In this document: one piece after another, positions 1 through 48,570 of the stretch
How the letters are laid out: each line of letters begins with the position of its first letter
How positions within the stretch are numbered: the stretch's first letter is position 1
Position numbers and translations under genes: made by a program
The notes under the pieces: generated by a model
Seen by the model: the letters and a program-made list of their open reading frames with translations, nothing else
Databases searched by the model: none
Told to the model about the DNA's origin: nothing
Source: Acidimicrobiia bacterium
GTDB lineage: Bacteria > Actinomycetota > Acidimicrobiia > Spongiisociales > ZC4RG35
DNA length: 48,570 bases
NCBI GenBank assembly: GCA_012270885.1
Contig: JAAXHN010000009.1
Coordinates: 1 to 48,570, forward strand
Direction: 5' to 3'

Positions 1-165
1 GCGTTAGCGATATATGACCTGCTTATGGGTTATCAAGACATCACCCTTGAAGATGCACAACGGAGATTGCGCCTCTCTGATGAGGAATTGGAAGAGGCCC
101 TCGAGGTGCTTCGTGAGGCGTACCGAAAAGTCTTCGGTGAGCTAGACAGGCCTGTGACTGTTTGA
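1..165 (+). CDS. C-terminal part of a hypothetical protein (5' truncated by window edge)
   Basis: Frame 1 is open from base 1 to TGA at 163-165: ALAIYDLLMGYQDITLEDAQRRLRLSDEELEEALEVLREAYRKVFGELDRPVTV*. Confidence 0.55.
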   Translation, partial: ALAIYDLLMGYQDITLEDAQRRLRLSDEELEEALEVLREAYRKVFGELDRPVTV

Positions 166-395
166 TGGAATGGTTGATTGCCCTGGCTATCGTCGCCGGG
201 AACACGATCACCGTGTTGATAGTGCAGCTGTTCGGGAATCGCAGGCAGAAAGCAGAGACAGAGTTCAGCATTGTGCAGGCTCAGCATGTGGTGCTGAAGG
301 ATCTGTATGCCGCCCTTGAGAGATCCCAACAGCTACTGGAGGTAAAGGAGCAGCAACTGAACATTCTGCGCCAGGATCTCGTCCCCCACCGGTAG
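165..395 (+). CDS. Small membrane-anchored coiled-coil protein
   Basis: ATG at 165 overlaps the upstream TGA (TGATG). One N-terminal hydrophobic helix (WLIALAIVAGNTITVLIVQLF) is followed by a Glu/Gln-rich helical stretch. Confidence 0.5.
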   Translation: MEWLIALAIVAGNTITVLIVQLFGNRRQKAETEFSIVQAQHVVLKDLYAALERSQQLLEVKEQQLNILRQDLVPHR

Positions 396-732
396 GTCAA
401 CTTGTCTAGGCTCAGGCCTCGTCATTCAACTCGCCCCCCTTGGGGGAATAGTGGGCCGAAGTGGCAAAAAAGGCCCCGACCAGGAGTTGACTTGCCTGGT
501 CTTGGGGGCTGATACTGGGAGGACAGCTACATAAACCCTCCGGTCCGGGTCCGGAGCTCACCCGGTCTGCGAAACCAGAGGTCACACAACGAAAAGCAGC
601 CTCACCCGAAGCTGGGTTTTCGCGACTTCACAGCTGGTGGTGGCGGTGGGGGAGGGCCCATCGGGGACCCCCGTTTCCCCCGGTTTTCGCGACTTTCCCC
701 GCGGGTTTTCTCTGGCTTCGCGGGGCTTTCGG

Positions 733-990
733 CTAGAAGGAGATCGGGGTGAAACTGGTGAAGAATGCGACGCCGCCGAAGACCAGGCCTAGGAGCGACT
801 GGACCTGGCGCTCGGGTTGGCGGATGGCCACCCACCCCATGATCGCCGCGATGCCGCCCAGGATGAACGAGACCGGGTAATCGGAGTAGGTGAACTGGGA
901 GACGAAGTACGAAAAGGCCCGGGCGGCCAGGGCGACGCTCCCCACCACCAGGGTGGTGGTGGCCAGATAGTTGGGGGGCTCTTTGGCCAT
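733..990 (-). CDS. Small integral membrane protein (85 aa)
   Basis: MAKEPPNYLATTTLVVGSVALAARAFSYFVSQFTYSDYPVSFILGGIAAIMGWVAI...; start chosen at ATG 990-988 inside a longer ORF; two to three hydrophobic segments. Confidence 0.6.
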   Translation of the reverse strand: MAKEPPNYLATTTLVVGSVALAARAFSYFVSQFTYSDYPVSFILGGIAAIMGWVAIRQPERQVQSLLGLVFGGVAFFTSFTPISF

Positions 991-1053
991 TCGGTGGTCC
1001 TTCCGGTCTTGTCCCCTCCCTGCGGATACTACCGGGCGGTAAGATTGCGGCAG

Positions 1054-1944
1054 ATGAGCGACACCCCCCGGATCGACTGCGTGGTGGCGGCCGACGCCGA
1101 CCTCGGGGAGAGCCCGGTCTGGGATCCGGAGCCCGGGGTGCTGTGGTGGGTCGACATTCCCGGGCGGGCGGTCCACTGCTACGACCCGGTGTCGGACCGG
1201 GACAGGACAACTTCGGTCTCTGTCACGCCGGCCGCCCTGGCGGTGAGGGAGCGGGGCGGGCTGGTGCTGGCCACGAACGACGGGTTCTGGGCATTCGACC
1301 CCGATGACGGAGGGATCAACCAGTTGGCTCCCGACCCTGAGCCCGATCTCCCCCGTAACCGGCTGAATGACTCCCGGTGTGACCGCCAGGGGCGGTTCTG
1401 GGCGGGCAGCATGCACGACCCCACCTCCGATAAGGTGGCGGCGGGACGGCTTCACCGGCTCGATCACGACCTCTCGGTGAGCACCTTTGGAGAGGGCCTG
1501 GGGGTCTCCAACGGCCTGGCGTTCTCTCCCGACGGCCGCACCATGTACCACGCCGACACCTGGGCCGAGACGGTGTGGGCCTACGACTACGACCCGGACG
1601 ACGGCGTCCCCTCGGGACGGCGGGTGTTTGCGAAGTTCCATGATCTGGAGGGGCGTCCCGACGGGGCGGCGGTGGACGAGTCGGGATGCTATTGGGTGGC
1701 CCTGGCAAGGGGAGGTCAGATCGTCCGGGTGACTCCCCGGGGGGAGCGAGACCGGGTGGTCTCCTTCCCGGTGAGCGCACCCACCATGGTGGCGTTCGGG
1801 GGACCGGGGCTCGACACCATGTACGTCACCACCATGGGGTCGGGCGCGGTGGGTCCGGATGCGGCCCGTCCGGGGCTGGACGGCGGGCTGTTCGCGTTCG
1901 ATCCGGGGTGTGGGGGGCTCCCCGAGCCGAGGTTCGGAGGGTAG
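1054..1944 (+). CDS. SMP-30/gluconolactonase/LRE family protein
   Basis: ADADLGESPVWDPEPGVLWWVDIPG, RLNDSRCDRQGRFWAGSM, GVSNGLAFSPDGRTMYHADT are SMP-30 signatures; start at ATG 1054 rather than ORF start 817. Confidence 0.88.
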   Translation: MSDTPRIDCVVAADADLGESPVWDPEPGVLWWVDIPGRAVHCYDPVSDRDRTTSVSVTPAALAVRERGGLVLATNDGFWAFDPDDGGINQLAPDPEPDLPRNRLNDSRCDRQGRFWAGSMHDPTSDKVAAGRLHRLDHDLSVSTFGEGLGVSNGLAFSPDGRTMYHADTWAETVWAYDYDPDDGVPSGRRVFAKFHDLEGRPDGAAVDESGCYWVALARGGQIVRVTPRGERDRVVSFPVSAPTMVAFGGPGLDTMYVTTMGSGAVGPDAARPGLDGGLFAFDPGCGGLPEPRFGG

Positions 1945-1947
1945 GGG

Positions 1948-2712
1948 ATGATCCGGAACCTGACCAAGGAGAAGCTTCTCTCGGGGGAGACGGTGGTGGG
2001 GTGCTTCCTCAAGTACGCCGAGGCGGACCTAGCCGAGTACCTGGCGCTTTTGGGCTGGGACTTTTTGGTCTTCGACGGCGAGCACGGGACGATCGAGCCT
2101 GGAGACCTCTCCGGTCTGGCCCGGGCCTGCGAACTCCATGGGGTCACGCCCATCGCCCGGGTGCCCACCAACCTTCCCCACCCCATCCTGCGGTTCCTCG
2201 ACACCGGCGTCCACGGGGTCCACGTCCCATGGGTGAACAGCCCCGAGGAGGCCGAGGCGGCGGTCCGATCGGTGAAATACCATCCCCGGGGTGTCCGGGG
2301 GCTGGCCAGCAACCGGAGCGGCGACTACGGGCTCTCCGAACCTGTGGGCCAGTTCGTGGCCAGGGCCAACCGCGAGACGCTGACCGTGATCCACATCGAG
2401 ACCCTCGAGGCGGTGGACGCCATCGAGGGGTACCTGGACGTCGACGACCTCGACGTGCTGTTCCTGGGGCCCACCGATCTCTCCCAGTCCATGGGTCTGG
2501 CGGGCCAGAAGGGCCATCCCGACCTGGTGGCCGCCATGGACAGGGTGGCTAGGGCCGTGGCGGACTCGGACAAGATCCTGGGACTGTTCGCCCCCACCCT
2601 CGAGGACGCCGCCCAGTGGGTGGGCAAGGGAGCGCGCTATGTATGCACCGGCATGGAGGGGTTCCTGCAGGCCGGAATGGCCGGATACATCGACGGCGTT
2701 CGCCGGCTCTAG
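1948..2712 (+). CDS. HpcH/HpaI aldolase family protein
   Basis: LALLGWDFLVFDGEHGTIEP, IARVPTN, GVHGVHVPWVNSPEEAEAAVRSVKYHPRGVRG, ETLEAVDAIEGYLDVDDLDVLFLGPTDLSQSMG are characteristic of the family. Confidence 0.9.
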   Translation: MIRNLTKEKLLSGETVVGCFLKYAEADLAEYLALLGWDFLVFDGEHGTIEPGDLSGLARACELHGVTPIARVPTNLPHPILRFLDTGVHGVHVPWVNSPEEAEAAVRSVKYHPRGVRGLASNRSGDYGLSEPVGQFVARANRETLTVIHIETLEAVDAIEGYLDVDDLDVLFLGPTDLSQSMGLAGQKGHPDLVAAMDRVARAVADSDKILGLFAPTLEDAAQWVGKGARYVCTGMEGFLQAGMAGYIDGVRRL

Positions 2713-2716
2713 AGGA

Positions 2717-3550
2717 TCAGTCCCCTGTCACCAGGCTCATGAGATTGCGGGCGCGCGGGTCGAGATCCGCGTCCGCTCTCCAGACCCCCACTATCCGCCG
2801 GCGGGCTACCAGGGGACCCTCGGAGAGGACGTCTCCGGGTTCGGCGACCTGGCGGGGAAGCACCGTGCGGGCATAGCCCAGCACCGCCATCTGGCGGAGC
2901 ACGGTGGGGTTGGCCGACTCGAGCGCCACCTGGGGGCGGATGCCCTGTTGGGCCAGACCCTGGTCCACCAACAGCCGGGTCCGGGAGCCCGGCGGGTAGA
3001 GAGCCCAGCCCTCGGGAGACCGCCCCGGGGGGGAGTAGATGTGCATGCCCTCGGTGGTGATCGGCTCCGAGCGGTAGGCCGCTCCGGCCGGGCCCACCAC
3101 GAAGGCCAGGTCGATCCGGTAGTCGTCCAGCATCCCCAAGAGCGCCCCCGATTCATCCACCACCAGCTGGAGGTCGATGCCGGCGTGCTCGGTCCGGAGC
3201 CGGGACAGCCCCGATGGAAGGGTGTAGAGGCCGACGGTGTCGATCATCCCCACCCGCAAGGTCCCCACCTCCCCTCTCTCCCAGCCCCGGAGCCAGCGCA
3301 GGAGCTCCGCGGTCTGGCCGAGCACCCCGTCGGCATAGCGGGCCACCCGCCTTCCGGGCTCGGTGAGGACCCGCCGCCGCCCGGCCTTTCTGAAAAGCGG
3401 CACCCCGAGGCGACGGGACAACTCGGCCAGGGAGTGGGACAGGGCTGGCTGGCTGATGGTCAGGTGGGCGGCCGCGTCCGTGAAGGACCCGCGCCGCTCC
3501 ACCTCCTGGAGACCGCGCAGGCTGGTGAAGTTGAGCGACGGTAAATCCAT
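2717..3550 (-). CDS. LysR family transcriptional regulator
   Basis: N-terminal HTH (LRGLQEVERRGSFTDAAAHLTISQPALSHSLAELSRRLGVPLFRKAGRRRVLTEPGR) plus substrate-binding domain. Confidence 0.92.
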   Translation of the reverse strand: MDLPSLNFTSLRGLQEVERRGSFTDAAAHLTISQPALSHSLAELSRRLGVPLFRKAGRRRVLTEPGRRVARYADGVLGQTAELLRWLRGWERGEVGTLRVGMIDTVGLYTLPSGLSRLRTEHAGIDLQLVVDESGALLGMLDDYRIDLAFVVGPAGAAYRSEPITTEGMHIYSPPGRSPEGWALYPPGSRTRLLVDQGLAQQGIRPQVALESANPTVLRQMAVLGYARTVLPRQVAEPGDVLSEGPLVARRRIVGVWRADADLDPRARNLMSLVTGD

Positions 3551-3561
3551 AGAGATAACTT

Positions 3562-3581
3562 ATGTTTTATTATAAAAACAT
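3562..3581. promoter_or_regulatory. Inverted repeat ATGTTTT-ATTATA-AAAACAT in the lysR/ino1 divergent intergenic region (candidate operator)
   Basis: 7-bp perfect arms in an AT-rich patch between divergent genes. Confidence 0.45.
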
Positions 3582-3645
3582 TTATTTGACTAATCAAAGT
3601 GGACGGGGCAGACTATCTCTGGTCGGACACACAGAGGATTGAAAA

Positions 3646-4725
3646 GTGAAAGAAATCAGAGTGGCCATCGTGGGCGTGGGAAACTGCGCCTCCTCGCTGG
3701 TGCAGGGGGTGGAGTACTACCGTGGCGCCGCCACCGACCAGATGATCCCCGGACTGATGCACCCCTCCCTGGGCGGATACCACGTTGGGGACATCCGGTT
3801 CGTGGCCGCTTTCGACGTGGACGCCGGCAAGGTGGGACAGGACCTGTCCAAGGCGATCTCGGCCGGGCAGAACAACACGGTGGTGTTCTTCGACGTCTCC
3901 CACCTGGACGTGACGGTGGAGCGGGGTCCCACCCTGGACGGGATCGGTTCCTACCTGGCGGGCCTTGTGGAGGAGTCGGCGGTCCCCGAGGCCGATGTCG
4001 CCGAAGCGTTGCGCCGGGCCCGGGTGGACGTGGTGGTCTCCTATCTGCCGGTGGGGTCCCAGAAGGCCACCGAGTACTACGCGCGCCAGGCCCTCGAGGC
4101 CGGCTGCGCCTTCGTCAACTGCATCCCGGTGTTCATCGCACGCACGCCCGAGTGGGCCGATCGCTTCCGGGAGGCGGGAGTTCCCATCGTGGGGGACGAC
4201 ATCAAATCGCAGGTGGGCGCCACCATCCTGCACCGCTCGCTGGTGAATCTCTTCCAGGACCGGGGAGTGAAGGTGGACCGCACATACCAGCTCAACTTCG
4301 GCGGCAACACCGACTTTCTGAACATGCTGGAGCGCAGCCGGCTCGTCTCGAAGAAGGAGTCGAAGACCAAGGCGGTGACCAGCCAGTTGGAGACCCGGAC
4401 GCCGGTGGAGGACGTCCACATCGGGCCTTCGGACCACGTTCCCTGGCTGACCGATCGCAAGTGGGCGCACATTCGCCTGGAGGGGACCGGGTTTGGGGAC
4501 ACCCCGCTTTCTGCCGAGGTGAAGTTGGAGGTGTGGGACAGCCCCAACTCGGCGGGGGTGGTGATCGACGCCATCCGGTGCGCCAAGCTGGGCCTCGACC
4601 GGGGACTCTCCGGTCCGCTCCATGAGGCCAGCGCCTATTTCATGAAGTCGCCTCCCAGCCAGATGCGGGACGAGGCGGCGCGCCAAGCGGTGGAAGCCTT
4701 CATTGCGGGAGGTGAAACCGACTAG
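3646..4725 (+). CDS. ino1: Inositol-3-phosphate synthase
   Basis: [51 protein letters not shown] are actinobacterial Ino1 motifs. Confidence 0.93.
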
Positions 4726-4985
4726 ACCTCTCTCACTACAGACCGGCGGAAGGCGGGCACGAACTTGGGACCAAGCCCTTTCGCGAACCCTCGTCTCCAT
4801 TCGCGATAGCCACCCTCGATCTGGCCCGCCTAGCCGCCACCTTGTGAGAGCCTTCTAGTCGTACCAGGCATAGTGGGGGTTTTTCCCCGAAGCACAATCC
4901 TGACGAACGATGTCCCGGTCGGCGAGAGAGGCTGGGTCTTTCCCGGCCTGCCGCCGCGGACCGGTTCCCGCAGGTCGCCGACGGG

Positions 4986-5186
4986 TTATTCGCGGAGGCT
5001 CTCGATGTCCCTCCAGCCGTAGGAGACCTCGGTCAGGTCCATTCACCACGATGTCCGTTCGGGATACGAGAGGCCGAGGGGGAACTCGGCCGGCATCACT
5101 CCCGCGTAGGTGGCCCGCCAGGAATCGATGTGCCCCCTGGCGATGGACGAAGCGTCGGAGAGACGCGCCGCCCTGATGCGTACCAT
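4986..5186 (-). pseudogene. GNAT N-acetyltransferase remnant with internal deletion
   Basis: ATG 5186: MVRIRAARLSDASSIARGHIDSWRATYAGVMPAEFPLGLSYPERTSW-TGA, then in the same frame MDLTEVSYGWRDIESLRE-TAA. N-terminus is GNAT-like, the core acetyl-CoA-binding region is absent, and the tail resembles a GNAT C-terminus. Confidence 0.6.
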
Positions 5187-5192
5187 GCTCGG

Positions 5193-7451
5193 CTACCGGG
5201 AGCCTGCCTGGATGGCCTGCCAGACGCGGACCGGCGTGAGGGGCATGTCGAGGTGGTCCACCCCCAGGGGCCGGAGGGCGTCGATCACCGCGTTCTGGAC
5301 CGCAGCGGTGGCGCCGATGGTCCCCGCCTCGCCGATTCCCTTGACGCCCAGAACGTTCTGGATGGTGGGGGTGACGGTGTGGTCGATCTCCACCGAGGGC
5401 ACATTGGACGCGGTGGGCACCAGGTAGGTGGTGAGGTTGGAGGTGAGCGGATTGGCCTCGGGGTCGTAGAGGACCTGCTCGGAGAGCGCCTGTCCGGCCG
5501 CCTGGGCTATGCCGCCGTGGATCTGTCCGTCCACCAGGCGGCGGTTGAGGATCTCTCCGCAGTCGTCCACCGCCACGTGGCGCAGATAGCGGACGTCGCC
5601 GGTCTCGGTGTCCACCTCCACCACCGAGATGTGGGTCCCGAACGGGAAGGTCGCCTCCGCCTGGTCCAGGGAGAGTTCCGCCGAGAGGCCGTCTTCTGCC
5701 GCTTGGGCCAACTCTCCCCAGGTCATGGCCGTCTCGGGCGACCCCGCCACCGCCACCCGGCCGCCTTCTGTGACCACTACGTCGTCGAGGGCCGCCTCGC
5801 GGAGGTGGGCGAAGAGCCTCCGGCCCTCCTCGGCCACCCGCCGGCCCGCTTCCAGCATCGCCGGTCCGCCCAGTTGCAGCGAACGCGAGCCCATGGTGCC
5901 CCCGCCGGTGGCCACCCGGCCGGTGTCGCCCTGGATGTAGGTGATTCGCTCCATGGGGACCGACAGGACGTCGGAGACGATCTGGGTGAGGGAGGTCTCG
6001 TGCCCCTGGCCGTGGGAGGAGAGGCCGGTTGCGATCTCCACGGTGTCGTCGGGGTGGACGGTGACCGAGCCCCATTCGCTGCGGCCCTGGGGCGCGGTGA
6101 TCTCCACGTAGGTGCTGAGCCCCACCCCCAGCCTCCACCGGTCGCCCCTGGCCGCCCGCTCGGCCTGCTCTCTGCGCAGGCTCTCGTAACCGGCCATCTC
6201 CAGGGCTCGGTCCAGCGCCCTGTCGTAGTCGCCCGAGTCGTAGAGTTGGTCGGTGGGGGTCCGGTAGGGGAACTGGTGGGGCTGGATGAAGTTGCGCCGG
6301 CGGACCTCGACCGGGTCGAGGCCTAGTTCCACGGAGAGGAGGTCCATGCATCTCTCCAGGTAGGAGGTGGCCTCGGGGCGGCCCGCTCCCCGGTAGGCGT
6401 TGATCGGGCAGGTGTTGGAGACCACCGACTGGTAGGTGAAACGCACCTTGGGGATGTGATAGGCGCCGTTGGCCACCATGATGCTGAACTCGGGCAAATA
6501 AGCGCCGAAGTAGACGTATGCGCCGGCTTCTGCCACCACGTGCACGGAGAGGCCGGTGAGCGTCCCGTCCCCGCGGGCACCCAGTTCCACGGTCTGGTAG
6601 TGGCCCCGGCCATGGGGGAGGGATAGAAGGTTCTCCTCCCGGGTCTCCTGCCAGCGGACCGGGCGGGAGAGGCGGTGGGCGGCTGCGGCGCACAGGACCT
6701 GCTCGGGCATGGGGGCGATCTTCACGCCGAACCCCCCGCCCATGTCGGGCACACGGACCCGCACCAGGTCCCGGTCGATGCCCAGGCACCGGGATATGGC
6801 GTTGCGGTGGACGAAGGCGTTCTGGGATCCCGTCCAGACGTCCAGGCGGTCCCCGTCGGGGACGGCCAGGCAGTTGCTGTTCTCGAGGGGCACCCCCGCC
6901 ACCCGCTGGTTGTAAAAGCGCGCCCGGATCACCACCTCGGCATCTGAGAGGGGATCCTCTCCGGCCTGTCCGGTGGTGTCGAGGGCCACGTTGGTGCCCA
7001 TCTCGGGGAAGAGGAGGGGAGCGTCCGGGGCCAAGGCGTCGACCGGGCTCTCGACCGCCGGCAGCGGGTCGATCTCCACCCACACCTTCTCGGCGGCGTC
7101 GGCGGCCTGCCGGTCGGTCTCGGCCACGACGATCGCCACCGCCTCTCCGGTGAACCGCACCCTCTCCGCGGCGGGGACCGGTTGGCCGAAGCCCGGATCG
7201 GCGCCCGGCGACCCGGCCGGCAGGGCCCGCAGGCCCAGGTCCGAAGCGGTGTAGACCGCCACCACCCCCGGAGAGTCGTTTGCTTCTTCGGTGTCGATGT
7301 CGGTGATGACGCCGTGGGGGACGTCGGAGCGCACCACCTTCATCCACAGGGCGTCGGGTCGCTCGAGGTTCCCCACGAACCGGCCGCGGCCCCGGATCAG
7401 GCGGGGATCCTCGACTCGCTTCACGGATGCACCGATGACAGAACTGGGCAT
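5193..7451 (-). CDS. Xanthine dehydrogenase/CO-dehydrogenase-like molybdopterin-binding large subunit (form II CoxL-like)
   Basis: MPSSVIGASVKRVEDPRLIRGRGRFVGN, GGGFGVK, INAYRGAGRPEATSYLERCMD, GSRSLQLGG, VKGIGEAGTIGATAAVQNAV. Active-site motif AYRGAGR. Confidence 0.9.
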   Translation of the reverse strand: MPSSVIGASVKRVEDPRLIRGRGRFVGNLERPDALWMKVVRSDVPHGVITDIDTEEANDSPGVVAVYTASDLGLRALPAGSPGADPGFGQPVPAAERVRFTGEAVAIVVAETDRQAADAAEKVWVEIDPLPAVESPVDALAPDAPLLFPEMGTNVALDTTGQAGEDPLSDAEVVIRARFYNQRVAGVPLENSNCLAVPDGDRLDVWTGSQNAFVHRNAISRCLGIDRDLVRVRVPDMGGGFGVKIAPMPEQVLCAAAAHRLSRPVRWQETREENLLSLPHGRGHYQTVELGARGDGTLTGLSVHVVAEAGAYVYFGAYLPEFSIMVANGAYHIPKVRFTYQSVVSNTCPINAYRGAGRPEATSYLERCMDLLSVELGLDPVEVRRRNFIQPHQFPYRTPTDQLYDSGDYDRALDRALEMAGYESLRREQAERAARGDRWRLGVGLSTYVEITAPQGRSEWGSVTVHPDDTVEIATGLSSHGQGHETSLTQIVSDVLSVPMERITYIQGDTGRVATGGGTMGSRSLQLGGPAMLEAGRRVAEEGRRLFAHLREAALDDVVVTEGGRVAVAGSPETAMTWGELAQAAEDGLSAELSLDQAEATFPFGTHISVVEVDTETGDVRYLRHVAVDDCGEILNRRLVDGQIHGGIAQAAGQALSEQVLYDPEANPLTSNLTTYLVPTASNVPSVEIDHTVTPTIQNVLGVKGIGEAGTIGATAAVQNAVIDALRPLGVDHLDMPLTPVRVWQAIQAGSR

Positions 7452-7482
7452 TGGGTGTATGGTAGGGCTGGGAGGACGGTCC

Positions 7483-8460
7483 CTAATAAGCGGCCAGGCG
7501 CCGGGCTGCGGTGGCTATCTTCCGGGCGTCGGGCCGGTAGGCGTCCTCGAGAGGAGGGCTGAAGGGGATGGGAACGTCAAGACCGCCCAGACGGGTGACC
7601 GGGGCGTCCAGCCAGTCGAAGCACTCCTCGGAGATTCGCGCCGAGATCTCCGCGCCGACCCCGACCAGCCGGTTGGCCGAATGCACCACCAGCGCCCGGG
7701 AGGTGCGGGTGACGCTCTCTGCCACGGTCGCGAAGTCGAGGGGCTTGAGAGAACGCAGGTCCACCACCTCGGACTCGATTCCCTCCGTGGCGAGTTCTGT
7801 GGCCGCCGCCAGTGTCTGGGGGACCTGCGCGCCGTAGGCCACAATGGTGAGATCCCTTCCCCGCCGGACCACCTTGGCCTCCCCGATGGGAACCAGGTGC
7901 TCGCCCTCGGGCACCGGTCCCCGGAGGGATCGGTAGAGGGGCTTTGCCTCGAAGTAGATCACCGGGTTGGGGTCCCGCACCGCCGAGCACAGGAGGCCCT
8001 TGGCGTCGGCGGAGTTGGAGGGCGCCACCACCTTCAGTCCGGGGGTGTGGACGAACCAGGCCTCGGGGTTCTGGCTATGAAAGGGACCTGATCGGATCCC
8101 TCCGTCCGAGGGAGCCCGGATCACCCAGGGAATCTTCCCGCCGAACCGGTAGTGGATGGTGGCGGCGGACTGGACGATCGAGTCGAAGCCGGTGGAGATG
8201 AAGTCGGCGAACTGCACCTCGACGATGGGACGCAGGCCCATGAGCGCCATCCCGTTGGCCATGCCGATGAAAGACTGCTCGACGAGAGGCGTGTTGAGCA
8301 CCCGGCGGTCGCCGAAGCGGGCGGCCAGGCCCTTGGTCACCTTGAAGGCGCCTCCGAAGTCGCCCCCCACGTCCTCGCCCAGTACCAGCACGTCGGGGTC
8401 TCTCTCCATCTCGTGCGCGATGGCCTCGGAGATGGCGGCGATGTAGGTGAGTTCCCTCAT
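7483..8460 (-). CDS. 2-oxoacid dehydrogenase E1 component, beta subunit (transketolase-like)
   Basis: MRELTYIAAISEAIAHEMERDPDVLVLGEDVGGDFGGAFKVTKGL, PLVEQSFIGMANGMALMGLRPIVEVQFADF, CFDWLDAPVTRLGGLDVPIPFSPPLED. Confidence 0.93.
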   Translation of the reverse strand: MRELTYIAAISEAIAHEMERDPDVLVLGEDVGGDFGGAFKVTKGLAARFGDRRVLNTPLVEQSFIGMANGMALMGLRPIVEVQFADFISTGFDSIVQSAATIHYRFGGKIPWVIRAPSDGGIRSGPFHSQNPEAWFVHTPGLKVVAPSNSADAKGLLCSAVRDPNPVIYFEAKPLYRSLRGPVPEGEHLVPIGEAKVVRRGRDLTIVAYGAQVPQTLAAATELATEGIESEVVDLRSLKPLDFATVAESVTRTSRALVVHSANRLVGVGAEISARISEECFDWLDAPVTRLGGLDVPIPFSPPLEDAYRPDARKIATAARRLAAY

Positions 8461-9533
8461 GCGTACACCCGGTCGGAGACGGTGCCGGGATCGGGGAAGG
8501 GCGCGGCCTCCGCCTCGGCGACGGCCGCGTCGATCTCGGTCCGCGCCCAGGTGTCTATCTCCTCCAGTTGAGATACTCCGACCACCCCTTCTGCGAGGAG
8601 CCTCCGGCGCTGGAGCGCCACCGGATCGCGGGCTTCCCAGCGCTCCAGGAGTTCCCGGGGGACGTACTCGGCGCCGTCGTGAATGGCATGGCCCAGCATG
8701 CGCATGGTCCGCGCCTCGATCACCGTCGGCCCGCCGCCCGACCGCGCCTGGTCCACGGCGGCCTTGATGGAGCGGTACATGGCCTCGACGTCGTTCCCGT
8801 CCTCGCTGCGAGCCGCGAGTCCGTACCCGGCGGCTCGCTCGGTGATGGCGAAGGTTGCCATCTGCTGGTCCAGGGGAGTGGAGTAGGCGTACTGGTTGTT
8901 CTCCACCACCAGCACCAGGGGGGCAGAGTACAGGGCCGCCATGTTCAAGGACTCGTGGTAGGGGCCAGTGGTGGTCCCCCCGTCGCCGCAGGCCGTGAGG
9001 GCCACCCGGGGTTCGCCCCGGTATTTGAAGGACATCGCCACTCCCAGGCTGAGGGGGATCTGCTGGGGGATGTGGGAGACGTACCCGATGATCCCGAGGC
9101 TCAAATCCCCCATGCCGTGCAGGTTGGCGTCCCGTCCACCGCTCGGACCGGTGACCCGGCCCAGGAGGTTCCCGAACACCCTGGCCGGCGTCATGCCCCG
9201 CACCAGGTACGATCCCACATCCCGGTGCATGGGGGCGATCACGTCGTCGGGACCCAGCGCCAGGCCCATGGGCACGCTGATTCCCTCATGTCCCCGTCCG
9301 CTGAACGTCCCTCCCAGGCCCCTTCCCTGCTTCCACATTGCCACCATGGTGTCGTCAAGGGTGCGGGTGAGGCGCATCCACCGGTAGAGGTCGATGCGCA
9401 GAGCGTCCGGGAGGTCGGCTATCACCTCCTCGGGCTCGGAGTGCGCAACGGGCGGCTCGGGTTCCTCGGGTTCGGGCTGAGGAGGCGTGGAGAAGAGAGC
9501 CTCCCTGATCTGGTCGCCCAGGGGGTCGCTCAT
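8457..9533 (-). CDS. 2-oxoacid dehydrogenase E1 component, alpha subunit
   Basis: ThDP motif GDGGTTTGPYHESLNMAALYSAPLVLVVENNQYAYSTP; HRDVGSYLVRGM. Start at ATG 9533, 4-bp overlaps with both neighbours. Confidence 0.92.
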   Translation of the reverse strand: MSDPLGDQIREALFSTPPQPEPEEPEPPVAHSEPEEVIADLPDALRIDLYRWMRLTRTLDDTMVAMWKQGRGLGGTFSGRGHEGISVPMGLALGPDDVIAPMHRDVGSYLVRGMTPARVFGNLLGRVTGPSGGRDANLHGMGDLSLGIIGYVSHIPQQIPLSLGVAMSFKYRGEPRVALTACGDGGTTTGPYHESLNMAALYSAPLVLVVENNQYAYSTPLDQQMATFAITERAAGYGLAARSEDGNDVEAMYRSIKAAVDQARSGGGPTVIEARTMRMLGHAIHDGAEYVPRELLERWEARDPVALQRRRLLAEGVVGVSQLEEIDTWARTEIDAAVAEAEAAPFPDPGTVSDRVYA

Positions 9534-10336
9534 TTCAGGAGGGTCCGGCCGAGTCGGCGGGAGGTGATCGCCAGGCCCACCACTCCCATGGCCACCAGCA
9601 CCCCGGTATGAGCGAGGAGCGTCCAGTCGAAGCTTCCCAGGGTGAAGGCCCTCAACAGCTCCGTTCCGTGATATAGGGGAGAGATCTGCATGATGGGTTG
9701 GAGGAAGGAGGGGTACACGCTCAGAGGATAGAAAGTTCCCGAGAATAGGAATAGGGGCAGGATCACCAACTGGATCATGTCGAAGTCGTGCCAGGTGCGC
9801 ATGAAGGTTACCGCCGCGAAGCCTGCCGCGGAGAAGGTGAATCCCACCAGCAGGGCGCCGAGGAGCGCCCCCACCGCCCAGAGGGTGTCGGTGAGCCCCA
9901 CGATGTACATGAGCGCCAGGAACCCGCAGGCGTAGATCCCGGCGCGCAGCTGTGACCAGACGATCTCCCCCACCGCTATGTCGGCCACCCGCATGGGGGT
10001 GGACAGCACCGCGTCGTAGGTGCGGTTGTAGTGAAGCTTGAAGAAGACCGGAAAAGTGGACTCGATGATGGCCCCGTTCATGGCGGAGGCCGCCAGCAGC
10101 CCGGGCGCCACGAAGGAGGCGTAGCTTAGGGAGACCCCTCCCTGGGTGGTGACCTCCCCCACGAACTCGCCCAGTCCCACTCCCACCCCCAGGAGGTAGA
10201 AGACCGGTTCGCAGAATCCGGCGATGATCACCAGCCAGATGCGCTTGTAGACCAGCAGGTTTCGCTGGATGAGCCGACCCGCTCCCCGGGTAGGGCGGGA
10301 CTGGGGCGGGATCCATCTGGTGAGGAGAAGACTCAC
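9530..10336 (-). CDS. ABC-2 type transporter permease
   Basis: LLVYKRIWLVIIAGFCEPVFYLLGVGVGLG...; DMIQLVILPLFLFSGTFYPLSVYPSFLQPIMQISPLYHGTELLR. GTG start at 10336 overlaps the upstream TGA (GTGA). Confidence 0.87.
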   Translation of the reverse strand: MSLLLTRWIPPQSRPTRGAGRLIQRNLLVYKRIWLVIIAGFCEPVFYLLGVGVGLGEFVGEVTTQGGVSLSYASFVAPGLLAASAMNGAIIESTFPVFFKLHYNRTYDAVLSTPMRVADIAVGEIVWSQLRAGIYACGFLALMYIVGLTDTLWAVGALLGALLVGFTFSAAGFAAVTFMRTWHDFDMIQLVILPLFLFSGTFYPLSVYPSFLQPIMQISPLYHGTELLRAFTLGSFDWTLLAHTGVLVAMGVVGLAITSRRLGRTLLK

Positions 10337-11109
10337 AGGTGGAGCGTCTTTCTGAGCTGGCGGATGGCGGCCCACCATCCCACGATGGTGGCCCCCGAGA
10401 GGTAGCCCACTTCCACCCACAGCGAGAGGGTGAGCGGCGTTCCCAAGGTGATCGACCGGCACAGGTCGACGCCGTGCCACACGGGGCTGACCAGGGCCAG
10501 GGGCTCGAGATAGTCGGGGAGGCGATCGATGGGGAAGAACGCGCCGGAGAAGAGGAACAGCGGGATGAGGCTGAATCTGAACAGGGCGATCATGGTGGAG
10601 TCTTCCTTGAACCAGCAGGCCAAAAAGGCCATGGGCGAGGCGAACGCCATCCCGCACAGCACCGCGGCAGGCACCGCGGTCAGGCCCCTGGCCAGGGGGG
10701 CGGCTCCGAAGGCCCAGATCACCACCGCGAAGGCGACCGAGACGAACACCAGCCTGATGAACACCCAGATCATCAGGCCGTTGAGGATGTCGTCGGGGGT
10801 GACTGGGGTGGAGATCTGCGCCCAGAAGTGCTTGCGCCACTTGATGCCGGTCCGCACCGGCCAGGAGGAGTCGGTGATAGCGGTCTGCATGGCGGAGGCG
10901 GCCATCAGGCCCGGGGCGAGGAAGGCCAGGTAGCCCGCTCCTCCCAGCGCCTGGTCGGCGGTCCGGTCGATCAGGGTGCCGAGACCCACCCCCATGGCAA
11001 GGAGGAAGAGAATCGGGCGGAGCCAGGTGGTGATGACTGTGCCCCGCCAGGTGCGCTTGTAGTAGCGCCACTCCGACTCGACGATCAGAAGCGCCCGGGG
11101 GGTGGTCAT
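10333..11109 (-). CDS. ABC-2 type transporter permease
   Basis: RTWRGTVITTWLRPILFLLAMGVGLGTLID...; FLFSGAFFPIDRLPDYLEPLALVSPVWHGVDLCR. Paralogous to the downstream permease. Confidence 0.87.
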   Translation of the reverse strand: MTTPRALLIVESEWRYYKRTWRGTVITTWLRPILFLLAMGVGLGTLIDRTADQALGGAGYLAFLAPGLMAASAMQTAITDSSWPVRTGIKWRKHFWAQISTPVTPDDILNGLMIWVFIRLVFVSVAFAVVIWAFGAAPLARGLTAVPAAVLCGMAFASPMAFLACWFKEDSTMIALFRFSLIPLFLFSGAFFPIDRLPDYLEPLALVSPVWHGVDLCRSITLGTPLTLSLWVEVGYLSGATIVGWWAAIRQLRKTLHL

Positions 11110-12032
11110 TCGATGAGCTGGCGGCCGGTGAGCCGCAGGAAGACGTCCTCGAGAGTGGAGCGGCGGATCAGGGTGGAGACGGGGTGTATGTCCCGCCGGG
11201 CCAGGTAGGCGGCGACCTCGTCGGCGTTGTGGGTGTAGATCATGACCTTATCGGGGAGTTCCTCGGTGCGTTCGGCGACCTCCTCGATGATGGGCATCGC
11301 CTGGAGGCGTTGGCCGGCGTCGAAGCGCATCTCCAGCACGTCTCGGGTGGAGTAGCGCTCGAGGAGTTCCCGGGGCGATCCCTCGGCGACTATCCGTCCC
11401 CTGTCCATCACCACCAGCCGGTCACAGAGTTGTTCGGCCTCGTCCATGTAGTGGGTGGTGATGATCAGGGTCACTCCCTCCCGCTTGAGCTGGTAGAGAC
11501 GATCCCACACCACATGCCGGGCCTGGGGATCGAGCCCGGTGGTGGGTTCGTCGAGGATCACCAACTCGGGCTGGTTGATCAGCCCCCGGGCGATGATCAG
11601 CCGCCGCTTCATACCGCCCGACAGGAGATCCACCCGGTCGTCACGGCGCTCGGAGAGCTGCACGAATTCCAGCAGTTCGTCGATCCGGAGGTCGATCTCG
11701 GTTTTCCTCATGTGGAAGTAGCGTCCGTAGGTGAGGAGGTTCTCGTACACCGAGAGTTCCCGGTCCAGGTTGTCCTCCTGGGGGACGACCCCCAACCGTC
11801 CCCGGATCTTGATCCCCTCGGTTCGGGGATCCATCCCCAGCACCCGCAGGTGCCCGGAGGTGGTGGGGGAGACGGCGCCGATCATCCGCATCGTGGAACT
11901 CTTGCCCGCCCCGTTGGGGCCGAGGAACCCGAACGCCTCGCCGGGATAGATGTCGAAGTCGACGTTGTCGACCGCTGTGAAGTCCCCGAACTTCTTGCTC
12001 AACCCACGTCCGACCACAAGCGACTCGACCAT
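11106..12032 (-). CDS. ABC transporter ATP-binding protein (DrrA/NodI-like)
   Basis: Walker A GPNGAGKSST, signature LLSGGMKRRL, Walker B LVILDEPTTGLD; start at ATG 12032. Confidence 0.93.
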   Translation of the reverse strand: MVESLVVGRGLSKKFGDFTAVDNVDFDIYPGEAFGFLGPNGAGKSSTMRMIGAVSPTTSGHLRVLGMDPRTEGIKIRGRLGVVPQEDNLDRELSVYENLLTYGRYFHMRKTEIDLRIDELLEFVQLSERRDDRVDLLSGGMKRRLIIARGLINQPELVILDEPTTGLDPQARHVVWDRLYQLKREGVTLIITTHYMDEAEQLCDRLVVMDRGRIVAEGSPRELLERYSTRDVLEMRFDAGQRLQAMPIIEEVAERTEELPDKVMIYTHNADEVAAYLARRDIHPVSTLIRRSTLEDVFLRLTGRQLIE

Positions 12033-12070
12033 TCGGAATAGGCTACCCTCAGCCGAGCGGAGCTTGGGTT

Positions 12071-12994
12071 CTAAGCGCCAAGGGCCTCGATTTCTTCGTC
12101 CGGTGCGTCCACGAAAGAGACCGGAGTGGTCACGGATGCAAGGCGACGGCGCATCACCGCCAGGGCCTCGGGGTTGTTGTCCACCAGGATGAAGCGGCGG
12201 CCGAGCTTCGAGGCGACCGCCCCGGTGGTGCCGCTTCCTGCGAAGAAGTCCAACACCCAGTCGCCCTCCCGGCTCGAGGCCTGCACTATGCGGCGGAGCA
12301 CGCCCTCGGGCTTCTGCGTAGGGTAGCCGGTCTTCTCGCGGCCGGTGGGCGAAACGATGGTGTGCCACCAGACATCGGTGGGGAGCTTTCCCCGTTCGGC
12401 CTTCTCGGCGGTCACCAGCCCCGGCGCCATGTAGGGCTCCCGGTCGACGGCGGCATTGTCGAAGTGATAGCGGCGGGGATCTTTCACATAAACCAGGATG
12501 TTGTCGTGCTTGGTCGGCCAGCGGCGGCGGGCCCGAGCGCCGTAGTCATAGGCCCAGATGATCTCGTTCAGGAAGCACTCCCGGCCGAACAGCGAGTCCA
12601 GAAGGACCTTGGCGTAATGGACCTCCCGGTAGTCGAGGTGCAGGTAGAGGGTGCCGTGGGCGGCCAGGAGCCGCCGGGCCTCGACCAGACGGGGCTCGAG
12701 GAACGCCCAGTAGTCGCCAAAGGAGTCGTCGTAGGCGGAAAGGCGGCCCGCCACCGTCCGGTACGACGCCCCCTTGAAGCCTCGCCGGTCACCGTCGGGG
12801 TCGGCGGTGGTGTGCAGCGTCTGGCGGGTCTGGCGCCGTCCGGTGTTGAACGGGGGGTCGATGTACACCAGGGAGATGGTCTCATCGGGTATTGCTCGGA
12901 GCACCGGAAGGTTGTCCCCCGACACCACGAGGTTCGGGCCGTCCAGATGGCCATTGCTGTAATCGAGCCCCCCCAGGCCCACCCTGGTCATCAC
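12071..12994 (-). CDS. DNA (N4/N6) methyltransferase, beta-class motif order
   Basis: SLVYIDPPFNTG (motif IV) precedes TQKPEGVLRRIVQASSREGDWVLDFFAGSGTTGAVA (motifs X/I). Confidence 0.9.
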   Translation of the reverse strand: MMTRVGLGGLDYSNGHLDGPNLVVSGDNLPVLRAIPDETISLVYIDPPFNTGRRQTRQTLHTTADPDGDRRGFKGASYRTVAGRLSAYDDSFGDYWAFLEPRLVEARRLLAAHGTLYLHLDYREVHYAKVLLDSLFGRECFLNEIIWAYDYGARARRRWPTKHDNILVYVKDPRRYHFDNAAVDREPYMAPGLVTAEKAERGKLPTDVWWHTIVSPTGREKTGYPTQKPEGVLRRIVQASSREGDWVLDFFAGSGTTGAVASKLGRRFILVDNNPEALAVMRRRLASVTTPVSFVDAPDEEIEALGA

Positions 12995-13437
12995 ATATCG
13001 CCCGGAGAGGGCCCGATCCGGACCGGGTCGCCCACCCGGATGACCCCGCCCTTCACAACCTGGGCCGCGATGCCGGCCCGTCCCTCGAGGGCCTCCCGGG
13101 CCCGGGGGCCGACGGTCTGGTACATCCGCTCACAGGGCGGGCAGTCCCGCCATACCGACAGGATGGCATCCCCGAGATGGATCAGGGTGCCGGTGGTGCG
13201 GGGGAGGCGATCGGCGTCCACCGTGATGTTGCGGCGGGTCGCACCCGCCGGTATGGGGTATCCCAACCGGTCGGCGGCTTCATCCAGTTCGCCCTCGGCG
13301 ACCACCGTCACGTTGCGGGTGGTCCCCAGGTAGCGGTCGCCTTCCAGGCCCTTTCCCTCCACCGCCACCACCTTGGTGACCTCGGTCAGGTCGGCCTTGT
13401 GGAGGGGAGCGAGGTGGAGATGGGTTACCGAGGCCAC
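12991..13437 (-). CDS. MOSC domain-containing protein
   Basis: KGLEGDRYLG, ITVDADRLPRTTGTLIHLGDAILSVWRDCPPCERM, AGIAAQVVKGGVIRVGDPVRI. Confidence 0.85.
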   Translation of the reverse strand: MASVTHLHLAPLHKADLTEVTKVVAVEGKGLEGDRYLGTTRNVTVVAEGELDEAADRLGYPIPAGATRRNITVDADRLPRTTGTLIHLGDAILSVWRDCPPCERMYQTVGPRAREALEGRAGIAAQVVKGGVIRVGDPVRIGPSPGDM

Positions 13438-13441
13438 CGGC

Positions 13442-16400
13442 CTAGCTGCAGCCGAGCGACGCCCCGCAGTTGAGGCAGCGGTAGCAACTCCCGTTGCGGA
13501 CCGTCATGTGACCGCACTCGTCGCACATGGGAGCGTCTCCCATCATCTTGCTCAAGAGGATCTGCGCCGAGGAGGGCATCATGGCGGTCCCGCCTCCGCC
13601 TTCGGCCTCGGGAAAGAGCTGGTATATAAGGTCGGCGGTGGCCGGGGAGTCGGCGAACTGTGCGGCCTCCTTCACCGCTTCCAGGTTGTCCTCCTCCTGG
13701 GCGGCGGCGAGGGCCAACTGCTGTCCCCGGTCCGAGACCGTCGGATGGGGTTCTTCGGGAAGCTCCTGCAACTCGGGGGTCCTGACCTGGCCCAGGTCTT
13801 CCCGTTCCAAGTACTCGATGGCCAGGGCCCGGAAGATGTAGTCGACCATGGAGGAGGTCATCTTGATGTTGGGATGGTTCTGCACCAGCCCCCGGGGCTC
13901 GAAGGTCTGGTACATGAAGGTGTCCACGAACTCCTCGAGCGGGACCCCGTACTGGAGGCCCTTTGAGACCGCGATGGCGAAACAGGAGAGGATGCCCCGC
14001 AGGGTGGCGCCCTCTTTGGCCAGGTCGATGAACAACTCTCCGAGGGTGCCGTCGTTGTACTCGCCGGTGCGGATATACAGCTTGTGACCGCCCACCCTGG
14101 CTTCCCGGGTCCAGCCCGCCCGGCGGGACGAGAGGAGGAACCGGGGTGGCTTCATGCCCTGGGAGTACGCCTGGGTGGGAGAGGTCCCCTCTGGGAGCGG
14201 TCCGTAGGCCAGGCGCTGTTCGATGCCGAGCGCCTCCTCGAGTTCCGGCTCGTCCTCACCGGAGGAGTCGTCGCCGGCCGAGGAGAGCGGCTGGGAGACC
14301 TTGGATCCGTCCCGGTAGAGGGCCATCGACTTGAGACCCAGCTTCCAGGACAGGTCGTAGGCGTCCTTGATGTCGTCGGGGCTCACGTCGTTGGGCATGT
14401 TGATGGTCTTCGAGATGGCGCCGGAGATGAACGGCTGGGCGGCGGCCATCATCCGGATGTGCCCGTTGTGGTGGATGAACCGCCGTCCGTGGCGACCGTT
14501 GCGGTTGGCGGTGTCGAACACGGCCAGGTGCTCTTCCTTGAGGTGGGGAGCGCCCTCGATGGTCTGACGGCCGCAGACGTAGTCGCCGGCCGCGTCTATC
14601 TGGTCGGGGCTGAAGCCCAGGAATGAAAGGAGGTCGAAGTCGAGCCGCTGGGACTGGGAGGGTTCCACTCCCAGACGCCGCAGGGTCGGCTCGCCCACCG
14701 CCAGCACGTTGAATGCGTGCCGCAGTTCGAACATCCCCGGAAGGGACTCCTCGATCCGGTCGAGGTCCTCGTCTGCGAAGCCGTGCGCGCGGAGGCTTCT
14801 CCGGTTGATGTGGGGAGACCCCTCGAGAGATGAGGTGCCCACCACGTAGTCGATGATCTGCCGCTTCTCCTCGGGGGTGTAGCCCAGGGTCTCGAGAGCC
14901 GGTCCCACCGACTGGTTGACGATCTTGAAGTACCCGCCTCCCGCCAGTTTCTTGAACTTGACCAGGGCGAAGTCGGGCTCGACCCCGGTGGTGTCGCAGT
15001 CCATAAGGAGGCCGATTGTGTTGTGCGACACGAAGCCGTTGGCCACATAAGTCACGTTTTCGGGAACCGACAGGTCGTAGGTCCACTGTTCCTCGCCCAA
15101 ATCTGCGGTCTCAACCCGGTCGTAGAAATAGTCGAGCAGGCGGGCCAGCTCGGGGTCTCGCGTGCGTTCCAGAAGCTCTTGGGCCGAGCGACGCGACACC
15201 ATCCCGTACCTCGCCAGAGAAGCCAGCATGATGCGTCGCAGGCGACCCTTCTCGGGGACCAACCGGTCGATGAGGGCGCGGGGCGCCGGGATACGGTCCT
15301 TTCGCGCTCCCTGGGGCTTGCTGGTGGAGACCAGGCGAGCCTGCTTGCGACCGCTGATGAACCCGATCTCCTCGGAAAAGCGCATTGAGTGGGCGAGGTT
15401 GAGGAGGCGGAGCACGGCCAGTGGCGAGTTGCCCCATCCCGTTGTGTCCATCTTGCGAGTGGTGGGGAAGCCGAGCGCCAGGAGAAGAGACTGGATGTCA
15501 CGGCTGAACTCGATCGACGTGGTCGACCAGTTGGGATAGCCGCTTGTGACAGTGCCGTCGGCTTCGAACAGGCCTCGGACGAAGGATCGGTAAGTCTCGG
15601 GATCGTTGGATGCGAGCACCGCGTCGGGAATGCGCGGGTGCCATCCCTTCCCGACCCAGCCCTCGGTCGGTGCGGACTTGGCGAAGCCGCAGGCCTCCCA
15701 CCACACGATCAGCGGTACCGAGTGGAAAGCCACTTCCGTATAGCCTTGCTTCTCGGTCATGTGGGCTTCAAGGTTGAAGAGCTCTTTCCCGAGCCATCGG
15801 AGGCGTTCGGTCACCTCGAACTCACCGGCGGTGACGCAGAAGCGCAAACCCCTGGCATGGAGAGACCCGTCACCCATGAAGTAGCCGACAAACTCGGCCA
15901 ACCGGGCGGTCATCTTCCTCGGGACCCTGGTGGTGAAGTCCCCCGTCCAGTGCATCTCTCCCAGGGGGGGCAGGGTCACCTTGCGGGGAGCGCCCACCAA
16001 CTGGTTCATCTGCAGTGGAACCAGATCACCGGGCTCTATCTCTCCGAATCTCTTCCAGACCCAGTCGCCGCTGGGGAGGTCGACTACTTTGATGCGGTGG
16101 GTGGGAGTGCCCTGGATGCGATAGCCGCGACCGGTGTCGACCGTCACCAAGGGCTCTGTTCCGTTGACGTAGAAGCGGGTGGCTGTCCTGGGACCTTCGT
16201 CGGTTCCGACCAGGATGCCGAGGTCCTGCCACCGGGCGCCCTCGGGGTCGCCCAGCGATCGGAGCCTAACCAGGCCTCGCTCGGTGGGGATCAGCGACCC
16301 GCCCACCAGACAGCCGGTGGGCGCAATCACGCTTGCTTGGGCGTTCCGGTAGCCATGGCGGGCTCCAAGTTCCATAGCGGTGTCCCAGACCTCGCGTGCT

Positions 16401-18103
16401 GCTTGGGACAGGTCGAGGGGGCAGAGGCGGTCCGAGATGCCCGCCACCTGTTGGGAGACGCCCTCGTACTCGGAGGCCGGGGCGTCGTAGGCGGCGCGCC
16501 GGTGGTTGCGGATGACCCGCAGCATGGGCTCGCGGTTTTCCTCGAAGCGCGGGAAGGGACCGGTCACCGAGGCGATCTCCGCCGAGGTGGTGTAGGCCTG
16601 GCCGCTGAGGATGGAAGTGAGCGCTCCGGCTATGGCGCGGCCCCGGCCGGAGTCGTAAGGGATGCCCATCCGCATCAGGAGCGACCCCAGGTTGGCATAG
16701 CCCAGCCCCAGGGTGCGATAGTCATAGGAGCCTTGGGCGATGGCTCTGGAGGGGAAGTGGGCCATCGCCACCGAGATCTCCAAGACCATGGTCCACAAGC
16801 GGATGGCGTGCAGGTAGCTGTCGATGTCGAATACGCCTGTGCGGTCGTTGTAGAAGGCGACCAGGTTCACAGAGGCCAGGTTGCAGGCGGTGTCGTCCAG
16901 GAACATGTACTCCGAGCAGGGGTTGGAGCCGCGGATCCGACCCCCCTCGGGTGAGGTGTGCCATTCGTTTATGGTGGTGTCGAACTGCACTCCCGGATCG
17001 GCGCAGGCCCAGGCCGCCTCGGCGATCTGGTCCCACAGGCGCTCGGCGGAGACGGTCTTCATCACCCGCCCGGTGGTCCGCTCGGTCAACTCCCAGTCGT
17101 CGCGGTTCTCCACCGCCCTGATGAAGTCGTCGGTTACCCGAACGGAGTTGTTGGAGTTCTGCCCGGAGATGGTGGCGTATGCCTCACCGTTGAAGTCGGC
17201 GGGATAGCCTCCCTTCTCGATCAGGAGGCGAGCCTTGTCCTCCTCCACCTTCTTCCAGTTGATGAACTCCTCCACGTCGGGATGATCGATGTCCAGGATC
17301 ACCATCTTGGCCGCCCGCCGCGTGGTCCCCCCCGATTTGATGGCGCCCGCCGACCGATCGCCGATCTTGAGGAAGGACATAACCCCGGACGAACTTCCGC
17401 CACCCGACAGCCTCTCGCCCTCCGCCCGGATATCGGAGAAGTTGGAGCCGGCGCCCGAGCCGAACTTGAAGATGCGCGCCTCGCGGAGCCACAGGTCCAT
17501 GATCCCCCCCGGATTTACCAGGTCGTCCTCGACCTTGAGAATGAAGCAGGCGTGCGGTGCCGGGCGGGAATAGGAATCGGGGGAGGCGGCCGGTTCCCCG
17601 GTGCCGGGGTCGACGTACCAGAAGCCCTGTGCGGGGCCGGTCAGCCCGTAGGCCCAGTTGAGGCCGGTGTTGAACCACTGCGGAGAGTTGGGGGCGCCCA
17701 TCTGGTGGCAGAGCATGTACTTCATCTCGTCCTCGAACGCCTGGGCGTCCTCCGGGGAGTCGAAGTAACCATGCGTCTCGCCCCACCACCGCCAGGTGCC
17801 CGCCAGCCGGTCGAAGACCTGGCGGCCGGAGCGCTCCGAACCCAGCCGGGGTTGGCGGTTCTCGTCCAGGAGCGGCCGGTTCTCGTCGGAGAGCGGCACT
17901 CCCGCCTTGCGGAAGTACTTGGACACCAAGATGTCGGCGGCCACCTGCGACCAGTGGGCCGGCACCTCGGCCTCCCTCATCTCGAATACCACCGACCCGT
18001 CCGGGTTGGTTATCCGAGAATCCCTCTTCTCCCAGGTCAGGGTCTCATAGGGGTCCTCCCCCAGACGGGTGAATCGCCTGTCTACCTTGAGTCCCTTGGT
18101 CAC
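13442..18103 (-). CDS. nrdJ: Adenosylcobalamin-dependent (class II) ribonucleotide reductase, intein-containing precursor
   Basis: GSGAGSNFSDIRAEGERLSGGGSSSGVMSFLKIGDRSAGAIKSGGTTRRAAKMVILDIDHPDVEEFI; NPCSEYMFLDDTACNLASVNL; C-terminal Zn ribbon CDECGHMTVRNGSCYRCLNCG; interrupted by an intein. Confidence 0.96.
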   Translation of the reverse strand: MTKGLKVDRRFTRLGEDPYETLTWEKRDSRITNPDGSVVFEMREAEVPAHWSQVAADILVSKYFRKAGVPLSDENRPLLDENRQPRLGSERSGRQVFDRLAGTWRWWGETHGYFDSPEDAQAFEDEMKYMLCHQMGAPNSPQWFNTGLNWAYGLTGPAQGFWYVDPGTGEPAASPDSYSRPAPHACFILKVEDDLVNPGGIMDLWLREARIFKFGSGAGSNFSDIRAEGERLSGGGSSSGVMSFLKIGDRSAGAIKSGGTTRRAAKMVILDIDHPDVEEFINWKKVEEDKARLLIEKGGYPADFNGEAYATISGQNSNNSVRVTDDFIRAVENRDDWELTERTTGRVMKTVSAERLWDQIAEAAWACADPGVQFDTTINEWHTSPEGGRIRGSNPCSEYMFLDDTACNLASVNLVAFYNDRTGVFDIDSYLHAIRLWTMVLEISVAMAHFPSRAIAQGSYDYRTLGLGYANLGSLLMRMGIPYDSGRGRAIAGALTSILSGQAYTTSAEIASVTGPFPRFEENREPMLRVIRNHRRAAYDAPASEYEGVSQQVAGISDRLCPLDLSQAAREVWDTAMELGARHGYRNAQASVIAPTGCLVGGSLIPTERGLVRLRSLGDPEGARWQDLGILVGTDEGPRTATRFYVNGTEPLVTVDTGRGYRIQGTPTHRIKVVDLPSGDWVWKRFGEIEPGDLVPLQMNQLVGAPRKVTLPPLGEMHWTGDFTTRVPRKMTARLAEFVGYFMGDGSLHARGLRFCVTAGEFEVTERLRWLGKELFNLEAHMTEKQGYTEVAFHSVPLIVWWEACGFAKSAPTEGWVGKGWHPRIPDAVLASNDPETYRSFVRGLFEADGTVTSGYPNWSTTSIEFSRDIQSLLLALGFPTTRKMDTTGWGNSPLAVLRLLNLAHSMRFSEEIGFISGRKQARLVSTSKPQGARKDRIPAPRALIDRLVPEKGRLRRIMLASLARYGMVSRRSAQELLERTRDPELARLLDYFYDRVETADLGEEQWTYDLSVPENVTYVANGFVSHNTIGLLMDCDTTGVEPDFALVKFKKLAGGGYFKIVNQSVGPALETLGYTPEEKRQIIDYVVGTSSLEGSPHINRRSLRAHGFADEDLDRIEESLPGMFELRHAFNVLAVGEPTLRRLGVEPSQSQRLDFDLLSFLGFSPDQIDAAGDYVCGRQTIEGAPHLKEEHLAVFDTANRNGRHGRRFIHHNGHIRMMAAAQPFISGAISKTINMPNDVSPDDIKDAYDLSWKLGLKSMALYRDGSKVSQPLSSAGDDSSGEDEPELEEALGIEQRLAYGPLPEGTSPTQAYSQGMKPPRFLLSSRRAGWTREARVGGHKLYIRTGEYNDGTLGELFIDLAKEGATLRGILSCFAIAVSKGLQYGVPLEEFVDTFMYQTFEPRGLVQNHPNIKMTSSMVDYIFRALAIEYLEREDLGQVRTPELQELPEEPHPTVSDRGQQLALAAAQEEDNLEAVKEAAQFADSPATADLIYQLFPEAEGGGGTAMMPSSAQILLSKMMGDAPMCDECGHMTVRNGSCYRCLNCGASLGCS
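15020..16312 (-). mobile_element. Intein (431 aa) with LAGLIDADG-type homing endonuclease domain, inserted in NrdJ at APTG/TIGLLMDCDTTG
   Basis: Starts at Cys1 (CLVGGSLIPTERGLVRLRSL), block B GTPTHRI, DOD motifs FVGYFMGDGSL and FVRGLFEADGTV, ends YVANGFVSHN followed by Thr+1. Removing it restores APTGTIGLLMDCDTTG. Confidence 0.95.
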
Positions 18104-18181
18104 TTGCCTGCCTCCTCTTTGGTCCTTGGATGACTCTTGCCTAGCCCACCGGGGATTCCCGGTTCGCCCTCCATTAGGGAA

Positions 18182-18195
18182 TTACAATAATGTAA
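18182..18195. promoter_or_regulatory. Inverted repeat TTACA-ATAA-TGTAA upstream of nrdJ
   Basis: Perfect 5-bp arms, ~80 bp upstream of the nrdJ start. Confidence 0.35.
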
Positions 18196-18574
18196 CACTC
18201 CTCTTGGTACCGGCCAAGCCTTTTCGGATGGGGCCTGATAGCCCAGAGCGCCCCAGGTCAGGTCGAATTGTGGCGTGCACCGACCGTTGCATGGCCGGTC
18301 CGTTCCCGAGCCGTGTCCCTTTGGCTATCCACCGTTCTAGCTGGTGTTCCGGTGAACGGTCTTTACTACTTTCCAGAGGCCGGGATCTCCCGGAGATTTT
18401 TCACAAAGTAGCTGATTTTTTTCGCGACATCCGGGCGAAGCGGCTATTCGCCGGTTTTCGGGGCCAAAACCACCCTTGTCGCTGGCAGCACGACACACCG
18501 ATCATGAGTAACTGTCCACGCGCCGCAAGATGCGGGGACATTCCGGTCCGGCCGGGGAGTAAACTAAGAATCTG

Positions 18575-21493
18575 ATGTTCTTTCCGGTAGGCACCAACCG
18601 CCAACAACAACCGCCCCGCCGCCGCCGTTTTGTCTGGGTGTTCACGGGTATCGCCCTTCTCTACGGGACTTTCGCCGCCCTTTCGCGAGTCTGGACCGAT
18701 TATTTGTGGTTCTCCTCGGTGGACCAGACGGGGGTCTGGTGGATCCGGTGGGTTTGGCTGGCCGCGCTGGGTCTCCTGGGGGCGATCGTCGTCTTCGGGG
18801 TGATCTGGGGGAACATGCGGCTCGCCCGGTATCTGTCGGTGCGTTACGCATCGTTCAGCACCGTCCCCGAGGACCCGGCCGTGGCGCAGATACGGCAGGC
18901 CGTGGGCGCCAGGGTGGGGCTCCTGGAGTGGGCGGCGGCCATCGGCTCGGCGGTGGTGCTCGGACTGGGAGTCTCCGCCTGGCGGGACCAGGCGCTGCTC
19001 TTTTTGAACTCCGAGCCGTTCGGCATCCCCGATCCCCAGTTCGGTTTGGACCTGGCCTTCTACATGTTCCGGCTTCCGCTCTGGTCGACCCTGGTGAGTT
19101 GGCTGACCGGGGTGGCGATAGCGGCCCTGATCACCGTGGCATTGAGCTATTTCGCGCTGGGGGCGGTCAAATTCCCGGCGCGCCGCCTCCCGAGATTCGA
19201 CACCCAGGCCAAGGCGCATCTCTCGGCGCTGGCGGCCGTGATCGCCATCCTGCGGGCTTTCTCCTATCGGATCGACACCTACCAGTTGCTGTACTCGGAC
19301 AACAACGTGTTCGGCGCCGGATACGCCGACATCAATGCCCGGTTGCCCGCCCTCAACCTGCTGATCGCGGTCTCGGTCTTCTCCGCCATCCTGTTCGTTA
19401 TCAACATCTGGCGCCGGGGTTGGGTGCTGGTGGCGGTGTCGGTGGCCGCCTGGGTATTCGTCTCCCTGGCCGCCGGGGTGGCCTATCCCGCCATCGTCCA
19501 GCGCTTCCAGGTCCAGCCCAACGAGTTGGTGAGGGAGGGACCGTACATAGAGCGCAACATCGCCGCCACCCGGGCCGCCTATGGCCTGGACTCGGTGGAT
19601 GTGAGGCCCTTCGAAGCCTCCTTCGAACTCGATGCCTCCGACATTGCCCGGAACGCTCCCACCGTCGACAACATCCGACTCTGGGATCCGGATGTCCTAA
19701 ACCGCACCTACCAGCAACTTCAGGAGATCCGCACCTACTACCGGGTGGATCACGTGGACACCGACCGTTACCCGATCGGCGGCACCGACACCCAGGTGAT
19801 GCTGGCGCTTCGCGAGCTGGACGAGCCCAATATCCCCGCCCAGGACTGGCAGAACCAGAGGCTGGTCTACACCCACGGGTTCGGGTCGGTGCTAAGCCCC
19901 GCCAACGTGGTGGCGGTTGACGGCCAGCCGGACTTTTTGCTGCGGGACATACCGCCGCAGACCACCGAGCCCATCCTGGAGTTGACCGAACCCCGCATCT
20001 ACTTCGGAGAGACCTACGAGCGCGACCGTCCGGTTATCGTGCGGTCGGGCGCCCAACCCCAGGAGATCGACTTTCCCGCCAGCGAAGAGGGAGTGGGAGC
20101 GGCGGACAACCGCTACAACGACTACGAGGGAGATGCGGGAGTGGAGATCGCGGGGATACTCCACCGATTGGCCTTCGCCCTCCGCTACGGGGATCTGAAC
20201 ATCCTGATCTCCAGCCAGATCAACCCCGACAGCCGGGTCCTGATGCAGCGCAACATCCAGAGCCGGGTGGAGACGGTCGCGCCCTTCCTGGTGGCCGACG
20301 CCGATCCCTACCCGGTGGTGCTGGACGGCCGGATCATCTGGGTGGTCGACATGTACGCCATAAGCGAGAACTACCCCTACTCCCAGCCGATCGGGGTGGG
20401 GCTGAGAGGCTTCGACACCGCCCGTCTCTCCAGCTTTTCCAAGCTCCCCCTCTCGGGGTTCAACTACATAAGGAACTCGGTGAAGGCCACGGTCGACGCC
20501 TTCGACGGCACCATCAGGCTGTACGTGGTGGACGAGACCGACCCGCTGGTGGCCGCTTGGCGGAGGGTCTACCCGGACCTGTTCGCGGACCAGAGCGAGA
20601 TACCCGAAGGACTCCGGGAGCACTTCCGCTATCCGCAGGATCTGTTCAAGATCCAGAGCGAGTTGTACCTCGATTACCACATGGTGGACGTGACCCAGTT
20701 CTTCCAGCGCAATGACGCCTGGTCGATTCCCTCCGATCCCTCCACCATCCGGCGCATCGAACTGCTGCGGGGCGATTTGATCGGCGGGCCGGACGGATCC
20801 ATCGTCCAGTATCTGCGGGAGATGCTTCCCTACTACCTGTTGATGACCCTTCCCGGTGAGGAAGGGACCTCCTATGTGCTGCTCCAACCCTACAACCCCC
20901 TGGAGAAGCCCAACATGTCCGCCTTCCTGATAGCCGACTCGACGCCCGACCGCTACGGACGGCTCATCGACTACCGGATGCCCCCGGGCTCGCTCGTGGA
21001 GGGCACCGGGCAGGTGGGCAACCGGATCGACCAGGACGATGAGATCTCCCAGCAGTTCACTCTCTGGCGAGGCCAGGGTTCCTCGGTGGTGCTGGGCGAC
21101 ATGCTGGTGGTGCCGATCGGCGAGTCGGTCCTGTACGTACAGCCCGTGTACCTGGAGGCCGAGCAGGGAGGACTCCCCGAGTTCCGCCGGGTGGTGGTCG
21201 TGCACGGCGACGACATCGAATGGGACGACACCCTCGATGGAGCCCTGACCAAGATCTTCGGGTCGGCCGACCTGGCGGCTCCCGCTCCACAGGATGAGCC
21301 GGATGACCCGGGGGCCCCTCCCGCGGAGGAGACGGCGCCTCTGCCGAGTACGGTGAGGGACCTGCTGTCGGAGGCCTCCGACGCTTTCGACCGGGCGAAC
21401 GACGCGCTCAGGTCGGGGGACCTAGCCGAGTACCAGAGGCTCATCGAAGAGGCCGCCCGACTGGTGGAGAGGGCGCTGAGCACCACCGGCTGA
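18575..21493 (+). CDS. UPF0182 family membrane protein
   Basis: N-terminal TM region (FVWVFTGIALLYGTFAALSRVWTDYLWFSSVDQTGVWW) and long UPF0182-like soluble part (LPYYLLMTLPGEEGTSYVLLQPYNPLEKPNMSAFLIADSTPDRYGRL). Confidence 0.92.
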   Translation: MFFPVGTNRQQQPPRRRRFVWVFTGIALLYGTFAALSRVWTDYLWFSSVDQTGVWWIRWVWLAALGLLGAIVVFGVIWGNMRLARYLSVRYASFSTVPEDPAVAQIRQAVGARVGLLEWAAAIGSAVVLGLGVSAWRDQALLFLNSEPFGIPDPQFGLDLAFYMFRLPLWSTLVSWLTGVAIAALITVALSYFALGAVKFPARRLPRFDTQAKAHLSALAAVIAILRAFSYRIDTYQLLYSDNNVFGAGYADINARLPALNLLIAVSVFSAILFVINIWRRGWVLVAVSVAAWVFVSLAAGVAYPAIVQRFQVQPNELVREGPYIERNIAATRAAYGLDSVDVRPFEASFELDASDIARNAPTVDNIRLWDPDVLNRTYQQLQEIRTYYRVDHVDTDRYPIGGTDTQVMLALRELDEPNIPAQDWQNQRLVYTHGFGSVLSPANVVAVDGQPDFLLRDIPPQTTEPILELTEPRIYFGETYERDRPVIVRSGAQPQEIDFPASEEGVGAADNRYNDYEGDAGVEIAGILHRLAFALRYGDLNILISSQINPDSRVLMQRNIQSRVETVAPFLVADADPYPVVLDGRIIWVVDMYAISENYPYSQPIGVGLRGFDTARLSSFSKLPLSGFNYIRNSVKATVDAFDGTIRLYVVDETDPLVAAWRRVYPDLFADQSEIPEGLREHFRYPQDLFKIQSELYLDYHMVDVTQFFQRNDAWSIPSDPSTIRRIELLRGDLIGGPDGSIVQYLREMLPYYLLMTLPGEEGTSYVLLQPYNPLEKPNMSAFLIADSTPDRYGRLIDYRMPPGSLVEGTGQVGNRIDQDDEISQQFTLWRGQGSSVVLGDMLVVPIGESVLYVQPVYLEAEQGGLPEFRRVVVVHGDDIEWDDTLDGALTKIFGSADLAAPAPQDEPDDPGAPPAEETAPLPSTVRDLLSEASDAFDRANDALRSGDLAEYQRLIEEAARLVERALSTTG

Positions 21494-21507
21494 GCGCCGA
21501 TTCGGGG

Positions 21508-21536
21508 TTGCAAACCTCCGAGGCAGCCTCTATCAT
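21508..21536 (+). promoter_or_regulatory. Predicted sigma-70-type promoter of the tRNA gene
   Basis: TTGCAA - 17 bp - TATCAT, 12 nt before the tRNA 5' end. Confidence 0.6.
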
Positions 21537-21548
21537 CAACCCACACAC

Positions 21549-21625
<77 letters not shown>

Positions 21626-21651
21626 AACCGAGGCTCGTGCTTGGCATCCCC

Positions 21652-21869
21652 TCAGGATTGCCAGGTGGCCACCCGTGACTCGAGCGCTTCAAGGAATTCC
21701 TCAGTGTTAGAGAAGAGACCGTCCGGCCAGCGGCGTAGTCACCTGTAGGGTTGGGAGGCACCCCCATGTAGGCGTCCAGGTCGGCCAGGCTTGGCGCCTC
21801 AGCCTCAGTTGTGGAGCCTGGCTCGGCAACCTCCCTCTCAATGCGTTCCAACGATAGCCATGCGACCAC
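21652..21869 (-). pseudogene. Possible frameshifted small ORF of unknown function
   Basis: MVAWLSLERIEREVAEPGSTTEAEAPSLADLDAYMGVPPNPTGD reads well in one frame; a protein-like tail DGLFSNTEEFLEALESRVATWQS* lies in another frame downstream. Confidence 0.3.
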
Positions 21870-21904
21870 GGACCGGGCCCCGGCACTCCGGTACGCTTGC
21901 AGCT

Positions 21905-22450
21905 ATGAGCGATGGGCCGATGGCGAACAGTTACTGGGTTGTCCCGGGCCGTTTCGCAGCCGGAGAGTATCCGGGCCATCCTAACCCTCGGGTCGCCGCT
22001 GCCAGGGTGCGAACTCTGCTTCGGGCGGGCATAGATCACTTCATCGACCTGACCACGGAAAGGGACTGGCTGGAGCCCTACGCGGGGATCGCAGGGCGGG
22101 AAGGCCGGCGACTCGGCATGAAGGTGGTGTATGAGCGGCGTCCCATAGTCGATATGAGGGTGCCCCGCACTCCACGGGAGACCGCAGGCATCCTCGACGC
22201 CATCGACGCGGCGTTGGATGACGGCAAGATTGTCTACCTGCACTGCTGGGGAGGCGTCGGCCGGACCGGCACGTTGGTCGGCTGCTGGCTGGTCCGCCAC
22301 GGCAGGACGGGAGAGGAGGCCCTGGCACAGGTGGCGGAGTGGTGGCGGGGAGTGGACAAGGCGTATCGCCTCCCAAACTCGCCCCAGACCCCCGAGCAGT
22401 GCGCGTACGTCCGCAACTGGACCGAACAGGCCGGGTTTCGCCGCCAATGA
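21905..22450 (+). CDS. Protein-tyrosine/dual-specificity phosphatase family protein
   Basis: P-loop YLHCWGGVGRTGTLVGCWLVR (HCX5R); start at ATG 21905. Confidence 0.85.
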   Translation: MSDGPMANSYWVVPGRFAAGEYPGHPNPRVAAARVRTLLRAGIDHFIDLTTERDWLEPYAGIAGREGRRLGMKVVYERRPIVDMRVPRTPRETAGILDAIDAALDDGKIVYLHCWGGVGRTGTLVGCWLVRHGRTGEEALAQVAEWWRGVDKAYRLPNSPQTPEQCAYVRNWTEQAGFRRQ

Positions 22451-22651
22451 AGGAGCCTGGGAGGAACCGCCGGCACGACCTTGAGCGCTGAGGGGATTCG
22501 TCATGTTGTTTGGGGGTGGGGTTGCACGCCGCTCTCCCCTTCCCGGCGCCGTGGTGGGTGCAGGACCGCACGTCGGGTCTTGACGGTCCCTGCGACGGCT
22601 TCTTTGCCGGCGTTGGCTTTATTTGCCTCTGGATCTCCTTCGATTTGTTGG

Positions 22652-23030
22652 TTATGGAAGGTCCTCTGGGGTATTCCAGATTCCCACTAGCTGGACTCGA
22701 AGTATCGATGCTCCAAGGTTCTCAGGGAAAACTGCAACCACTTTGTCAACGCCAGTCGCCGATGGTGTGAGAACAGCCTGAAATCGCTGTTCGTAAGCAG
22801 CTTCTCCGATTTGTCGGGTCAACCGGTATTCATCGCGGATCAAATCCTGCCATTCGATCCCAAGCTGGTCGAGGGTGCAGAGATCGGTTAGGTCCAGCAC
22901 TCGGCCCACTTCGACGTCGATGCGCCACAACTCCCTGGGGAGGATCTGTCCGAGAGGAACCTGCTGCCGGAAGGCGTTCCGTTTCAGTTCAGCAGAGGCG
23001 CATTCTCGAGCTGTTGGATAGACCTGACGG
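22652..23030 (-). pseudogene. RES-domain (toxin-like) protein, N-terminally truncated
   Basis: VYPTARECASAELKRNAFRQQVPLGQILPRELWRIDVEVGRVLDLTDLCTLDQLGIEW...FQAVLTPSATGVDKVVAVFPENLGASILRV matches RES C-terminal pattern. No start codon or N-terminal Arg/GRWN-type motif before arsC. Confidence 0.6.
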
Positions 23031-23085
23031 AGTGGTGGTTGTTCTCTTGGTGGTTCTGGGGCTGTAACCGACTCGGCAGGTCGGA

Positions 23086-23493
23086 TCACGAGACCGGTTC
23101 GATGTCCAGATCGGCCAGGAGGCCTCGCACCCGTTGTTCGAGGTCGTCGCGGATGGGACGGATCTCCTCCATGGTGCGGTCGGCGGGGTCGTCCACCTCC
23201 CAGTCGAGATAGCGCTTCCCCGGGTAGATGGGGCAGGCGTCGCCGCACCCCATGGTCACCACCACGTCGGCGGCCCGGACGATCTCGTCCGACCACGGCC
23301 GGGGGATCTCTTCTGTGATGTTGATCCCCTTCTCCAGCATGGCCTGGGCGGCGGCGTGGTTGATTTCCTGTGCGGGCTCCGACCCGCCGCTGAACACCTC
23401 GACCCTTCCTCCGGCCAGCAACTGCATGAACCCGGCCGCCATCTGTGACCGTCCGGCATTGTGCAGACAAAGGAATAGGACGCTGGGGTTCAA
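23086..23493 (-). CDS. arsC: Arsenate reductase / low-MW phosphatase-like ArsC
   Basis: SVLFLCLHNAGRSQMAAGFM (CX5R loop), PRPWSDEIVRAADVVVTMGCGDACPIYPGKRYLDWEVDDPAD. Confidence 0.93.
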   Translation of the reverse strand: MNPSVLFLCLHNAGRSQMAAGFMQLLAGGRVEVFSGGSEPAQEINHAAAQAMLEKGINITEEIPRPWSDEIVRAADVVVTMGCGDACPIYPGKRYLDWEVDDPADRTMEEIRPIRDDLEQRVRGLLADLDIEPVS

Positions 23494-23588
23494 GGGAGTG
23501 TCGGAAGGAATCGCGGCCCCATGGTATGACTTTTGGCGCCGGACGGCTCTCCAATATGATTCGAAACCAGAGGAATGAAGAGTATCGG

Positions 23589-24479
23589 ATGCTTGAACTG
23601 AGCCGACTTTCCAAGCGTTACGGGGCGGTCGTGGCTCTCGACGAGTGCAGCTTCAGGGTGGAGCGGGGACGGATGCTCGGCTTTCTCGGACCCAACGGGG
23701 CGGGAAAGACCACCGCCATGCGCTCGGTTTTCAACCTGGTCAGCCTCGATGGGGGGTCGGTCACCTGGAGGGGAAGGCCGGTGGGACAGACCGAGCGCCT
23801 GCATTTCGGTTACATGCCCGAGCAGCGAGGCCTCTACCCGAAGATGAAGATCGGCAAACAACTCACCTATCTGGGACGAATCCACGGCATGACCGGTGCC
23901 GAGGCCGGCGCGACGGCTGAGCGGTGGCTGGAGGAACTGGGACTATCCGACCGGATCGGGGATCCTCTGGAGAAGCTGTCACACGGGAACCAGCAGCGGG
24001 TACAGTTGGCGGCCGCCCTGATTCATGATCCCGAACTCCTGGTGCTGGACGAGCCGTTCAGCGGACTGGACCCCTTCGGGGTGGAAACCATGTCGGAGAT
24101 CCTCCGTTCCCGGGCCGCGGCAGGCGCGGCGGTGGTGTTCTCCAGCCACCAGTTGGACATGGTGGAGGACCTCTGCCAGGACGTGGCGATCATCCACCAG
24201 GGCAGGGTGGTCATGGGAGGGGAGGTCCGCCGACTCAAGATGGACTCTCCCTACTGGGTGATCGAGATGGAGATGAGGGCCGTAGACACCGGGCGTCTGA
24301 GTCGGCTCGAATCGGTGGTCTCGGTGGACTTCGACGGGTATCGGCACCGGATCGTCGTCCGGAAGGGAGGAGATTTGAGCGATCTTGTCTCCCGGCTCGA
24401 CCTGGGCGGCGACGTCCGCCACTTTACCTTCTCCGCACCCTCTCTGTCGGAACTCTTCCGTGAGGCGGTGACGGGATGA
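23589..24479 (+). CDS. ABC transporter ATP-binding protein (NatA-like)
   Basis: GFLGPNGAGKTTAMR, LSHGNQQRVQLAAALIHDPELLVLDEPFSGLDP; start at ATG 23589. Confidence 0.92.
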   Translation: MLELSRLSKRYGAVVALDECSFRVERGRMLGFLGPNGAGKTTAMRSVFNLVSLDGGSVTWRGRPVGQTERLHFGYMPEQRGLYPKMKIGKQLTYLGRIHGMTGAEAGATAERWLEELGLSDRIGDPLEKLSHGNQQRVQLAAALIHDPELLVLDEPFSGLDPFGVETMSEILRSRAAAGAAVVFSSHQLDMVEDLCQDVAIIHQGRVVMGGEVRRLKMDSPYWVIEMEMRAVDTGRLSRLESVVSVDFDGYRHRIVVRKGGDLSDLVSRLDLGGDVRHFTFSAPSLSELFREAVTG

Positions 24480-25672
24480 CGTCCTGGCAGGCGATCCGGC
24501 TGGTCATGGGACGCGAGATCCGGGAGCGGTCCCGGTCGGGAGCCTTCATCGTCTCGGTGGCGATCACGTTGCTTTTGGTGGCGGCCGTCCTATTCCTGCC
24601 GCTGATCTTCGCCGATGACGATGTGCGTTACGAGGTGGGGGTGGTGGGCGACGGAAATCAGGTGGTGATCGACGCGGCGGTGGCGCTGGCCAATCCCCCC
24701 GGAAGGGAGGTGAGGACGACGATCGAAGTGGTTCCCTTCGCCACCCGGGAAGCGGCCGAGAGAGCCGCCGACACCGAGGAAGTGGACGGTGTGTTGATGG
24801 ACGGCATGCAGATAGTGGTCCGGGGGGCGGGAGGCGAAGCGGGCGGCGCCCTCGAGTCCCTTCTCCAGCGGGGCGCCCGCTCGGTTCAGATCGAGAGCCT
24901 GGTCGCCTCCGGGGCAGGAGAAGTGGTGGACATTCTCACCTCCCAGCCACTCGAGGTGAGATCTCTGTCGGGCGCCGACGCCGAGGAGAACAGCGGACGT
25001 TCGCTTATTGCCTTCGGGGGGCTGATGCTGCTCTACATGGCGGTGCTTCTCTACGGATCGCTGATCCTGTCGGGCGTTACCGAGGAGAAGACCAACCGGG
25101 TGGTCGAGGTGCTGCTGGCCGCCTTCGAACCCTGGCAACTGCTGGCGGGAAAGATCCTGGGAATCGGAATGCTGGGACTGTTCCAGTTCGTTGGCACGGT
25201 GGTGATCGCTCTGGTGGGAATCAACCTGACCGGCGTCGTGGACCTGCCGGCGTTCCCGGTCGACAGCATCCTGGTGCTGGTGCTCTGGTTCATCCTCGGG
25301 TACTCCCTGTTCGCGGTGATGTTCGGCGCGGCGGGCGCTCTCGTCTCCCGGGCGGAGGACGCCCAGACCGTGGTGGCACCGATCTCCCTGGTAGCGGTGG
25401 CCGGGTTCTTCATCGCCATCCAGGCCGTGAGCAATCCCACCAGCACCCTGTCGGTGGTGACCACCTTCATCCCGCCCACGGCCCCCTTCGTGGCCCCGGT
25501 GCGCTTCGCCTTCCAGGCGATCCCCCTCTGGCAGATGGCGCTATCCGTGGCGTTGATGGTCCTCACCCTTGCGGTGACAACCCGCCTGGCGGGCCGGGTG
25601 TACCTGGGCGGGTTGCTACGTTTCGGAAGCAGGGTAGGGATCAGAGAGGCATTCCGCTCGGCCGAACTCTAA
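24476..25672 (+). CDS. ABC-2 type transporter permease (NatB-like)
   Basis: Overlaps natA-like gene by 4 bp; LYGSLILSGVTEEKTNRVVEVLLAAFEPWQLLAGKILGIGMLGLFQ. Confidence 0.9.
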   Translation: MTSWQAIRLVMGREIRERSRSGAFIVSVAITLLLVAAVLFLPLIFADDDVRYEVGVVGDGNQVVIDAAVALANPPGREVRTTIEVVPFATREAAERAADTEEVDGVLMDGMQIVVRGAGGEAGGALESLLQRGARSVQIESLVASGAGEVVDILTSQPLEVRSLSGADAEENSGRSLIAFGGLMLLYMAVLLYGSLILSGVTEEKTNRVVEVLLAAFEPWQLLAGKILGIGMLGLFQFVGTVVIALVGINLTGVVDLPAFPVDSILVLVLWFILGYSLFAVMFGAAGALVSRAEDAQTVVAPISLVAVAGFFIAIQAVSNPTSTLSVVTTFIPPTAPFVAPVRFAFQAIPLWQMALSVALMVLTLAVTTRLAGRVYLGGLLRFGSRVGIREAFRSAEL

Positions 25673-25759
25673 GCAAGCCCTTCTTTCGTGTAATTTCGGT
25701 GGGGAGGGCATCGCTGGAGGGAGGTTCCTCGAGCCGGTCCCCAAACCCAAGGAGCAGAT

Positions 25760-26905
25760 ATGCCGTTCTCCGAAGAGCACCAGATGTTTCGCCAAGTGGT
25801 CCGCCGGTTCGTGGAGGAGGAGATCAATCCCCGGGTCGACGGATGGGAGGAGGCCGGTGAGATGCCCTTGCACGAGGTGTTCGCCCAGATGGCCGACCTG
25901 GGCTTCTTGGGGTTGGAGTACGAGCCCGCCTACGGAGGGCAGGGTGCCGACCATCTCTTTACCGTGGTTCTGGCGGAGGAACTGGGACGGGCCGATCACG
26001 GGGCGATGGGGATGGCGGTGGGAGTGCAGACGGACATGGCCACCCCCTCTCTAGGGGAGCACGGATCCGAGGACCTGAAGCGGCGTTATCTGGCGCCGGC
26101 GCTCCGGGGCGAGATGGTGACCTCCATCGCGGTCACCGAGCCAGACGCCGGATCGGACGTGGCCGCCATCAAGACCCGGGCCGTCCGGGACGGGAACGAA
26201 TGGATCATCAACGGATCGAAGATGTACATAACCAACGGCCTGCAGGCCGACTGGCTGTGCCTCCTGGCCAGGACCTCCGACGAGGGCGGGTACGCGGGGA
26301 TGAGCCAGATCCTGGTCCCCACCGACGTGGCGGGCTTCGAGGTCTCCCGAAAGCTCGACAAGCTGGGGATGCGGGCCTCGGACACGGGCCTTCTGACCTT
26401 CACGGACATGGCGGTCCCGGTCTCCAACACCATCGGCGAGGTGGGGAAGGGTTTCCAGCAGCAGATGTCGCAGTTCGTGGTGGAGCGGATGTGGGCGGCC
26501 TATTCGGCGGTCGGATCCTGTGAGAGGGCGTTGGAACGGACCGCCCGGTACCTCCGGGAGCGGAAAGTGTTTGGAAAGCCCCTCCTAGCTCACCAGTACA
26601 TCAGCTACCGGTTGGCTGAGCTCTCGGCCGAGCTAGATCTTCTGCGCCACTACAACTACGCCACCGCCGAGGCACACATGGGGGGAGAAGACCCCACCAA
26701 GTTCGCCACCATCGCCAAGCTCAAGTCGGGGAGGCTCATGCGGGAGACCGCCGATTGGGTGCTCCAGTTCCACGGGGGGATCGGTTACATGGAGGAGACA
26801 TGGACCGCCCGGTTCTTCCGCGACAGCCGCCTGGGCTCGATCGGCGGCGGTTCCGACGAGACCATGCTGGGGGTGCTGTCCCGCATCGACGGCTTTCAAG
26901 CTTAG
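25760..26905 (+). CDS. Acyl-CoA dehydrogenase
   Basis: AVTEPDAGSDVAAIKTRA, GSKMYITNG, QFHGGIGYMEE, FRDSRLGSIGGGSDE. Confidence 0.95.
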   Translation: MPFSEEHQMFRQVVRRFVEEEINPRVDGWEEAGEMPLHEVFAQMADLGFLGLEYEPAYGGQGADHLFTVVLAEELGRADHGAMGMAVGVQTDMATPSLGEHGSEDLKRRYLAPALRGEMVTSIAVTEPDAGSDVAAIKTRAVRDGNEWIINGSKMYITNGLQADWLCLLARTSDEGGYAGMSQILVPTDVAGFEVSRKLDKLGMRASDTGLLTFTDMAVPVSNTIGEVGKGFQQQMSQFVVERMWAAYSAVGSCERALERTARYLRERKVFGKPLLAHQYISYRLAELSAELDLLRHYNYATAEAHMGGEDPTKFATIAKLKSGRLMRETADWVLQFHGGIGYMEETWTARFFRDSRLGSIGGGSDETMLGVLSRIDGFQA

Positions 26906-26963
26906 GAGGGATCTCTCCTGTATGTTTCGGAGTGACATTCCCTGATTTCCAAGGAGGTTGCGA

Positions 26964-27413
26964 GTGGGAGCGATAACCGGCCACCATCACACGGGGATAC
27001 AGGTCACCGATCTGGACAGGTCTTTGCGGTTCTACCGGGACTTGCTGGGGTTGGAAGTGGTCCATGTGTGGAATCGCCAGGCGCCCTATATCGAGGAGTT
27101 GTTGGGGTATCCCGGCGTTGATATGCACGGGGTGGTGATGCGGATGCCCAACTCCGACAGTGTCCTCGAGATCCTGGAGTATCGCAACGTGGAGCGCAAA
27201 GCCATCGACCCGGGCACCGCCAATCCCGGCACGGCCCATGTCGCCTTCCGGGTGGACGACTGCGACGCGCTGTACGAGGAGTTGACGCAGAAGGGGGTCA
27301 AGTCGGTCTCGGCGCCCGTCACGCCCACCATCGGTCCCAACAAGGGAGGAAGGACGGTGCTGATGCTCGATCCCGACGGCTTTCGAGTTGAACTCCTCCA
27401 GGCACCGCAGTGA
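26964..27413 (+). CDS. VOC family (glyoxalase/bleomycin-resistance-like) protein
   Basis: [43 protein letters not shown] start preceded by AAGGAGG. Confidence 0.88.
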
Positions 27414-27700
27414 CGGGTTCCAAGGTCCTCCTGACCGAAGAGGAGATCGCCAGCTTGCTGGAGGCCCATCCGGGCTGGCGGCGGGATAGGGAGGTGTTGC
27501 GGCGGTCCTATGAGTTCTCCGACTTCCGGGCCGCATTCGCTTTCATGACCCATGTGGCGCTGATAGCAGAGCGCCTGTTCCATCACCCGGAGTGGTCGAA
27601 CGTCTACAACCGGGTGGAGTTGGCGATCACCAGCCACGATGTGGGCGGGCTCACCTCCCGGGACCGCCGTTTCGTGGAAAAGGTGGACGCAATCAGTTGA
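27410..27700 (+). CDS. 4a-hydroxytetrahydrobiopterin dehydratase (PCD)
   Basis: [55 protein letters not shown]. Confidence 0.9.
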
Positions 27701-27775
27701 ACGAGGTTCGGCATCCCGAACCGAAGTCCCGCAGAGTGGTACGCTTTCGGTGCCAGACGGGACGAGGGCATCGCG

Positions 27776-29446
27776 ACGAATTACGACCTTCAAACTCTCC
27801 GCGGAGATGTTCTTGGTGGGATCACTTCGGCCGTCGTCCTTTTGCCCATGGCCCTGGCCTACGGGGTGGTGTCCGGCCTGGGGGTGATCGCCGGCCTCTA
27901 CGGCGCGGTGGCGGTGGGGCTGTTCGCATCCCTCTTCTGGGGCACCAAGGCGCTGATCTCGGGTCCTACCGGTCCCATGGCGGTCGCCATGGCGGTGGTG
28001 GTCGGGACCTATGCCGAGAACATCACCGAAGCATTCACGATCGTGATCATGGCCGGCGTCATACAGATCCTCCTGGGTCTGATCAAGACGGGTCGCTACG
28101 TCGCCTACACGCCTTATTCGGTGATCTCGGGGTTCACATCCGGTGTGGGGGTGATCATCGTGCTGCTCCAAGTGTTGCCGTTCCTGGGTGCCTCGTCGCC
28201 GGGCGGGGGGACCGTGGGAGCGATCCGGGCTATACCCGACGCGGTGGGGTCGATCAACTACCACGCACTGGGGATTGCCCTGTTGACCCTGGTGGTGACG
28301 GTGGTCTGGCCGACGAAGCTCGCCCGGGCTTTGCCGCCTACCCTGGCCGCTCTGATCGCCGGCACGCTCCTGGGGGTGCTGTGGCTGAAGGACGCGCCGC
28401 GCATCGGGACAGTTCCCACGGGCTTTCCCGAGGTCATCGACACTCACTCTGTCCTCGAGCATGCGGTGGGTTCCTTCCAGCCCGCCCTGGTGCTTGCTCT
28501 GCTGGCCTCGATCAACACCCTCCTCATGTCCCTGATCGCCGATTCTTTGACTCGCGGCACTCACAACCCGAACCGGGAGTTGATGGGCCAGGGGGTGGGG
28601 AACATCTTCTCGGGGCTCTTCGGCGGCATGCCGGGCGCAGGGAACATCCCCGCCACCGTGGTGAACGCCCGGATCGGAGGGAGGACACCGGTGTCGGGCG
28701 TGCTCTGCGCGCTGGTCCTCATGTCCCTGGTCCTGGGACTGGGGGAATATGTGGGAGAGATCCCCCATGCGGTCCTGGCCGGCATCCTGATGAAGGTGGG
28801 CTGGGACATCATCGACTGGCGATTCATCACCCGGATCCACCGCGTGCAGCGCGAACACCTGGTGGTGATGGTCATCACCCTGGGGTTCACCGTGTCTGCC
28901 GACCTGTTGAGCGCCATCATGTTGGGTCTGATCGTGGCGGCGCTGGTCAGCGCCCGCCAGCTCGAGTACCTGGAGTTGGACAGCGTGATCTCCGCTCCCC
29001 TCCTCGACATCAGCTTTCTGGCCGACGAGGAGGAAGAGGAGGACGATGACCCGGACCTCGACAGCATGCTGGGCGATGACGACGATGACGAGGATGAATT
29101 CGATCCGTTCTCCGCCCGGTGCGGCCTGGTCTCGTTCCGGGGAAGCTTCACCGTGGCGTCCTCCAACCGGATGTTCAGCACCATAAGCGTGGACATTCGG
29201 GACCACGAGGTGGTGATCCTCGACTTCTCGCAGACCGACTACATGGACGACAGCGCCGCGTTCGTGGTGGAGAGGTTGGTGGATGTCGCCATCGAGGAAG
29301 ACACCGAGTGCATAGTGATGGGCCTGGGAGGCGCGGTCGGCGCCAGCTTCCAAAAGCTCGACATCCTGCGCAGCGTCCCCAAGGATCGCTATGTCGAGGA
29401 CATCGACGAGGCCAAAGTGATCGCCAAGCGAATACTGGGGATCTGA
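27776..29446 (+). CDS. SulP/SLC26 family anion transporter with STAS domain; start uncertain
   Basis: NYDLQTLRGDVLGGITSAVVLLPMALAYGVVSGLGVIAGLYGAV...GPTGPMAVAMA; C-terminal STAS DFSQTDYMDDSAAFVVERLV. First ATG/GTG/TTG is TTG 27842, inside the first TM region; conserved residues extend to 27776. Confidence 0.85.
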   Translation, partial: TNYDLQTLRGDVLGGITSAVVLLPMALAYGVVSGLGVIAGLYGAVAVGLFASLFWGTKALISGPTGPMAVAMAVVVGTYAENITEAFTIVIMAGVIQILLGLIKTGRYVAYTPYSVISGFTSGVGVIIVLLQVLPFLGASSPGGGTVGAIRAIPDAVGSINYHALGIALLTLVVTVVWPTKLARALPPTLAALIAGTLLGVLWLKDAPRIGTVPTGFPEVIDTHSVLEHAVGSFQPALVLALLASINTLLMSLIADSLTRGTHNPNRELMGQGVGNIFSGLFGGMPGAGNIPATVVNARIGGRTPVSGVLCALVLMSLVLGLGEYVGEIPHAVLAGILMKVGWDIIDWRFITRIHRVQREHLVVMVITLGFTVSADLLSAIMLGLIVAALVSARQLEYLELDSVISAPLLDISFLADEEEEEDDDPDLDSMLGDDDDDEDEFDPFSARCGLVSFRGSFTVASSNRMFSTISVDIRDHEVVILDFSQTDYMDDSAAFVVERLVDVAIEEDTECIVMGLGGAVGASFQKLDILRSVPKDRYVEDIDEAKVIAKRILGI

Positions 29447-29525
29447 TCGCCGCGACGGGCCGCGCAGAGAGGAGGATCTCCCGGGAGGCTTCGAAGGTGT
29501 CTCCGGAATCGACCCAGATCCGGGT

Positions 29526-30479
29526 CTAATCGGAAGCGCCGGAGGGCGGCAGGGCGCAGTGGACTCCGGTGAGTTCTTCGGAGGCTTCCCAGAGGCGGCG
29601 GGCATTCTCCCGGTTACGGGAGGCGGCGTTGGATGAGACCACTACGGGGTGTCCCCGTAGGCCTCCCAGCCCGCTCGGCCCGTAGTACTGGCCGCCTTCG
29701 GCATCCGGATCGACCGCGGCTCGCAGGGTGGGGAGGGCACCCATGGCGGCGTTCTGGATGAACCCGGACATCAGGGGTTGCTGTATCCGGGAATACCAGT
29801 GGGAGTCGAGGTGGCCTCCGATGTTGGTGGAGGAGAATCCCGGATGGGCGGCGAGAGCGGACACCTGTGCGCCGGCGGACCGAAGGCGCCTCTGGAGTTC
29901 ATAGGTGAAGAGCAGGTTGGCCAGCTTGGAGCGCCAGTAGGGCCGGAACGGCGTGTATCCGCCGTACTCGAAGAGCAGGTTTTCAAAGTCCATGGTGGCG
30001 CCGCGGTGTCCGACGCTGCTGACCGTCACCACCCTGGCTCCGGGGGTGGCTAACAGCGGCTCCAGCAACCTTCCGGTCAGGGCGAAGTGCCCCAGGTGGT
30101 TGATGCCCATCTGGCTCTCGAAACCGTCCTCGGTCAGCGAGTACGGAACGGCCATGATGCCGGCGTTGTTGATCAACATGTCGAGGCGGGTATGGCCCTT
30201 CGCGAAGTCCAGGGCGAAAGCCTGGATGGACGAGAGGCTCCCCAGGTCGAGCTCCATCAACTCCACTGAGGAGTCGGGCATCTCGGCCTGCAATTCTCCG
30301 ACTGCCCGCTGCCCCCGTTCTTCCGATCGGCAGGCCAGGATGGTGTGGGCGCCCGCCCGGGCCAGTTCCCTGGCCGTCTGCAGCCCGATGCCGCTGTTCG
30401 CTCCCGTGACTACCGCCACCCTGCCCACCAGGTCAGGGATCTGTTCGGAGGTCCACTTGGGTTTCCTGGTCACTCCCAT
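29526..30479 (-). CDS. SDR family NAD(P)-dependent oxidoreductase
   Basis: GRVAVVTGANSGIGLQTARELARAGAHTILACRS, LINNAGIM, YWRSKLANLLFTYEL. Confidence 0.93.
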   Translation of the reverse strand: MGVTRKPKWTSEQIPDLVGRVAVVTGANSGIGLQTARELARAGAHTILACRSEERGQRAVGELQAEMPDSSVELMELDLGSLSSIQAFALDFAKGHTRLDMLINNAGIMAVPYSLTEDGFESQMGINHLGHFALTGRLLEPLLATPGARVVTVSSVGHRGATMDFENLLFEYGGYTPFRPYWRSKLANLLFTYELQRRLRSAGAQVSALAAHPGFSSTNIGGHLDSHWYSRIQQPLMSGFIQNAAMGALPTLRAAVDPDAEGGQYYGPSGLGGLRGHPVVVSSNAASRNRENARRLWEASEELTGVHCALPPSGASD

Positions 30480-31122
30480 CGTCCTGTCCTCCCAGTTTGG
30501 CTGCCGTCGCCATCCGGAGTGGAGGAGGAAATGACTTGTTCCCGTTCGGTGATCAGATCGATAATCTCGGGAGCTTCAAAGACGCGATATCGCTGCTTGC
30601 CGATGTTGCGTTGGGTGAGCACCCCGGCCTCCACGAGTCGGTTGATGGCGGCGCTGGTGTTGACTGTTGAACGCCCGATGAGAGGGGCTGCAGTCTTGAC
30701 GGATGTGAGTGGGGCTCCCGGTAGAGCGGCCAGCAACAGTCTGGCGGAAAAGTTCCGACGTGCTCGTCCTATCCGCTCTATCCAGCGGTTGTGTAGGGTG
30801 GCGACTGCGGAGGCGTAATGGTGGGCGTGAATACAGGCGCCGGGTGGCGAACGCAAAGGTCCTGAGCCAGGCATGTGCGCCTTCCGACCGAGCTGGACTA
30901 TCAGGAGGAGAGGTGTGCCGGTAGGTGGCGCAACCTCCGATGTGTTGAGATCCCGGACCGCCTTCTCGGCATCGGCGATGTCAGCGGCCAAGTCTCCCGG
31001 CAAGGAGAGATTCCACCCCTTTGAGGGATCGGGCTGATAGGATTCGTAGAAGCCCCCTCTCGGTCTTGGCGGCTTTGGCCCTCAAAGTTGGGTTTCCAGG
31101 TTCTCGGAAGTAGCTTCGCCAT
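30470..31122 (-). pseudogene. Fic family protein remnant (frameshift plus deletion of the Fic catalytic core)
   Basis: MAKLLPRTWKPNFEGQSRQDR (frame 1), then GFYESYQPDPSKGWNLSLPGDLAADIADAEKAVRDLN (frame 2), then C-terminal wHTH RWIERIGRARRNFSARLLLAALPGAPLTSVKTAAPLIGRSTVNTSAAINRLVEAGVLTQRNIGKQRYRVFEAPEIIDLI. No HPFxxGNGR. Confidence 0.75.
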
Positions 31123-31139
31123 TAGCTAACAACCCTCTT

Positions 31140-31166
31140 AGTAATATTTATACAATAACTATTACT
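31140..31166. promoter_or_regulatory. Inverted repeat AGTAATA-N13-TATTACT upstream of the SLH gene
   Basis: Perfect 7-bp arms in an AT-rich patch ~55 bp before the start codon. Confidence 0.4.
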
Positions 31167-31221
31167 TAAAATAGAGGGCGGCAACAGTTCATAGCGCCCC
31201 TTATTCCTCCTAAGTAAACTT

Positions 31222-33633
31222 ATGTTTGCTTCTTTGAGCCGTTTCAGGCGGCGGATAGCAGTGTTGGCGGCGCTCGCCATGCTGGCCAGTGTGCTGGTGG
31301 CGGCGCCTGCTGTTGCTGCTGACCCGGCGCCGGATTACACGGCGACGTTTGATGCCTGTGGTATGGCGCCTGATTCGGGGTTCACGGATGTTCCCTCGGG
31401 GCATGTCAATGCTGGTGATATCGACTGTATCGCCTACTACGGGGTCACCAAGGGCACTTCGGCTACTACGTATTCGCCGTTGATGTCGGTTACCCGGGAG
31501 CACATGGCGCTGTTCCTGATGCGCCTTGCCGCTTTGGTGGGTATCGACGTCAATAACAACCCTGCTGATCCTGGGTTCACCGATGATGACGATCTGTCGA
31601 TGGAGTCGCAGACCGCGATTGCGCAGTTGGCTGATCTGGGGATCACCAAGGGCACGTCGGCCACCACCTATTCACCTGCGGACAGTGTGACCCGTGGTCA
31701 GATGGCACAGTTCATCTCCCGGCTGATGGACTCGATGACCCCCCAGGCCGATGGTGACATCGGGTGGGCCAGCACCACTCAATATGGTTACACCCCGTCT
31801 GATGTGGAAGACAACGACATGGACGCCGACATCGGTTCTCCATATACCGATTTGGGTTCGGCCACCAAAGACGGGTACGACTCTATTACCAATCTGTATG
31901 AGTTGGGTGTTGCTTCGGGTATTTCTGACACCAGTTATGCTCCCTCCGCGGCTATTACCCGGGCTTCGATGGCCGGGTTCATGGCTGGCGTGTTGGATCA
32001 CTCCAATGTCCGTCCGGCCGGTCTGAGTATTCAGGCCACGCCCGGTTCGGGTTGGGGAGATGTTGCTGCCACTGTGATGGTTTCGGTGCGGGATGACAGT
32101 TTTATGCCGGTGGAGGATCAGGCGGTTGATGTGTTCAGCACCATCTCGGCGGGAGACGGTCTCCGCAAGGACGGCACCTGCAATTTCGGCACCAATCCTG
32201 ATGATGTGAACTTCGGTGACCTCATCGATGGTGACTGCACGTGGAACGACAATGACGATCCCACCGACGTGGACGGCAACCTGATTCTCGAGGAGAATGT
32301 TCTGCAGGGAACCACCAGGCTGTTTTACGCTTGGGTAGGGTCCAAGGACGGCGTCGAGTTCGATGCCGACCAAGTTGATGAAGCAACCGCGTCTGTCACT
32401 GCTATGAAGGAACAGACCAATGTGACCATCAGTTCAACCATCAACGCGCACGCCGACGAAGCCTATGACGGCGAGCAGGGTCAGAAGGTTGATCTCCGTG
32501 CCGTGAGTGAGGTGACTTTCACCGCGCAACTCGTCGACGAGGACGGCAGCGCTGTCAAGCGTGCCGGGATCGCGGTCCGGGTCGAGTATCGGCAAGGCGC
32601 CGAAGGTATGGATGAGCCTCGCGACGAACGTGACTATGTGAACAGTCACGAGGCCGAGTTGGAGACCAACGAAGACGGTCAGGTTTCCTTCACGGTGTCG
32701 GGACCGGCTGACAACACCAAGATAGACGGTCAAACCCGGGCAGATGATGTCGTTTTCAACGCAGCAGGACTCAGTGCTGTCGAAGATGATGTCTTTTGGG
32801 TTGAAGAAGATCCTGTGTTGACTACCACCAGTATCGAGTCTCCTGTTTACGTGCTGGCCGGCGCCTCTTCTGCTATTAGGTCTACTGTGTATCTGTACGA
32901 CCAGTACGGAGACCCGCACCAGTCACACAGGGATCAGAAGGCAGTCATCACGATCGGCAACTCCAAGATTGGCGATCCCCAGAATGATGACACCTCGATC
33001 AGGCCGGTTATCAGCCGAGGCTACGCAAGCTGGAGTCACACTCTGCAAACGGATGCCGGCGAACCCGAGGACATCGCTTACGATGTGCGGATGCTTGCCC
33101 GGAACAGCGACGGTGTGGCTGTCCAAAATGCCAGCAATGACGACAACCTTGACGACAATGGCACCACCTACAACGACGGAAGGGTCATCACCGAAGACGG
33201 CGCCAGTGACACCAGTCCCGAGTACGGTGATGATGGCAACGCTCTGTCCAAGCCGGGTGACGGCCAAGAGTACAAGGACATCCTGAACGAAGATGCCACG
33301 GACCTGTTCGATTCGCGTGCCGCTTCCGTCACAACGGACGGCACGGACTCCGTGGAGGTGGTCAGCAGGGCTGTTTCCACCAACGTCGGAGACGCAGAGT
33401 TGACCATCACTCACGCGTTGGAAGGCGAGTTCCTAGCCAGCAATGACCAGGATGAAGATGCTGATCTCGTATACAGCTACGATTCGGATGACATCTTTAT
33501 CGACAGCATCGGATCTGAGGGTGTTGAGATCACCATGGAGAGCTTCGCTGCCAAGATCACGGACGGCGGCAACACCATCCAGGTGTTGGCCTATGACGTT
33601 GACGGCACCAGCATCTTCAGACTGACGGGCTAA
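31222..33633 (+). CDS. Secreted SLH-domain protein (putative S-layer protein)
   Basis: Signal peptide MFASLSRFRRRIAVLAALAMLASVLVAAPAVAADP; three SLH-like repeats (GFTDVP...GVTKGTSATTYSPLMSVTREHMA; GFTDDDD...GITKGTSATTYSPADSVTRGQMA; PYTDLG...GVASGISDTSYAPSAAITRASMA); long Asp-rich region. Confidence 0.88.
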   Translation: MFASLSRFRRRIAVLAALAMLASVLVAAPAVAADPAPDYTATFDACGMAPDSGFTDVPSGHVNAGDIDCIAYYGVTKGTSATTYSPLMSVTREHMALFLMRLAALVGIDVNNNPADPGFTDDDDLSMESQTAIAQLADLGITKGTSATTYSPADSVTRGQMAQFISRLMDSMTPQADGDIGWASTTQYGYTPSDVEDNDMDADIGSPYTDLGSATKDGYDSITNLYELGVASGISDTSYAPSAAITRASMAGFMAGVLDHSNVRPAGLSIQATPGSGWGDVAATVMVSVRDDSFMPVEDQAVDVFSTISAGDGLRKDGTCNFGTNPDDVNFGDLIDGDCTWNDNDDPTDVDGNLILEENVLQGTTRLFYAWVGSKDGVEFDADQVDEATASVTAMKEQTNVTISSTINAHADEAYDGEQGQKVDLRAVSEVTFTAQLVDEDGSAVKRAGIAVRVEYRQGAEGMDEPRDERDYVNSHEAELETNEDGQVSFTVSGPADNTKIDGQTRADDVVFNAAGLSAVEDDVFWVEEDPVLTTTSIESPVYVLAGASSAIRSTVYLYDQYGDPHQSHRDQKAVITIGNSKIGDPQNDDTSIRPVISRGYASWSHTLQTDAGEPEDIAYDVRMLARNSDGVAVQNASNDDNLDDNGTTYNDGRVITEDGASDTSPEYGDDGNALSKPGDGQEYKDILNEDATDLFDSRAASVTTDGTDSVEVVSRAVSTNVGDAELTITHALEGEFLASNDQDEDADLVYSYDSDDIFIDSIGSEGVEITMESFAAKITDGGNTIQVLAYDVDGTSIFRLTG

Positions 33634-33667
33634 ATGGATTAACTTTTAATCCCCTGCCCCACAAAGT

Positions 33668-33696
33668 AGGAGGCTCCCCTCTGAGGGGAGCCTCCT
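33668..33696 (+). terminator. Strong hairpin downstream of the SLH gene
   Basis: AGGAGGCTCCCCT-CTG-AGGGGAGCCTCCT: perfect 13-bp stem, 3-nt loop, followed by CTCTTGTG. Confidence 0.8.
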
Positions 33697-33757
33697 CTCT
33701 TGTGAGGCTTCGCGTATTTGTGGGGAGGGGGGAGGTTGAGCCGCCCCGGTTTTACTG

Positions 33758-33800
33758 GAGTTGTTTTCGGGTGTTGGCGATCACTGAGTTGTTTTCGGGT
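33758..33800. repeat. Two copies of GAGTTGTTTTCGGGT at 28-bp spacing
   Basis: Copies at 33758-33772 and 33786-33800. Confidence 0.85.
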
Positions 33801-33818
33801 TCTCTTGGTTTGTGCCCT

Positions 33819-34628
33819 TCACCGTGCGGTGACGGACTGCTCTCTCCAGTCGGCTAATGGATCGATCCATAGTTGAGCGTCGGGGATCTCGGTGACGATG
33901 GTGGCCGGCCAGGAGGGATCGTAGGAACGGGGGGAACTGATTCTCTCCGCGGCGGGACGTTTCTCCGCTCCGAGGCAGACCATCACCGCCGACCTGCTCA
34001 ACTCGGCGATGGTGCCTATCCCCACCGTCACTCCGTGGGTCGGGACTTCGTCCATCGAATCGAATTCCGGAAATGTCCTCAGGTTGTCGGTGCGGGTCGG
34101 GGTGGAGAGTTCCACAATCCGGGTGGTCGAGTCCCGGGGGCTGCCGGAGGGGTTGAACCCGACGTGGCCGTCCGAAGCCCCGCTGGCCAGGAGGAACAGG
34201 TCGATTCCCCCGGCGTCGGCGATGCGGCGGTCGTAGGCCGCGGGATCGGCCGGGTCCGGCATCCAGATGCGGTCTCTCCCCGGTGCGCCCGGCAGATGTG
34301 CCAGGGGTTTGCCGATCTCCTCTGTGGCGAAGCGACGGCAGGAGTAGTGGGCGTCGATCGGGACATGGAGGTATCCGCTGCGGTTCTGGATGACGTAGTC
34401 ATCCATCATCACCACAACCAAAGGTGAAAGGCCCACCGGCTGTTGGGCCACCACCTTGGGAAGGGCGCGGTAGGTGGAGAGGAGGCTTCTCCCGCCCGGA
34501 CAGCCCAGAAGGTAGTTCCTCCCCTGCCAGCCTGCCCGACGGACGCCGTCCACGATCCTGCTGGCCAGGGCCCAACCCAGTGATTTCTCGTCCTCGAAGA
34601 TCCGTGGGGTGAGAGCTGGAGGTGACAT
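33819..34628 (-). CDS. Glucosamine-6-phosphate deaminase/6-phosphogluconolactonase-like protein (divergent NagB fold)
   Basis: LLGCPGGRSLLSTYRAL, VVVMMDDYV, GASDGHVGFNPSGSPRDSTTRIVELS; start ATG 34628, overlapping the upstream stop. Confidence 0.8.
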   Translation of the reverse strand: MSPPALTPRIFEDEKSLGWALASRIVDGVRRAGWQGRNYLLGCPGGRSLLSTYRALPKVVAQQPVGLSPLVVVMMDDYVIQNRSGYLHVPIDAHYSCRRFATEEIGKPLAHLPGAPGRDRIWMPDPADPAAYDRRIADAGGIDLFLLASGASDGHVGFNPSGSPRDSTTRIVELSTPTRTDNLRTFPEFDSMDEVPTHGVTVGIGTIAELSRSAVMVCLGAEKRPAAERISSPRSYDPSWPATIVTEIPDAQLWIDPLADWREQSVTAR

Positions 34629-35539
34629 CAGGACTCTCCGGATAATCCTTTTTCCACCTGGCGTACCCACGCCAGATTCCTGGTTTGCACACCGGCGGCG
34701 GAACGGAGTCCAGCCTCGGAACAAATCGGCGCCCGGTCCTGTTCGACCACCACCCAACCCCGGTACCCGGCTTCCGACAGCTGAACCAGGAACTGCCCCA
34801 GTGGGAGGTCGCCTTCTCCGAGCGGGACGGAGACATCCGCCCACCACACATCGAAGTCATCCCGCCCCCGGGACTTTGCCTCCTCTAGGACTTCGTGACG
34901 CACGTCCTTGAGATGGATGTGGTTGATCCGCTCCCGCCAGGCCGCGAAGCGCTCCAGTATGTCCCCGCCGCCCAGGGCGATGTGGCCGGTGTCGAAGGTG
35001 AGATCGATGTCGGTGAGTTCCAGGAGCCTCTCGACCTCGTCCGGGCTCTCCACGTAGGTGCTGATGTGGGGATGGAAGGACGGGACCAAGCCCCGCCGGC
35101 GGATCTCGTCCGCCATCCAGTGGGCGGCGGCGCACAGTTCCTCGAAGGCCTCAGGGGCGAGCGCATGGGTGGGATCGTCGCCCCGGGCGGGATGGCGGAG
35201 CAGGAAATCGCTGCCCTCGTCGGCGAGGATGGCCAGACGGGGTCCGGCGCCGGCTTCCTCCAACTCCCGGAGGGCTTCTTCCATGCGGTGTTCATCACCG
35301 ATCCGTAGTTCGGGGTCCGCGAAGTGGATGGGGATGTAGATGCCCACCGGGACCAGGCCGTGCTTTTCGAAGAGCCGGGCTGCGGTGCCCGGAGGCCCGG
35401 CGTACCCGGCGGGTGGTAACTCCGCACCGTCGTAGCCCGAGGAAGCCATGGCGGCCACCAGGTGATCGGGTGACAACCCGCTGCCTGCTTCCGGAGGTCG
35501 GTAGACGCCGAAGCTCACCGGTGCGGCGCCGACCTTCAT
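34628..35539 (-). CDS. Sugar phosphate isomerase/epimerase, TIM barrel (IolE/IolI-like)
   Basis: GYDGAELPPAGY, FHPHISTYVESPDEVERLLELTDIDLTFDTGHIALGGGD, INHIHLKDV, GWVVVEQD. Confidence 0.88.
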   Translation of the reverse strand: MKVGAAPVSFGVYRPPEAGSGLSPDHLVAAMASSGYDGAELPPAGYAGPPGTAARLFEKHGLVPVGIYIPIHFADPELRIGDEHRMEEALRELEEAGAGPRLAILADEGSDFLLRHPARGDDPTHALAPEAFEELCAAAHWMADEIRRRGLVPSFHPHISTYVESPDEVERLLELTDIDLTFDTGHIALGGGDILERFAAWRERINHIHLKDVRHEVLEEAKSRGRDDFDVWWADVSVPLGEGDLPLGQFLVQLSEAGYRGWVVVEQDRAPICSEAGLRSAAGVQTRNLAWVRQVEKGLSGES

Positions 35540-36666
35540 AGACGCCCTCCCGCCTCGCCTCCTGCGGCCAGCCCGTCTTTGCGGGCCAGCGCGGCCACCA
35601 TCTCCTGCAGGAATGCGGTGTCGTCCCGGGCGCCCAGGGCATCGGTGGGGTGATCGCCGGTGGTTATGGCTCTGTGGAAGTTTCGCAGTTCTCTCAGGAA
35701 GGCCGACTCCTCCCCGCCTGTGTGGCGGGCGACGGTGTCCCGGCTCTTGACGGTCAAGGTTGCCGCTCTATCACGCAGATAGGCGTTAGGGAACCGGAGT
35801 TCGAGCGATCCCCGGGTTCCGTGGGCCTCGAAGGACTCCCGGTATGCAGGCGAGGAGGGAAGCCACAGCCAGGTCATCTCCGTTGTGGTCTGGTCGGGAT
35901 ACCGGCCCCGGGCCAGAAGGCAGGGAGGTTGGTCCGCGGGCCGGGGCGGCGACGGGGGCCAGAGGTCGGCGGACTTCAGCCGGGGCAGTCCTCCCATCAC
36001 GTCCCGGAGGAAGGAGACGGTGTGGATGAAAGAGGCCGCCAGCACTTCCCGGTAGAGCCGTCCCCATTGTCCGGATAGCTCTCCCAGCGCCTCGGCGGTT
36101 CGCCGCTCCTCGAAGGCGGCCGCATCCAACAAGACCGCGGGATCGGCGTCATCGAATCGGAGCGTCTCCGCCGGTCCTACACAGACCGAGTCGTCCGGGT
36201 GGTAGACAGTGTGGCGGACAAGCCGCAGATCGCCGATGGCTCCCAGTCCCGCCCGCAGGTCGGGGAGGACCCCCTCGTGGAGCTTCATGTAGCCGACCTG
36301 GAGCACCAGACCCTTGCTGGCGGCCATGCCATGAAGCCGCTCGGCGCCTTCCACGGTGAGGCACAGGGGCTTCTCCGCGAAAACGTGGCGTCCGGCCCTG
36401 AGGGCCCCTTCGGCGATCTCCTCATGGGATCCCGTAGTGAGAACCAGCACCCCTTCGACATCGGGACGGGCGCAGACCTCCGGCCAATCCGTGGAGGTGA
36501 AGACCCCACCGGGAAGCCGGTCGGCGACCGCTCGGGTGAGGCGAGGCGAGATGTCGGCCACCGCCGTCACCCTGAACAGACTGTCGAGCCGAGCCAGGTT
36601 GGGGAGGTGCTGGATCTGAGCGATGCTTCCCAGCCCGATCAACGCCACGGGGATACGCCGTCTCAC
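35536..36666 (-). CDS. Gfo/Idh/MocA family oxidoreductase
   Basis: IPVALIGLGSIAQIQHLPNLARLDSLFRVTAVADISP, GRHVFAEKPLCLTVEGAERL. Confidence 0.92.
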   Translation of the reverse strand: MRRRIPVALIGLGSIAQIQHLPNLARLDSLFRVTAVADISPRLTRAVADRLPGGVFTSTDWPEVCARPDVEGVLVLTTGSHEEIAEGALRAGRHVFAEKPLCLTVEGAERLHGMAASKGLVLQVGYMKLHEGVLPDLRAGLGAIGDLRLVRHTVYHPDDSVCVGPAETLRFDDADPAVLLDAAAFEERRTAEALGELSGQWGRLYREVLAASFIHTVSFLRDVMGGLPRLKSADLWPPSPPRPADQPPCLLARGRYPDQTTTEMTWLWLPSSPAYRESFEAHGTRGSLELRFPNAYLRDRAATLTVKSRDTVARHTGGEESAFLRELRNFHRAITTGDHPTDALGARDDTAFLQEMVAALARKDGLAAGGEAGGRL

Positions 36667-36678
36667 TCCGCGGTCCCC

Positions 36679-38637
<1,959 letters not shown>

Positions 38638-38689
38638 GGGCCTAGAGGGTATCGCTGCGGGGTGGTGGCTCGGTGGGGCCAGGGCTGGA

Positions 38690-39538
38690 TCAGGCAGATA
38701 ACTCCGCCTCCACGCCCAGCCGACCGTGCTCGGAATACGCGCCCAAGGTCCATCGGCCTTCCCCGGCCTGCTCGTCGGGCCCCCCGCGCAGGTGCAGGGT
38801 GTCGCCGCAGAGGAACGGCGAGCGTGCCCGGAAGGAGAAGCGCGCCGGTCCGATCACGCCGTTGCGCCGCCCCAGGTCCGCCAGCAGCATGGCGGTGAGC
38901 GGGCCGTGCACCACCAGGCCCGGGTATCCCTCCACCCCGGTGGTGTATGAGTGGTCGTAGTGGATGCGGTGGGAGTTGTTGGTGAGGGCCGAGAACCGGA
39001 ACAGGAGCACCGGATCGGTGGTGACGTCCTGGTTCCAGGGTCTCCGGGGCGGCCCGGGGCTGGAGGGGGGATCTTCGGGACCCGAAGGCGCGGCGTCGGT
39101 GTAGATCAGGTTCTGCGACTCGGTGAGGGCCGGTCCCCTCTCTCCCCAGATCCGGTATTCCACCGTCACCAACACAAAAGGTCCGCTCCGGCCTACCTTG
39201 CGAACCACGCTCTTCACGGTTCCCCTTTGGCGGGCCTTCTCTCCCACCAGCAGCGGACGGTGGAAGACGGTGGTCCCGCCCGCGAACATCCTTCTTCTCT
39301 GCGGGACGGGGGGAAGGAACCCTCCCCGGCGGGGATGACCGTCCTCTCCGGTCTCGGATCGCCGGGCCGAAGGGAGGAAGTACAGCCAGTGCCACATGGG
39401 GGGAAGGGGGTCTCCCACCTCCGCGGCCGGAGCAGGTAAATCGAAAAGAGCGGAGAGGGCGGCGACCGGCCATGGGTCGAGACGCTGATGGCGGGTCTCG
39501 GAGTTTCCCACCCAACCGGTCAGATTCAGAGAGTTCAT
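38690..39538 (-). CDS. MaoC-like/FAS1-type dehydratase (mesaconyl-C4-CoA hydratase family-like)
   Basis: PMWHWLYFLP, GHPRRGGFLPPVPQRRRMFAGG, GYPGLVVHGPLTAMLLADL. Confidence 0.82.
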   Translation of the reverse strand: MNSLNLTGWVGNSETRHQRLDPWPVAALSALFDLPAPAAEVGDPLPPMWHWLYFLPSARRSETGEDGHPRRGGFLPPVPQRRRMFAGGTTVFHRPLLVGEKARQRGTVKSVVRKVGRSGPFVLVTVEYRIWGERGPALTESQNLIYTDAAPSGPEDPPSSPGPPRRPWNQDVTTDPVLLFRFSALTNNSHRIHYDHSYTTGVEGYPGLVVHGPLTAMLLADLGRRNGVIGPARFSFRARSPFLCGDTLHLRGGPDEQAGEGRWTLGAYSEHGRLGVEAELSA

Positions 39539-40350
39539 GTGGCGGTTTTCGTTCGGCGGGCCTGCAGTTGCAGTCGCACAAAGGGTACGACAAAGACATC
39601 GTCACCGGCCCGTGTCAGGTCGGCCACCTTCTCCGACACCTCGGCGACCAGGTCCTCGAACACCGGAGGAGGCAGCCTCGGTCGGTACCCGGTGAGGGTC
39701 TGGGTGCGCAGCCAGCCCGTCAGCCTGGTGCGGGAAAACGAGCGGGGCTGGGTCTCAGTCCGCAGTTCCTCGGCGCCGCCGAAGGGCGAGCGGGCCAGTA
39801 TCTCCCGGTAACGGCGGGGGGAGGGCCACGGGTGATGCGGGAGGCGACCCTGTAGGTATTTGTGGTAGGGCGGGCGCTCTGCAACCGAGAAGATGATCCT
39901 CCGGATCTCCTCGATGTTGGTCTCTCCGGCAAAGCTGGCCACCAGCCTGCCGCTCGGGACCAGGGCGTGATAAATCCTCTCCAGCACCAGGGGGTGTTCG
40001 GGGATGGGGATCCAGTGCAGGCAGGCGATCGAGACCACGGCCGCGAAGCGCTTCTCCCATCCGAGGTCCTGGATCCTGCGCACCTCGAACCGGAGTCGGG
40101 GGCTCTCATACCGGCGGGCCTGTTCGACCTGGCTGGGCGAGGCGTCGATCCCGATCACCTCGGCTCGGGGGTAATGGTCCGCCAGGGCGGCGGTCAGATC
40201 TCCGGCGCCGCACCCCACGTCCAACAGGGAGTCGCCGGCGCCAAGGCCGAGTTTCCACACCACCGGTGGGTCGAAGGCCCGGTGGTGAGCGGTGTTCTCC
40301 CGGTACTCCGAACCGCGCCAGGCATCTGCCGCCCCTCGCACCAGGGTCAT
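39535..40350 (-). CDS. Class I SAM-dependent methyltransferase (trans-aconitate methyltransferase-like)
   Basis: LLDVGCGAGDLTAALADHYPRAEVIGIDASPSQVEQA; start at ATG 40350; overlaps the downstream gene by 4 bp. Confidence 0.85.
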   Translation of the reverse strand: MTLVRGAADAWRGSEYRENTAHHRAFDPPVVWKLGLGAGDSLLDVGCGAGDLTAALADHYPRAEVIGIDASPSQVEQARRYESPRLRFEVRRIQDLGWEKRFAAVVSIACLHWIPIPEHPLVLERIYHALVPSGRLVASFAGETNIEEIRRIIFSVAERPPYHKYLQGRLPHHPWPSPRRYREILARSPFGGAEELRTETQPRSFSRTRLTGWLRTQTLTGYRPRLPPPVFEDLVAEVSEKVADLTRAGDDVFVVPFVRLQLQARRTKTAT

Positions 40351-40562
40351 GGTCCCACTTCCTCTCCCTCTCCCCGGGAGAGGTGGATCACGACCACCAG
40401 ACAGACTCTCTTTGCCACGGTCAAGCCGCTCCCACACTTTAGTTGATCCGCGCCGGGCCGGCTCTCGGACGGATGGTGACAACTGTTCCCGGCGCACCTG
40501 GCCGGTCAGGCAAGGTTCGGGATCGGTAAAGTGATTGGCAGTATCAGAGCCAAGAGTCCCGC

Positions 40563-42194
40563 ATGACCGAGCACCAGCCAGAGACAACTTCCGGAATACC
40601 TCTCAAGCTCCTGTACGGGCCGGATGACGTGCCCACCGACATCTGGGAGGCCCTCGCCACCCCGCCCGGGAGAGCGCCCTATCTGCGGGGCGCCTATCCG
40701 CGCATGTACCGGGACCGGCCGTGGAGGATCTTCCAGCTCTCGGGATACGGTAACCCCGAGGACATGAACGAGCGGCTCAAATTCCTCTTGTTCGAGGCGG
40801 GGGAGACGGGGATCATTATCAAGCACGACCGGATGACCGACGACCATCTCTACGACGTCGACCACCCCGAGATCGTGGAACGCCGGGAGGACGTGGGCCT
40901 GACCGGCACGGTCACGGTTGGCTTGCGGGACTACGAGACCATCCTCTCCGACCTGCCTCTCGAGTCCATCTACGCCAAGCCGGGAGGGGGAGTCCCCCAG
41001 TCCGCGGTGTACACCCTTCCCTCCTACTGGTCGGTGGCCAGCCGCCGGGGGATACCGCTCGAGAAGCTGGCTGGCACCGGGCAGAGCGACTTCTTCCTTA
41101 CCTACCTGGGGTGCCCCACCAAGGAGCAGATCCCGCCCGAGGCGGCGATCCGGTTCAATCTGGATCTGATCGAGTGGTGCTCGGAGCGAATGCCCCGCTG
41201 GGTACCGGTCTCCATCGCCGGTTACAACGCAGCCGACAGCGGACTCTCCGCTCACCAGGAACTAGGAGCTGTGATGGCCAACGCCGTCCAGTACCTGGAC
41301 ATGATCGCCGCCCGGGGGAAGGTGGACGTGGAGCGGCTGGCCCACCGGATCGGAGGGGTGAACTTCCGGGTCTCGATGGAGGTCTTCGAGGACGCCGCAA
41401 AGCTGCGGGCGGCCCGCAAGATGTGGTCGGACCTGCTGGGAGAGCGTTACGGGATCACCGACGAGAAGGCCCGGCAGATGAGGATCCACGTGGTGACCGC
41501 CGGGAGCGCCATGACCTACCAGGAGCCATTCAACAACATCGTGCGGGGGACCTTGATGGCGCTGTTCTCGGTCCTGGGAGGCACCCAGTCGCTGGGAGTC
41601 TCCGGCTACGACGAGGCGATGTCCATCCCGTCCGATCACGCCCATCTGATGTCCATCCGCATCCAGCAGATTCTCCAGAACGAGATAAACCTGCGGGAGA
41701 TCGCCGATCCCTTGGGCGGGAGTTACTACGTCGAGTCGCTCACGGGAGAACTGGAACAGAGGGGTTGGGAGTTTTTCCGCCAGATCCAGGACCGCGGGGG
41801 CTTTCTGGCCGTGCTGGACGACGGGTTCCTCCTGGAATGCGCCGAGGAGAACAACCAACAGATCGCGGCGGGATTGGAGTCGGGCGAACGGGCGATCGTG
41901 GGAGTCAACACCCACACCATCGACGATCCCATCATGGAGGTCGAAGCCTTCGAGGGGCGCTCGGGCGCCGAGACCTGGGAGATGGCGATGGAGCGCCTTT
42001 CTGATCTGCGTCGCACCCGTCACCGCCGGGGCGCCGTGGAAGCCCTGCGTCACCTGGAGGAGGTGTGCCGGAACGACTCGATCAACGCCATCCCCGCCTT
42101 CATGGAGGCGGTGAGCGCCGATGCATCCATAGGGGAGATCGGGGACGTGCTGCGGGAGACCTTTGGAGACTGGCAGGTCCCGATCGGTGTCTGA
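40563..42194 (+). CDS. Adenosylcobalamin-dependent acyl-CoA mutase, large (catalytic) subunit, atypical
   Basis: APYLRGAYPRMYRDRPWRIFQLSGYG, SIAGYNAADSGLSAHQELGAVMANAVQYLD, AGSAMTYQEPFNNIVRGTLMALFSVLGGTQSLGVSGYDEAMSIPSDHAHLMSIRIQQILQNE, DPLGGSYYVESLT. Confidence 0.9.
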   Translation: MTEHQPETTSGIPLKLLYGPDDVPTDIWEALATPPGRAPYLRGAYPRMYRDRPWRIFQLSGYGNPEDMNERLKFLLFEAGETGIIIKHDRMTDDHLYDVDHPEIVERREDVGLTGTVTVGLRDYETILSDLPLESIYAKPGGGVPQSAVYTLPSYWSVASRRGIPLEKLAGTGQSDFFLTYLGCPTKEQIPPEAAIRFNLDLIEWCSERMPRWVPVSIAGYNAADSGLSAHQELGAVMANAVQYLDMIAARGKVDVERLAHRIGGVNFRVSMEVFEDAAKLRAARKMWSDLLGERYGITDEKARQMRIHVVTAGSAMTYQEPFNNIVRGTLMALFSVLGGTQSLGVSGYDEAMSIPSDHAHLMSIRIQQILQNEINLREIADPLGGSYYVESLTGELEQRGWEFFRQIQDRGGFLAVLDDGFLLECAEENNQQIAAGLESGERAIVGVNTHTIDDPIMEVEAFEGRSGAETWEMAMERLSDLRRTRHRRGAVEALRHLEEVCRNDSINAIPAFMEAVSADASIGEIGDVLRETFGDWQVPIGV

Positions 42195-42612
42195 GCCCGG
42201 ATCGAGCCCTCTCCCCCCGGCGCGGGTGCTGGTCGCCAAGAGCAGCCTGGACGGCCACTGGCGGGGAGTGGCGGTGGTGGCCCGGGCCCTCCGCGAGGCG
42301 GGATTCGAGGTGATCCTGGGAGGGATGCTCCGTCCCAGCGAGATGGCGAGCGTGGCCGCCGCCGAGGACGTGGACCTGGTGGGCATCAATGTCGGCGGCC
42401 GGGTGGAGGTGGTGGAGAGAGCGCTGGACGAGATGGAGGCGGCGGGATTGGGCGACGTCCCGGTGTTCGTGGGGGGGACCGTGCCTCCCCAGGCCATTCC
42501 CCGGCTGACCGACCGGGGGGTGGGGGTGTTCCCCCCGGGGAGTTCCCTCTCGGCGATCGTGGAGGAGGCCCGCCGGCTCACCGGCCGAGCTTTCCCCGCT
42601 CAGAGGCTTTAG
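42187..42612 (+). CDS. Cobalamin-binding (B12-binding) small subunit of the acyl-CoA mutase
   Basis: VLVAKSSLDGHWRGVAVVARALREAGFEVILGGMLRPSE (DxHxxG = DGHWRG); VFVGGTVP; GTG start overlapping the stop of the large subunit. Confidence 0.9.
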   Translation: MSEPGSSPLPPARVLVAKSSLDGHWRGVAVVARALREAGFEVILGGMLRPSEMASVAAAEDVDLVGINVGGRVEVVERALDEMEAAGLGDVPVFVGGTVPPQAIPRLTDRGVGVFPPGSSLSAIVEEARRLTGRAFPAQRL

Positions 42613-42673
42613 GGGTGCTCCGCACTGGTAACTTTAAGCCCGTATTCTCGACGAGCACACAGGAGATACCCCA

Positions 42674-44407
42674 ATGGTGATGACCCCTAGCGAGGCTTTG
42701 GTAGAGACCCTCCGAGTGGAGAGAGTGACCGAGATCCCTGGGATTGTCGGATCGGCTTTCATGGATGCACTTGACCTTCTCCCCGCAGCCGGCATCCGGT
42801 TCGTGCCGGTCCGTCACGAACAGAACGCCGCCCACATGGCCGACACCTACGCCCGGACGACCGGCCGGCCCTCAGTTTGCACCGCCCAGAACGGGCCGGG
42901 GATCACCAACATGGTCACCGGCATCGCCGCCGCCTATCACGCCCACTCCCCGGTGGTGATCCTCACCCCTTCGGCAACTTCGGGCTCGGTGGGACTGGAC
43001 GGATTCCAGGAAGTGGAACAGCTCTCCATATTTCGCTCCATCACCAAATTCCAACTCCAGGTTCCCCGCCCCGATCGCATGGCCGAATCGATACGGACCG
43101 CCTTCCGGATGGCCATGGCCCACCTCGGACCCGTCCAGGTGGACATCCCCCGCGACTTCTTCTATGGCGAGTCCCACGAAGACATCCTCGAGCCGAATCA
43201 GTACCGCTCCGAAGAGCGGGGTGCGGGCGATCCCGCCCTGTTAGACCGGGCTGCCGCCATCCTGTCGGAAGCCCGCAACCCGGTGATCGTGGCCGGGTAC
43301 GGAGCCGTGCTGTCGGGCGCCTACCAAGAGACGGCCCGGCTGGCCGAGCAACTCGGCGCGCCGGTGGCCGCTTCCTATCTCCACAACGACGCCTTCCCCT
43401 ACACCCACCCTCTCTCGGTGGGTCCCCTGGGCTACATGGGATCGAAGGCGGCCATGGAGCTTCTGTCCGAGGCCGATGTGGTGCTGATGCTGGGCTGTCG
43501 GATCAACGTGTTCGGCACGGTCCCCCAGTACGGTCTCGACTTCTATCCCCAATCGGCGAAGGTGGTGCAGATCGACATAGATCCCGAGCAGCTTGGCCGT
43601 TCCAAGCCCATCGAGTTGGGGATAATCGGCGACGCCCGCCAGGCCGCCGAGGCGATCTCGGCCCGTCTGGCCGCAGGCGGCGAACGCCCGGTGAACGGGG
43701 CGCGGCTGGACCACATCGCCGACGCCAAGGCCCGCTGGGAGAAGGAACTGTCGGCCCGCTCGGCTTCCGACTCGGCTCCCATCAGCCCTCGCCGGGCTCT
43801 CAGCGAATTGGCGGCCCAACTCACCGACGACACCTTCGTCACCACCGACATCGGCAACATCTGCTCGGTCTCCAACGGCTACCTTCGCTTCACCAAGCCC
43901 CGCCGGTTCATGGCCGCCATGGGCTTCGGGAACTGCGGGTTCGCCTATCCGGGGGCGTTGGGGGCCAAACTGGCCTCGCCGGGGTCGCCCGTGGTTGCAA
44001 TAGTCGGTGACGGCGCATGGGGGATGAGTCTCGCCGAGGTAATGACCGCGGTGGAGGAGGACCTGCCGGTGACTGCGGTGGTCTTCAACAACCAGCAGTG
44101 GGGAGCGGAGAAGCGCAACCAGATCGACTTCTACGACGACCGCTACGTGGGCACCAACATCGGACACGACCTGGGAGGATTCAATTTCGCCGAGATCGCC
44201 ACTGCCATGGGCGGGCGGGGGATCAGGGTGACCGACCCGGCCGACCTGAAGGACGCCTTCGGGGAGTCGATCGACCCCGAGGTGGCCACAGTGGTGGAGG
44301 TGATGGTCGACCCCGAGGAATTGGCCGAGCCCTTCCGCCGCGACGCCCTTCAGCAGCCCATCCGGCACCTGGACCGCTATCGGCATCTAGCCGCTGACAC
44401 AACCTAG
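42674..44407 (+). CDS. xsc: Thiamine-diphosphate enzyme, sulfoacetaldehyde acetyltransferase-like
   Basis: AQNGPGITNMVTGIAAAYHAHSPVVILTP, GFQEVEQL, GDGAWGMSLAEVMTAVEEDLPVTAVVFNNQQWGAEKRNQIDFYDDRYVGTN, FRRDALQQPIR are Xsc-like. Confidence 0.8.
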   Translation: MVMTPSEALVETLRVERVTEIPGIVGSAFMDALDLLPAAGIRFVPVRHEQNAAHMADTYARTTGRPSVCTAQNGPGITNMVTGIAAAYHAHSPVVILTPSATSGSVGLDGFQEVEQLSIFRSITKFQLQVPRPDRMAESIRTAFRMAMAHLGPVQVDIPRDFFYGESHEDILEPNQYRSEERGAGDPALLDRAAAILSEARNPVIVAGYGAVLSGAYQETARLAEQLGAPVAASYLHNDAFPYTHPLSVGPLGYMGSKAAMELLSEADVVLMLGCRINVFGTVPQYGLDFYPQSAKVVQIDIDPEQLGRSKPIELGIIGDARQAAEAISARLAAGGERPVNGARLDHIADAKARWEKELSARSASDSAPISPRRALSELAAQLTDDTFVTTDIGNICSVSNGYLRFTKPRRFMAAMGFGNCGFAYPGALGAKLASPGSPVVAIVGDGAWGMSLAEVMTAVEEDLPVTAVVFNNQQWGAEKRNQIDFYDDRYVGTNIGHDLGGFNFAEIATAMGGRGIRVTDPADLKDAFGESIDPEVATVVEVMVDPEELAEPFRRDALQQPIRHLDRYRHLAADTT

Positions 44408-44425
44408 CAACGAGGAGAGGTTTCT

Positions 44426-45766
44426 ATGACCACCACTCTCACCACCAGCGCCCTGGCGCACACCGTCCTGCACTTCACTCCGGGGAAGCTGTTGCGGAGC
44501 GGCGCGGCGCCGATCTTCGTACGCGGGGAGGGCATCCGCATCTGGGACCAGGAGGGGAACTCCTACATCGACGGACTGGCCGGATTGTTCTCGGTCCAGA
44601 TCGGCCACGGCCGGGCTGACATCGCCGCCGCAGCCGGCGAGCAGATGAAGACCCTCGCCTACATGCCGTCGTGGTCGGCCACCACGCCGGCCACTATCGA
44701 GGCGTCTAATCTGATCGCCTCCCTCGCCCCTGGCGATCTGGATGTGGTGTTCCTGGTCTCCTCGGGGTCGGAAGCGGTGGAGTCGGCCATCAAATTCTCC
44801 CGCCAGTATCACTCGGCCCGCAACGAGCCACAGAGGGTGAAGGTGATCAGTCGCAACCTGGCCTATCACGGGACCACCATGGGGGCGCTGTCCGCCACCG
44901 GCCTCACCGGCATCCGGGAGGCCTACGGCCCGCTGCTGTACGGGTTCCGCAAGGTCCCCAACACGCTGGGGTTTGACGACGGGATGGAAGCGGCCGCCCG
45001 CGTGGAGGAGGCAATCGTGGAGGAGGGCCCCGAGTCGGTGGCCATGGTGTTGGCCGAGCCGGTGCAGAACGGTGGAGGCTCGATCGTACCCCCCGCCGGC
45101 TACTGGCAGGAACTGCGCCGCATCTGTGACCGCTACGGCGTGCTATTGTGCGCGGACGAGGTCATCAACGGGTTCGGACGCCTGGGAGAGTGGTTCGGGT
45201 CGGACGTGATGGGAGTGGTCCCTGACCTCCTTACCTTCGCCAAGGGCGCCACTTCATCTTACGCGCCGATCGGAGGGCTGTTGGTCCGCCAACCTGTCTT
45301 CGATGAACTGCTGGACTCCCACATCGGCATGTTCAACCACGGGGCCACCTGGGGAGGACATCCGGTGGTGGCCGCCACCTCAATCGCCAATCTCACCGCT
45401 CTCCGCGACGAGGACGCGGTGGGCAACGTGCGCGGCCTGGCCGGGCACTTCCGGGAGCAACTCGACCGGATGGCCGCCGGGCACCGTATGGTAAGCGAAG
45501 TGCGGGGCATGGGGTTCTTCTACGCAGTGGAACTGACCGCCGACCGGGAGACCGGGCGGCGCCTGACCCCCGAACAGGAGGCGGTGCTGTTGAAGGAGAC
45601 GCTCCCTCCCATCATGATGGAGGAGGGCCTCTACACCCGCGCCGACGACCGCGGGGAACCGAAGATTCTCCTGTGCCCGCCTCTGATCTCCACCCGCTCG
45701 GACATCGACGAGATGGTCTCGATGGTCGACCGGACCCTGGACCGGGCCGGCGCCATGGAGTGGTGA
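44426..45766 (+). CDS. Class III aminotransferase (taurine:pyruvate / omega-amino acid transaminase-like)
   Basis: GLFSVQIGHGRADIA, SSGSEAVESAIKFSRQYH, SRNLAYHGTTMGALSATG, LLCADEVINGFGRLGEWFGSD, FAKGATSSYAPIGG. Confidence 0.9.
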   Translation: MTTTLTTSALAHTVLHFTPGKLLRSGAAPIFVRGEGIRIWDQEGNSYIDGLAGLFSVQIGHGRADIAAAAGEQMKTLAYMPSWSATTPATIEASNLIASLAPGDLDVVFLVSSGSEAVESAIKFSRQYHSARNEPQRVKVISRNLAYHGTTMGALSATGLTGIREAYGPLLYGFRKVPNTLGFDDGMEAAARVEEAIVEEGPESVAMVLAEPVQNGGGSIVPPAGYWQELRRICDRYGVLLCADEVINGFGRLGEWFGSDVMGVVPDLLTFAKGATSSYAPIGGLLVRQPVFDELLDSHIGMFNHGATWGGHPVVAATSIANLTALRDEDAVGNVRGLAGHFREQLDRMAAGHRMVSEVRGMGFFYAVELTADRETGRRLTPEQEAVLLKETLPPIMMEEGLYTRADDRGEPKILLCPPLISTRSDIDEMVSMVDRTLDRAGAMEW

Positions 45767-45827
45767 GATCCGCGGATCCGACAATCGCCACGCAAACGCA
45801 CGCCTTCAGTTATAGGGAGCCGTCCAC

Positions 45828-47378
45828 ATGAGCATCAGCAACATCGCCGGGGTCGTCCGGCACCACGCCGCCGCACAGCCCGACAAGACCGCGCTGGTCT
45901 ACGGAACCGAAGAGGTCACTTTCGCCGAACTCGACGCACGCTCGAGCCGGACCGCCAACGCCATGGCGGCGGCCGGGGTGGGACACGGGGACCATGTCGG
46001 GTTCCTGGACAAGAACTGCATGGAGTTCTTCGACTTCCTGTTCGGCGCGGCCAAGCTGGGGGCCGTTCACGCCGGCATCAACTGGCGGCTGACGCCCCGA
46101 GAGATCACCGGCGTGGTGAACGACGCCGAGATCAAGCTGTTGATCGTGGGAGAGGAGTACGTACCCATCCTCGACGAGATAGCCGGTGACCTGAAAACGG
46201 TGGAGAAGATTCTGGTTGTGGGCGGCCACAGGAGCCACCAGTCCTTCGAGAAATGGCGCGACAGCCACCCCGACACCGATCCGGGAGGAGGAGCCGAAGG
46301 GGACGACACGGTGTTCCTGCTGTACTCCTCGGGCACCACCGGATTCCCCAAAGGCGTGATGATCCCCAACGACGCCTTCATGGAGCTGAAGAAGATGTGC
46401 TCGCCGATGTGGGGCTTCGACGGCGACTCGGTGAACCTGGTCAACCTCCCCATGTTCCACATCGGCGGGGTCGGTTGGTCGTGTCTGGGTTTGTACAACG
46501 GCAACACCTCGATCGTCGCCCGGGACAACATCCCGCAGTTGCTGGTGGACCTGACCGTCGACCATCAGGTCTCGAACGCCTTCCTGGTGCCGGTGCTGTT
46601 GCAGTTCATGCTGACCGTCCCGGGAGTGGAAGACGCCGACTTCTCGGCGCTCCGGACCATCGTCTACGGCGGCTCGCCCATCTCCGAAGAGGTGCTCAAC
46701 CAGTCCATCGAGGTGCTGGGCTGTGAGTTCGCGGGTGCCTACGGGCTCACGGAGTCCTGCAACGGCGTGACCACGCTCTTTCCCGACGAGCACGATCCCG
46801 GCGGCCCATATGCCTACCGGATGCTGTCGGTGGGCCGTCCCCATCCCAACGTGGAACTCAAGATCGTTGACCCGGTCTCGACCGAGGAACTGGGAACCGA
46901 CGACGTTGGCGAGATCTGGTTGCGCTCTCCCCAGTTGATGAGCGGCTACTGGAAGAACCCGCAGGCCACCGCCGAGACGGTCAATGCCGAGGGTTGGATG
47001 CGCACTGGAGACGCGGGATCGGTGGACGCCGACGGGTTCGTGTACATCCGGGACCGGATCAAGGACATGATCATCTCGGGCGGGGAGAACATCTACCCCG
47101 CCGAGGTTGAGAACGCCCTGATGGAGCATCCGGGGGTGGCCGACGTGGCCGTGATCGGCGTGCCCAGCGAGAGGTGGGGCGAGACGCCCCGGGCGGTGAT
47201 CGTCGCAGCCGGCGACGAGGCGCCCACCGAAGCCGAGATCATCGAGTTCTGCCGGAGCCGGATCGCCCACTACAAGTGTCCCACCTCGGTGGGGACCATC
47301 GACGCCATTCCCCGCAACCCGTCTGGAAAGATCCTCAAGGGCGACCTGCGGGACATGTACCTGGCGTCCCAGGGTTAG
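45828..47378 (+). CDS. AMP-forming acyl-CoA synthetase
   Basis: VFLLYSSGTTGFPKGVMIPN, GAYGLTESC, GWMRTGDAGSVDADGFVYIRDRIKDMIISGGENIYPAEVEN, PRNPSGKILK. Confidence 0.95.
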   Translation: MSISNIAGVVRHHAAAQPDKTALVYGTEEVTFAELDARSSRTANAMAAAGVGHGDHVGFLDKNCMEFFDFLFGAAKLGAVHAGINWRLTPREITGVVNDAEIKLLIVGEEYVPILDEIAGDLKTVEKILVVGGHRSHQSFEKWRDSHPDTDPGGGAEGDDTVFLLYSSGTTGFPKGVMIPNDAFMELKKMCSPMWGFDGDSVNLVNLPMFHIGGVGWSCLGLYNGNTSIVARDNIPQLLVDLTVDHQVSNAFLVPVLLQFMLTVPGVEDADFSALRTIVYGGSPISEEVLNQSIEVLGCEFAGAYGLTESCNGVTTLFPDEHDPGGPYAYRMLSVGRPHPNVELKIVDPVSTEELGTDDVGEIWLRSPQLMSGYWKNPQATAETVNAEGWMRTGDAGSVDADGFVYIRDRIKDMIISGGENIYPAEVENALMEHPGVADVAVIGVPSERWGETPRAVIVAAGDEAPTEAEIIEFCRSRIAHYKCPTSVGTIDAIPRNPSGKILKGDLRDMYLASQG

Positions 47379-47390
47379 GAAGGAGGCGCC

Positions 47391-48308
47391 ATGCACATAG
47401 GGGCGGTATTCCCTCAAATCGAGATCGGCTCCGACCGGGCCGCGGTCCGCGCCTGGACGGAGACCGCCGAAGGGCTGGGTTTCGACTCGATCCTCGTCTA
47501 CGAACACGTCCTGGGGGCGGACCCCTCCCGCCACGTTCTCACCGGCCCCTACACCCACACCGACGGCTTTCACGAGCCGTTCGTCCTGTTCGGGTACATG
47601 GCCGGGATAACCTCGCGGATAGAACTGTGGCTGGGAGTGCTGGTGCTGCCCCAGCGACAGACCGCCCTTGTGGCCAAGCAGGCCGCCACCCTGGACCTCC
47701 TGTCCGGCGAGCGGTTCACCCTGGGGGTGGGGGTGGGCTGGAACCAGGTCGAGTTCCAGGCCCTCGGCCAGGACTTCCGCACCCGCGGACGGCGGTTCGA
47801 GGAGCAGGTCCAGTTGCTCAACCGACTCTGGGCCCAGGAACTGGTCGACTTCGACGGCGAGTTCGACACGGTGGAGGGAGCGGGGATCAACCATCTGCCC
47901 AACCGGCGCATCCCGCTCTGGATCGGCGGCTGGGCCGACCCGGTGATGAAGCGGATCGGCTGGTGGGCCGACGGCTGGCTGGCCTCGGCCGGGTCCCTCA
48001 AGACCGCCCACCTGCCCGACCGGACCGGCAACACCGAAGGGCTTCGCAACCGGTTCAAACTGGTGGAGGAAGCCGCCCGCGAGAAGGGACGGGACCCCGC
48101 AGAGATCGGCTTGGGGATGCTGGTAGGCGAGGTTGGGTTCACCGGAAGGGTGGGATGGGATCCCGCCGAGTACGCCGAACGCACCCGGGTGTGGGGGACT
48201 GCCGGGGTCACCCATGCCTTTGTGGGAACGATGGGATATGACTTCACGGTCGACCAGCATCTTTCGGCCATGGAGGACTTCATGGCGGCCTACCGGAACG
48301 GCGGGTGA
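47391..48308 (+). CDS. LLM class (F420-type) oxidoreductase
   Basis: AEGLGFDSILVYEHVLG, LVAKQAATLDLLSGERFTLGVGVGWNQVEFQALGQDFRTRGRRFEEQV, PLWIGGW. Confidence 0.92.
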   Translation: MHIGAVFPQIEIGSDRAAVRAWTETAEGLGFDSILVYEHVLGADPSRHVLTGPYTHTDGFHEPFVLFGYMAGITSRIELWLGVLVLPQRQTALVAKQAATLDLLSGERFTLGVGVGWNQVEFQALGQDFRTRGRRFEEQVQLLNRLWAQELVDFDGEFDTVEGAGINHLPNRRIPLWIGGWADPVMKRIGWWADGWLASAGSLKTAHLPDRTGNTEGLRNRFKLVEEAAREKGRDPAEIGLGMLVGEVGFTGRVGWDPAEYAERTRVWGTAGVTHAFVGTMGYDFTVDQHLSAMEDFMAAYRNGG

Positions 48309-48349
48309 TTTCGCCTGCCGGGAGCCAACCGGGTTAGATTGGAGAACCG

Positions 48350-48570
48350 ATGAAACAGACCCCGGTGCTGGAGGGCGCGTTCGTCTCCGATCCCGAGCCT
48401 GTCCTGGTGGGAAGCCGGTGCCGCTCCTGCGAGACCGTGGCCTTCCCGGCCAGCTTCACCTGCCCGAATCCCCGCTGCGCACGAAAGGATGTCGTCGCAA
48501 CCTCCCTTTCCCGCACCGGACGGCTGGCCTCCTGGACCACCGTTCACTTCCCGCCTCCCCCGCCCTTCGT
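48350..48570 (+). CDS. Zn-ribbon/OB-fold (DUF35-type, ChsH2-like) protein, truncated by window end
   Basis: VGSRCRSCETVAFPASFTCPNPRCARKDVVATSLSRTGRLASWTTVHFPPPPPF. Confidence 0.75.
   Translation, partial: MKQTPVLEGAFVSDPEPVLVGSRCRSCETVAFPASFTCPNPRCARKDVVATSLSRTGRLASWTTVHFPPPPPF

Follow-up and report, generated by a model that had tools for sequence, protein, structure and literature searches.

Two overlapping genes in the window (the whole 48,570-nucleotide stretch of DNA analysed here) are predicted to encode an active, split AdoCbl-dependent mutase on an undescribed deep branch of the methylmalonyl-CoA mutase (MCM) superfamily, which we call the N244 clade, with a branched or cyclic acyl-CoA as the probable substrate. 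We put the probability of this joint reading at about 0.6; on this reading the kind of enzyme is familiar and the deep subfamily is new. The fold, the two subunits, the B12 ligand motif, the monophyly of the clade, the rebuilt active site, the purifying selection and the ligase and MeaB neighbours are known by computation. The earlier note on this DNA had proposed a split mutase with an undescribed substrate, distinct from MCM, isobutyryl-CoA mutase (ICM) and 2-hydroxyisobutyryl-CoA mutase (HCM), and the trees and the residues at positions 89, 207 and 244 support that proposal as an inference from sequence. In the open-licence literature, a scope outside which most subscription journals lie, we found no description of the N244 group.

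The gene pair and its family

The two genes overlap, as had been claimed before, by 8 bases (GTGTCTGA): the large-subunit gene ends GGT GTC TGA, and the GTG that starts the small-subunit gene lies within it. The large subunit matches PF01642 (E 2.4e-133, 446 bits, cut-off 22) and TIGR00641 (383 bits, over the cut-off of 304), so the family match is not due to chance, and the small subunit matches PF02310 (E 4.2e-17) and TIGR00640 (96.8 bits, over 57.5). Pfam and NCBIfam thus assign the N-terminal and C-terminal (B12) domains of MCM, without any equivalog match; against NF006944, the equivalog for MCM, the score is 340 bits for a cut-off of 876. The closest PDB entry to the large subunit is HcmA (4r3u, E 1.8e-86), and an AF2 model of mediocre quality (pTM 0.75, pLDDT 72) superimposes on it with a TM-score of 0.79.

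Features of the window that bear on the split mutase (residue equivalents in MCM numbering)
Feature	Position	Strand	Evidence
Mutase large subunit (TIM barrel, substrate-binding), 543 aa	40563..42194	+	PF01642, TIGR00641, 4r3u
Arg55-Ile-Phe57-Gln-Leu59, at Thr85, Arg87 and Tyr89 of MCM	40725..40739	+	alignment
Cys184-Pro185, at Arg207 of MCM (alignment uncertain by one residue)	41112..41117	+	alignment
Asn222 (AAC codon), at catalytic His244 of MCM	41226..41228	+	alignment; Asn in 23/23 clade members
Glu351, Glu370 of MCM, retained	41613..41615	+	alignment
Mutase small subunit (B12-binding), 141 aa, GTG start	42187..42612	+	PF02310, TIGR00640
Sulfoacetaldehyde acetyltransferase (Xsc) homolog, ThDP enzyme	42674..44407	+	TIGR03457 783 bits, over cut-off 676
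Class III (omega) aminotransferase	44426..45766	+	PF00202 E 5.6e-82; NF005102 558 bits, just under 574
AMP-forming acyl-CoA ligase	45828..47378	+	PF00501/PF13193; NF004837 523 bits, cut-off 476
Luciferase-like (LLM) oxidoreductase	47391..48308	+	ORF; resembles neighbour ORFs in L034 and L045

The window corresponds to contig 106 of a 2.6-Mb MAG. Its relatives in the genus are the MAGs RHO1, RHO3, SB0665 (Acidimicrobiia bacterium) and OM1, which to judge by their names come from sponge metagenomes, and the source bacterium is probably sponge-associated. The same genome encodes MeaB as well as a second, MCM-type enzyme (702 bits to TIGR00641), which makes the N244 copy dispensable as an MCM.

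Active site of the large subunit

Residues were mapped by HMMER alignments to HcmA (4r3u) and to the human, P. shermanii and M. tuberculosis MCMs, and by a MAFFT alignment of 59 sequences; the two agree on the changed active-site positions. SIAGYN in place of SISGYH is found at residues 217–222, with Asn222 aligned on His244, and both other altered motif readings of the earlier note, TGQSDFFLTYLGCPTKEQ and IIIKHDRMTDDHLYDVDHP, are present. The changes listed there are real, and the list was incomplete: positions 85, 87, 89, 114, 117, 164, 166, 285, 287, 330 and 364–366 are altered as well. Neither the His nor the Arg is retained elsewhere in the alignments, and no clade member has an Arg at position 207.

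We take the CoA channel of MCM to be formed by positions 85, 87, 114, 164, 195, 283 and 285, the carboxylate clamp by 89 and 207, the contact to the thioester carbonyl by 244, and the deoxyadenosyl contacts by 366 and 370. The changes to Arg55, Phe57 and Leu59 are invariant within the clade. The channel serines 114, 164 and 285 are Ile (Ile85), Lys and Gly in the window protein, Phe117 has become His88, Gln330 has become Val311, and His364-Thr-Asn366 reads Gly345-Val-Ser347. What the clade keeps is Gln197, Thr195, Tyr243, His328, Gln361, Ser362 and Glu370. Arg85, His117, His or Lys at 164 and a bulky Tyr162 have been gained in all or nearly all members. Residues at 166, 207, 285, 287 and 330 are smaller than in ordinary mutases, and a simple reading of the barrel as plugged was dropped because these other channel positions became smaller.

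At positions 89, 207 and 244 the window protein has the signature of neither MCM, HCM nor ICM. Where MCM has the Tyr89/Arg207 clamp and His244, it has Leu59, Cys184/Pro185 and Asn222; it likewise lacks the Ile89/Gln207 pair with His244 of HCM and the Phe89/Gln207 pair with His244 of ICM and IcmF, the last of which is present in the IcmF sequences aligned.

The B12-binding subunit

The DxHxxG motif had been described as intact, and indeed all small subunits aligned read LDGHWRG, within a KxxxDGHWRG that is invariant in the 19 distinct sequences. The earlier note overlooked that the SxL motif of the B12 domain, which is usual in the MCM superfamily and is not required by the profile, is replaced by NVG. 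The references read VGLSMLSGSH and VGVSSLAAGH in this region, the clade VGxNVGG or VGLSVGG, and its basal members VGLNIGG. Because of this replacement the lower-ligand pocket may differ from that of the reference mutases.

Phylogenetic position and conservation

In three trees of different sampling the clade forms one side of a 100/100 branch, on a long stem. MCM (itself 100/100) and IcmF form separate clades elsewhere, so that the window protein falls outside the characterised MCM and ICM clades in all three. HCM is represented by one sequence, and the sampling includes no verified ethylmalonyl-CoA mutase (ECM); IcmF, added as a control, shows the expected Phe89/Gln207 signature. A sisterhood with the single HcmA sequence is not recovered in the trees and is not rejected either: constraining the clade to group with HcmA costs 7.2 log units (p-AU 0.215). 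Basal relatives at 42–43% identity (two full, one partial) come from a 6.8-Mb Proteobacteria MAG (G044), and have Asn244, Arg85, Leu89 and Gly285 in common with the clade.

Most of the window's replacements are fixed in 23 proteins (identity at least 55%) that span three phyla, with members in Acidimicrobiia and a second actinobacterial family, in Ktedonobacterales and in Alphaproteobacteria, and the large-subunit dN/dS between species of the genus is 0.05–0.08. The motif changes are therefore not decay. Asn244, Arg85, Phe87, Leu89 and Gly285 are invariant (23 of 23); His244, Thr85, Arg87 and Ser285 are each at least 90% conserved among the 32 outgroup members. Across the 158 columns that are at least 90% conserved in these 32 mutases, 51 have switched in the clade and 70 are kept. 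Of the 12 substrate contacts among these columns, 7 have switched (85, 87, 114, 164, 166, 244 and 285; Fisher p 0.049, for a provisional list of contacts). The statistical case for targeted change is thus modest, and the residue-by-residue case is clear.

In each of the groups sampled, the enzyme is rare. Within the genus it is encoded by all six genomes (94–97% identity), and three of them have an additional paralog at ~60%. Members at 55–67% identity occur in nine further genomes of the class sample (n = 296), and one more was found in the phylum (G840). A Ktedonobacterales MAG (L032) is the sole match among 301 sampled genomes of its phylum, and three Alphaproteobacteria carry clade members. 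Plasmid records hold no clade member, the best match there being ~35% identical.

Other divergent mutases

The MAG with the basal relatives (OS_PC_MetaG.mb.36) encodes ~20 large subunits of the MCM superfamily (loci L041, L050, L052, L056 and L103–L117). Outside the N244 clade, some of these keep His at position 244, and others carry Asp, Phe or another Asn there, in groups that are each monophyletic. The Phe244 group (L108 and L109 in G044; L118 and L119 in G043 and G042) is monophyletic at 100/100, has Ile or Leu at Gln197 and His at Gln330, and extends to two of the Alphaproteobacteria. Every one of these active-site types retains Glu370. Given the G044 groups, the superfamily holds several unexplored active-site types, of which the N244 clade is the best sampled here. 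A plasmid of Sphingobium sp. TomTYG65 (L123) encodes a highly divergent split mutase together with a GTPase, next to genes for a P450 and a TonB receptor; the active-site letters of this mutase are unlike those of every other type seen.

Gene neighbourhood

The genes downstream of the small subunit lie on the same strand with gaps of 13–62 bases. Their order is kept in two further loci (L029 and L037), where a small protein and a thiolase-like protein follow, and the counterpart of the LLM gene at L034:15688-16731 matches PF00296. To compare neighbours more widely, the fetched loci were clustered by similarity in 12 lineage groups, with selected genes checked against Pfam. The most recurrent neighbour is an acyl-CoA ligase, near the mutase in 10 of the 12 groups and, in seven, directly behind the small subunit or separated from it by at most one TetR gene. 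MeaB lies beside the mutase in L075 (PF03308, 258 bits) and, by similarity clustering, in L033, L045 and L076. Other neighbours are P450, LLM, acyl-CoA dehydrogenase, enoyl-CoA hydratase, thiolase with a ChsH2-like protein, a PaaA/C-like protein, aldehyde dehydrogenase, M20- or AspA-type hydrolases and an ABC importer. A gene resembling methylmalonyl-CoA epimerase directly follows the basal small subunits (L079:4807-5250 and L078:7869-8303; TIGR03081 87 bits, below the cut-off of 115). The neighbourhoods vary by lineage and look like the aerobic breakdown of branched, cyclic or terpenoid- or steroid-like acids.

The Xsc homolog adjoins the mutase only in the window's genus and is near it in no other lineage examined; in family f6 Xsc is located elsewhere, and one genome (G029) has Xsc without an N244 mutase. 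It therefore does not define the mutase, and we rejected it as a general clue to the substrate. This copy is the only Xsc homolog of the genus; a search of 138 genomes of the order gave Xsc homologs in 15 others, to which it is 55–58% identical. A nitroreductase-family neighbour was considered as BluB and likewise rejected (73 bits for a cut-off of 150).

A protein of 230–246 aa is encoded immediately upstream of the mutase in all three Alphaproteobacteria (L033:9207-9944, L045:2751-3449, L085:10949-11674), and the L033 copy has no Pfam match. On the opposite strand of the window, inosose-dehydratase-like (PF01261) and Gfo/Idh/MocA genes at 34628-36666 score below equivalog cut-offs, and an acetoacetyl-CoA synthetase (36679-38637) adjoins these genes.

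Proposed function and alternatives

If the enzyme is the acyl-CoA mutase that we propose, the ligase would make the CoA thioester and MeaB would load AdoCbl onto the mutase. Homolysis of the Co–C bond would yield 5'-deoxyadenosyl and substrate radicals, through which the thioester carbonyl would migrate between adjacent carbons, and Asn222 would take over the hydrogen bond of His244 to that carbonyl. The class of the substrate, its nature as a CoA ester and the direction of the reaction are what we infer. With Leu and hydrophobic or small residues in place of the Tyr89/Arg207 clamp, a dicarboxylyl-CoA is an improbable substrate, and a branched or cyclic acyl-CoA from a catabolic pathway is the probable one. 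As to the altered chemistry raised in the earlier note, Asn can still hydrogen-bond to the thioester carbonyl, and Glu370 is kept. Counting against our explanation are the changes to Asn366 and to the SxL motif and the differences in neighbourhood among lineages. That the substrate is a CoA ester is also less than certain, since 7 of the 12 conserved substrate contacts are replaced. It is conceivable, and in our view unlikely, that the barrel has lost the known mode of accepting CoA thioesters and that the enzyme carries out a rearrangement undescribed for AdoCbl enzymes on a new kind of substrate. This could be a free acid, an acid on another carrier, or a bulky cyclic carboxylate, for instance one derived from a terpenoid or steroid.

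In one such alternative the substrate is a free carboxylate, as in glutamate mutase, which would be bound by Arg55, His88 and Lys/His139, with the ligase activating the product. The loss of the channel residues Thr85, Arg87, Ser114, Ser164 and Ser285, the gain of Arg85, His117, His/Lys164 and Tyr162, and the sugar-type ABC importer genes that adjoin the mutase in L075 would all fit. However, the adjacent ligase favours a CoA ester, the smaller residues suggest that bulk was redistributed and the channel not simply plugged, and the epimerase-like gene after the basal members fits a thioester, which together make a free acid rather improbable.

A poor candidate is a drifted enzyme of known type, HCM- or ICM-like, that acts on the same substrates and tolerates its active-site changes. 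HcmA is the closest solved structure, its sisterhood with the clade is not rejected (p-AU 0.215), and the H244A mutant of MCM, solved as 1e1c, reportedly retains reduced activity. Drift would nevertheless have to account for replacements that are fixed, specific and common to three phyla, for a mere 36–38% identity to the ordinary mutases of relatives, and for residues at 89 and 207 that match neither signature. We consider it very improbable that the protein has lost catalysis or plays a structural part, as the beta chain of P. shermanii MCM does: His244 and Arg207 are lost and SxL is altered, but the protein is paired with a B12 subunit whose DxHxxG is intact, has MeaB neighbours, keeps Glu370, Gln197 and His328, is under strong purifying selection, and is not accompanied by an intact MCM alpha chain in any of the loci compared. 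In the genus, Xsc and the aminotransferase sit between the small subunit and the ligase; they suggest that taurine is used close by, and one study describes taurine as a key intermediate in at least one sponge symbiosis (PMC10356861). Yet the distribution of Xsc given above makes a sulfonate pathway, in which the Xsc homolog would be supplied with a sulfonate-bearing acyl-CoA made or processed by the mutase, the least probable alternative of all.

Comparison with known systems

For the proposed acyl-CoA mutase, the gene neighbourhoods offer a direct route to a new reaction. Since profile libraries place the protein at superfamily level only, annotation pipelines will probably label it 'methylmalonyl-CoA mutase', which would probably mislead pathway reconstructions. 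To our knowledge, few substrates of AdoCbl acyl-CoA mutases have been described. Discussions of specificity usually centre on positions 89 and 207 and treat the other residues of the site as constant; in the N244 clade almost all of the site has been exchanged as a set over three phyla while the core radical machinery is kept, a natural experiment on what catalysis needs.

Glutamate mutase is also a two-subunit AdoCbl mutase and gives a distant fold match (1cb7_B, E 7.6e-5), but at 13% identity it belongs to another family. With ECM the likeness is, as far as known, only that of the superfamily; an unannotated homolog on a Methylobacterium plasmid (L121) keeps His244, Arg87, Ser114 and Arg207. 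IcmF (isobutyryl-/pivalyl-CoA mutase) resembles the window protein in its hydrophobic residue at 89 and in a presumed non-dicarboxylic substrate, whereas it is one fused protein with Phe89/Gln207 that keeps His244 and the channel serines. MCM (P. shermanii 1req, human, M. tuberculosis) has in common the fold, Glu370, Gln197, His328, DxHxxG and the association with MeaB, and is a separate clade from which the window protein differs in the missing clamp, the Asn for His244 and the rebuilt channel. The closest parallel is HcmA/HcmB, with the same split layout, the same fold, the closest solved sequence and likewise no Tyr89/Arg207 pair; HcmA, however, keeps Thr85, Arg87, Ser114, Ser164, His244, Gln330 and the HTN of 364–366, and has Ile89 and Gln207 where the window protein has Leu and Cys/Pro.
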